Shown: positions 1 to 33,892 of the stretch, one piece after another
Position numbering within the stretch: the stretch's first letter is position 1
Layout: the number at the start of each line of letters is the position of its first letter
Source: Promethearchaeota archaeon Loki_b32
GTDB taxonomy: Archaea; Asgardarchaeota; Lokiarchaeia; Sigyniarchaeales; SOKP01
DNA: 33,892 nt
Direction of reading: 5' to 3'
Assembly (NCBI GenBank): GCA_005223125.1
Contig: NJBH01000038.1
Coordinates: 1-33,892 of the forward strand
Notes under the pieces: model-generated
Seen by the model: only the letters and a program-made list of their open reading frames with translations
Told to the model about the DNA's origin: nothing
Databases searched by the model: none
Position numbers and translations under genes: made by a program

Positions 1-1
1 A

Positions 2-133
2 CTTATTGAAGCCCAAAGGAAAGAGTTTAACGCTCAGTACGCAACAGTAAGGCGCACGTGGAGAATTAGAGATAAAGACACGGGAAACTTCACCCAATTT
101 AAAGATAATCTGACTCAACTAGAGGGGGCCTAA
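2..133 (+). CDS. C-terminal end of a truncated CDS, unknown
   Basis: An open frame enters from the left edge and runs 43 codons to TAA at 131-133, ending in ...TQLEGA. The residues are mixed polar and charged with an Arg-rich stretch (VRRTWRIRDKD), as in a soluble protein. The DNA is visibly richer in G+C than the following intergenic region, which supports real coding sequence. No domain is recognisable in so short a tail, and the start lies outside the window. It is separated from the next operon by an AT-rich promoter region. Confidence 0.45.
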   Translation, partial: LIEAQRKEFNAQYATVRRTWRIRDKDTGNFTQFKDNLTQLEGA

Positions 134-180
134 TCTATTTTGTCGAGTGAGTGGGGTTTGACATTAAAGAAAAAAAAAGA

Positions 181-188
181 TTTAAATA
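181..188 (+). promoter_or_regulatory. TATA box of the redox/MarR operon
   Basis: TTTAAATA preceded by a purine-rich A-tract (169-180) fits an archaeal BRE/TATA element. A start site about 25 bases downstream would fall at roughly 206-212, inside the palindromic operators, so a bound repressor would block initiation. Inferred from sequence alone. Confidence 0.5.
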
Positions 189-197
189 AAAACATGC

Positions 198-236
198 ATT
201 GTTCTAGATCGAACAATCTTGTTCGAAATCGAACAA
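198..236. promoter_or_regulatory. Two tandem palindromic operators (MarR-type)
   Basis: Two inverted repeats lie side by side. 219-236 is a perfect palindrome with 8-base arms, TTGTTCGA-AA-TCGAACAA. 198-217 is a near-perfect one, ATTGTTCTA-GA-TCGAACAAT, with one mismatch per arm. Their centres (207.5 and 227.5) are exactly 20 bases apart, about two helical turns, so two dimers would bind the same face. They overlap the expected transcription start of the operon that ends in a MarR-family gene (1909-2328), which suggests autoregulation. Confidence 0.7.
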
Positions 237-272
237 ATCGATCTCAAAACATAAAAAAGGAATGAATTAAGT

Positions 273-416
273 ATGGAAACAATGTCGTTTTGTATTGGAA
301 TTGATCATTTTATTTATTGTAATAATTCAGTTTCCAGAAAAAATGACAATTCTAAAGAAACAACTACTACTGAGATAGATAATTCTAAACAATATGATGA
401 AGGTGAGAAAAAATAG
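273..416 (+). CDS. Possible 47-residue leader ORF
   Basis: ATG at 273 opens 47 codons ending at TAG 414-416. The product is Thr/Asn/Lys rich (contains SKETTTTEIDNSK) and resembles no family I know. Its stop overlaps the proposed ATA start of the flavin reductase in the arrangement ATAG, the same four-base overlap that ATGA gives in coupled genes. It also contains the AGGTG that would serve the next gene. It could be a leader peptide, or chance ORF in the 5' leader; an A-run frameshift joining it to the next frame is a third possibility. Confidence 0.3.
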   Translation: METMSFCIGIDHFIYCNNSVSRKNDNSKETTTTEIDNSKQYDEGEKK

Positions 417-982
417 GTAAGGTCAAAACAGGATGGAAATTACCGTTATTACCACTCCCAGTGTGTATATTAGGTGCTCATGTGAATGGCAAACCCAACT
501 TCAACACAATTATATGGTTTAACATGCTACATGATAATCCTCCCTTGATTGGTGTTGCAATGTCAAAAAAACATTATACTAATCCAGGTGTTAAGGAAAA
601 TAGAACATTTAGTATCAATATTCCCACTAGTGATATGGTTGTAGTTACAGATTATTGTGGTCTACACTCGGGCTCTAAAGTCGATAAATCCAAGGAATTT
701 GAGATTTTTTACGGTGATCTTGGGACAGCCCCGATGATCAAAGAATGTAGTGTAAATATCGAGTGCAAGCTGATCAATATTAAAGAATTCAAGAATACTG
801 AGCTATTTATAGGAGAAATTATTGAAATATATTCAGATGAGAAATATATTACAGATAAAAAACCAGATGTCAAGGAATTCGATTCATTTATTTGTTTAAT
901 GCCTAATGGCCCATACTGGAAAATAGGGGATTATTTAGCAGAGGCTTATGAAGTAGGAACAAGTTATAAACCTAAAAAATAG
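413..982 (+). CDS. Flavin reductase-like FMN-binding split-barrel protein (ATA start proposed)
   Basis: The product matches the flavin reductase / flavoredoxin family (COG1853): a PVCILGAHVNGKPNF block followed by an Asn-rich substrate loop (NTIIWFNMLHDNPPLIGVAM) and a YWKIGDYLAEAYEVG end. These cytoplasmic proteins bind FMN and pass electrons in anaerobes. A GTG at 461 would give 173 residues but cut inside the first conserved strand; the preceding in-frame WKLPLLPLP is also family-like. The frame is open back to 407 and has no ATG, GTG or TTG before 461. It has ATA at 413, seven bases after AGGTG (401-405), giving 189 residues, the usual family length. First gene of an operon with 1035-2328. 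Confidence 0.8.
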   Translation: MGKVKTGWKLPLLPLPVCILGAHVNGKPNFNTIIWFNMLHDNPPLIGVAMSKKHYTNPGVKENRTFSINIPTSDMVVVTDYCGLHSGSKVDKSKEFEIFYGDLGTAPMIKECSVNIECKLINIKEFKNTELFIGEIIEIYSDEKYITDKKPDVKEFDSFICLMPNGPYWKIGDYLAEAYEVGTSYKPKK

Positions 983-1034
983 AATTTTTTTAATTTAAAA
1001 ATATATAAAGATAAGTTAAGAGAGAAATAATAAT

Positions 1035-1373
1035 ATGAATAAAATAACAGCGTATTGCGGAATTAGTTGTTCAGAGTGTCTTGCATATTTAGCCACTCAA
1101 AAAAATAACATTGAAGAAATCAAAAAGGTAGCAAAAGAATGGTCGAGTGAATCAATGTCGTTTAATCCAGATGATATTTATTGTGATGGATGCACTTCAG
1201 AAGGGAGACATTTTAGTTGGTGCGGTGAATGTCCAATAAGGAGTTGTTGTCGTGAGAAAGGATTTGAAAATTGTGCGCACTGTGAAGAATATTTTTGTGA
1301 TAACTTAAAGATGACTTTTGATAAGACTCCTTCAGCTAAAGAGAGATTAGATGAAATTCGAAAAACAATGTAA
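1035..1373 (+). CDS. DUF3795-type cysteine-rich protein
   Basis: A 112-residue protein with the N-terminal signature YCGISCSECLAYLAT followed by a Cys-dense middle (CDGC, CGECPIRSCC, CAHCEEYFC). This layout is that of DUF3795, a small family common in anaerobic archaea and bacteria and thought to bind metal; no reaction is established. The ATG lacks a strong Shine-Dalgarno sequence. It sits 52 bases after the flavin reductase and 34 before the PNPOx-like gene on the same strand, so a redox or metal-related role is a reasonable inference. Confidence 0.8.
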   Translation: MNKITAYCGISCSECLAYLATQKNNIEEIKKVAKEWSSESMSFNPDDIYCDGCTSEGRHFSWCGECPIRSCCREKGFENCAHCEEYFCDNLKMTFDKTPSAKERLDEIRKTM

Positions 1374-1407
1374 AAATTTTATGAAATAAAAGGAAGAGGT
1401 GTAAAAT

Positions 1408-1878
1408 GTGGAATTAGAGGAAGCAAAAAAAATAAGCATGGAATTAATGGAAACCTCCAAAGCTGCGATCCTAACAACAATTGACTCTGAAGGTTATCCT
1501 ATAACAAGGGCAATGTTTAACTTAAGAAATTCGGAACAATTTCCTGAATTTTCTGAATTATTTAATAAGCAAGAAAATGAATTTATAATTTACATATCAA
1601 CAAATACGTCATCATCTAAAATTGAGCATATTAAAACAAATCCGAAAATAAGTGTATATTATTGCGACCCAGAAACTTTCAAAGGAGTCATGTTTGGAGG
1701 CGAAGTGGATATTGTTGATGATATGGATATAAAGAGTAAAATTTGGTTAGACTGGTGGACCAGCTATTACCCCGAAGGCTTAGAAGATCCTGATTATACA
1801 TTGCTCAAATTAAATCCGAAAACTGCTAGGTTTTATTACAAATTACAACATGTTAGATTTGAGCCGGGCGAAAAATAA
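1408..1878 (+). CDS. Pyridoxamine 5'-phosphate oxidase-like flavin-binding protein
   Basis: 156 residues that look like the general stress protein 26 / PNPOx-like split-barrel family (COG3871): an N-terminal helix, then KAAILTTIDSEGYPITRAMFN, STNTSSSKIEHIKTNPKISVYYCD and a GEVDIVDD strand. Such proteins bind FMN or a related cofactor; the substrate cannot be read from sequence. The start is GTG at 1408 because the overlapping ATG at 1406 stops after three codons. AGGTG at 1397-1401 lies six bases upstream. Its TAA is immediately followed by the MarR region, so the two genes are almost certainly co-transcribed. Confidence 0.8.
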   Translation: MELEEAKKISMELMETSKAAILTTIDSEGYPITRAMFNLRNSEQFPEFSELFNKQENEFIIYISTNTSSSKIEHIKTNPKISVYYCDPETFKGVMFGGEVDIVDDMDIKSKIWLDWWTSYYPEGLEDPDYTLLKLNPKTARFYYKLQHVRFEPGEK

Positions 1879-1908
1879 ATGGAAAAGTTAAGGGAAGGAG
1901 GCTTTTTA

Positions 1909-2328
1909 ATGGCAAAAATTCGTAAATTATCAGAGCGGATTTTTGCTAAATTACTCAGAGATTTTAAAATTACCGAGTTAAGTGCTGCTCAAGGTAGAGT
2001 GATATTTCCACTTTGGCAGAAAGATGATATTTCCTTCCAAGAACTTAAAACAAAAACAGCATTAAGTAAGGCGACGTTATCTCACATGTTAGATAATCTT
2101 GAAAAAGGGGGTCATATAAAACGAGTGCGTTCTAAAAAGGATAAAAGAACTATATACATAAAATTAACAAAAAAGAACCAATCTTTACAAGATAAATTTC
2201 TTCAGGTATCTAATGAAATGCGAGATATTTACTATAAAGATTTTTCTGAAAAAGATATTGATGAGTTTGAAAATTATTTAAGAAAACTTTTAGACAATCT
2301 AACAAAATTCAGTGAGAAAAATAAATAA
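1909..2328 (+). CDS. MarR-family transcriptional regulator
   Basis: A 139-residue winged-helix protein. The recognition region reads SFQELKTKTALSKATLSHMLDNLEKGGHIKRVRSKKDKRTIYIKLT, the typical helix-turn-helix plus wing of MarR regulators, flanked by dimerisation helices. An earlier in-frame ATG at 1879 abuts the previous stop. I prefer 1909 because a strong GGAAGGAGG (1893-1901) lies seven bases before it and because MarR proteins usually begin near this helix. As last gene of the operon it probably binds the two palindromes at 198-236. The ligand is unknown; flavin or redox stress fits the neighbours. Confidence 0.85.
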   Translation: MAKIRKLSERIFAKLLRDFKITELSAAQGRVIFPLWQKDDISFQELKTKTALSKATLSHMLDNLEKGGHIKRVRSKKDKRTIYIKLTKKNQSLQDKFLQVSNEMRDIYYKDFSEKDIDEFENYLRKLLDNLTKFSEKNK

Positions 2329-2342
2329 AAACATCATTCATC

Positions 2343-2603
2343 CTAAAGATTTTTTTTATTTTTATTTATTAATCTGACTAATTTTAATAGGTGACAGTAA
2401 GAACAATAAAAATCTATTTCTGAATTCTTCCATAAAGTGGTTATGGAATCTTGCATTAATGTAGGGTATCTTTTCATAACTTCATCAAATGAATATTCTT
2501 TTTTACAACTTCCACAATATCTTTTTAAAACATCTTGCTCAATCTTTCTATTCTTAATTAAAGTAGATTCAAGATCACTGGGCATATTATTAATTCTCGA
2601 CAT
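2343..2603 (-). CDS. Small zinc-binding hypothetical protein
   Basis: 86 residues with two widely spaced Cys pairs, YCGSCKKEYSFDEV and FYCSYCHLLKL, which would make a single four-Cys zinc site. The rest is helical and charged. No family is recognised. A GGAG lies eleven bases before the ATG. It starts 21 bases after the stop of the carbonic-anhydrase-like gene on the same strand, so the two are probably co-transcribed. Overlapping plus-strand frames are shadows. Confidence 0.6.
   Translation of the reverse strand: MSRINNMPSDLESTLIKNRKIEQDVLKRYCGSCKKEYSFDEVMKRYPTLMQDSITTLWKNSEIDFYCSYCHLLKLVRLINKNKKNL
2350..2366 (+). terminator. T-rich terminator between convergent genes
   Basis: Just after the MarR stop the plus strand carries a run of eight T followed by further T-rich sequence, the usual form of an intrinsic archaeal terminator. 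It overlaps the 3' end of the convergent minus-strand gene. Confidence 0.4.
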
Positions 2604-2624
2604 GCTTATATATTCTCCAAATCT

Positions 2625-3575
2625 TTAATCCTTATTCATACGTTCTCTTCTCTTATTAATTATATTAGGTATATGTATTTTAACTCCTTGAAATTGGATT
2701 TTTGGAACTTTAATTTTTGGTATAATTCCCTGAACTTTATATTTTTGCTTCAGTTCAAATTTTTGGCGCTCATTCTCAGAATTATCCTTCTTTTTTTTAT
2801 CTATTTCAGAAATATTGGATATTTCTGCGTGTTCACCAACGATTTTTTTAGGGAATTGTTCTATTTCTACGTCATTTACTTCACTTTCTTTTAAAGGTTT
2901 TACCAAATCATTAATATCTACTATTTCATGTTCAATTGTATTAAAAAAATCTATGAATTGATATTTTTTCTCAGTGAGTATTGTTTCATATTGTCTTCTA
3001 AAGTTCCAAATAACCGAGAAATCTTTGAATTTCTCATACTCAAAAACCCAACCCGTATTAACGTCATATAACATTCCTGTGATTTCAATTTCCGGAAAAA
3101 ATTCTTGAAGTCTTTTTAATATCTCAACATGGTTTTTAATGTTTCTTAGTTCGTCTACAATTGGTTTAAAAAATTGTCTTGTTTCAGAAAAAACATCTGA
3201 ATTGTTACTAAGTGAATTTGATAAGATTTTATGGAGTAGTTTTTTTTTTAATTCTGTTAATTTAAATTTTGTCATACCACAGTCCATATGACCTAGAATT
3301 ATAATATATTTCACATGGTAATCAAAAATAGATATTAAAATTGATCTCAACATATCTTGAGTATAAACATTTCCAGCATTTCGTAAGACAAATACATCTC
3401 CAGGTTTTAATTGAAAAATTCGATGAATATCTATTTTGGGGTCCATACAAGTAAGAATTAGAACGGGATATTTTGGGATTTTTTCTTCAACCTCAAGATT
3501 TTCTAAATCTTGGGTAATTTTCCATTGAAACCGTAAATTGCCCTCAATTAATGTTTTTTCAATATCTTTAATCAA
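2625..3575 (-). CDS. Beta-carbonic anhydrase-like protein with C-terminal extension
   Basis: Residues about 35-105 match the beta-class carbonic anhydrase core. The zinc ligands are visible: Cys43 in LTCMDPKID, and His96 and Cys99 in LGHMDCGM, with the LKPGDVFVLRNAGN strand between. These enzymes interconvert CO2 and bicarbonate. The Asp-Arg dyad of the CxDxR motif is changed to Asp45/Lys47, which may alter or abolish activity. At 316 residues it is much longer than the roughly 160-200 of small beta enzymes. The last 60 residues are charged and end in Lys/Pro/Ile-rich short repeats (PKIKVPKIQFQGVKIHIP), perhaps a membrane or partner tether. TTG start with GAGG upstream. Neighbours are the SPFH gene and a small zinc protein. 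Confidence 0.75.
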   Translation of the reverse strand: MIKDIEKTLIEGNLRFQWKITQDLENLEVEEKIPKYPVLILTCMDPKIDIHRIFQLKPGDVFVLRNAGNVYTQDMLRSILISIFDYHVKYIIILGHMDCGMTKFKLTELKKKLLHKILSNSLSNNSDVFSETRQFFKPIVDELRNIKNHVEILKRLQEFFPEIEITGMLYDVNTGWVFEYEKFKDFSVIWNFRRQYETILTEKKYQFIDFFNTIEHEIVDINDLVKPLKESEVNDVEIEQFPKKIVGEHAEISNISEIDKKKKDNSENERQKFELKQKYKVQGIIPKIKVPKIQFQGVKIHIPNIINKRRERMNKD

Positions 3576-3635
3576 ATCGTTTTATCCTCAATAATTTTAA
3601 TTAAAAAACAATGTTAAATAAAAAAAAATTTGAAA

Positions 3636-4805
3636 TTACTTATTAACTAATATTTCTTTGATTTTTTTGGCTCCTCCGTTATTAAAAAAATCCTTGATTT
3701 TATCAGAATACTCCGGTAAAAGTTGTAAGAACGGTAATATAGCACGAGAAAGAGAGCTAAATGCTTCATTTCCATCACCCATTATAAACATCTTATCTGG
3801 ACTCAAATTCTTAAAAATTTCAGGTAATATGTTAGTCAATTGAACTGCCAAGAATCTTTCATCTGCAGTACTCATTGCTTCAACCTGTTCTTTAAATCCT
3901 TCTGCCTGAGCGAGCATTTGTTGCTTAATATTCTCAGCTTCACCTTCTGCCTGAGCAATAAGTTTCCGTTTTATTTGTTGTGCTTCAGCATCCACTTCGA
4001 TTATTTTTTTCTGTCTTTCACCATCAGCCTCAATTATCTTACGCTCTCTTTCCTGTTCTGCGATAGCTATTTCTTTTTCTTTTCGCCTCAATTCAATCTC
4101 TCTTTCAACTAATTGTTCTTGAATACCGACCTCGTTCTTCACTTCTAATTCTCTAATTTTTGATTCTCTTTCAGCTTCAGCTTTAGCAATTCTCGCTTTT
4201 CTTAATTCTTCTGCTTGTTTAGTCGCTTCCATATTTTTCTTTAATTCCTGTTCTACAATAATGACTTCTAAAATTTCTAAAGATTCAATAACTATACCCC
4301 AATCAGCTGTTAATTCATGTAGATCCTTTTCAATAGGATCAATAATCTCTCTTCTTTCCCTTATGATCCTTTCCAATGGCATATTGGCACAGGTAGTACG
4401 AATTATCGCTTCTGCTGCACCTTTTAATATCTTTTCAACATAGTTTTCATCTCGCATGATCCATGAGACCGCACTGAATGCTTTTTCTGGATCAACAACT
4501 TTCCAAATTAGTAATCCCTCGATTTCAATGTTTTGGTACTCATTTGAAACTACCTGTTCATGTGCCTCAACAACAGTTTGGATACTGGTAGTTGGAATGA
4601 CGATATATTCATCTATCAATGGAAGAAGGAATAAACTTCCACCTAATCCTGCATGTTTTACTTTACCATTTCGTAAATGTATAACGAATTGATTGGTCTT
4701 AAACTTCCTATACCGAGCGGCAAGAAATATTACAAATAAGAATATGATTATACCTATTGTAACTCCGAGCCCTACAAACCAAGGATTTAATTCTTGAAAT
4801 AACAC
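3636..4805 (-). CDS. SPFH/band 7 flotillin-like membrane protein
   Basis: 389 residues: a single N-terminal membrane helix (about 8-30), then the SPFH domain (FVIHLRNGKVKHAGLGGSLF, IEIEGLLIWKVVDPEKAFSAV, about 40-200). A long Glu/Lys/Ala coiled coil (about 190-320) follows, with flotillin-like AQAEGEAE repeats, then a C-terminal oligomerisation region. Flotillins assemble membrane microdomains. The annotated start is GTG 14 bases after GGAGG, which is far. An in-frame ATA three codons earlier would sit five bases after it. Together with the NfeD-like gene upstream (5149-6120) it recalls the bacterial yuaF-floT pair. Confidence 0.85.
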   Translation of the reverse strand: MLFQELNPWFVGLGVTIGIIIFLFVIFLAARYRKFKTNQFVIHLRNGKVKHAGLGGSLFLLPLIDEYIVIPTTSIQTVVEAHEQVVSNEYQNIEIEGLLIWKVVDPEKAFSAVSWIMRDENYVEKILKGAAEAIIRTTCANMPLERIIRERREIIDPIEKDLHELTADWGIVIESLEILEVIIVEQELKKNMEATKQAEELRKARIAKAEAERESKIRELEVKNEVGIQEQLVEREIELRRKEKEIAIAEQERERKIIEADGERQKKIIEVDAEAQQIKRKLIAQAEGEAENIKQQMLAQAEGFKEQVEAMSTADERFLAVQLTNILPEIFKNLSPDKMFIMGDGNEAFSSLSRAILPFLQLLPEYSDKIKDFFNNGGAKKIKEILVNK

Positions 4806-4907
4806 TTTTTTTATCTAAACCTCCTCTTTTTAATTTTTATAAAATATTATTTTCCATTTTTTTGTAGATTTTTCAAATAAAGTTATAAAACTTGAAGTTA
4901 TCATAAT

Positions 4908-5141
4908 TTACCACCATAAACCTTGTGCAATTGCTCCAATAACCATCGGAAGTATCATGAATATAAGTATAATCGAAAGAAAGAACAGGAATGTGAGCAT
5001 TAATCGGTATTTACGTTTAAGTTTTTTAAAAAATCTTGGTTCACTTTCGTCTTCTAATTTTTGTTCTTTGCCATTTATACCATTTTCTTTTAAATCCTTA
5101 ATAACTATTGTTTTATCTATTATCTCTTCCTTAACACTCAT
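4908..5141 (-). CDS. Small single-pass membrane protein
   Basis: 77 residues: a charged N-terminal half (EEIIDKTIVIKDLKENGING, FFKKLKRKYR) and one C-terminal membrane helix (LMLTFLFFLSIILIFMILPMVIGAIAQ) with only WW after it. The ATG is eight bases after a perfect GGAGGTG that lies at the end of the upstream NfeD-like gene, so the two genes are translationally close (seven bases apart). No family recognised. Its place between the NfeD-like and SPFH genes suggests an accessory subunit of that membrane complex. Confidence 0.65.
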   Translation of the reverse strand: MSVKEEIIDKTIVIKDLKENGINGKEQKLEDESEPRFFKKLKRKYRLMLTFLFFLSIILIFMILPMVIGAIAQGLWW

Positions 5142-5148
5142 ACCTTTA

Positions 5149-6120
5149 TCACCTCCTTTTTTTTATTGATTTCTTATTATTATCAACCAATAAATAACCA
5201 TTTCTCACATCACAAATATACACTTTATCTCCTCGCTCAAAATTAAACGTATCGACAATCGGTTTGACATGCAATCTTTCAAATCTCATGGGTGTATTTG
5301 AAGATATTTTAATAATACCTCCCCTTTCATCAACACGCAATAAGACCTCTCCCTGAATCCCTATTAAATTTTTTGTTGATGAAATTCTGTAAAATCTTGA
5401 TTTTGCGATAATTTTCCATGCAAAATTTATGAGTTTTGTACTTAAGTAAGCTAATAAAGGTGCAATAAAAAGAATAGTAAATTGCAGTATTCCTTCAATT
5501 AATTGATATAATAAAATTCCTGAAATTCCAAAAATCAAAAATCCTGAACTGAATAAGAGCATGATTGGTGCGGGAGTAATTGTAGCAATAATATCAGTAT
5601 CAATTTCAACCTCAGCTTCTATATCAACATCAATATCGCTATCAATATCAACCTCCACATCAATATCTATGTCAACATCAATTTCCGCATCTATATCAAG
5701 ATCAGCATCAATATCAACGTCAATATCAATGTCTGCATCTACATCGACATCTACATCAACATCTGCATCTACGTCTAAATCTACGTCTACATCAACATCT
5801 GCATCTACGTCTAAATCTACGTCTACATCAACATCTGCATCTACGTCTAAATCTACGTCTACATCAATTTCAGCGTCTAGTTCACCCGCTCCAGTAATAT
5901 TTGATTCCATTTGAGCGAGAAATGTTGAAAATATTGATAAAATAATCCCTCCAAAAAATAACCCTACACAGGTACTAAAAAATATATTGTAAAACTCATT
6001 ATAAAATGATCCTACAAATGTTAAAACCAAACCAACAAAAATGATTAGCATGATTGCTATATTATCTTTTTTTTTCCATTGAATCTTAGATAATTTTCTA
6101 ATCGCCCTTGTTTGCATCAT
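5149..6120 (-). CDS. NfeD/YuaF-like membrane protein with long alternating-Asp repeat
   Basis: 323 residues. Residues about 20-70 contain two membrane helices (NIAIMLIIFVGLVLTFVGSF, FFSTCVGLFFGGIILSIFS). Residues about 80-180 are an unbroken alternating D-x-D-x repeat where x is V, L, A, I or E (for example DVDVDLDVDADV). A second pair of membrane helices follows (about 185-235). The C-terminal 80 residues (LIGIQGEVLLRVDERGGIIK ... RGDKVYICDVRNGYLLVD) fit the NfeD OB-fold. NfeD/YuaF proteins partner flotillins, matching the SPFH gene downstream. The repeat would put all Asp on one face of an extended strand or fibre, a plausible divalent-cation site. An antisense Ser/Thr repeat frame is a shadow. 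Confidence 0.75.
   Translation of the reverse strand: MMQTRAIRKLSKIQWKKKDNIAIMLIIFVGLVLTFVGSFYNEFYNIFFSTCVGLFFGGIILSIFSTFLAQMESNITGAGELDAEIDVDVDLDVDADVDVDVDLDVDADVDVDVDLDVDADVDVDVDVDADIDIDVDIDADLDIDAEIDVDIDIDVEVDIDSDIDVDIEAEVEIDTDIIATITPAPIMLLFSSGFLIFGISGILLYQLIEGILQFTILFIAPLLAYLSTKLINFAWKIIAKSRFYRISSTKNLIGIQGEVLLRVDERGGIIKISSNTPMRFERLHVKPIVDTFNFERGDKVYICDVRNGYLLVDNNKKSIKKRR
5759..5866 (-). repeat. Three perfect 36-base tandem repeats inside the Asp-repeat coding region
   Basis: The units 5759-5794, 5795-5830 and 5831-5866 are identical, start ACATCTGCATC on the plus strand, and encode DVDVDLDVDADV on the minus strand. Flanking copies are diverged. The identity at DNA level implies recent expansion or homogenisation and keeps the reading frame (36 = 12 codons). 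Confidence 0.95.
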
Positions 6121-6186
6121 AACTGAATTTACCTACCTTTTCTTGTAGGCTAAATTTAATTTAATTTTAAAATAATTAAAAACATT

Positions 6187-6690
6187 TTAAGATGATAAAT
6201 TAATTCCACATTGATGGCAAAATACCGCATTCCTGTCAACTTTAGCTCCGCAAAATCTGCAATAGTTAATATCTGACAAAACGGGGATATCTTTTTGAAT
6301 TTGGTTATAAATGTGTTCTTCAGGTTCTCTTTGAATTGACTTACGATTTATATAGGGATTATATTGCTGTACTTGGATCTGAGGTCGATTTTGTCTCTGA
6401 GGTTGAGAACTATATGATTTAAGGTATTGTTCTTTAGGTTTTTTGTAGGTCTCACTCATCGACATTGTAATTGCACTAATACCAATTATAATTGCAATAA
6501 ATACCATAAAACCACCTATAAACATAATCGGAGGAAAATTAAATCTAAATGCATCAAATATATCAAAAAATAAAGCAAAGAATACACCAAAGAATAATAG
6601 AGCAAGACTTATAGCAGCACATGCGTTTCCTGATCTGGATCTATTACAATTTCTTCGTCTATTAGCAACGATTACTGGAACACATGCCAA
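6187..6690 (-). CDS. Membrane protein with C-terminal zinc ribbon
   Basis: 167 residues: a short Arg-rich N-terminus (NRRRNCNRSRSGNACAA), two membrane helices (about 25-47 and 53-75), a polar Gln/Asn/Pro-rich linker (about 85-130) and a C-terminal zinc ribbon CRFCGAKVDRNAVFCHQCG. The ribbon is the common DUF-type cytoplasmic ribbon attached to many archaeal membrane proteins. The start is TTG, eleven bases after AGGTG; no nearer ATG is in frame. First gene of the minus-strand membrane cluster but 66 bases from the NfeD-like gene, so co-transcription is possible. Confidence 0.65.
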   Translation of the reverse strand: MACVPVIVANRRRNCNRSRSGNACAAISLALLFFGVFFALFFDIFDAFRFNFPPIMFIGGFMVFIAIIIGISAITMSMSETYKKPKEQYLKSYSSQPQRQNRPQIQVQQYNPYINRKSIQREPEEHIYNQIQKDIPVLSDINYCRFCGAKVDRNAVFCHQCGINLSS

Positions 6691-7043
6691 TTTTTTTTAT
6701 ACACCTTATTATATTTCTCTATATTTTTTTATATTTTTTTTTATTCCCAATATATTTATATATACTCATATATTTAAATGTTATGATCATCTTAAAACAA
6801 TAAAGAAAAAGCGGGAAACCCTTAAATTTAAAGATTGAGATATATATATTAATATATATAAATAAATAGAAGATAGCGAAGAATTAAGTATTCTCTTTAT
6901 ATATATGTTTATATATTAACAAAAATATTTAATAAAGCTCTTTTTTCATTTAATAAATAAAATTAAACTTTATTAATATAAAAGTATATATTCAAATTGA
7001 GAAACTTTAAAAAAAAAGGTTAAGAATAAAGGAGTTGATTCGA
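6691..7043. promoter_or_regulatory. Divergent AT-rich intergenic region
   Basis: About 350 bases of very AT-rich DNA between divergent genes, with many TATA-like stretches (TTTATATATAC near 6756, ATATATATTAATATATATA near 6841). It must hold the promoters for 6187-6690 and 7044-7799, but so many TATA-like sites occur that none can be singled out. No ORF or RNA gene was seen. Confidence 0.4.
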
Positions 7044-7799
7044 TTGCCTAAAAATAATGAAAAACCTATCGACAAAACTAATAAAACTCGAAAAAATGAT
7101 GTAAAAGAACATGAACATAAAGATAAACCAATATACGTTAAGGTAAGCGATGAAACAAGGGGTTTGATTGATAAATACAAAGAAAAAGGAACGACAATTT
7201 CAGATTTAGTAAGAAATGCTGTTAAATGTTATGATGATTTTAACTCAATCTCTCCTGAAATACATGCAATTATCGAAAAATTTAAAAACCCAGATGAACC
7301 TGATATTTCATTTATAGAGCAGGCAATTAAATATTACGGAGATCAGAAAGACCTAAATAGAGATTTGTGGGGTCGTGCTAGAGGTGAGATGAAAATGATG
7401 CTCATAGGAAAAACAACCTTTAACCAACTTATACATGCCGCTGAGATGCCAGAAGAGAGTTTAGAAAAACCTTGGCGTAAAAATGTCGGTATTGATTTAA
7501 TCCTATGGTATAACGAATCAAAACCACTTAAAACACTCTCAATAGAAGAAATTATAAGTACTGTACAAAAAATCTGGGTTGTAGCGAATTATTTTCATAC
7601 AATTGATGTTGTAAAAGAAAGCGAAGATGAATTTCATGTCCTTTTTAGACATAGACAAAGCAAGCGTTATAGTTCTTATTGGTTAGGTTATTTCACCGAA
7701 TTATTTACATCAGAAGAGATGCCTTTTAAATGCCAAGTCGAAGGACATGTATTTGATGAATCGTTATCAATAATAATAAAAATAGGATATAAAAAATAA
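7044..7799 (+). CDS. Putative RHH-type regulator with C-terminal sensor-like domain
   Basis: 251 residues from the TTG at 7044. GGAG at 7031-7034 is nine bases upstream of it, whereas the earlier TTG at 7035 touches the GGAG. After a Lys-rich head, residues about 30-65 (PIYVKVSDETRGLIDKYKE, TISDLVRNAVKCYDD) look like a ribbon-helix-helix DNA-binding unit: a short strand then two helices. The C-terminal 100 residues mix strands and Trp/Tyr-rich segments (SSYWLGYFTELF, CQVEGHVFD) and could be a ligand or protein-binding domain. No family is certain. A single-gene unit facing a convergent gene. Confidence 0.55.
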   Translation: MPKNNEKPIDKTNKTRKNDVKEHEHKDKPIYVKVSDETRGLIDKYKEKGTTISDLVRNAVKCYDDFNSISPEIHAIIEKFKNPDEPDISFIEQAIKYYGDQKDLNRDLWGRARGEMKMMLIGKTTFNQLIHAAEMPEESLEKPWRKNVGIDLILWYNESKPLKTLSIEEIISTVQKIWVVANYFHTIDVVKESEDEFHVLFRHRQSKRYSSYWLGYFTELFTSEEMPFKCQVEGHVFDESLSIIIKIGYKK

Positions 7800-7893
7800 A
7801 AATTATTTATAATCAAGTTCAATGTTATTTTGTTATTCTGTAGTAAATTGTTTCTTTAACTCTTCTTTTTCTTCTTCGTAGTTGTATAGGTTA

Positions 7894-8703
7894 TTATCCC
7901 AAATCTTCAAATTCATTTTTAGAAGGATGACTCAGATCTTTGTCCGTTCGTGTATCATGATAACAAAAATCACAATAATCATCCCCCATCATTAATGTTT
8001 TCTTTCTCGTTAGTATGAAACTAGGATTTAAATTTTTTGCTCCTTCAAAGTCCGAATAACAAAGCATAGCATAACACAGATCTGAATCAAAATCCCTCAA
8101 TGCATCAGCCCATTCACATTTTTTAACCTTATATAGTAATCTCTCTTCATCTAACGGGCCAGTAACACATTCCTGCATTTGCCATCTTGCTAAATTATTT
8201 TTAAAACGATCTGTGGATTCTATAAATGAATCAACATAATTATTTGGATCCCTTCTTGAGAGAGAAACTTCCTCCGATAGCTTTTTAATATATTCAATTG
8301 TTTCTTCACGATTCATTATTTCTAATAATGATTTCATAAAAATATACTCAAATTGGGTGAAGGTACGTACTAAATCTTTTGTATCAATTTCAATTTCGTC
8401 ATCAATCGATTCAGGATTATATTTGGTATAGTTTACAAGACTTAAAACATGATTTTTACTTCCATTCAAAATTTTTGAATATTGAACTAGGATTTCATAA
8501 TCGGAATCAATAGAGACATCATAATTCTCTACTTTTTCATAAAAATTCTTTAGATAATCAATTATGGTAGGAAATGAATCTGATATGTTATCCTTCACAT
8601 TCTTTAAAAATAACTCAAGTCCACCCAAACAAGGGGTAATTAAATTACGAAGCTTATAATTAAGCTTTGCTTTCTCATTATAAGTACATATAGTTCTTTT
8701 CAT
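7894..8703 (-). CDS. L-2-amino-thiazoline-4-carboxylic acid hydrolase-like protein
   Basis: 269 residues. The C-terminal 80 residues carry the hallmark pattern of the ATC hydrolase family: KVKKCEWADALRDF, CYAMLCYSDFEGAKNLNPSF and TRKKTLMMGDDYCDFCYHD, with Cys196, Cys210, Cys215 and Cys244. The N-terminal part is helical and family-typical in length. The named enzyme opens a thiazoline ring on the path to L-cysteine, but most archaeal members are of unknown substrate, so only the fold should be trusted. Flanked by a convergent regulator and the wHTH-TPR gene, 160 bases apart from the latter. Confidence 0.65.
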   Translation of the reverse strand: MKRTICTYNEKAKLNYKLRNLITPCLGGLELFLKNVKDNISDSFPTIIDYLKNFYEKVENYDVSIDSDYEILVQYSKILNGSKNHVLSLVNYTKYNPESIDDEIEIDTKDLVRTFTQFEYIFMKSLLEIMNREETIEYIKKLSEEVSLSRRDPNNYVDSFIESTDRFKNNLARWQMQECVTGPLDEERLLYKVKKCEWADALRDFDSDLCYAMLCYSDFEGAKNLNPSFILTRKKTLMMGDDYCDFCYHDTRTDKDLSHPSKNEFEDLG

Positions 8704-8863
8704 ATTTCAATCACAATTTCTTTTTAATTATTAATTCAAAATTAATTTTTCTTTAAATAGATTAACTTGTTGAAGTAGAACTGAAGTGTAAAGCCAATCA
8801 TGAACTATCTAATAAGTTAACAAATTAGAAACAAATTTTTTATATAAAATTAGATTTTTTAGG

Positions 8864-11374
8864 TTATGATTTAGCTTCCAATTCCTCAATCTCAGCTAAA
8901 ATTTTTTGTTTTTTCTCTTTCCATTCTTTTCTCATTTCAATTCCGCAAAAACACGTCTGAGTTGCACGAATCCCGCTATCCAATCTCTCACGAACTAATT
9001 CATAATTACCAAGCTCCTTATAACATCTTGCTAGTTGATAGTGCGAATTATATGTAAACCAACCTAATGGATCAAGCTCTAATGCTTTTTGAATGATTTT
9101 TACAGCCTCCTCATATTCGCCAAATTCCGTCAAAACCTCTCCAAAGGAGTCATGGAAATTTCCGTCGTTAGGATCAAGCTCAATTAATAGATTACCCACT
9201 TTTATTGCCTCTTCCTTCTCTCCTTTATATAAATGATAATAGAGCTTATTGTTCAGCACATCAAGATCCTTAGGATTTTTCTCCCATAATTCATCAACGA
9301 TTTCCAACCCTTTATCATAATTCTTCTTCTTTTTATATAGATACGCCTTATGTGTCATAAGCTTGGTCTCTTTCTCGGGAAAAAGTCTTATCCCCTCATC
9401 CACTAACTCCAAGGCTTCATCAATTTTCCCATCATCGTAAAAGATATTATACTTCATAAAGTGTACACCGAAATTTTCAGGGTCCCACACAAGAGCATCT
9501 TCAATTGCTTCAAGAGCTTCATCAAATTTCTTCAACTGCTTTAAAATCAAACTTTTGAAATAGAGATATTTTGCCTTTTTTTTCGCGTTCTCCTCTAATG
9601 AAATTGCATCATCAATATCAGTTAAAACGTGATCGATTTTTACCTTCTCAGCATCTACATTATAAATAATTTTATAACCCTGAATTAAAGCTCTCGTTAT
9701 ATAAGATAATGGATGATCTGGATAAAAATCACTCATCTTGTCACTTACTTCAAGAGCTTTATCAAATTCCGCCAAAGTTAGATAGTCATAGACCAATATA
9801 TAATTGTAAGGAATAAAAATTTCTTCATCTTTTTTATGTGGATGTTCCTTAAATTCCTTTTTTAGAAAACGAATAGCTTCTTGATGGCGATTTGAAACAC
9901 TTAATACAAGTGATTTCAGAAAAAGTAAATTCGTATTATTAGGCTCCGCCTTAACCTTATTGTCAATTTTTTTTAAGGCTGTGTCAAAATCCCTTTTCTT
10001 CATCATGCGTTTTGCGTCATTAAGCATTTTTTCAAGTTTAGGATTTGAGAATAAATCCAAGACTTTAAATACTGTAAAATTGATGTAATACTTGAATTGG
10101 GCTTGTTCCACCAAATCGTATCTTTTACCATATGATTGAAACACTTCAGGAATACCACGCCACGCCACACCTTCTAACTTGTCCAATGTATCCACTAACT
10201 TCCTTTCGGTTTCTATCCTATAAGCCAGATATTTAATGTATTCCGGAAGGAAATTTTTAAGCGATTTCTTCAGGGCTGAGTTAAATAATGAATCACAAAT
10301 CTCATCCAATATAGAATTAACTGTATAATTTAGACTCATCGTTGGAGTCCCATCTCGTGTGTTCTCATACAATTTATTCAGGTATGTAAATTTCGTGATA
10401 TGCTCTTCAGTTATCGCACTTAAAACCTTCTCAATCTTCTCATTCGCTTGAAAATAATAAATTTTTTTCTCATCAGTTCCCAAAATAAAAAACTTTGTTG
10501 AATAGGTGGGTTTTTCCACTATTTGACGAATATTAAATTTCAGATCTAATAAATTTAATTTATATTCCTTTGAAAAATCCTCAGGGGAAATATAAAATGG
10601 ATACTGATTGGGATGATTCATAGACAGAAATAACAACACTTTCTTAAAATCCTCTTCTGAGTCTAAAGAACCTCTTAAATTGGCGTAAGGCATCTTTAAT
10701 ACGTTGTTCAAAAACCGAAACTTAATATCTCCATCCTCTATATTATATTTTTCAAAAAATCTAATAGTATTTTTCGTAATCTCCTCAATTCGTTTGCTCT
10801 CCTCGTTCAGAATCGATTGTCTGTCTAAATCATATTTCTTTAGCATCCTTGAGTATTCTGATTTCCCCTTTTGGGTAATTTTATATTCTTTATTATCCTT
10901 TCTTACGAGCTCTCTCTTTTGCAGCTCATTTAGATTCTTTGATAAACTAGATTGATTAATTTTTAGAGGTTCATCTATAAAATCTGACCATTTACAAAAT
11001 GTATTGTTATACACCATCCAAAGTATCCAATGATCATAATTCCTCTCATTTACTATCGCTTTTGGGGGATAATTTAATTTTCGTTCTCCGACTTTTGCTT
11101 TGGACAATATATTGTATCGTTCCTCTCCTTTAGAAGTGATTTTATACACTCCCCTTTCCACTTTCTCTACATGTTCGTCTAACATTAACGATTTCAAATA
11201 ATAAGATAGTGTTGACTGAGGAATATTTACAGGTTCGTCCTTAAAATTTGACCATTCAACTTTTTCATTATTCTGTAACATCCAAAGTATAACGTGCTCG
11301 ATATTTACACGTTCAACCCCTGTTTGTCTAAAAATTTCCTCAGGCGGATAATTTATTTCTTGAGTTCGACTCAT
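8864..11374 (-). CDS. Large regulator: two winged helices plus TPR array
   Basis: 836 residues. Two similar winged-helix modules sit at about 20-78 (NIPQSTLSYYLKSLMLDEHV ... GVYKITSKGEERY) and 110-175 (KINQSSLSKNLNELQKRELV ... EYKITQKGKSEY). Each is preceded by an INYPP or LNYPP motif and a VILWML or WILWMV helix, so they arose by duplication. A middle region of unknown fold (about 185-465) leads into eight or more TPR-like helical pairs (about 468-815) with consensus pieces such as EALEAIEDALVWDPENFGVH and EEAVKIIQKALELDPLGW. The layout suggests a DNA-binding scaffold that senses a protein partner. ATG with GGTG eight bases upstream. Direct repeats at 11446-11502 lie in its promoter. Confidence 0.75.
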   Translation of the reverse strand: MSRTQEINYPPEEIFRQTGVERVNIEHVILWMLQNNEKVEWSNFKDEPVNIPQSTLSYYLKSLMLDEHVEKVERGVYKITSKGEERYNILSKAKVGERKLNYPPKAIVNERNYDHWILWMVYNNTFCKWSDFIDEPLKINQSSLSKNLNELQKRELVRKDNKEYKITQKGKSEYSRMLKKYDLDRQSILNEESKRIEEITKNTIRFFEKYNIEDGDIKFRFLNNVLKMPYANLRGSLDSEEDFKKVLLFLSMNHPNQYPFYISPEDFSKEYKLNLLDLKFNIRQIVEKPTYSTKFFILGTDEKKIYYFQANEKIEKVLSAITEEHITKFTYLNKLYENTRDGTPTMSLNYTVNSILDEICDSLFNSALKKSLKNFLPEYIKYLAYRIETERKLVDTLDKLEGVAWRGIPEVFQSYGKRYDLVEQAQFKYYINFTVFKVLDLFSNPKLEKMLNDAKRMMKKRDFDTALKKIDNKVKAEPNNTNLLFLKSLVLSVSNRHQEAIRFLKKEFKEHPHKKDEEIFIPYNYILVYDYLTLAEFDKALEVSDKMSDFYPDHPLSYITRALIQGYKIIYNVDAEKVKIDHVLTDIDDAISLEENAKKKAKYLYFKSLILKQLKKFDEALEAIEDALVWDPENFGVHFMKYNIFYDDGKIDEALELVDEGIRLFPEKETKLMTHKAYLYKKKKNYDKGLEIVDELWEKNPKDLDVLNNKLYYHLYKGEKEEAIKVGNLLIELDPNDGNFHDSFGEVLTEFGEYEEAVKIIQKALELDPLGWFTYNSHYQLARCYKELGNYELVRERLDSGIRATQTCFCGIEMRKEWKEKKQKILAEIEELEAKS

Positions 11375-11445
11375 AAAATTTACACCAAAGTACTCTAATT
11401 AATATATGACAAAAGTCTTATTTATAGTTTTTTTTCTGAACTTAA

Positions 11446-11502
11446 TATGAACTATGAACATTTATATGAACTATGAAATTGTACTCCGCAGTATGAACTG
11501 AA
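11446..11502. repeat. TTCATA direct repeats upstream of the wHTH-TPR gene
   Basis: TATGAACTATGAA occurs at 11446-11458 and 11465-11477, with a shorter TATGAACTGAA at 11492-11502. Read on the minus strand each unit is itself a double TTCATA (TTCATAGTTCATA). They lie 70-130 bases before the minus-strand start at 11374, the right place for regulator binding, possibly by the tandem winged-helix protein itself. Confidence 0.6.
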
Positions 11503-11568
11503 CCGGAAACTTTAAAATTAGAATAGGATCTTCAGCGTTCTTATTGGCATAAAACTAGGAAGGAGTAA

Positions 11569-11781
11569 TGTATCCCTTTCTATTCAGGGCTATTATATTT
11601 TTTTCATAAATATAGAGCCGGTGCGCCTTATAGAGCTGAAACACAGATGTATAGAAAATATAAAAAAGAATTCACCAAATTAAACTCAAGGAACTCTTAC
11701 AACAATAAAACAGATCGCCTTATCGCATTGGGGGTGTTCTTAGAAGCCAAGAGAAGAAACCTCCCATTTACTCGCCACTAA
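11569..11781 (+). pseudogene. Small coding remnant, unknown
   Basis: An open frame without a usable start runs to TAA at 11779-11781 and reads YRAGAPYRAETQMYRKYKKE and then LIALGVFLEAKRRNLPF. Its G+C and codon use are clearly more coding-like than the rest of the 690-base gap. An ATG at 11568-11570 sits in the next frame after AGGAAGGAG, so a one-base shift may have separated start and body. An ATG at 11647 would give 44 residues. Either a decayed gene or a very small protein; no family is recognised. The rest of 11375-12069 shows nothing beyond the repeats. Confidence 0.35.
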
Positions 11782-12069
11782 TGAAAAAACTAAAATGTTG
11801 TTAAGGTAATGGTAAAAATATTTTCACCAATATAATAATTTAATGATGTAGAATAAAATAAAGGTAGAATTTTTATAAGATTGAGGAAATTTATTTTTAA
11901 TTTTCTAATCCAATAAGTATAAATAATGCTTCTTTTTTTACAATTTCAAATAATAATCTTTATTCCACAAAAATGAGTGATTTTAATAATAAGAAATCTC
12001 AAATTATATTAAAAAAATTATAGGATTTTTAATACATTTTTTTTATGTTATTTTATCGATTCTAATAGG

Positions 12070-13185
12070 ATGGACTCTGATTTTAATATATCAAGGATAA
12101 AAAAAAGTGATATCTCTATGAAATTACTAAACTTAAAGACAAAATACATTTTATTAATTGTCTTACTTTATGAGACCATATATATTCTAACTCATTTGAT
12201 TTTATTCCCTATTTCGGAAGCGTTCTATATTACAGAAATAACTGCTAATATTTATGAAGAATTATTTGGCTGGGAATGGATATCCAATTTCATAAATTAT
12301 GGAATTTTTATGTGGCCATTATACGTGTTTTGTGCCTTATTTTTCTCAAAAAAAGTTAGAGAAGAGACGATTAAACTTAAAGATTATTTAGAAAATAAGG
12401 TAGATAATAAAAAATTTTCCAAATGGAACGAACAGCAATATCATAAATGGACCGACATAATAACTGGAAAATTTGGAGTAATCGCGTTCTTTATAGGTTA
12501 TTTTTCATCCACTACCATTATTTTTATATATTTTTTTCCTAGTAGAATATTCAGTTTTCAATATCTTATATACCATATTATAATAACTTATATGGTACAA
12601 GGAATAGCGTTTGGTTGTGTCTTTTGGGTTATTTTCTTAAGTTTTGGAACAACCAAAATAATTTCTGATTTTTGTAAAGCTAATTTAACAGTAAATCCTT
12701 TTGATAACGATAAAGTAGGTGGCCTTAAGCCATTAGGAAATTTTGCTCTTTTGAATGCTACGAATTTATCTCTACAAGCAGCTCTTATCATTATATTCTG
12801 GATTTTCAATAATCTAGCAGGTTTTTCTGACATAATTACCATAATTGATACTTACATTTTTATTATATTGGGAATTTTAGCTAGCTTTATAATTTTCTAT
12901 TATCCCATCAAAAATATTCATATTACTTTAATAAAATTGAAGACTGAAGAAACTAAAAAAGTTCAACGCTCATATTATGATTATTACTCAAGTTTAGACA
13001 GTGTAAGTGGAGAAGAAAGATCAAAAGTTCTTTTAAATTTATTAGCACTTCAATCTGTGAAAAATGAATTAAATCAATTCAGAGATTATCCATGGGACAC
13101 TAAGATTTTTATTAAACTTTTTTCTACATACCTTATTCCAATAGTAGTTTTCATCTTAAGCCAAATTTACGGATTAAACCTATAA
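12070..13185 (+). CDS. Multi-pass membrane protein of unknown function
   Basis: 371 residues with about six to seven membrane helices (near 25-47, 75-93, 137-160, 168-195, 233-252, 258-282 and 345-367). A cytoplasmic-looking segment holds NPFDNDKVGGLKPLGNFAL, resembling the HPDxxGGLxPLG motif of a broad uncharacterised prokaryotic membrane family. A short helical linker and DYPWDTKIFIKLFSTYLIP precede the last helix, again as in that family. The ATG has no Shine-Dalgarno sequence and may be leaderless. Monocistronic, with long gaps on both sides. No function can be assigned. Confidence 0.7.
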   Translation: MDSDFNISRIKKSDISMKLLNLKTKYILLIVLLYETIYILTHLILFPISEAFYITEITANIYEELFGWEWISNFINYGIFMWPLYVFCALFFSKKVREETIKLKDYLENKVDNKKFSKWNEQQYHKWTDIITGKFGVIAFFIGYFSSTTIIFIYFFPSRIFSFQYLIYHIIITYMVQGIAFGCVFWVIFLSFGTTKIISDFCKANLTVNPFDNDKVGGLKPLGNFALLNATNLSLQAALIIIFWIFNNLAGFSDIITIIDTYIFIILGILASFIIFYYPIKNIHITLIKLKTEETKKVQRSYYDYYSSLDSVSGEERSKVLLNLLALQSVKNELNQFRDYPWDTKIFIKLFSTYLIPIVVFILSQIYGLNL

Positions 13186-13437
13186 AGTTACGTAAATATT
13201 ATTGAAGAATTTTTTGCACACAAAAATTATTCTTTATGGAAAAATTCCAAAGATGGAAAATTTTTAAAGAGTCAATAATATCTTTCCTAAATATTTTAAA
13301 CTGTCTTTTGCGAAATAAAAAGGAAGGTCAAAGTGAATCTAAATTCTTTCTTTCTTTTTTTATAAAATTCTCTTGGTTAAAGATTGCCTCTGAAATTACT
13401 GTCATCATTTAGCCTCTCGTTAATATGAGTGCCTTGA

Positions 13438-13590
13438 TTATTTCATTTTTTTGAAAAGTTCAGTATATTCTACACAATTTTTACACTCAGGAAGTTTGCA
13501 TAGAAATTCCTTTTTTTCCAATACACAGCAATAACTAAATGGACAGCTAGACAAATCCAACCCGGAAATATTATCTACTTCACTTGTCAT
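13438..13590 (-). CDS. 50-residue Cys-rich protein
   Basis: ATG at 13590 opens a 50-residue protein with six Cys in the pattern C-x4-CC-x8-C-x4-C-x2-C (SSCPFSYCC, FLCKLPECKNC), ending FKKMK. The regular Cys spacing argues for a real small metal-binding protein rather than a chance frame. AGGT lies upstream of the start on the minus strand. The remaining 13186-13437 and 13591-13824 hold no further ORF I can support. Confidence 0.55.
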   Translation of the reverse strand: MTSEVDNISGLDLSSCPFSYCCVLEKKEFLCKLPECKNCVEYTELFKKMK

Positions 13591-13824
13591 TAGTATACAC
13601 TTTTACCTGGAGTTTTTAAATAAAAAATCAAAACTTCAAAATCTTAAAGATCTGGAGTCTAGAAAAATTATAAATTCCCTTTAGAAAACTCCCCTTTTAA
13701 GTATGTTTTAATAGCATTTTGAGGATTAGCAAAATAGGAATATAGTTGAGAAAATTGCGTGGGTTTTTTTCTACATAAACAACAGTTAATATTCCTTGAT
13801 AGAATGTTATCAAATGAGGTATAG

Positions 13825-14094
13825 ATGAGAAAAATGTGTGATGAGATAGTGTGCATTGAAAATATTGCGGACCTCCAAGCAACATATTCAGTGCTAGATC
13901 TAAAATTATCAATGCTTATTGAAGAAATTGATAGAGAATGTAAACAAGGAATGATTGATATTCTTCATTTTAAAATACTATTATATGCTTTAAGGGATGT
14001 TCCATTTAAGGATGAAGGAAAAGCTCATCGGCTTCTTACCGCCTTAGTGGAATATTTTGAAAATGAGTTGTTTGGGAGATCTAAAGAATTTTAG
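13825..14094 (+). CDS. Small helical hypothetical protein
   Basis: 89 residues, mostly amphipathic helix (SVLDLKLSMLIEEIDRECKQ, FKILLYALRDVPFKDEGKAH). No family recognised. GAGGT lies just before the ATG, and several overlapping minus-strand frames are shadows. It stands alone between a Cys-rich small gene and the beta-helix protein. Confidence 0.5.
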   Translation: MRKMCDEIVCIENIADLQATYSVLDLKLSMLIEEIDRECKQGMIDILHFKILLYALRDVPFKDEGKAHRLLTALVEYFENELFGRSKEF

Positions 14095-14182
14095 ACTCTT
14101 ATTGTATAGATAATTTTTCCTGTACCATTTTACAATACTATGGAATAAAGATATAGTTTTATTCGTTTTATATTATCCTTTC

Positions 14183-15322
14183 TCATTCATTTTTTCCCAT
14201 TTTCTCAAGCTTTCTTTTCTTGAATTTTTTAACAATTAAAATGCTAATGGCCAAAAGAACTGGTATCCCTATACTTAATGCTATAACCAAAACAACTCTT
14301 CCTATAAAAAAAGTCGGGATCTTTGTTATAGTTGAATGTAAAGGTGCTTCTAAAGGATACATATCCACGGTATTCGCAGAACCACCTATGTTATATGGTA
14401 AAATTCCCAACCAATCTGACCAATAATTTCCTTCTTTTAAGCTTTCATTATACCATCTATTATGGCTTCCAACATCTTTTGCTTGACTTTGTCCATTTGG
14501 ATTGTTATTTACAAAAGAATTATGATACACTAGATTTTGACGAGTAAAACTTTGTTCCATAAAAGCTGAAAGGATTAAAGCATAAGAGGTATTGTTTTCA
14601 AATAAATTATTTCTAATCACACAATTTAGGGAGGCGAATTCTTCATTTGTGCTATCTAAAAAAAACCCGATCACATTATTACGAATGATATTATTTTTAA
14701 ATAATGTGTTTCTTGAATTAGTTATCCACATTCCATCATAATTTTTTATAATATGATTATTAATTATTTTTGAAAATGGTACATTATTTTCGACTCTTAT
14801 ACCAACATGATTTTTCGTGAGAGTATTGTTTTCAATAAGAGAATACGGAGAATCATTAATGTTAATTCCGTCATAGGAATCGGTACACGTATTATTTAAT
14901 ATTTTTATGCGAGGAGAAATTGCTACAAATATACCCAATTCTCCTCCGATACAAGTATTATTAGTAATAATTATCGTATCAGGACCGGTATTGAAAATTC
15001 TTATAGCTCCGAAAAGAGCATTAACATTATTATTTTGTATTAAAATGTATTTCGTAATATTTTGAACTACAATTCCATAATTATTAGAAGTGATTATATT
15101 TAGATACTCTATTCGATATGGATCTTCTTCCGTTCCTGATCCAGAAAAATTATAAGAAAGAAGGTCATTATTATCATATATTTCAATAGGAGGGTCAATT
15201 TTATTAGATATATATAATGTCTCACTACTCTTACTTTCCTCAATGTAATTGATGGATAAACCAACCCAAATAGAAGATAATATTAGACCTATAGTTAGTA
15301 AAGAAAATGCTATTTTTCTCAT
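14183..15322 (-). CDS. Secreted, membrane-anchored parallel beta-helix protein (NosD-like)
   Basis: 379 residues: N-terminal signal sequence (about 1-25, KIAFSLLTIGLILSSIWVGL), then a GSGTEEDPYRIEYLNI entry motif. About ten right-handed beta-helix coils follow with recurrent NN-turns (ILIQNNNVNALFGAIRI, IENNTLTKNHVGIRVENN), then a NYWSDWLG ... NTVDMYPL NosD-type end. A C-terminal membrane helix (about 340-362) with a Lys/Arg-rich cytoplasmic tail completes it. Such proteins are displayed on the outer face of Asgard and methanogen cells and are thought to bind or act on polysaccharide. A TATA box lies 32-43 bases before the ATG, so the transcript has a very short leader. Confidence 0.8.
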   Translation of the reverse strand: MRKIAFSLLTIGLILSSIWVGLSINYIEESKSSETLYISNKIDPPIEIYDNNDLLSYNFSGSGTEEDPYRIEYLNIITSNNYGIVVQNITKYILIQNNNVNALFGAIRIFNTGPDTIIITNNTCIGGELGIFVAISPRIKILNNTCTDSYDGININDSPYSLIENNTLTKNHVGIRVENNVPFSKIINNHIIKNYDGMWITNSRNTLFKNNIIRNNVIGFFLDSTNEEFASLNCVIRNNLFENNTSYALILSAFMEQSFTRQNLVYHNSFVNNNPNGQSQAKDVGSHNRWYNESLKEGNYWSDWLGILPYNIGGSANTVDMYPLEAPLHSTITKIPTFFIGRVVLVIALSIGIPVLLAISILIVKKFKKRKLEKMGKNE

Positions 15323-15353
15323 TCAGATTTCATTTTTAGATAGGTAAAACTAA

Positions 15354-15365
15354 AATATTTAAGGA
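15354..15365 (-). promoter_or_regulatory. TATA box of the beta-helix gene
   Basis: Minus-strand CCTTAAATATTT, centred about 37 bases before the ATG at 15322. Expected start site near 15333 would leave a leader of about ten bases. Confidence 0.45.
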
Positions 15366-15529
15366 ATGGTGGTATTTAAATCTTTTTGAGCGGTCTATGA
15401 AATATGTCGCTATTTCCAGAATTTTCAGGGATTTAAACCTTCTATCTAAACTTTAAAATGAACTGTTAAAGTATAAGATGTTCAAACCTTATACCTCAAT
15501 TTTTTTTCCTTGTCTTCTGTCAAAGGTTA

Positions 15530-16288
15530 GATGCTTTCCATGGATTAGGTTCTCCTGATATAACAATCAATGGAATAACAAATGATATGGGTAATAAAAT
15601 ATTAAAAAATCATTGTAATACCTTTAGAAAAATGATAAATAGTTCAAAAATTCAAAAAGCAACTAATCATATTGCAAAATTACCTACTAAAGGGTCAAAT
15701 AAGATTATTGATCTTATACCTCAAGGAAAAGCTTATCGAAGCAATCGACTTGGGGAAAAATTTATCGGTATTTAGAAAATAGCTGAATTATTTAAAGAAA
15801 AATTTAAAAAAGAATTATTATCAATACAAGAACAGAAATTAATGAAAGATATTGCACATATGAGAGTTAATCCCGAAGTAAAAACTCGAAAAGGTGAAAA
15901 TCAAGAAGGATATGTGCCTATCTTATATTTAAAAGAGTTTTCAAGGGATCTAATTCAGAACCTAGTAGATAATGATTGGCTTAAATATGATAAATCAAGA
16001 AGTGCAGTTGACTTTACTGCTAAGGCAGGCCATTGGAGAAGGTATTATCGTTTAGATTCATCAATGATTTCACCAACATTATTAACAGAATTTGCAAATG
16101 CAAGAATGTTTATACATCCATTCGAAAATAGGGGATTATCATTAAGAGAAGGTGCTAGATTGCAAACTTTTCCAGATGATTTTACTTTCTATGGGAGTTT
16201 TACATCTATATCACGGCAAATTGGAAATGCAGTGCCACCTTTACTTGCAAAATCCATAGCAAATCATATACTCAAGATCTTAGAATAA
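15530..16288 (+). pseudogene. C-terminal remnant of a cytosine-5 DNA methyltransferase
   Basis: One reading frame, broken only by TAG at 15773-15775, covers both 15587-15772 and 15776-16288. The last 60 residues carry motif IX (GLSLREGARLQTFPDDF) and motif X (SRQIGNAVPPLLAKSIA), and a GHWRRYYRLD segment precedes them, so this is the end of a C5 methyltransferase. The catalytic half (motif I FxGxG, PC loop, ENV, QRR) is absent upstream. Missing start, lost catalytic domain and an internal stop all point to a dead gene left from a restriction-modification or phage-borne enzyme. The ATG at 15842 could still give a 148-residue target-recognition fragment without activity. Confidence 0.8.
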
Positions 16289-16457
16289 ATTAACCCATTA
16301 TAAAATGTGAAAAACCATAGATCAGTATCAAAGGATATTGAAGTCTGAATCCTAATGAATTGTGACTTATTCTATTTAAAATTATACCTCTATTAATATT
16401 TTGAAATATTATTTTTATAAAATATGTATATAAGAATAACCATTACTAGATTTATTA

Positions 16458-16542
16458 GAAAGAAGTGATTATATTTATATATGCCACTAAGCAATATATT
16501 TCCAAATTCAGTTAAGACGTCTGGAGTTAAATCACTTCTTTC
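16458..16542. repeat. 13-base perfect inverted repeat in a 540-base gap
   Basis: GAAAGAAGTGATT (16458-16470) is matched by its exact complement AATCACTTCTTTC (16530-16542), 59 bases apart. It could form a long hairpin RNA or be the ends of a tiny mobile element; no duplicated target site is evident. Nothing else was seen in 16289-16830. Confidence 0.5.
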
Positions 16543-16830
16543 CAACCATTATATATTATTCCTTCAAGAACGAGTAAAATTCATTTAAAATTTCTTACTT
16601 AATTTTAGACTTGATTTAATAATATTCCATTGTAGGTATGGGAAGCTGAAAAAATCACTTGATATCCAAATCCATTACATTTTGATATTATAGACTCAGA
16701 TAAATTAACTCAAATAAATTTTTAATATCTAATTTTTATTAATTAGTCGATAATTTTTATCTAAATTTTTAAGATAGATCATTTTGAACCTCAAATCTTT
16801 TTCATAAGGCAGTTGAAAAATAGTGATTAA

Positions 16831-17205
16831 ATGAAGGTTAATAAGATACCGATTAGACCTGATAAAATAGGAATAGATTTAGTATTGTGTCCAAAAACAA
16901 ACTTATATTTACAAGATTTATTTTGCCGTAGGTGTGCGTATTTTGAATTCGATAATGAAAAATATATTGAGTGTAGCTTTACTGGACATAGATATGGTAA
17001 GCCAGATCCCGTTAAAGATAGATTAATTAAGGATCTTTCTGATGCATTTATTAGAAAACTTCCAATAAAAGATAAAAAAAGTCCAATGACTAATTTTACA
17101 GAAAGGTTAAAAGAGCCTAAATCACCAAAAACTAAAGAAGAATTATTAATGGAAGACCTTTCTCAACATTTAAAAAAAAAGGCTAAGAATCTCCATAATA
17201 ATTAA
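16831..17205 (+). CDS. Small zinc-binding hypothetical protein
   Basis: 124 residues. Cys residues at LVLCPKTNLYLQDLFCRRC and YIECSFTGH can form one zinc site. The second half is a Lys-rich helical tail ending KKKAKNLHNN. Family unknown. GTGA lies four bases before the ATG. It sits alone between decayed genes; the 300 bases after it (17206-17502) show no gene. Confidence 0.55.
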   Translation: MKVNKIPIRPDKIGIDLVLCPKTNLYLQDLFCRRCAYFEFDNEKYIECSFTGHRYGKPDPVKDRLIKDLSDAFIRKLPIKDKKSPMTNFTERLKEPKSPKTKEELLMEDLSQHLKKKAKNLHNN

Positions 17206-17502
17206 AGGAAAGACCAGATATTTAACATTTGTAAGATTAAGAATTTTTGCACTTATTGAAGTTGAAAAAATCATGTCCGAAGGATTGAGTTTGTTACATC
17301 TTTAACTATTGTAAAGAGCTTTATGTATAGTAGGTACTCTTAAGTATTGAACTCGTTAAAAATTCAAAAATCTGTTCAACATTTTCTTTGATAAATAATC
17401 CTTTTAGGTGATACATCTTTATCCCTCAATAAGTTGAGCAGTTCATTTGTTTATGACGGAAAAAAATCGAATAATATAGAAATAAAATTAAATAAAAAAA
17501 AT

Positions 17503-18405
17503 TTAACGTGTTTTCCTATATAAAATGAAAATAACACTGATTAAACTAATTAGACCTAAGAAAAGCAATGGATAACTATGTATCACAGATTCACCATCAC
17601 CAACTTCATCTGTTTCATGGGTTATCCAAATGTTATTACCTGAGTTCCAGGTTTTTAAAATTACTGTCCCTTCTAATGCAACTAATTCAAAACTCAGATT
17701 TGGCCACGTTGCTAGTGTATAATCTTTTCCATCTCCAAAGAACCATGAAATCGCCCATCCTGTATCGTATCCTATAATCCAACCCACCTGGAAATTAATG
17801 TTATAATTAAAATTTGTAAGCTCAAGTGAAAGTGAATCGCCGTAACTTAAATCGGGAATTTCTAAATTGATATTAAAGTTCTTAGTTGCTGAATCCCAAT
17901 TTAAATTATTTATTGAATTTCCTAATTTGATATCTCCCAACATATAGCCAGTAATTATTGGATTAATTTTAAAGTATATGTCATCAAAGAATATATCTAT
18001 TAACCAACCTAATGATGGGAATGCCCATTTAAGAATTTCATCGATGTGGAGAGTGATATTACAGTTTAACATTTCACCAAGTATCTGAGGTGTAATAGCT
18101 GTCTCAATAGATAGCATTCCATCAAGTATATCCCATGAGAATAATGATGTTTCACCGAATTTCAATACATCACATAATAATTGAACAACAGGGTCTGAGA
18201 AATCAATTACAATTCTATTTTCAAAAATTGTTTCAAAATGGTACTCAGAGAAGAATATTTTGTAGTCAGCTGAAATATTAAAAAAATAATCTATGGTAAG
18301 AACAGCTGCAGAGAGATCTATAATGGTTCCCAGCAAACCATTTAGATTATCTCCGGGTATTAAGGTGTCGGGAAGATCAATGCTCGTTTTTAGAGGAATT
18401 TCCAA
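17503..18405 (-). CDS. C-terminally anchored surface protein, probably 5' truncated
   Basis: 300 residues from a TTG at 18405, rich in Ile/Asp/Asn/Trp strands, with a C-terminal membrane helix (YPLLFLGLISLISVIFILY) and an RKTR tail. This layout is that of an extracellular beta-rich protein held by its C-terminus. No signal peptide is present at this start. The frame continues upstream with clearly coding sequence (GSIEAEGGLIKVERNVEITL) to about 18480 and then meets a plus-strand HTH fragment and a stop at 18514-18516. The secretion signal is therefore lost or lies in an unrecognised start. I infer a gene cut by recombination. No family recognised. Confidence 0.5.
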   Translation of the reverse strand: MEIPLKTSIDLPDTLIPGDNLNGLLGTIIDLSAAVLTIDYFFNISADYKIFFSEYHFETIFENRIVIDFSDPVVQLLCDVLKFGETSLFSWDILDGMLSIETAITPQILGEMLNCNITLHIDEILKWAFPSLGWLIDIFFDDIYFKINPIITGYMLGDIKLGNSINNLNWDSATKNFNINLEIPDLSYGDSLSLELTNFNYNINFQVGWIIGYDTGWAISWFFGDGKDYTLATWPNLSFELVALEGTVILKTWNSGNNIWITHETDEVGDGESVIHSYPLLFLGLISLISVIFILYRKTR

Positions 18406-18462
18406 AGTTATTTCAACATTTCTCTCAACTTTTATAAGTCCTCCTTCTGCTTCGATACTACC

Positions 18463-18633
18463 TTGAATATAAGATATAAATATGCTACTGAATTGTATAA
18501 GAATGGCTATTCTTCAAAGCAAATTGCCGAAATGCTAGGGATTCAAGAACAAACCCTAAAGCATTACATCCAAGAAAAGCAAATCGTTCAAATCCAAGAT
18601 ACGAGAGAAATCCCTAATTTAGTTCTAATTTAA
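18463..18633 (+). pseudogene. Helix-turn-helix fragment (transposase- or recombinase-like)
   Basis: The plus strand from a TTG at 18463 to TAA 18631-18633 encodes about 56 residues with a textbook helix-turn-helix: ATELYKNGYSSKQIAEMLG then IQEQTLKHYIQEK. Such units head many transposases, resolvases and small regulators. Here it has no further domain and overlaps the broken 5' end of the minus-strand surface-protein gene, so it looks like a fragment left at a recombination junction. It might alternatively be a free-standing mini-regulator. T-rich sequence follows the stop. Confidence 0.45.
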
Positions 18634-18850
18634 ATTCTTTTTTTTATTACTTTTTATTAAAATTTTTTATTTTTTTCAATTATTTTTATGAATGCTAAGA
18701 TTATAAGTAATCTTCGTTTTTCGGCAATTTTATGTCGCTAATTAATCGATCTTTTTGTCAATATTTAACTATTTACTAAATCAGAAAATTATTACCGTGT
18801 AATGATATTTCTGAGAGAGGTCATTGGAAGTAAATTGGAAAAATCAAAGA

Positions 18851-18960
18851 TTTTATCGGTTTAATTACTTTTGATTCTCTTTTTTTCGCTTTTTCTACAA
18901 AAATTAGTTAAAATTGATCATTTTGGACATCAAAGTAAAGATTTAAATTTTTTGTCGTTA
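18851..18960 (+). repeat. Promoter/leader repeat, copy A
   Basis: The stretch 18870-18960, from TTTGATTCTCT through CTACAAAAATTAGTTAAAA to AGATTTAAATTTTTTGTCG, recurs at 21061-21150 with only scattered differences. It ends about 90 bases before the ATA-start gene at 19052. It contains the TATA-like TTTAAATT. The flanking 18634-18850 and 18961-19039 hold nothing else recognisable. Confidence 0.75.
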
Positions 18961-19051
18961 AAATAAGGATATATGAGATAAGATCAAATTCAGAAATATA
19001 CTATTTATTTTATTTCATATTTGAAAAGATTCAATAATAAGGTGTTAAAAA

Positions 19052-19222
19052 ATATCTCAAGAAAAAAATCGTTTAAAAGTAAAAGTTAAAGATATTGAAA
19101 TAGAAATTGAGGGAACTGAATCGTTCATTAATGATAAAATTAAGGAAAGTAAAGCGATTGCTGTTCTCTTAACGGGCTTTTCAAAAGACTTATCCCAAAA
19201 ACAGCAAGAAGACAATAAATAA
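19052..19222 (+). CDS. 56-residue acidic protein with ATA start
   Basis: The frame ending at TAA 19220-19222 encodes NRLKVKVKDIEIEIEGTESF then INDKIKESKAIAVLLTGF. It resembles the VxDIEIEIEG-EEFV motif that opens or ends several archaeal proteins of unknown role. The frame has a stop at 19046 and no ATG, GTG or TTG near the start. ATA at 19052 is seven bases after AGGTG (19040-19044) and gives SQEKNRLKV after the first residue. The GTG at 19042 is in another frame that ends after 15 codons. Either AUA is the start or one base was gained in the A7 run at 19062-19068. It lies just downstream of the copy A leader repeat. Confidence 0.5.
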   Translation: MSQEKNRLKVKVKDIEIEIEGTESFINDKIKESKAIAVLLTGFSKDLSQKQQEDNK

Positions 19223-19269
19223 TCCTCTTTTTACTTTTTCTTTTTTACTTAACTAAGAAAAAGGAAGTA

Positions 19270-19428
19270 TTGGAAGTAAAAAGAAATATATTGATTGCAA
19301 AAGGATTAAAATATTTTGGGTTCGTTATGATTAATAATGGAGATTGGAAGTTCGATTTTAACAAAAGAGAACATATTAAAACCATAGAAAGTTTCATTCT
19401 GGAGGTTTATTTTATTAAATCAAACTAA
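19270..19428 (+). CDS. Possible 52-residue hypothetical protein
   Basis: TTG at 19270, shortly after AAGGAAG, opens 52 codons with coding-like composition (LIAKGLKYFGFVMINNGDWK, KTIESFILEVYFIKSN). It lies 48 bases after the preceding small gene on the same strand. No family is recognised. It may instead be the tail of a lost gene. Confidence 0.35.
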   Translation: MEVKRNILIAKGLKYFGFVMINNGDWKFDFNKREHIKTIESFILEVYFIKSN

Positions 19429-19564
19429 AACTTCACATTTTATTTTTTTTTATAATATCCAAGATTTTCTTTCAATTCAACATTAATAGTACTTTGGTAT
19501 AATGTTATACTAAATTTAAATTAAAGATTTTTCCTTTTATTAAAATAAAGATAGATATTAAATT

Positions 19565-20692
19565 TTGGCTAGATTAAAAATGAAATACTCTCATAAAACT
19601 ACTCATAGTTTTACTTCACCTATAGAATTTTGGAGATCAATTGAAAACTTATTTTTATCTTTTCCGTTTCGGAAAGATGGTAATATTTTTAAATCTCGAG
19701 ATGAATTAATAAAATATTATGAGATGAAAACACAAGAGGTTTTCGATATAGATGATGAGGGCCTGGATATTTATGGAAATAACTTTCGAAAAGAATTTTT
19801 TAAAAAATGGAATCGCGATATACTTTTAAGTGACATTCCAAAATCTAAGAAAAAGTTAATTTCTCCAGGGAATATTATCATAAAGACCAATCATTTAGGT
19901 AAAATAATTAAATTTTTATCAACAAATGTTTCTAATTCAGAGACAGTATTTAAATTCCAACATTTTATTGAAAGTATGTATCAATATCTTAGAGATATTT
20001 ATGAATTAGATCCAGATAATGATATAATAAGAAGTTATGGGTTGAGCAATAAAAATGCCTTTAATTATGAGCAAAACAAAGAAAGATTATTTGGATCTAA
20101 ATATTATGGTGGCCTATTAAAAACGGAAGAATTTAAAGACTACTTTAATTCTGCTTGTAGAAAATATACGGTCCCTTTTGTAATGTTTATACAAAAAAGG
20201 GAATGTTATGTTATTCATACTACGGATATTTTTGTTGAAAAAATAATACAAAATATTCCATTGTTTTTGAATCAATGGGATTTAAAACAAGCTAATAATT
20301 ATTTTATAAAAGCTTATAATGAGAGAGATAAAGGAAATTATCCCGAATCTCTAAATAATATTCGGAAGGGAATGGAAGAAATTAGAAATTATATTTTTAG
20401 TCGTTATTCAATAAAGCCAACAATATCATTAGGAAATGATTTAAGAAATTTATTCGAAAAGTACTGTAAAAAAGTGTTTGATTTCTCTAAGATACCTGAA
20501 AGTGATATTAATAAAGTAGACAATATTGTTTCTAAATTAAAAGAAAGTGTATCATTAGTGGTTAAAATTACTAATATTGGTTCTCACTCATCTTCAGTTC
20601 CAAGTTTAATCGAAGAAAATACTTCATTATTTTTATTAGGATTAGTTGCATCCATATTTCCATATATTTTTTACTTATTGAAATCAGATTAA
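19565..20692 (+). CDS. HEPN/Abi-like helical protein
   Basis: 375 residues. The N-terminal two-thirds (about 1-240) is unknown, with Trp/Phe-rich helices and a FVMFIQKRECYVIHTTDIFV strand pair. The C-terminal third looks like a HEPN/abortive-infection helical bundle: NERDKGNYPESLNNIRKGME, LRNLFEKYCKKVF, then ITNIGSHSSSVPS and LFLLGLVASIFPYIFYLL. The SH pair resembles the RNxxSH end of HEPN domains, but the Arg of the R-x4-6-H motif is Lys here, so RNase activity is doubtful. TTG at 19565 or ATG at 19580 may start it; neither has a Shine-Dalgarno sequence. It could be a phage-defence protein. Confidence 0.5.
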   Translation: MARLKMKYSHKTTHSFTSPIEFWRSIENLFLSFPFRKDGNIFKSRDELIKYYEMKTQEVFDIDDEGLDIYGNNFRKEFFKKWNRDILLSDIPKSKKKLISPGNIIIKTNHLGKIIKFLSTNVSNSETVFKFQHFIESMYQYLRDIYELDPDNDIIRSYGLSNKNAFNYEQNKERLFGSKYYGGLLKTEEFKDYFNSACRKYTVPFVMFIQKRECYVIHTTDIFVEKIIQNIPLFLNQWDLKQANNYFIKAYNERDKGNYPESLNNIRKGMEEIRNYIFSRYSIKPTISLGNDLRNLFEKYCKKVFDFSKIPESDINKVDNIVSKLKESVSLVVKITNIGSHSSSVPSLIEENTSLFLLGLVASIFPYIFYLLKSD

Positions 20693-20794
20693 CAAAAAAT
20701 ATAGAGGGCAAATGCCATCTGCACACTAATTTTGTCGGTATGATAAGAATGAATAATATTAAAATATTAAAAAAGACATAAATGAGGAATAAAA

Positions 20795-21013
20795 ATGATT
20801 TTTCAAGAGACTATTTCTAAAGAGACTATTTTTACAATTTCATGGCTAAGTGTAATTATTATAATAGTCATTATTTATGTAATAGCAATAGCTTTAGCTG
20901 TATGGGTTTACAACGATGCTAAGAAAAGAGATATGAATGCTGCAGTGTGGTTATTAATTGTGTTATTAACTAGCTTTATCGGATGTATTATATATTTGAT
21001 AGTTAGAGAATAG
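20795..21013 (+). CDS. Small two-helix membrane protein (PLDc_N-like)
   Basis: 72 residues with two membrane helices (about 15-37 and 50-69) around the loop AVWVYNDAKKRDMNAAVW. The VYNDAKKRxMNAxxW loop followed by a GxIIYLIVR end is typical of the short PLDc_N-like membrane domains found alone or attached to other proteins. No enzymatic role is known. GAGGA lies six bases before the ATG. A TTTTGTCGGT motif at 20725-20735 precedes it, as it does the two leader repeats. Confidence 0.6.
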   Translation: MIFQETISKETIFTISWLSVIIIIVIIYVIAIALAVWVYNDAKKRDMNAAVWLLIVLLTSFIGCIIYLIVRE

Positions 21014-21024
21014 AATCATTTGAA

Positions 21025-21150
21025 GTAAAGTAGATTTAAATTTTTTGTCGGTTAGGATCATTTGATTCTCTCTTTTTTCCCTTTTTCTACAAAAATTAGT
21101 TAAAATTGATTATTTTCGACATTGAAATAAAGATTTAAATTTTGTCGGTA
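21025..21150 (+). repeat. Promoter/leader repeat, copy B
   Basis: 21061-21150 matches copy A (18870-18960), including the shared block CTACAAAAATTAGTTAAAA. It is bracketed by two copies of the tail motif AGATTTAAATTTTTTGTCGG (21032-21051, and 21131-21149 shortened by two T). It ends about 90 bases before the ATA start of the GTPase, the same distance as copy A to the gene at 19052. Confidence 0.75.
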
Positions 21151-21241
21151 AGATTATTATATAGAAGAGTTTATAGAAAGATCTATAAGAATAATATTTT
21201 AGCTGAATTACTGAATGCACTCAAAACAAAAGGTGTAAGAA

Positions 21242-21769
21242 ATAAGCAAGGAATTAATCTTAAAAATTTGTCTTTTTGGAGATAGAAATGTTGGAAAAAC
21301 TTCATTAACCCAAGCAGGTATTCAAAAAAAGGAAGTAAAGCCACCTGTATGCATAGATCTTGCGATTAAAAATTTAACAATAAAATCTTCTAAAATAATA
21401 CTTCAAATTTGGAATCTTAGAAGTGACCCTCAGTTTCAATTTATTTTCCCCATTTTTATGAGGGGCGTATCAGGAGGTATTTTTATGTATGATATCACTA
21501 ATTATTCCAGTTTAAGGAATATAGAAGATTGGTTAACATTATTCAAAGACAATTTATCTAATGATAAAAAGAAAATTCCTCTATTAATGGTTGGTGGAAA
21601 GTTAGACCTCCATAAAGAAAGAGTAATATCCAGAAAATACGCTAAGAAAATCTCAAAAAAATATAAAATCGTTAAATACTTCGAATGTTCCTCTAAAACT
21701 GGAGAAAATGTTGATAAGATTTTTGAATTTTTAACGAGATCAATACTGAAAGTTGAAAGTTATTCTTAG
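21242..21769 (+). CDS. Ras-like small GTPase (Asgard type), ATA start, degenerate switches
   Basis: 175 residues from ATA at 21242, six bases after AGGTG (21231-21235), giving SKELILKICLFGD as in Asgard Ras-family proteins. G1 is GDRNVGKTS (13-21), G4 is GGKLD (118-122, the Asgard variant of NKxD) and G5 is CSSKTG (149-154). A GTG/ATG/TTG search of the frame back to the stop at 21236 finds none before the Met at 21458, which would delete the P-loop. Switch I lacks the conserved Thr, and G3 DxxG is Asn58-Leu-Arg-Ser, so normal GTP hydrolysis is unlikely. It may be a nucleotide-binding decoy, a scaffold or an early pseudogene. Asgard genomes hold many such GTPases. Confidence 0.75.
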   Translation: MSKELILKICLFGDRNVGKTSLTQAGIQKKEVKPPVCIDLAIKNLTIKSSKIILQIWNLRSDPQFQFIFPIFMRGVSGGIFMYDITNYSSLRNIEDWLTLFKDNLSNDKKKIPLLMVGGKLDLHKERVISRKYAKKISKKYKIVKYFECSSKTGENVDKIFEFLTRSILKVESYS

Positions 21770-21881
21770 TTATTGTAAATGTTTAAACAGTATTAATACC
21801 TACTAATTCGAATTAGATCCTATTTTTCCTTTTTCATAATTTTGACTTTCGTATAATATTACAAAGATACAAAGGGTTTTT

Positions 21882-21911
21882 CGTACCACGTTAACAGGAT
21901 TTCGTGATACG
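21882..21911. repeat. Short inverted repeat in the gap after the GTPase
   Basis: CGTACCACG (21882-21890) and CGTGATACG (21903-21911) are complementary at eight of nine positions around a twelve-base spacer. It could be a regulator site for the gene starting at 22047. The rest of 21770-22046 is AT-rich with no ORF. Confidence 0.3.
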
Positions 21912-22046
21912 GTATTTTGGGTGAATTTGATTTATTTTGAAGTTTTTAAATTCTCTTTTTAAGATAATTTTATAGGCATTTCTTAACAATTGTATTGAAG
22001 TCATGAATAAATAAGAATATAAATTAAGTTGAAATACTATTTAATT

Positions 22047-23072
22047 ATGACAAAAATGGAAGAAAAATCCATAAATGAAGAAAGAAATGATGAAGTAGAG
22101 AAAAATCAATTTTTTAAGTCTTTTGATGAAATTTTTGAAACTTTTTTTAAAATTCTTGATTTTAATGAACTAGATGTAAATCGCTTCTTAAGTTTTAAAG
22201 ATTCTAAAAGTAAATATGGGTTTTATATAATGATCAGGATACTAACAATTATACTAGAGTATTCTCTTCCAATGTTTCCAATAATTATTGGTATAGTTTA
22301 TCCTTCATTGTTCGGAAATTCGGGTTTAACTACACTTATCATAAGTGTTATTATAATTTTTCCTGTAAGTATTAGTATCTTTTTTATACGAAAATTTTTT
22401 GACAAAAAATATGATTATAGTATGGCAATTTTTCGTAAAGAGAAGAAGAAAATGAATAAATATTGTAAGCAATTAAATTTAATAATACATAATCGGTATG
22501 TAATAGAAGAGTTAGGTGAAAAAAATTACACTAATAATTATAAAAATAAAATTAAAAGAATTAATAACAGAGTAGACTATTTTTCTCAGTTATTTAAACC
22601 TTTGAATCATTATATTATTCAATTTGGATTAATTTCTATGAATCTTCCATTGGTACGAGTGAGTGGTGGAGAACCAACTATTTTTAAAGAACATTTACTC
22701 ACCTTATTAGTATTAATTCCAGAACGTATTACTTTCATTCTCGAAACTAATGGTATTTTACTTGATAAAGAATATGTTAAAGAATTGAGTAAATTCGAAA
22801 ATATATATGTTAGAGTTTCTTTAAAAGGCGTTGATGAGGAGACATTTGAAAAAATTACAGGAGCAGAGGGTAAATTCTTTCTAAATCAATTACATACCTT
22901 AGAACTTCTTAAAAAATATGGAATTAGGCATAGAACGGCAATTCTTTATGATCTATTTACAGATAGTCAAATCCGAAATTTAGACATTCCAAATATAGAA
23001 TATGAGACTCTAATAAGATACCCTTTTGTTCTAAATAATTTAAATAAAAGAGGAATTAGCATCATAAGATAA
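22047..23072 (+). CDS. Chimera: membrane protein fused to the C-terminal half of a radical SAM domain
   Basis: 341 residues from the ATG at 22047 (a TTG at 22029 is six codons earlier). The first 200 residues are a membrane protein with an acidic head, two helix pairs (about 60-115) and a basic helical segment. At about 22650 it switches to radical-SAM sequence: LVRVSGGEPTIFKEHL, ITFILETNGILL, IYVRVSLKGVDEETFEKITG, TLELLKKYGIRHR. The SGGEP and ETNG motifs bind S-adenosylmethionine, but the N-terminal CxxxCxxC cluster loop is missing and no Cys triad appears anywhere. I infer an in-frame fusion by deletion, without radical-SAM activity. It could be a deliberate binding domain but decay is more likely. 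Confidence 0.6.
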   Translation: MTKMEEKSINEERNDEVEKNQFFKSFDEIFETFFKILDFNELDVNRFLSFKDSKSKYGFYIMIRILTIILEYSLPMFPIIIGIVYPSLFGNSGLTTLIISVIIIFPVSISIFFIRKFFDKKYDYSMAIFRKEKKKMNKYCKQLNLIIHNRYVIEELGEKNYTNNYKNKIKRINNRVDYFSQLFKPLNHYIIQFGLISMNLPLVRVSGGEPTIFKEHLLTLLVLIPERITFILETNGILLDKEYVKELSKFENIYVRVSLKGVDEETFEKITGAEGKFFLNQLHTLELLKKYGIRHRTAILYDLFTDSQIRNLDIPNIEYETLIRYPFVLNNLNKRGISIIR

Positions 23073-23410
23073 TTTTAGTATTTTGAATACACCTATTGGA
23101 AAATCAATATTTCCAATAATCTCTCATCTTTTAGCATATTGAAAGATTCCCATAGCTATCCACCTATTTAAATCTTTACAAATTGAAAATTCTGTAATCC
23201 CACACTGTTTTTTACACGATGTTTTTATTATGGTTCTTAAGTACTAATGCATAATATGGTTAAGGTCTTATTTTATGGGTTAGATATGGTGAATTTGAAC
23301 CCATGTGATCCGCAATCAAATCTATCCCATATTTAATGGCGTTATAAAGGTAGAATAATCCTTAACATTGATACAATCTTAGAATACATTGAAATATCTG
23401 ATGATGAAAA
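23073..23410. other. Intergenic gap, nothing recognisable
   Basis: AT-rich sequence between convergent genes. I looked for tRNA cloverleaf, ORFs and repeats. A short GGTT-like and GAACCC stretch near 23277-23305 does not fold as a tRNA. Confidence 0.4.
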
Positions 23411-23653
23411 TTAAGGGATTTTTTTATCCTTAAATAAATCAGATTTTTCAACTTCTTGAATCAAGTATGGAAACCCGCTAAAAGATTCAGTCAAGTAAGT
23501 CATTACTTTATGATAGTTCATTTTTTTATGTAAGCTCCCATTTTCTAAAAGGGTAAAAATATATGATACAAAATTAGTTTGTAAGGTATTAAACTTAGTT
23601 TTAAATTGTCCTATAATTCTAAAGATTATCGCTTCCTCTAAGAATCCATTCAT
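23411..23653 (-). CDS. Hypothetical helical protein
   Basis: 80 residues, mainly alpha-helical with mixed charges (FRIIGQFKTKFNTLQTNFVS, YHKVMTYLTESFSGFPYLIQ). No family recognised. GAG lies directly before the ATG. The composition is coding-like but the size is small, so it may be a fragment. It precedes two other small minus-strand genes. Confidence 0.4.
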   Translation of the reverse strand: MNGFLEEAIIFRIIGQFKTKFNTLQTNFVSYIFTLLENGSLHKKMNYHKVMTYLTESFSGFPYLIQEVEKSDLFKDKKIP

Positions 23654-23733
23654 CTCTTTTGGAAATTCATAAGATTATAGATGATAGAGAATCATAAATT
23701 AAAGATATAATTATTGTGGAAAATCTATGCATA

Positions 23734-24270
23734 TTATCTGTGGAGATAACAATATTTAGAGTGATGTCGTACTTTATTTTGACATCTAGTTCCGTCAATC
23801 TTAATATGTCTACACAATGGTGCATTTCTTTTTAGTTCAGTTAGATACAAAAATAGACCAACCTCTTTTGATATAATATTATTATATTCAATTATTAGGT
23901 CTTTTCCCTTTTGATAAATGATGTCCGTGGATATTCCTCTATCTTCAGAAATCTTTTCAATATTATCTTCATTTATCATTGCTTTAATGTCAATTCCAGG
24001 TTTCTCAACGAGATTATCATTCTCATACTTAACAGTCTCAATTTTACAATATTTCACTCCATTTTCACTACTTTTAAGCTCTACGTCATTTTTATTGATC
24101 TCATGAAGGATGACATCTTGAACAAATTCAATAGTATCCATCTTCCATCCCAAAAAGAATTTTGGGGGAATTCTCAGTCTTTTCTTCAATAAAAAATTCC
24201 AAATCCTACTTAGTATATGGCGAATAAAATTTAATCTATCTCGTTTTATTTTCTCACTTATTCTAGTCAT
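23734..24270 (-). CDS. Hypothetical protein with C-terminal zinc tail
   Basis: 178 residues: a basic N-terminus (KIKRDRLNFIRHILSRIWNF), a mixed middle, and a C-terminal metal site CRHIKIDGTRCQNKVRHHSK followed by YCYLHR, that is C-x8-C-x8-C-x2-H. The pattern DGTxCxxxxxxxxxYCxxH occurs at the ends of many small phage- or plasmid-associated proteins of unknown role. No enzymatic domain is visible. Stands on the minus strand with small unknown genes on both sides. Confidence 0.6.
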   Translation of the reverse strand: MTRISEKIKRDRLNFIRHILSRIWNFLLKKRLRIPPKFFLGWKMDTIEFVQDVILHEINKNDVELKSSENGVKYCKIETVKYENDNLVEKPGIDIKAMINEDNIEKISEDRGISTDIIYQKGKDLIIEYNNIISKEVGLFLYLTELKRNAPLCRHIKIDGTRCQNKVRHHSKYCYLHR

Positions 24271-24427
24271 CTCAGGTATTGTAATAACTTAATAGAACTA
24301 AAGGGAGATGAGAGCCCTAAATTTTCGTTAACTTAGAAGTTAAGCTTATTGAAAAAGAATTCTTGATTTTTCCTTCTTTATTAGAAAACTATTTTTGTTC
24401 TAAACTCATTATTACCATAGAAATTTT

Positions 24428-24676
24428 TTATTTTATGTATTTAGTTAAGAATTCTCTAACTTTCTTTAGTAAGATATCTCGAGCTTCTAGATTGTTATAC
24501 TCTTCAGTATTTAACATTTGCTCTTGTTTCGCTATTTGTTGTAATCCTAACTTTGAAAACACATAGAATGTATTATTATAGAACCTATTAGAATCTGCTG
24601 CGGTTCTAATTTCATCAAAGATTTGTTGAACAAATTCCATTCGAGCTTGTTTTACCTCATTACTTAATGCGGTCAT
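24428..24676 (-). CDS. Hypothetical helical protein
   Basis: 82 residues predicted as three or four helices (VKQARMEFVQQIFDEIRTAA, LGLQQIAKQEQMLNTEEYNN). Coding-like composition but no family recognised. The ATG lacks a strong Shine-Dalgarno sequence. It could be a component of a small accessory unit with 23734-24270, from which it is 157 bases away. Confidence 0.45.
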   Translation of the reverse strand: MTALSNEVKQARMEFVQQIFDEIRTAADSNRFYNNTFYVFSKLGLQQIAKQEQMLNTEEYNNLEARDILLKKVREFLTKYIK

Positions 24677-25125
24677 AATTATATTCTATACGTATTTCAC
24701 CAATATTAAAGGATAAGAGAGTGAAAAAAATGAAATTTTGTAAAAATTCCAATATCTGGGTATTATAATATTGTGTACCTCTATATATAATACATGGTAC
24801 CAACATCAGAAATTCATACTAAGCAACTATCTCAATTTGGCAATTTCTTTTTATTCAATAATTTTTTATATATCTTTGAAACTACTAGGAAATGTTGCAA
24901 AAACTAGTCTATATTTCAATTATTAAAAAATGGAGAAATAATATAATAGAAAATCCAATAGGCTCCTTAAATTTTAAATATATTTTTTTATTAGTAAATT
25001 AGATTAAAAAATAAGAACTTTAGAAACAAGTGAAGATTTCTATAATAAAGGCATAATATGTGAAATTAATATAAATATTTTAAATTATTTTTATTATAAA
25101 AAACATTTTTTAAGAAGATAAGGTA
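24677..25125. other. Intergenic gap with promoters
   Basis: 449 AT-rich bases between divergent genes. TATA-like AATATTTTAAATTATT near 25073-25090 lies 40-50 bases before the TcmP ATG and is its likely promoter. No ORF or RNA gene was seen. Confidence 0.4.
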
Positions 25126-26229
25126 ATGTGTCTCAGCTTAAGCGATGATTTGATAAAAATTCAGCATAAAACAGATGAATTCAAATATGAATTTTTAAGA
25201 AAGTATATTCCTCTGTGGAATTCCATCATATGTGGAAAGAGTAGAAGATATAGAGCAATAGTCGAATCTCATGCAGGAACAGGTTATGTTACTCTTGGAA
25301 ATGAAAAAAAACATGGTTCAAGTCTAATTTTTCTAGAAAAAACGGCTTTAAAGCAAGAAGCGATGGATTTTCATTTTATTGAAATAAATCATAATAATTT
25401 TCGAGAACTTTCATCAAGTATAGACAAAATTATAAAAAAAGGGTTCTATTTTGCTGGGGATACAAAAGGAAAAGATCTTATTGGAGAAATAAAAAATGGC
25501 ATTCCTATTGCTAAAGAAGTTCCAAAATACCCCCCCACCACGAGATTTCCTGATAAAGAACATATTTTTTTATACAATGAAAATTGTGTTAAAGCAATAA
25601 AAAAAGTCTTAAAAAAAGTCGAGGGTAGACCAACTTTTTTTTTTATTGATCCCTGTGGTAAATTGGAATGGGAGCTTATTGAATTCATTATTATGAATAG
25701 ATTACTTGATGAGAATGAAAAGGTTAGATTAGATGAACAAGGAGAATTCTTTCAAGGAACAGAGTTATTTATCAATTTTTCTTGGGAAGCGATATCAAGA
25801 AATAAATCAGTAAAATTTGATGAAGAAAGGAGAAATATATTTTTTCAAGGAATGTATGGAATGAATTTAAATGAAATAAACATTGAATTGGATAATATTG
25901 AAAAGAAATTCAAATCAGAACAAAAAAGATATTATGAATTTCAGCTCTACTTAGAGATCTTTATGAATAAACTAAGAAGATGCTTTAAATTTGTATCTAA
26001 ACTTGATGTACTAGGTATAAAATCAATTAAAAATCCTGTCTATTGCTTAATTTTCTGTACAAATAATAACTCTGCAAAAAATTTATTCTTAAGTATTGAA
26101 GCGGTATTAAATAAGAAGAAAAAGGGCTATCTTGCTATGAAAAAAGTTGTAACAAATAAAAAAGAATTTACAATGGAAAAGTATAAAGAAATAATTGAAG
26201 GACACAGACTTTTAGATGATTTTCTATAA
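25126..26229 (+). CDS. tcmP: Three-Cys-motif partner protein (TcmP-like)
   Basis: 367 residues matching the TcmP family: HKTDEFKYEFLRKYIPLWNS near the N-terminus, RAIVESHAGTGYVT (an SAM-methyltransferase-like glycine loop), HFIEINHNNFREL, and FFFIDPCGKLEWELIEFII as a DPxG-type strand. TcmP proteins are a known but uncharacterised family found beside three-Cys radical-SAM-like proteins. Here the partner (26236-27009) is convergent, with only six bases between the two stops, which supports the pairing. The Rossmann-like features suggest nucleotide or SAM binding; the reaction is unknown. The pair is common in accessory regions, so a role in defence or mobile elements is an inference. Confidence 0.75.
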   Translation: MCLSLSDDLIKIQHKTDEFKYEFLRKYIPLWNSIICGKSRRYRAIVESHAGTGYVTLGNEKKHGSSLIFLEKTALKQEAMDFHFIEINHNNFRELSSSIDKIIKKGFYFAGDTKGKDLIGEIKNGIPIAKEVPKYPPTTRFPDKEHIFLYNENCVKAIKKVLKKVEGRPTFFFIDPCGKLEWELIEFIIMNRLLDENEKVRLDEQGEFFQGTELFINFSWEAISRNKSVKFDEERRNIFFQGMYGMNLNEINIELDNIEKKFKSEQKRYYEFQLYLEIFMNKLRRCFKFVSKLDVLGIKSIKNPVYCLIFCTNNNSAKNLFLSIEAVLNKKKKGYLAMKKVVTNKKEFTMEKYKEIIEGHRLLDDFL

Positions 26230-26235
26230 AAAAAT

Positions 26236-27009
26236 TTAAGAATATAAATAATTATAAACACTATCTTTTATTCTCAAGAAAGAATTAAAATAATCCAAGG
26301 ATTTGTTGAGGATTTTAGTTAAATTCTCTTTAGCTATAATTCCTCTAATAGCATTATAAAAATCCCTATTTTCTTCTTGAATATTAGTGGATTTTATATA
26401 ATTCATTTTGCCAATCCAAATGGATTCAGTTACATAAGGTTTTAACCTTTCAACTAGAACATAAGGATCTTTATCTAAGAATGGCTCAATTGATATACTA
26501 GTTTTAAATCCTTTTTTATAAGCATATTTAAGTGTTTCAAATCGTTCTTCAAAGGAAGGTGCATCTGGCTCCCAAAATTTAAGTCTGTCATTATTATAAG
26601 AAGTAATAGTAAATCGAAATTGAATTAATTCTTTTTTATCTCTAAATCTTTCGCAAATCGTTTTAATACATGCTAATACGGGTTTAGATGTAATTAAAAT
26701 CTCGTTTCCCGCATTAACCAATTTTTCTAGGACAATTAAGCAAGTATTTAGAGTCTCTTCTGTGATATCATGAGAAGTTGGAAACATCACTCTTCCTTTT
26801 CTCTTTCCATATTGTCTCTTAATATTTTTTAAATTAGGCTCCATAATTTTCCATGTCACTTTGGTCTTACGTTTAAATCGAATCGCCATTTTTTTGGCAT
26901 AGCAATAGCGGCAATTATTTGAACATCCATAATATAGATTTATATTACTATCTGCCCATTCTTTTGTACCTTGTGTAATTTTATGAGATTTAACTTTTAG
27001 AGATTTCAT
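26236..27009 (-). CDS. Radical SAM protein, three-Cys partner of TcmP
   Basis: 257 residues with the cluster motif YYGCSNNCRYCYAKKMA: Cys29, Cys33 and Cys36 in CxxxCxxC. The pattern resembles the Gp37/Gp68 and spore-photoproduct-lyase-like radical SAM groups. Further conserved-looking segments are RVMFPTSHDIT, NEILITSKPVLACI, FRFTITSYNNDRLKFWEPDA and FKTSISIEPFLD, consistent with a TIM-barrel that binds a [4Fe-4S] cluster and S-adenosylmethionine. Neighbour of TcmP in a tail-to-tail arrangement. It might act on nucleic acid, as the photoproduct-lyase resemblance hints, but no substrate is known. Confidence 0.75.
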   Translation of the reverse strand: MKSLKVKSHKITQGTKEWADSNINLYYGCSNNCRYCYAKKMAIRFKRKTKVTWKIMEPNLKNIKRQYGKRKGRVMFPTSHDITEETLNTCLIVLEKLVNAGNEILITSKPVLACIKTICERFRDKKELIQFRFTITSYNNDRLKFWEPDAPSFEERFETLKYAYKKGFKTSISIEPFLDKDPYVLVERLKPYVTESIWIGKMNYIKSTNIQEENRDFYNAIRGIIAKENLTKILNKSLDYFNSFLRIKDSVYNYLYS

Positions 27010-27354
27010 AAATATCTTTCAAGTTAGTATATTTAAATAAAAAATAAGTAAGTATTCAAGTTTTTCGTTATGCCTTATAATTCTTATTTTCCTTAAATTC
27101 AATAATAGATGTATTATATAGATTATACTCAATTACATCTTGAATGAAATACGAATTAGTCTCACAAAATCGGTATTATGGAAAAAATATTTTGAATATT
27201 CAAAAATTGACAAGATATCCCTACACCCCATTATTAAAATAGTAAATGAGTATAAAAAAAAATAAAAGAATAATATTTTTTAATTTGTCGTATATTCTTT
27301 ATTAAAATTTTTAATATTTATCAAAAGATATAAAGAAAAAAGGAAAGAAATAAT
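27010..27354. other. Intergenic gap with promoters
   Basis: 345 AT-rich bases between divergent genes. TATA-like TATTTAAATAAAA near 27028-27040 would serve the radical SAM gene on the minus strand. No ORF or RNA gene was seen. Confidence 0.35.
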
Positions 27355-27678
27355 ATGAGTGAAAAAATGAGAAAGAAATATAAACACCATGAAAATGGAA
27401 ATGTGAGAATCGAAATAGAGACACCTGATAAGGGAGGATATTTTTTTGTAAATCATCAAAATTGTCCTGAGAAAGAAAAATCTCGTATGGGACTTGTATT
27501 TACATATATAGATGGTCAATTTCATCAAGGAAAGTACACTGAAGGAGCAAGATTAATTTTAGTTTACCAATGTGCTAATTGTGGTGAACAACAAGTTATA
27601 AAAACCATACTCAGGAATGATATTATTGAAATCGAAGAGGAAATCCTGAATATCAAAACAAGGGAATGGAAAAAGTAA
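27355..27678 (+). CDS. Small zinc-binding hypothetical protein
   Basis: 107 residues with one CxxC pair (YQCANCGEQQVIK) and a lone upstream Cys (HQNCPEKEKS). The body is a set of short strands (VRIEIETPDKGGYFFVN, GARLILVYQC), a fold that could be a zinc ribbon. AGGAAAG is nine bases before the ATG. It lies in a run of three small plus-strand genes between the TcmP pair and the ATPase operon. No family recognised. Confidence 0.55.
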   Translation: MSEKMRKKYKHHENGNVRIEIETPDKGGYFFVNHQNCPEKEKSRMGLVFTYIDGQFHQGKYTEGARLILVYQCANCGEQQVIKTILRNDIIEIEEEILNIKTREWKK

Positions 27679-27751
27679 TAGGAATCCATATTTTATTTGA
27701 TTTAAGGGGTCCCCTTGGAATTAATTCCATTAATAAACTTATATTAGAAAA

Positions 27752-27997
27752 GTGTTAAATCTCAGGGAGATTGAAGGAGATAGCGATGAACAAAGGATTA
27801 ACATTTTTCTTGATCAGTACAATAAGATCAATCAGATTTATAGAGAGATCCTAAAAACAAATTTATTAGAGACAGCCATTAAAAAGTTAGGTAAAAAAAG
27901 AGACATCTCGAGAATATCTCCAGTAAAAACAATAGATTTTCTATTTTGGAGTGCTGGAAAACTGATCAATAAAAATAAGAGTAAAAGTTCATTATAG
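27752..27997 (+). CDS. Hypothetical helical protein
   Basis: 81 residues from GTG at 27752, predicted helical (INIFLDQYNKINQIYREILK, SPVKTIDFLFWSAGKLINK). No Shine-Dalgarno sequence and no family recognised. It lies 73 bases after the preceding small gene. The composition is coding-like, but whether this start is right is unsure. Confidence 0.45.
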   Translation: MLNLREIEGDSDEQRINIFLDQYNKINQIYREILKTNLLETAIKKLGKKRDISRISPVKTIDFLFWSAGKLINKNKSKSSL

Positions 27998-28094
27998 ATA
28001 TAAATCTTAATAAGTATAAGATCTCAAAGCGGCTTTATAGAAAGAATCAATAAGAAAAAATAAATAGAAATTAGAAGGGTGAATTATAATTAAT

Positions 28095-28292
28095 ATGGAA
28101 CCAAAAAAAGTAAATGATATTACAACTAAACTAACTACTAAAATATTGGAATTTATAACAGGACAGGGTTATGAGATTGCCCCCGTTGGGAGTACTAGAA
28201 CTTCAAGTCAATGGAAAATGGGTCAATTTAGAGCCCAAACGAAGGAATTGGGGTTTATTATTACTATTAAACCTGTAGAACCTAGATTATAA
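28095..28292 (+). CDS. Hypothetical 65-residue protein
   Basis: 65 residues from ATG 28095: a helix (NDITTKLTTKILEFITGQGY) then two or three strands (QFRAQTKELGFIITIKPVEP). GGGTG lies 13 bases upstream. An in-frame ATA at 28086 and ATT at 28089 are nearer to it, so the true start may be earlier. No family recognised. The 265 bases up to the ATPase gene show only an AT-rich promoter. Confidence 0.45.
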   Translation: MEPKKVNDITTKLTTKILEFITGQGYEIAPVGSTRTSSQWKMGQFRAQTKELGFIITIKPVEPRL

Positions 28293-28557
28293 GATATAAA
28301 ACTAGTTAAAACGTACTTAAGAGTGTTAGAAGTGCAATAAATATACTGATTACTTTTGAATAACCTCCAATCTTAACTTTAGGTGCATCTTTTAAATGAT
28401 AATTTAACTTAGATTAGCAAAATTTACTTAGATTAACAAATTTGAGGTCCATATTTTTTTATAAAGTCAATTTCATTCATAACAAGATACTATAAAATTA
28501 AATATTAAAGAATCAAATAAATCATAAAACGATTAATCCTTTTGTAGTGCAGATCTT

Positions 28558-30753
28558 TTGAAGCTAAAAAAAAAATATGAAGAATTGAAAGATGATTTAT
28601 TAAATGTTTATAAAGAGACTTCTTCTCGTATATTAAATATCTTAGAGACTCCCGGTTCGACAATAATAAAAGCTACTGACTTGGAAAGTAATGGTAAAGT
28701 ACCTTTAGAGAAGATTCTTATACTTTCTAAGAATATGAGACAAGCTATTGAAAAGTTTAATAAGACTATAAAGAATATAGGCTTTGCTGATACCCCTGAA
28801 ACAGGCTCACTTTTTTATATTGCAGAATATGGAGGATCTAAGACTCAATTTATTGAATTAATAAACAGTATTATCAATGATAATAAAGAGAGAAGTATAG
28901 CACCTTTTAATAGAGTAATTCCAATTGTATTTAATGGTATCATAGATTTATCTGCGACCTACTTAGGAGAACAAATCGAACAACAGACGGCAAAGATTTT
29001 ATCAAGAGAATTGGATCGCCTTGAAAGAGAACGCAAAACACCTTCAGAGATTCGCGCATTTGAGAGTTTCTTAAACCTACTTGTAGAGTTTAGAAAGGTA
29101 AAGAATGCTCCAGAACACTTAGAGAGAATCCATTCTTTATTAACTGATGTTGAGAGAACCAGTCATGGTTCTGTTGGATTGGGTTTAAAGATTTCTAAAA
29201 TTCGAAATGAACTTTCACAACTCCCCTTGATTGATGAAGAGAAATTATTCAATATAGTTTTTGAAATAATGAAGTTTGCTTCACGTTACAATGTAGTTTT
29301 TATCTTCTTCTTTGATGAATGTGATGAATGGTTAGCAAAAGGTGAACAAGAGTCTATTTGGGATCAGAATTTCATAAAAAGGCAATACTTTTTTAGAAAA
29401 CTATATGATTCCATTTCTGAATTAAGGCTCTATCAAATCTATTGTTTTACTCCTAGAATTCATGAAGCTTTGAGAAGTGAAAAAAGTGATAGAGTTCCTG
29501 GTATACATCGATTATCATCTGATTTAACAAAATATATTTCTTCATCCAGTTCACACTCTTTAATTAGAGAAGAAGGCATTTATCAAGCGAATGAAGCAAC
29601 TGAAGCGGTTCTTAAATGGTTAATTCTATTGGAAAAATCTGTTCATTTGGCAGATCCTACGATATTCGACTCGTTTTTAGATAAATTAATAAATAAAATA
29701 GATAATAAATTATCTCGAAGGAAGGCAAATGGGACTATAATAGCTGCTATCAGAGCCTATATACAATTAGCAGAGTATATTAAATATGGTCAGAATCAAT
29801 ACGATTCCGCTATGAAAACACCCGCTCATCAATTGGCTATTGGGAAGATAATCGAGGATACTTTTTCAAGTTACCTGAATTTCTTAAACTTTAGTTTTGA
29901 AAAGAAACATCATGGAGTTGGTGGAGGAAAATCAGTTGATGGCAGGTTCTCTATGGGTGTAAAAGGGAGAGAATTTGATCTCTATGCTGAAATTAAATCT
30001 TTTAATAAACCTGAGTCTTTTGAAAAGGGAAAGGCAGATCAGGTGATTAACTGTGTTCAGAATTTACATCAAAAAGTAATATTCTTCTTGTTCTGTCATG
30101 GCTTGACTAGCGAATTTGTGAAGGATAAATTTTATGGATGGAGGTTCCATGGATTGATATCTTCTGATACAGACTTAGAATTAATTATTCCTATTATTAT
30201 CAACGATCAGACTCTTTTAAATTGTCTTGTTGGCTTTGAGAAAATACCATCTTATCAACTTCCTGAAAAATTTGATAACTTTGATATTCTTGTAAGATTA
30301 TTAGCAAAAGATTTTCATGGTAAATTAATGAATCTGTTTCCTGTTCCTGTAAAAGAACCCGAGATCCCTTTTGAAGCTCCTGAGGTAAAGGAAGCTGAGG
30401 AGGAAGTTCCTTCTTATGATGATACTTATAGGAAATTATTGAGGAAAATGAAGACCTATGATGATACTACAATCAGAACTGCTGTTGATGTGATTACTTC
30501 TTTAGGTACGAATAAAAAAGTGTATACATTTAGAAAAGAACATATTCTAAAAAACAATATATCTTCCTTATTAAAAGATTCATTTGATGATGCTATTGCC
30601 CTCTTGAAAAGAATTAATGTTATTAAAGAATCAACGAGCGGCGTTCACTTCAATTGGGACATATTTGAGAAATCTGATATTAAAACTGATCAGGAAGGAT
30701 TAATGATTGAAATCTTTAAAGAGTTCTTAAAGAAAATTCAAGATTATGAGTGA
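28558..30753 (+). CDS. P-loop ATPase with possible PD-(D/E)xK nuclease domain
   Basis: 731 residues. After an N-terminal helix, AEYGGSKT (89-96) is a deviant Walker A in which Ser replaces the Gly before Lys. Walker B is VVFIFFFDECDEW (246-258, Asp253-Glu254). A sensor-like IYCFTPRIHEALRSE (294-308) follows, so the first half is an AAA/STAND-like ATPase. Residues about 420-515 look like a restriction-type fold: an alpha helix with Glu433, then GREFDLYAEIKSF (Asp474, Glu478, Lys480) and VIFFLFCHGL. The spacing of the motif residues is tight, so nuclease activity is unproven. An acidic linker (595-620) leads to a C-terminal helical, winged-helix-like region. It resembles BREX-type ATPases in plan only. 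TTG start; two genes follow closely. Confidence 0.6.
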   Translation: MKLKKKYEELKDDLLNVYKETSSRILNILETPGSTIIKATDLESNGKVPLEKILILSKNMRQAIEKFNKTIKNIGFADTPETGSLFYIAEYGGSKTQFIELINSIINDNKERSIAPFNRVIPIVFNGIIDLSATYLGEQIEQQTAKILSRELDRLERERKTPSEIRAFESFLNLLVEFRKVKNAPEHLERIHSLLTDVERTSHGSVGLGLKISKIRNELSQLPLIDEEKLFNIVFEIMKFASRYNVVFIFFFDECDEWLAKGEQESIWDQNFIKRQYFFRKLYDSISELRLYQIYCFTPRIHEALRSEKSDRVPGIHRLSSDLTKYISSSSSHSLIREEGIYQANEATEAVLKWLILLEKSVHLADPTIFDSFLDKLINKIDNKLSRRKANGTIIAAIRAYIQLAEYIKYGQNQYDSAMKTPAHQLAIGKIIEDTFSSYLNFLNFSFEKKHHGVGGGKSVDGRFSMGVKGREFDLYAEIKSFNKPESFEKGKADQVINCVQNLHQKVIFFLFCHGLTSEFVKDKFYGWRFHGLISSDTDLELIIPIIINDQTLLNCLVGFEKIPSYQLPEKFDNFDILVRLLAKDFHGKLMNLFPVPVKEPEIPFEAPEVKEAEEEVPSYDDTYRKLLRKMKTYDDTTIRTAVDVITSLGTNKKVYTFRKEHILKNNISSLLKDSFDDAIALLKRINVIKESTSGVHFNWDIFEKSDIKTDQEGLMIEIFKEFLKKIQDYE

Positions 30754-30762
30754 TGATAAAAG

Positions 30763-31353
30763 ATGGCACTTGAATTAAATTCTAGCCGGATTAAATTTGG
30801 AGATCTTTTAACCTTAGTAGATGAAGCTATTAATTCCGGAAAAAGTATACAGATAAAAAGAAATATGATATCTCAGGATAATAATAATATGAAATTTATT
30901 AGGTGGCTCGAAAAGCACAGAATTATTTCGCTTACCCCAATTGGAGTTGAAGCCCCTAAAAAGATATTAATAAAATCACGTAGTAGAAAAGTTGAGATTT
31001 CACTTCAATTAAAAGCATTAAATTTGCCAATAAAAGAGATTGCGAGGGAATTCAATGTAAAAGTAGCTACTGCTCAAGGATATTTAAAAGAATTTGATAG
31101 TATAACTGAAGATTATATAAAGATTTTAAAGTTTATTTTAGATCTGAAAGGCATTACCCTAGATACAAATATCACCGAATTTCCCTCATTTCCCATCAGA
31201 GTTAGTATTGGAATTCTTAAAGGTAAATTACCACAAAATGAATTTGAACAAGTAGTTTCAATTTCAGAACAGAATAGATATATTAAGAAAATAACAGGTC
31301 AGAAATTAGGGACAACTGATCTTTCTATTCTATTACCTAAAAAATCAAAATAG
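30763..31353 (+). CDS. Helix-turn-helix protein of the ATPase operon
   Basis: 196 residues. Residues about 75-112 form an HTH (SRKVEISLQLKALNLPIKEI then AREFNVKVATAQGYLKEFDS), like those of invertases and sigma-factor-type regulators. An N-terminal winged or helical part (about 10-65) and a C-terminal strand-rich end flank it. It begins nine bases after the ATPase stop with GAGTGATG upstream, so translation is likely coupled. It could recruit the ATPase to DNA or regulate the operon. No family recognised. Confidence 0.6.
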   Translation: MALELNSSRIKFGDLLTLVDEAINSGKSIQIKRNMISQDNNNMKFIRWLEKHRIISLTPIGVEAPKKILIKSRSRKVEISLQLKALNLPIKEIAREFNVKVATAQGYLKEFDSITEDYIKILKFILDLKGITLDTNITEFPSFPIRVSIGILKGKLPQNEFEQVVSISEQNRYIKKITGQKLGTTDLSILLPKKSK

Positions 31354-31372
31354 AAAATCAAAGGTGAATTAT

Positions 31373-31771
31373 ATGACAATAACAATTAAGGAAATAATTA
31401 AAAGTGTATTTCATGCCATGAACAGTCAAGGGATTTCTTTATCGGAATCTGATTATATTCTAATTGAAGAGAAAGCGAATAAGATTATTGAAGATCTAAT
31501 GGAGTCGTATGAGAAAGGAGATAATATGTATACAAGATTTTCTGTAACAATTCCTTGTGATATAACACAAGCTTCATTTCGAAACAAAACAGTAAGAGAA
31601 TTTATAAAAGCCATAGATCCTACAGTAGAGATGGAATTTGAGTTAAGTAATAAAGCATTAACTTTAGTGGATAGTTATGATGTTTTTTGTGGGGAGATAA
31701 GTACCTTCCCATGCCATATGACTGTTAGTGAGAAGAAAAGACCTTATTCTTACAATTTTGAAGAAAGCTGA
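31373..31771 (+). CDS. Small third gene of the ATPase operon, unknown
   Basis: 132 residues from the ATG at 31373, six bases after AAGGTG (31361-31366). The upstream GTG at 31364 is part of that Shine-Dalgarno sequence and is not a likely start. An N-terminal helical half (IKEIIKSVFHAMNSQGISLS, DYILIEEKANKIIEDLMESY) precedes a strand-rich half (YTRFSVTIPCDITQASFRNK, VEMEFELSNKALTLVDSY). No family recognised. Nineteen bases after the HTH gene, so the same transcript. Perhaps an inhibitor or specificity subunit. Confidence 0.6.
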   Translation: MTITIKEIIKSVFHAMNSQGISLSESDYILIEEKANKIIEDLMESYEKGDNMYTRFSVTIPCDITQASFRNKTVREFIKAIDPTVEMEFELSNKALTLVDSYDVFCGEISTFPCHMTVSEKKRPYSYNFEES

Positions 31772-31939
31772 CTTGAATAAAATCTGAAAAATTAGATCCA
31801 ATTCTAAATTTGAATATATTTCGTTCGCTTCTCCTCTTCTCTCTATAGAGCTTTTCCCGTATAGTGTATCCCGTGAAAAACTTTGAATGCTGACTTGAAT
31901 TTCAATATCTTTGAATTGGAATGTGAGTATTCTTGGCAT
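31664..31939 (-). CDS. Possible truncated gene, antisense to the operon end
   Basis: 91 residues from ATG 31939. The first 58 (31772-31939) read like real protein: MPRILTFQFKDIEIQVSIQS, then FSRDTLYGKSSIERRGE, with an xRDxLYG motif I associate with short regulatory or modifying proteins but cannot name. The last 36 codons lie antisense to the third operon gene and look like noise. A gene cut when the operon arrived would explain this. Treat as tentative. Confidence 0.35.
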   Translation of the reverse strand: MPRILTFQFKDIEIQVSIQSFSRDTLYGKSSIERRGEANEIYSNLELDLIFQILFKSAFFKIVRIRSFLLTNSHMAWEGTYLPTKNIITIH

Positions 31940-31958
31940 TTCTCATTTCTAATTTTCT

Positions 31959-32090
31959 TTAATCCTTTTCTTTCATTTCTTTTCCACAGCATATGAGAGT
32001 AGGACATTTTGGATCTGCTACAGGCTTTTTGATAACTTTTTCCTCAGCCCCACACATCTCACAAACATATGTTTTGCCTTCAATAACCAT
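31959..32090 (-). CDS. Desulforedoxin-like small protein
   Basis: 43 residues with the Cys pattern CEMCGAEEKV ... KCP ... LICCGKEM. YxCxxCG and CCGxxM are the signature of the desulforedoxin / desulfoferrodoxin N-terminal domain, where four Cys hold one iron. It probably carries electrons in the cytoplasm or defends against oxygen. A perfect GAGGTG lies six bases before the ATG. Too short for most gene callers. Confidence 0.7.
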   Translation of the reverse strand: MVIEGKTYVCEMCGAEEKVIKKPVADPKCPTLICCGKEMKEKD

Positions 32091-32132
32091 TTTATTCACC
32101 TCAGGTTATTTCGCTTTATTAGAAATTTAACT

Positions 32133-32267
32133 TTATTTCTTTTTTTTCCATTCTTGGAATCCTTTAGTTAATTTACCGCAGTGAATTGCGTTTTTTCCAG
32201 TTTCTTCTTTATATTGCTCTTTTAAGGATTCAAGTTTAGGATTTCCTTCTGCTTTTTTTTTTGCCAT
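32133..32267 (-). CDS. 44-residue basic protein
   Basis: ATG at 32267 follows AGGTG by eight bases and opens 44 codons to TAA at 32133-32135. The product is Lys-rich at both ends (MAKKKAEGNP, GFQEWKKKK) with one HCGK. Probably a nucleic-acid or ribosome-bound protein, but no family is recognised. It lies 42 bases upstream of the desulforedoxin-like gene on the same strand and may be co-transcribed with it. Confidence 0.6.
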   Translation of the reverse strand: MAKKKAEGNPKLESLKEQYKEETGKNAIHCGKLTKGFQEWKKKK

Positions 32268-32413
32268 TTTCTAATCACCTATTATTCTTTAATTATTTTA
32301 AAATTATTTTTTTTTCTAATATTAACTTATTTTTGTTAATATTTTAATGATTTTTTTGTTTCCGTATCAGATAAAAAAAAAAATTTATTTTGTCTAGAAG
32401 TGTGAATTCTTTT

Positions 32414-32593
32414 TTAGCGGAATCGCATTTTTATACAACAAACATTCAACCCTAAACATTTTTCATCTTCTGCTTTAATATGATAACATGAGCCTTTAAC
32501 TTCAAAAAAACAATCATTTGAATCTTTAATGATGTATTTCTGAGTGCTCTTTGTGGAATACGATTTACTTATATCTATATCTTTTAGTTCCAT
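32414..32593 (-). CDS. 59-residue Cys-containing protein
   Basis: ATG at 32593 to TAA at 32414-32416 gives 59 residues: two strands (KYIIKDSNDCFFEVKGSCYH) then KAEDEKCLGLNVCCIKMRF. The five Cys and coding-like composition support a small metal-binding protein. The start has little Shine-Dalgarno similarity. It begins 18 bases after the stop of the acyltransferase gene, so the two are likely in one transcript. Confidence 0.5.
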   Translation of the reverse strand: MELKDIDISKSYSTKSTQKYIIKDSNDCFFEVKGSCYHIKAEDEKCLGLNVCCIKMRFR

Positions 32594-32611
32594 TTGAAAG
32601 AATTTAATGCA

Positions 32612-33739
32612 TTAGATCTTTTTGCCTACTTTTTCGAATTCTTTAAAGTTCACCATATCTTTTTTCTCGATCTTCATCGCTATAAAAGCACTTAAGATAC
32701 TAATTCCTGCTTTCACAGATGCACGTATTCCTAATTTATTGTGCATAGTTTTAAGTAACCACCCAAGGATGATGTTAAATGCTACTACAGCAACCCAGAT
32801 TGTAAAATAAACATTTAACTGGTCGATGAAGAGCACGAGTAGAACATTATGTCCAAGAAAAATAGTAAATGAGTAATAAGAATAGAAATAGAGAAATCTA
32901 TAGCTCTTTTTTGTTTTAATTAATTCTAATATTTCTATCACGATAAGTACCGCTAGCGTAGCTATTATTATACCTAATGCATAAAGAACGGATGATATGG
33001 AATTAAACGTTATAAAATTAGGAAAGAAGAACAATATTCCAAAAATAAATACAGATATACCAATAAAGAAGGAATATATAATTGCTCTATTTGTAAATAA
33101 AAATTCTTTTTTCTTATGATTATTAGCATTTCTCAAGTCAAAAATATATTCTCCTATAACAGAACCAATAAGTACAATTCCGTAATAGTTTAAGATAACA
33201 TACGTTTCTATGGGATTAAATAGTACATGATAAACAATCCCTAAAATACTAGATTGTCCACTATAAGGTGAAAGCATTGTCAATAAGATTTGGTTTAGAA
33301 TGATGGCTATTATCGCTACACTTACTCTAAATATTTTAGTCGTTTTTAGTAAAGGCCACGCTAACAATAGTGATATTGCAATTGTTTGTAACGCATACCA
33401 ACTCCATATATCTGCTAGATCACCCCCACCAAATACCATAGCAACGCCAAAGTTGAAAAAAAGTGCTATTATTAATATGAAAAATGCTCTCAAGAGATAG
33501 ATATTTCTCATAGTGTTCATAAGCACTTTCTGGGTTTGTTGATTATTTTTATAAGCTAATGTTGCACTTACCCCTGATATAAAGAGAAAACCTGTAGCAC
33601 CAATAGGCGCAAGAAATGCATACAACCAGTATTTAAGCCAAAAATCTTCTGATCTTATCCAGAACTGAAGCATGTGTCCATATACCATAATCCAAATAGA
33701 AAAACCCCGTAGTACATCAACACTCTTTATCCGCTGCAA
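32612..33739 (-). CDS. HGSNAT/DUF1624-type membrane acyltransferase
   Basis: 375 residues, about ten membrane helices. The N-terminus RIKSVDVLRGFSIWIMVYGH and the FLAPIGATGFLFISGVSATL segment are the hallmark of the heparan-alpha-glucosaminide N-acetyltransferase-like family (DUF1624, COG2311/COG3503). These proteins move acetyl groups across the membrane to sugars; the acceptor here is unknown, and glycan modification of the surface is an inference. The start is TTG at 33739 shortly after AGGA. The 150 bases after it to the window edge show no gene. Confidence 0.75.
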   Translation of the reverse strand: MQRIKSVDVLRGFSIWIMVYGHMLQFWIRSEDFWLKYWLYAFLAPIGATGFLFISGVSATLAYKNNQQTQKVLMNTMRNIYLLRAFFILIIALFFNFGVAMVFGGGDLADIWSWYALQTIAISLLLAWPLLKTTKIFRVSVAIIAIILNQILLTMLSPYSGQSSILGIVYHVLFNPIETYVILNYYGIVLIGSVIGEYIFDLRNANNHKKKEFLFTNRAIIYSFFIGISVFIFGILFFFPNFITFNSISSVLYALGIIIATLAVLIVIEILELIKTKKSYRFLYFYSYYSFTIFLGHNVLLVLFIDQLNVYFTIWVAVVAFNIILGWLLKTMHNKLGIRASVKAGISILSAFIAMKIEKKDMVNFKEFEKVGKKI

Positions 33740-33892
33740 TTTCCTAAAAAATGGTATTTATTTTTTATATTTTAAATTGTCAAAGAAATAAAAAATATTT
33801 GAGACAAACAGATAATAACTCTAGGCATTTTTCTTATAACTCTTTATTTCTTAAAGCCTACATACTTTACCCATGAGCTACTTACCATAGCT

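Follow-up and report, generated by a model that had tools for sequence, protein, structure and literature searches.

Mitochondria initiate at AUA and AUU with methionine, and in many of them AUA has also been reassigned to Met. In prokaryotes, starts at AUU, AUA or AUC (collectively AUH, or ATH in DNA) are treated as near-absent. A review gives AUG, GUG, and UUG as the archaeal start codons (PMC7531240). AUU and CUG starts are rare in bacteria and archaea, one of 61,358 ancestral AUG starts having switched to AUU (Belinky et al. 2017, PMC5622118). The gene for E. coli IF3, infC, starts with AUU and is under autocontrol (Butler et al. 1987, cited in PMC9845219), and eukaryotic eIF1 is autoregulated via the poor context of its AUG (Ivanov et al. 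2010, cited in PMC9845219). The archaeal factor aIF1 destabilises non-AUG initiation complexes (PMC6237735). For an Asgard archaeon, a single ATT start, called rare, was proposed for the tubulin gene atubA of Kariarchaeaceae (PMC13394414). The locus described here carries three genes that appear to start with AUA, and belongs to a lineage in which AUU and AUC seem to serve as starts as well.

The window, i.e., the whole stretch of DNA that was analysed (33,892 nucleotides), is all of contig C65 of a Lokiarchaeal MAG, referred to as G000 (4.13 Mb, 71 contigs, 30% GC, 95.5% complete, 4.6% contamination). Orthologs of its flavin reductase place the MAG in Candidatus Lokiarchaeota. For the genome-wide statistics 2.67 Mb of G000 was sampled (the window plus 2.64 Mb outside it), and 1,773 coding frames were selected from it. 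A direct search of the MAG for 16S rRNA gave no match. Hence, the anti-Shine–Dalgarno sequence was assumed to be the archaeal consensus, and any stretch of 5 nt or more that matched GGAGGTGATC was scored as a Shine–Dalgarno (SD). Standard starts (the ATG/GTG/TTG class) are referred to as NTG. Later relatives were tested by short start-site patterns only. The features of the three window genes are collected in Table 1.

Table 1. Features of the window genes with putative AUA starts
Feature	Position	Strand	Evidence
SD (AGGTG) of flavin reductase gene	401..405	+	Sequence; GGTGA kept in L200-L209
Putative AUA start codon of flavin reductase	413..415	+	ATA in 9/10 Lokiarchaeal orthologs, ATG in one (L203); in-frame TGA 404-406
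Flavin reductase-like CDS, 189 aa + stop	413..982	+	PF01613, E 7.7e-24
SD (AGGTG) of small ORF	19040..19044	+	Sequence
Putative AUA start codon of small ORF; in-frame TAA one codon upstream	19052..19054	+	Identical in relative G017 (L220)
Small ORF, 56 aa	19052..19222	+	No ATG/GTG/TTG in entire ORF; no family match
SD (AGGTG) of GTPase gene	21231..21235	+	Sequence; AGGTG kept in same-genus orthologs, flanks diverged, spacer 6 or 7 nt
In-frame TAA between SD and ATA	21236..21238	+	Sequence; TAA also in second genomic copy L160
Putative AUA start codon of small GTPase	21242..21244	+	ATA/ATT in same-genus orthologs; ATC/ATA in second GTPase subfamily
Ras-family small GTPase CDS, 175 aa + stop	21242..21769	+	PF00071, E 5.2e-31, residues 8-169

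An earlier note on this DNA had claimed that the small GTPase gene opens with ATA six nucleotides after AGGTG, and that ATG, GTG, and TTG are absent ahead of its P-loop. Both points were confirmed, the frame being TAA (stop) followed by GAA ATA AGC. The protein belongs to the Ras family, the Pfam Ras domain spanning most of its length. Because of the in-frame TAA, this gene can start neither at the GTG within AGGTG nor at an in-frame ATG farther upstream. The note had allowed that ATG in close relatives would speak against AUA; the intact close homologs have ATA, ATT or, once, TTT at this codon. In the ortholog L143, where TTT replaced ATT, a change in the SD has created an in-frame ATG a few codons farther upstream, as expected if ATH had been the start of the gene. 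A second GTPase subfamily, examined with a pattern that permitted any NTN, has ATA or ATC in 9/9 genomes.

Two further copies of the GTPase gene were seen in G000. One (L160, contig C18:124-648, − strand) is 92% identical and has the same AGGTG-TAA-GAA-ATA leader; the other, on C19, is partial and contains a stop. It may also be noted that an AT-rich repeat of ~80 nt occurs in the window at 18886-18965 and 21078-21154, and in L018 near 747-809, 1546-1617, 1938-2004, and 4699-4775. Two AUA genes and the second GTPase copy each follow it at a distance of ~90 nt. Only six copies are present in the sampled genome, and the repeat may represent a promoter common to these genes or a segment that was duplicated.

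The same arrangement had been reported for a flavin reductase-like gene and a small ORF, in both cases as AGGTG-N7-ATA, and the sequence agreed. The flavin reductase frame reads TGA (stop) followed by GAA AAA ATA GGT, without ATG, GTG or TTG ahead of the conserved part. That of the small ORF reads TAA (stop) followed by AAA ATA TCT, and none of the three codons occurs among all its 56 codons. The small ORF gave no match in a Pfam search. Its homolog, found in 1/64 other family genomes (G017/L220), has an in-frame 6-nt deletion inside the ORF and retains the ATA. This is the weakest of the three cases.

The flavin reductase ATA persists across two genera, and the orthologs come from independent MAGs, of which one is a single-contig chromosome (CP070831). 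Sequencing error, which the note had named as a possible undoing of its claim, is therefore excluded for this gene. More generally, ATA, ATT, and ATC might have been produced from ATG by sequencing or assembly errors, the genome being a MAG with some contamination. However, the same AUH codons are present in independent MAGs of different projects, including the chromosome CP070831.1, and errors would not cluster at SD-spaced start positions. We consider such an origin practically inconceivable.

The genes with standard starts at 1408 and 31373 (+) and at 32090, 32267, and 5141 (−) have AGGTG at the spacing reported for them earlier. It had also been argued that three coincidences in one window are unlikely by chance. 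As a bare motif count this did not hold: the window has 4 occurrences of AGGTG-N5-8-ATA where 2.9 are expected, and 4 was reached in 31/100 shuffles, which is not significant alone. What stood is that at 3/4 of these sites a frame begins directly, and that this frame offers no other start. Unlike the motif count in the window, the AUH signal is far beyond chance in the genome-wide and comparative tests described below.

Two candidate sites were rejected. At position 1909 of the window, in a MarR-family regulator (1879-2328), the codon varies among ATG, ATT, ATC, and ATA. An in-frame ATG ten codons upstream (1879) is kept in every ortholog; hence, the variation is Met/Ile inside the protein. 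A GGAGG near 1909 encodes Gly-Gly, which calls for caution in calling starts from an SD. The other candidate, a match in L076/L201/L204 (INPDGTTTE), has an in-frame TTG 9 nt upstream.

The genome-wide test was confined to frames lacking any standard start within 12 codons. At start-codon spacing (offsets 2-6), an SD of 5 nt or more preceded 29/613 AUH codons as against 55/3,561 other codons. Permutation within strata defined by stop codon and by distance from the frame opening gave an expectation of 15.4 AUH codons with an SD, and 0/5,000 permutations reached the observed 29 (offsets 2-6). At one exact offset (offset 4) an SD was found for ATA in 6/207, ATT in 10/323, and ATC in 2/82, compared with 11/3,503 for other codons and 32/1,223 for first ATGs. 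The SD profiles peaked at the same offset for ATA (2.9%), ATT (3.1%), ATC (2.4%), and ATG (2.6%), the value for other codons being 0.31%. Thus ATA follows an SD more often than non-start codons do across the genome, the outcome on which the earlier claim had been made to depend. Among the SD-supported AUH cases, ATT was more frequent than ATA, and ATA more than ATC. When 250 kb of Bacillus phage G, which matches G000 in AT-richness (30% GC) and has strong SDs, was put through the same pipeline, an SD preceded AUH in 0/33 cases, versus 56/150 for ATG. Controls with an M. jannaschii plasmid and E. coli were too small to inform alone.

Where the SD is GGTGA and its own TGA is an in-frame stop, the codon at +6 was AUH in 15/44 and NTG in 11/44 long frames. 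AUH accounts for 34% at +6; elsewhere its share is 7-17%, and where an SD is lacking it is 8.5% (p about 1e-5). From these counts, we estimate that AUH makes up perhaps 15-35% of the SD-led starts in G000.

Translation from AUH was then compared with protein family models. DJ-1/PfpI from ATT aligns with TIGR01382 over residues 2-167 (model 1-169). Residue 4 of DtdA from ATC falls on position 3 of NF003072, residue 3 of DapL from ATT on position 2 of NF006756, residue 1 of the TIGR00284 protein from ATT on position 1, and residue 3 of a haloalkane dehalogenase, from the second of two ATTs, on position 2 of PRK00870. For all five proteins the model extends to within ~1 residue of the N-terminus so obtained. 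In the three window genes, DJ-1, DtdA, MGMT, DapL, aIF1, and others, the in-frame stretch that leads from the preceding stop to the conserved domain contains no standard start.

In the orthologs, AUH is exchanged for AUG or UUG at the same codon. With patterns equally open to ATG, GTG, TTG, and ATH, the DtdA start site had ATH in 26, ATG in 5, TTG in 1, and another codon in 3 cases; that of DapL, within the genus, had ATH in 8, ATG in 4, and TTT in 1. The flavin reductase shows one such exchange (L203). Nothing speaks more strongly for AUH as a start codon, rather than an Ile codon inside the protein, than this alternation with AUG at a single position in DtdA and DapL.

These data bear on the possibility that translation really begins at the GTG of AGGTG, which is in frame when the spacer is 6, the ATH being a conserved Ile four residues in. 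An open, in-frame GTG of this kind is present in L142, L144-L146, L162, L147, L167, L154, L169, L151, and most flavin reductase orthologs, which could start there, and ATG is rare at the GTPase and flavin reductase sites. Where the frame is open upstream, a conserved Ile would also explain ATH with little ATG in these families. In the three window genes, however, the idea is refuted by a stop or a frame difference between GTG and ATA. Stops also intervene in L160, L164, L150, L168, L170, and L038, and the spacer shifts the frame in L163 and L201. The ATH excess at +6 after GGTGA arises in spite of the in-frame TGA, and DtdA and DapL have ATG or TTG at the codon in question. We therefore regard a general GTG start as very improbable.

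A further alternative is that AUA, or AUH, has been reassigned to methionine in the lineage, which would agree with ATA acting like a start. Opposite internal ATA, however, orthologs have ATA, ATT or ATC in 73% of the aligned columns and ATG in 3.7%, and ATT and ATC act as starts too. Judged from these alignments AUA is still isoleucine in elongation, and reassignment is hardly credible. The single recognised initiator-like tRNA has the anticodon CAU (L068, stitched position 102824, + strand, contig C48 of G000). A second one with another anticodon was not found in 65% of the genome. In the recognised tRNA (AGCGGG..., GGG-CTCATAA) an intron apparently follows the anticodon, and the 5′ half alone was resolved. 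ARAGORN found few tRNAs, many of those of G000 escaping it, probably owing to introns.

ATG was found at the expected start of the seven housekeeping genes checked (aIF1A, uS12, uL2, aEF1A, aIF2-gamma, aIF5B, and the thermosome). By the same reading of the sequences, aIF1 appears to be the exception among the housekeeping genes tested. Its gene (L213, contig C48:127289-127600, − strand) encodes the only SUI1/aIF1 homolog found in G000, matches PF01253 (E 1e-17), and aligns with the solved aIF1 4mo0 (E 5e-25). The frame in G000 reads TAA GAG AGT ATT AAA AAC GAC GAC ATT TGT CCT; ATG, GTG, and TTG are absent until deep in the domain, and the N-terminal cysteine knuckle is conserved. The SD is weak (GTGAT, 8 nt from ATT). 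With a pattern open to ATG, GTG, TTG, and ATH, the start codon was ATT in 15/15 same-genus genomes with a match. Outside the genus, ATT was found in two g6 genomes, and ATC and ATT in g5; second copies have ATT or ATA. Among the matches listed from the relatives' genomes, none had ATG, to which the pattern was open. The stop-to-stop frame has 2-4 codons ahead of ATT in 12 genus genomes; the identity of these codons was read in G000 alone, the relatives being known by start site and frame length. In G012 (CP070831.1), aIF1 residues 1-25 match 1032005-1032079 and residues 20-104 match 1385113-1385367, far apart; this could be a rearrangement, a split gene or an assembly fault.

Taken at the level of sequence, AUH stands at the presumed start position with an SD and no alternative start, in conserved genes, and alternates with AUG in relatives. 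The suggestion that this lineage may initiate at AUA is supported, with the amendment that AUA does not seem special, AUU and AUC appearing to act as starts too. We think it highly probable that in this Lokiarchaeal genus and family the translation machinery takes AUH starts given an upstream SD, with methionine insertion and self-limiting aIF1 as predicted properties. An SD of the GGTGA/GAGGTG type ~6-8 nt upstream would allow AUU, AUA, and AUC to be accepted. The initiator tRNA (CAU) would pair with A1 and U2 of AUH, the third-base mismatch (C34 opposite A, U or C) would be tolerated on the SD-anchored 30S, and methionine would be inserted. Since aIF1 destabilises non-AUG complexes and its own gene has a conserved AUU, aIF1 would limit its own synthesis, a negative feedback like that of infC in bacteria. 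The output of the other AUH genes would in turn vary with the amount of aIF1, as that of infC does with IF3. That AUU-started aIF1 throttles itself while AUH genes (small GTPases, metabolic and stress enzymes) track its activity as a fidelity-controlled regulon is a proposal that, in our judgement, could go either way.

The same AUH initiation, minus the feedback loop, could have arisen neutrally through AT-biased mutation; it would then have no regulatory role, and the AUU of aIF1 would be incidental. The low GC content of the genome, the varied metabolic genes with AUH starts, and the order ATT, ATA, ATC, which tracks codon abundance, are in keeping with this. Yet none of the seven housekeeping genes checked has AUH, in aIF1 it is fixed, and the flavin reductase ATA is kept across two genera where drift should yield ATT, ATC, and ATG. 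Neutrality is thus a serious possibility, though one we somewhat doubt.

Wide use of AUH starts in an Asgard family would change genome annotation, as callers limited to ATG, GTG, and TTG would clip or lose small GTPases and other AUH genes. Lokiarchaea being relatives of the archaeal ancestor of eukaryotes, AUH initiation under aIF1 control would offer a testable account of how start-codon stringency is set there. No report of widespread AUH starts or of an AUU-started aIF1 in Asgard archaea was found in the open-access literature (most subscription journals and preprints lay outside this scope).

Compared with the known systems, AUH initiation here is like that of mitochondria, presumably with methionine, but internal AUA stays Ile. 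As in the survey of Belinky et al., AUH starts exist in prokaryotes; here they would account for a far from negligible part of the SD-led starts. The case resembles atubA in being an Asgard archaeon with ATT behind a likely RBS and an N-terminus restored by homology, but atubA is one gene, whereas the Lokiarchaeal AUH is widely spread within a family and includes AUA and AUC. Like E. coli infC, the aIF1 gene encodes a start-codon fidelity factor, has a conserved AUU start, and relies on SD-led initiation. However, aIF1 matches SUI1 and is no homolog of IF3, so it may work like infC without being a member of that type. Archaeal Met-tRNAi is moreover not formylated, many other genes of G000 use AUH too, and the aIF1 feedback is predicted. 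To eIF1, aIF1 is related by homology and by a suboptimal start of its own, the difference being that eukaryotes use an AUG in poor context found by scanning, whereas aIF1 departs from AUG in the codon, which is AUU. Functionally, an aIF1 with such a start would connect the autocontrol of IF3 in bacteria with the autoregulation of eIF1 in eukaryotes, and its regulon, if true, would be the archaeal counterpart of IF3/infC control, built on a homolog of eIF1 with a related autoregulatory logic.

Follow-up and report, generated by a model that had tools for sequence, protein, structure and literature searches.

Three closely spaced genes in Promethearchaeota archaeon Loki_b32 raise the question of what a predicted ATPase-nuclease does beside an HTH protein, and whether, as an earlier note on this DNA suggested, the three make up a new defence system. 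Within the window, the whole 33,892-nucleotide stretch of contig NJBH01000038.1 that was analysed, ORF1, ORF2 and ORF3 form a head-to-tail series on the forward strand with spacers of 9 and 19 bases, just as the note had described. ORF1 (28558-30753, 731 aa, TTG start) encodes a predicted ATPase of AAA+ (ORC/Cdc6/TnsC-like) type that continues, in the same chain, into a PD-(D/E)xK-like nuclease; ORF2 (30763-31353, 196 aa) encodes the HTH partner, with the HTH at about residues 75-112; and ORF3 (31373-31771, 132 aa, ATG start) encodes an accessory protein whose only homologue found is in G007:C10. An AAGGTGA resembling the Shine-Dalgarno sequence claimed for the small protein lies at 31361-31367 (forward strand). 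The ORF list gave the ORF3 frame as 31364-31771 with a GTG start, and the start was set at the ATG because the homologue begins at the matching position. The aligned start codon of ORF1 is ATG in both G007 copies and TTA in G029. Differences at the three codon positions (0.35/0.21/0.51 for ORF1 and 0.41/0.30/0.62 for ORF2 against G029; 0.32/0.18/0.51 for ORF3 against G007) give a pattern consistent with coding genes under purifying selection.

By sequence ORF1 belongs to no known family, in line with the earlier idea of an undescribed module: it has no match in Pfam, NCBIfam or PADLOC at E 0.001, and hmmscan of ORF1-3 and their relatives, together with profile searches of the PDB, returned nothing that names the family. 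Only the general Pfam AAA model passed its cut-off, in a single member each of type C (E 5.1e-5) and type D (E 5.8e-5), these types being described below. The P-loop ATPase that had been announced stands as to its predicted AAA+ fold and its Walker B-like motif, FFFDECDEWL (residues 250-259, 29305-29334, forward strand), which fits hhhhDE with D253 and E254 invariant in five aligned sequences, but its Walker A is deviant. This motif (residues 91-98, 28828-28851, forward strand) reads YGGSKTQF in four of the five, the window included, and YGGSKTQY in the fifth, so that all five sequences of types A and B have SKT where the GKT of canonical GxxxxGK[ST] is expected; type C carries GKS but lacks the leading G, and type D has the full motif (3/3). 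In structure comparison the predicted domain has an AAA+ fold of the ORC/Cdc6 clade, its nearest structures being ORC/Cdc6 and TnsC: ORC chain 7jk6_D (Z 13.2, 175 aligned, 2.9 A), archaeal Cdc6/Orc1 2qby_B (Z 12.7) and TnsC 7ufi (Z 11.1). Because the canonical Walker A is missing, we term ORF1 ORC-like and do not file it as a member of that clade.

The nuclease domain, modelled alone as residues 396-594 (29743-30339, forward strand), has candidate catalytic residues D461 (29938-29940) and E478 and K480 (within 29989-29997). D461, E478, I479 and K480, which make up a D...E-x-K signature, and also Q495 are invariant in the five aligned sequences of types A and B, and the lysine is replaced in type C (EIT or EST, 5/5). 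An alpha-beta-beta-beta-alpha-beta core is present on the predicted model (strands 63-65, 67-73 and 76-86, helix 98-108, strand 111-117; pLDDT 65.6). The top structural matches are PaqCI (Z 6.5), MunI (6.4), Bax1 (5.9) and a McrBC chain (5.6), with XisH-family matches at Z 5.2 and 5.0; all of these values lie below 8, the tool's safe level, and clearly unrelated structures begin at Z 4.7. We take the leading VIA matches (Z 5.2-6.5) to be mostly enzymes of the PD-(D/E)xK superfamily. Foldseek searches of the predicted models, whose mean pLDDT is 58 and 66, gave no match at E <= 0.001, and the isolated nuclease domain none below E 0.02. The earlier note had proposed structure prediction as a check, and the model of the isolated domain favours a PD-(D/E)xK fold; the claimed fusion agrees with the predicted AAA+ and restriction-type nuclease domains in one chain, with EIK at 478-480 and D461 upstream. 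The C-terminal region (about residues 620-731, 30415-30750, forward strand) has low model confidence, and in type B relatives it resembles a C-terminal extension of C5 cytosine methyltransferases.

The HTH matches of ORF2 are weak and below cut-off (HTH_40, E 0.003; HTH_28, E 0.0046), as is that of its G029 homologue (HTH_23, E 0.0014); the HTH partner as claimed agrees with these matches. A partner gene is adjacent and co-directional at all 13 loci examined, with gaps of -35 to +149 bases. In type A it lies after ORF1, in types B-D before the ATPase gene, and no homology was detectable among the partner groups A, B and C/D. ORF3 is found in two of 227 genomes and is absent from G029; we therefore regard the core as two genes and ORF3 as a genus-level accessory, in place of the three-gene system first claimed. 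We rejected assigning ORF3 to PDC-M62A (PADLOC, E 0.0013) or AGS_C (Pfam, E 0.1) because both matches are too weak; PADLOC returned nothing for the ORF3 homologue.

Near-full-length relatives of ORF1 (types A and B) occur in five of 227 Asgard genomes, its own included, and type C, a diverged family, in four of the 227. A contig search with the single ORF1 protein found none, and one with the alignment as query found four loci; neither ORF1, ORF2, ORF3 nor type C has a relative in viral contigs, and ORF1 has none in phages or plasmids. Decayed remnants of the module are present in G041, G007, G074 and G021.

In G007:C10, from the same genus, a type C module lies between the first 46 codons of ORF1 and the tail of ORF2, followed by an ORF3 that is still open. 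In that genome the type C module has taken the place of the central part of the ORF1-ORF3 operon. At the DNA level, similarity of the window ORF1 to G007 ends and similarity to G029 begins at a single base, 28695; a chimeric ORF1 with its breakpoint there was considered and rejected, as the alignment with the G029 protein runs on without a break apart from a gap of one codon at that point, and for the same reason the replacement is placed in G007 and not in the window. Next to the 3' end of herA, three genomes have a type C module (G017), a type B module (G008) and a CBASS-like set with a CD-NTase (G013; PDB match E 5.7e-24). The type C module in G017 adjoins what we take to be a nurA-herA pair. 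One of its flank genes is found only there (1/19 genus genomes), and the herA flank is variable, being full-length in 3/19, with no empty site seen with such flanks. The gene pair evolves as antiviral defence genes do: its occurrence is sporadic, it is frequently found decayed, and a relative has been exchanged for it at one and the same site.

The surroundings of the operon agree in part with what had been described. Of the reported TcmP pair, TcmP itself is present (25126-26229, forward strand; TIGR04474, E 8.4e-30; PADLOC candidate PDC-M41A, E 2.1e-9), but the radical SAM neighbour (26236-27009, reverse strand; PADLOC candidate PDC-M41B, E 4.4e-5) resembles DUF5131 with a match that stays below cut-off (E 2.2e-4). 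The methyltransferase remnant is a C5-methylase C-terminus (PF00145, E 7.9e-16), though it ends 12 kb upstream rather than next to the operon, and the gene at 19565-20692, labelled HEPN-like, gave no hit in Pfam at E 0.01. For a wider comparison, 76 neighbour ORFs of at least 110 aa and within 10 kb were taken from 10 loci, leaving out module genes and ORFs that a stretch end truncates to a length other than a multiple of three; as controls, 103 ORFs were chosen by hand, roughly one in two of the 204 on 20 stretches from eight genomes. PADLOC families numbered 28 in the neighbours and 80 in the controls, counts of families rather than proteins that are not comparable per protein. One apparent helicase fills much of the control PADLOC list. 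PADLOC models of HerA match one neighbour ORF, and the neighbour families, among the 25 of 74 listed, are mostly metabolic or cellular.

Types A-C might instead be diverged paralogues of a chromosomal housekeeping complex, in which an ATPase of ORC-like type acts with its DNA-binding partner in replication, repair or segregation. Such a role would suit type D, which keeps the same two-gene order and gene context in the three genomes examined (G117, G127 and G104:C118), flanked by what we take to be a DUF84-like and an amidohydrolase-like gene, and whose ATPase and partner are both homologous to their type C counterparts (hhalign prob 97.4, E 1.2e-11, and prob 96.6, E 6.1e-10). The earlier note had held that homologues in housekeeping contexts without the HTH neighbour would speak against a defence role; the context of this distant sister pair is indeed conserved and housekeeping-like, but the partner is kept and no conserved DG..EI(K/T) nuclease motif is present. 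The lack of that motif, the weak direct similarity between types A and D (prob 6.8), and the sporadic occurrence, decay in several genomes and differing contexts of types A-C argue against a housekeeping complex, which we consider unlikely.

Rather improbable, in our estimate, is a part of a mobile element, either a TnsC/TnsA-like pair for target selection and cutting or a module controlling excision or replication. The TnsC and XisH-family structural matches fit it, as do the operon flanks of G000 and G007:C10, which have no similarity outside shared blocks, and, in G017:C42, an additional incomplete herA tail some 20 kb away from the intact gene. However, neither transposase nor integrase was found in 20 ORFs of the window searched against Pfam or among the 25 of 74 families listed for the 76 neighbours, and the homology blocks in G007 stop within genes, resembling allele recombination. 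An abortive-infection or toxin-antitoxin device, with ORF1 as an ATP-controlled toxic nuclease, ORF2 as a repressor-like antitoxin and ORF3 as an immunity or sensor protein, would fit the small HTH partner beside a nuclease and the ORF3 kept open after module replacement, but the changing position of the partner, the lack of detectable relation among its groups and the rarity of ORF3 make this very unlikely.

The reading we favour, at about even odds, is an undescribed two-gene restriction-like defence module directed at invaders. The structural matches of both predicted domains, the invariant residues, the linked partner gene, the sporadic occurrence, the remnants, the replacement in G007, the sets beside herA and the C-terminal region that type B shares with C5 methyltransferases speak for it; the deviant Walker A, the lysine missing from type C, the low model confidence and nuclease scores, the lack of viral, phage or plasmid relatives, the mostly metabolic or cellular neighbours and the housekeeping-like type D pair speak against it. 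In such a module, ORF2, or in sister loci the unrelated gene that stands in its place, would bind either DNA itself or some mark that shows it to be foreign and, as an adaptor, load ORF1; ORF1 may assemble through its ORC/Cdc6-like AAA+ domain, with ATP binding or hydrolysis as the switch that would gate cutting, presumably of DNA, by the PD-(D/E)xK domain, and ORF3 would be an optional extra. Since one variant has taken over from another within one operon, we predict that both do the same job on different targets. More tentatively, the loci may represent a lineage-specific restriction class of Asgard archaea, in which an ORC/Cdc6-like AAA+-nuclease chain works with exchangeable, mutually unrelated DNA-binding adaptors, variants replace one another in one operon, and the whole either derives from a chromosomal pair of ORC-like type without nuclease motifs or was domesticated to become one. 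If defence is the function, ORC/Cdc6-like ATPases, the machinery of origin recognition, also served as one-chain DNA-cutting immune proteins in archaea near eukaryotes. One archaeal defence survey used DefenseFinder (PMC11291487) and another Padloc and DefenseFinder with REBASE (PMC12988326); surveys of this kind would probably miss the ORF1 family, because it matches nothing in PADLOC, Pfam or NCBIfam at the E value used here.

Among known systems, BrxC, DUF499 and DUF6079 proteins are described in PMC12839542 as AAA+ proteins of the ORC/Cdc6 clade that carry DNA-binding domains and form the core of a defence locus, BrxC having about 1200-1300 residues and PglX and PglZ as partners, and DUF499 a methyltransferase and a helicase. 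ORF1 shares the ORC/Cdc6-like AAA+ domain, and one chain (9zll_D, E 7.4e-3) from the BrxC-BrxB-PglZ complex is among its Foldseek matches, but ORF1 has 731 residues and its own nuclease, and no PglX, PglZ, methyltransferase or helicase gene was found in or beside the operon; the three ORFs and seven neighbours have no match to PglZ, BrxX or helicase in Pfam, NCBIfam or PADLOC, and thus lack what marks BREX and its relatives, a BrxC-type ATPase accompanied by PglZ, by a methyltransferase and a helicase, or by both. In McrBC an AAA+ NTPase drives a PD-(D/E)xK nuclease, a similar pairing, and chain 6hz4_M, which we take to be McrC, is the McrBC match of the nuclease domain; ORF1, however, is a single fused chain with an ORC-like AAA+ domain in place of a McrB-type AAA+ and separate McrC, and Pfam, NCBIfam and PADLOC gave no match to McrB or McrC. 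In Tn7 the PD-(D/E)xK nuclease TnsA works with TnsC, likewise an ORC-like AAA+ paired with a nuclease, whereas in ORF1 the nuclease is fused, an HTH protein is the partner, and no DDE transposase accompanies it among the scanned window ORFs. HerA-NurA and HerA-DUF4297 also combine an ATPase with a nuclease, but HerA is an FtsK/HerA-type translocase, of an ATPase class other than that of ORF1.

The earlier note's layout of three head-to-tail ORFs was borne out on the forward strand of the window, which is the entire contig G000:C65 of a 4.13-Mb genome assembled in 71 contigs. ORF1, a predicted ATPase-nuclease of 731 aa with a TTG start (28558-30753), is followed by ORF2, of 196 aa (30763-31353), and by the small ORF3, for which a homologue favors a start at ATG 31373 over the listed GTG. 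In comparison with a relative, covering 724, 193 and 130 codons of ORF1, ORF2 and ORF3, differences were fewest at codon position 2 and most frequent at position 3 in all three alike, a pattern that fits real genes under purifying selection. The relative in genome G029 has TTA where the window has the TTG of ORF1, and its first standard start lies further in. Elsewhere in the window, a stomatin-like ORF (3636-4805) adjoins another (5149-6120) that resembles a membrane protein and has an extended acidic repeat of the DVDVD type, both named by eye, and 21458-21769 matches the Ras family (PF00071, E 5.3e-20) over only part of the profile, positions 69-161 of 162.

At E 0.001, Pfam, NCBIfam and PADLOC gave no match to ORF1, Pfam and PADLOC none to the four other aligned family members, and the PDB none to the family profile. 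These five sequences can be aligned along their length, with YGGSKTQ (91-97), D253-E254, S386-R387-R388, D461-G462, E478-I479-K480 and Q495 invariant. The nuclease part, modeled in isolation (pLDDT 65.6, pTM 0.58), gave a VIA comparison whose first eleven rows include PaqCI, MunI, Bax1, Can2, a McrBC chain, Cdn1, BstEII and XisH, with 102-126 residues aligned at Z 6.5 to 5.2, values below VIA's safe level of 8, unrelated enzymes appearing from Z 4.7. The leading rows mostly point to one superfamily, PD-(D/E)xK, and the model places D461, E478, K480 and Q495 on the expected strands and helix; on these two grounds, the predicted PD-(D/E)xK assignment is well supported. ORF1 has a deviant Walker A, so that ATP hydrolysis is not assured.

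Among 227 Asgard genomes, 13 contain some match to the five-sequence profile and five contain near-full-length ORF1 relatives, which form type A (the window's own genome and G029) and type B (G077, G034 and G008, where the match runs past the contig end). Two further types were recognized: type C, with five near-full-length members in four genomes, and type D, with three in three genomes of one genus and a partial match in a fourth genome. An hhalign alignment of type C and the A/B profile keeps every motif in register (prob 77, E 2e-5 for a single comparison), with YGGSKTQF paired to YGMGKSQF; type C lacks the lysine of E-x-K. Type D can be aligned with type C (prob 97.4, E 1.2e-11) and is only weakly similar to A/B (prob 6.8), and its Walker A is canonical, unlike those of types A and B; single members of types C and D pass the Pfam AAA cut-off. 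No relative of the module was found in viral contigs, and none of ORF1 in phages and plasmids; archaeal phyla beyond Asgard were covered by two pattern scans, both limited in sensitivity.

In every one of the 13 examined loci (2 A, 3 B, 5 C, 3 D), a small co-directional gene adjoins the ATPase gene, at spacings of -35 to +149 bases. The partners fall into three groups without detectable mutual similarity: HTH proteins in type A; proteins with a C2H2-like finger or winged HTH followed by a common C-terminal part in type B; and a family of 240-275 aa in type C that recurs in type D (prob 96.6, E 6.1e-10). The plain reading is that the cutter stays constant while its DNA-binding partners vary. 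Of the three-gene system proposed earlier, the two-gene part stands, and ORF3 is optional rather than a core member.

The most informative locus is in G007, a genome of the same genus as the window's. On its contig C10, a leader of 137 bases corresponds to the opening 46 codons of ORF1 (window 28559-28695, 76% identity); abutting it are 2.6 kb at 79% identity to the type C module of genome G017; and 114 bases past type C comes a block of 484 aligned columns that matches the tail of ORF2 and the greater part of ORF3 (window 31273-31752, 66% identity). An independent ORF2-profile search recovered the same tail (G007:C10:6077-6178, E 1.4e-6), and the ORF3 homologue is still open, at 52-53% identity. 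The ORF1 profile has no match in G017, which thus lacks an ORF1-type leader. A type C module thus replaced the middle of a window-like operon. A second type C copy, on G007:C84, has the same leader without ORF3, so that two contigs show the left junction and a single contig the right one. The copies (L029 2191-6030 versus stretch L028) agree at 0.95-0.99 identity in the leader and in the bulk of the partner gene, whereas the ATPase gene stands at 0.76-0.87 nearly throughout and at 0.92 over its final 90 bases, a pattern suggestive of gene conversion. Two similar genes lie near the L028 module (4572-5492 and 7763-8665), and are probably the two neighboring ORFs that match R.HinP1I (E 3.7e-6).

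Remnants of the module, a sign of decay, occur in G041 (in-frame stops), G074 (C-terminal part only), G021 (ORF2 tail with stops) and G007. A type C module lies 0.25 kb beyond a convergent herA gene in G017; full-length herA of that kind is present in 3 of 19 genomes of the genus (G017, G007, G014), and in G008 what is left of it, the final 46 codons, precedes the type B module by 0.3 kb. G013 retains some 52 codons of the herA end, containing a stop, close to another ATPase gene (576 aa), whose C-terminus appears by eye to be nuclease-like and helix-hairpin-helix-like. At distances of 3 kb and 4.5 kb are, respectively, a gene for a SAVED-domain-like, Cap4-like protein (PDB E 9e-4) and one for a CD-NTase (PDB E 5.7e-24); with a possible E2-like protein, which has no PDB match at E 0.1, these make up a CBASS-like set (L111 1-6448, contig G013:C73). 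In three genomes, the neighborhood of a herA 3' end thus holds a type B module, a type C module or a set of known defense type. One G008 gene upstream of herA recurs on contig C42 of G017 (76% over 202 residues), and a further gene recurs at the second G017 herA locus (87% over 273 residues), whereas the G013 stretch, at a contig end, has only the herA tail in common. Wider synteny is partial. A single ancestral slot is likely, though not proven. On G017:C42, about 20 kb from the intact herA (L039 4602-6311), lies a second, partial tail of 32 codons (53%, E 3e-4; L115 12309-12404), and the two possibly flank an island.

A link to restriction-modification comes from C5 cytosine methyltransferases of G213 (E 4.8e-11), G055 and G057 (E 7.7e-6 and 2.1e-5), whose C-terminal extensions match the C-terminal part of the ORF1 profile; one methyltransferase/ATPase-nuclease pair gave 33% over 101 residues by BLASTP (E 1e-8). 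The methyltransferases that have this region in common with type B ATPase-nucleases lie at L044 4686-5999, L042 6263-7597 and L043 4151-5485, beside genes that look HNH-like or Vsr-like by eye. In the window genome, a C-terminal remnant of a C5 cytosine methyltransferase lies at window 15842-16288, with one further near-full-length match on G000:C68.

The earlier note's defense reading is plausible, and better supported than sequence alone allowed its author to know, because of replacement and decay rather than neighbors: the neighbor scans did not show defense enrichment, and the neighbor families, among 25 of 74 listed, are mostly metabolic or cellular. Also weighing against defense are the missing E-x-K lysine of type C and the absence of relatives from the viral contigs, and of ORF1 relatives from the phages and plasmids, that were searched. 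A housekeeping role fits at least the type D branch, whose gene order with DUF84-like and amidohydrolase-like genes (named by eye) is conserved in the three genomes fetched, although the ORC-like ATPase of the type D pair (L052, L053, L054) shows no conserved nuclease motif and has a canonical Walker A.

A partial literature search, by titles and abstract openings, revealed no apparent description of the ORF1-ORF2 module, which is no proof of its being unpublished. The archaeal defense surveys of PMC11291487 and PMC12988326 used, respectively, DefenseFinder and Padloc with DefenseFinder and REBASE. In the AlphaFold model of ORF1, built on five sequences (mean pLDDT 58.3, pTM 0.42), residues of about 40-408 form a predicted AAA+ domain, for which ORC/Cdc6 chains occupy the top 28 VIA rows (Z 13.2 to 11.1); TnsC (Z 11.1) and RdrA (Z 10.8) are also among the rows. 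Foldseek returned nothing at E <= 0.001 for the ORF1 model; ORC chains head its list, followed by a chain of a BrxC complex, MspJI and FokI. ATPases of the ORC/Cdc6 clade are, according to PMC12839542, central parts of BREX, DUF499 and DUF6079 systems.
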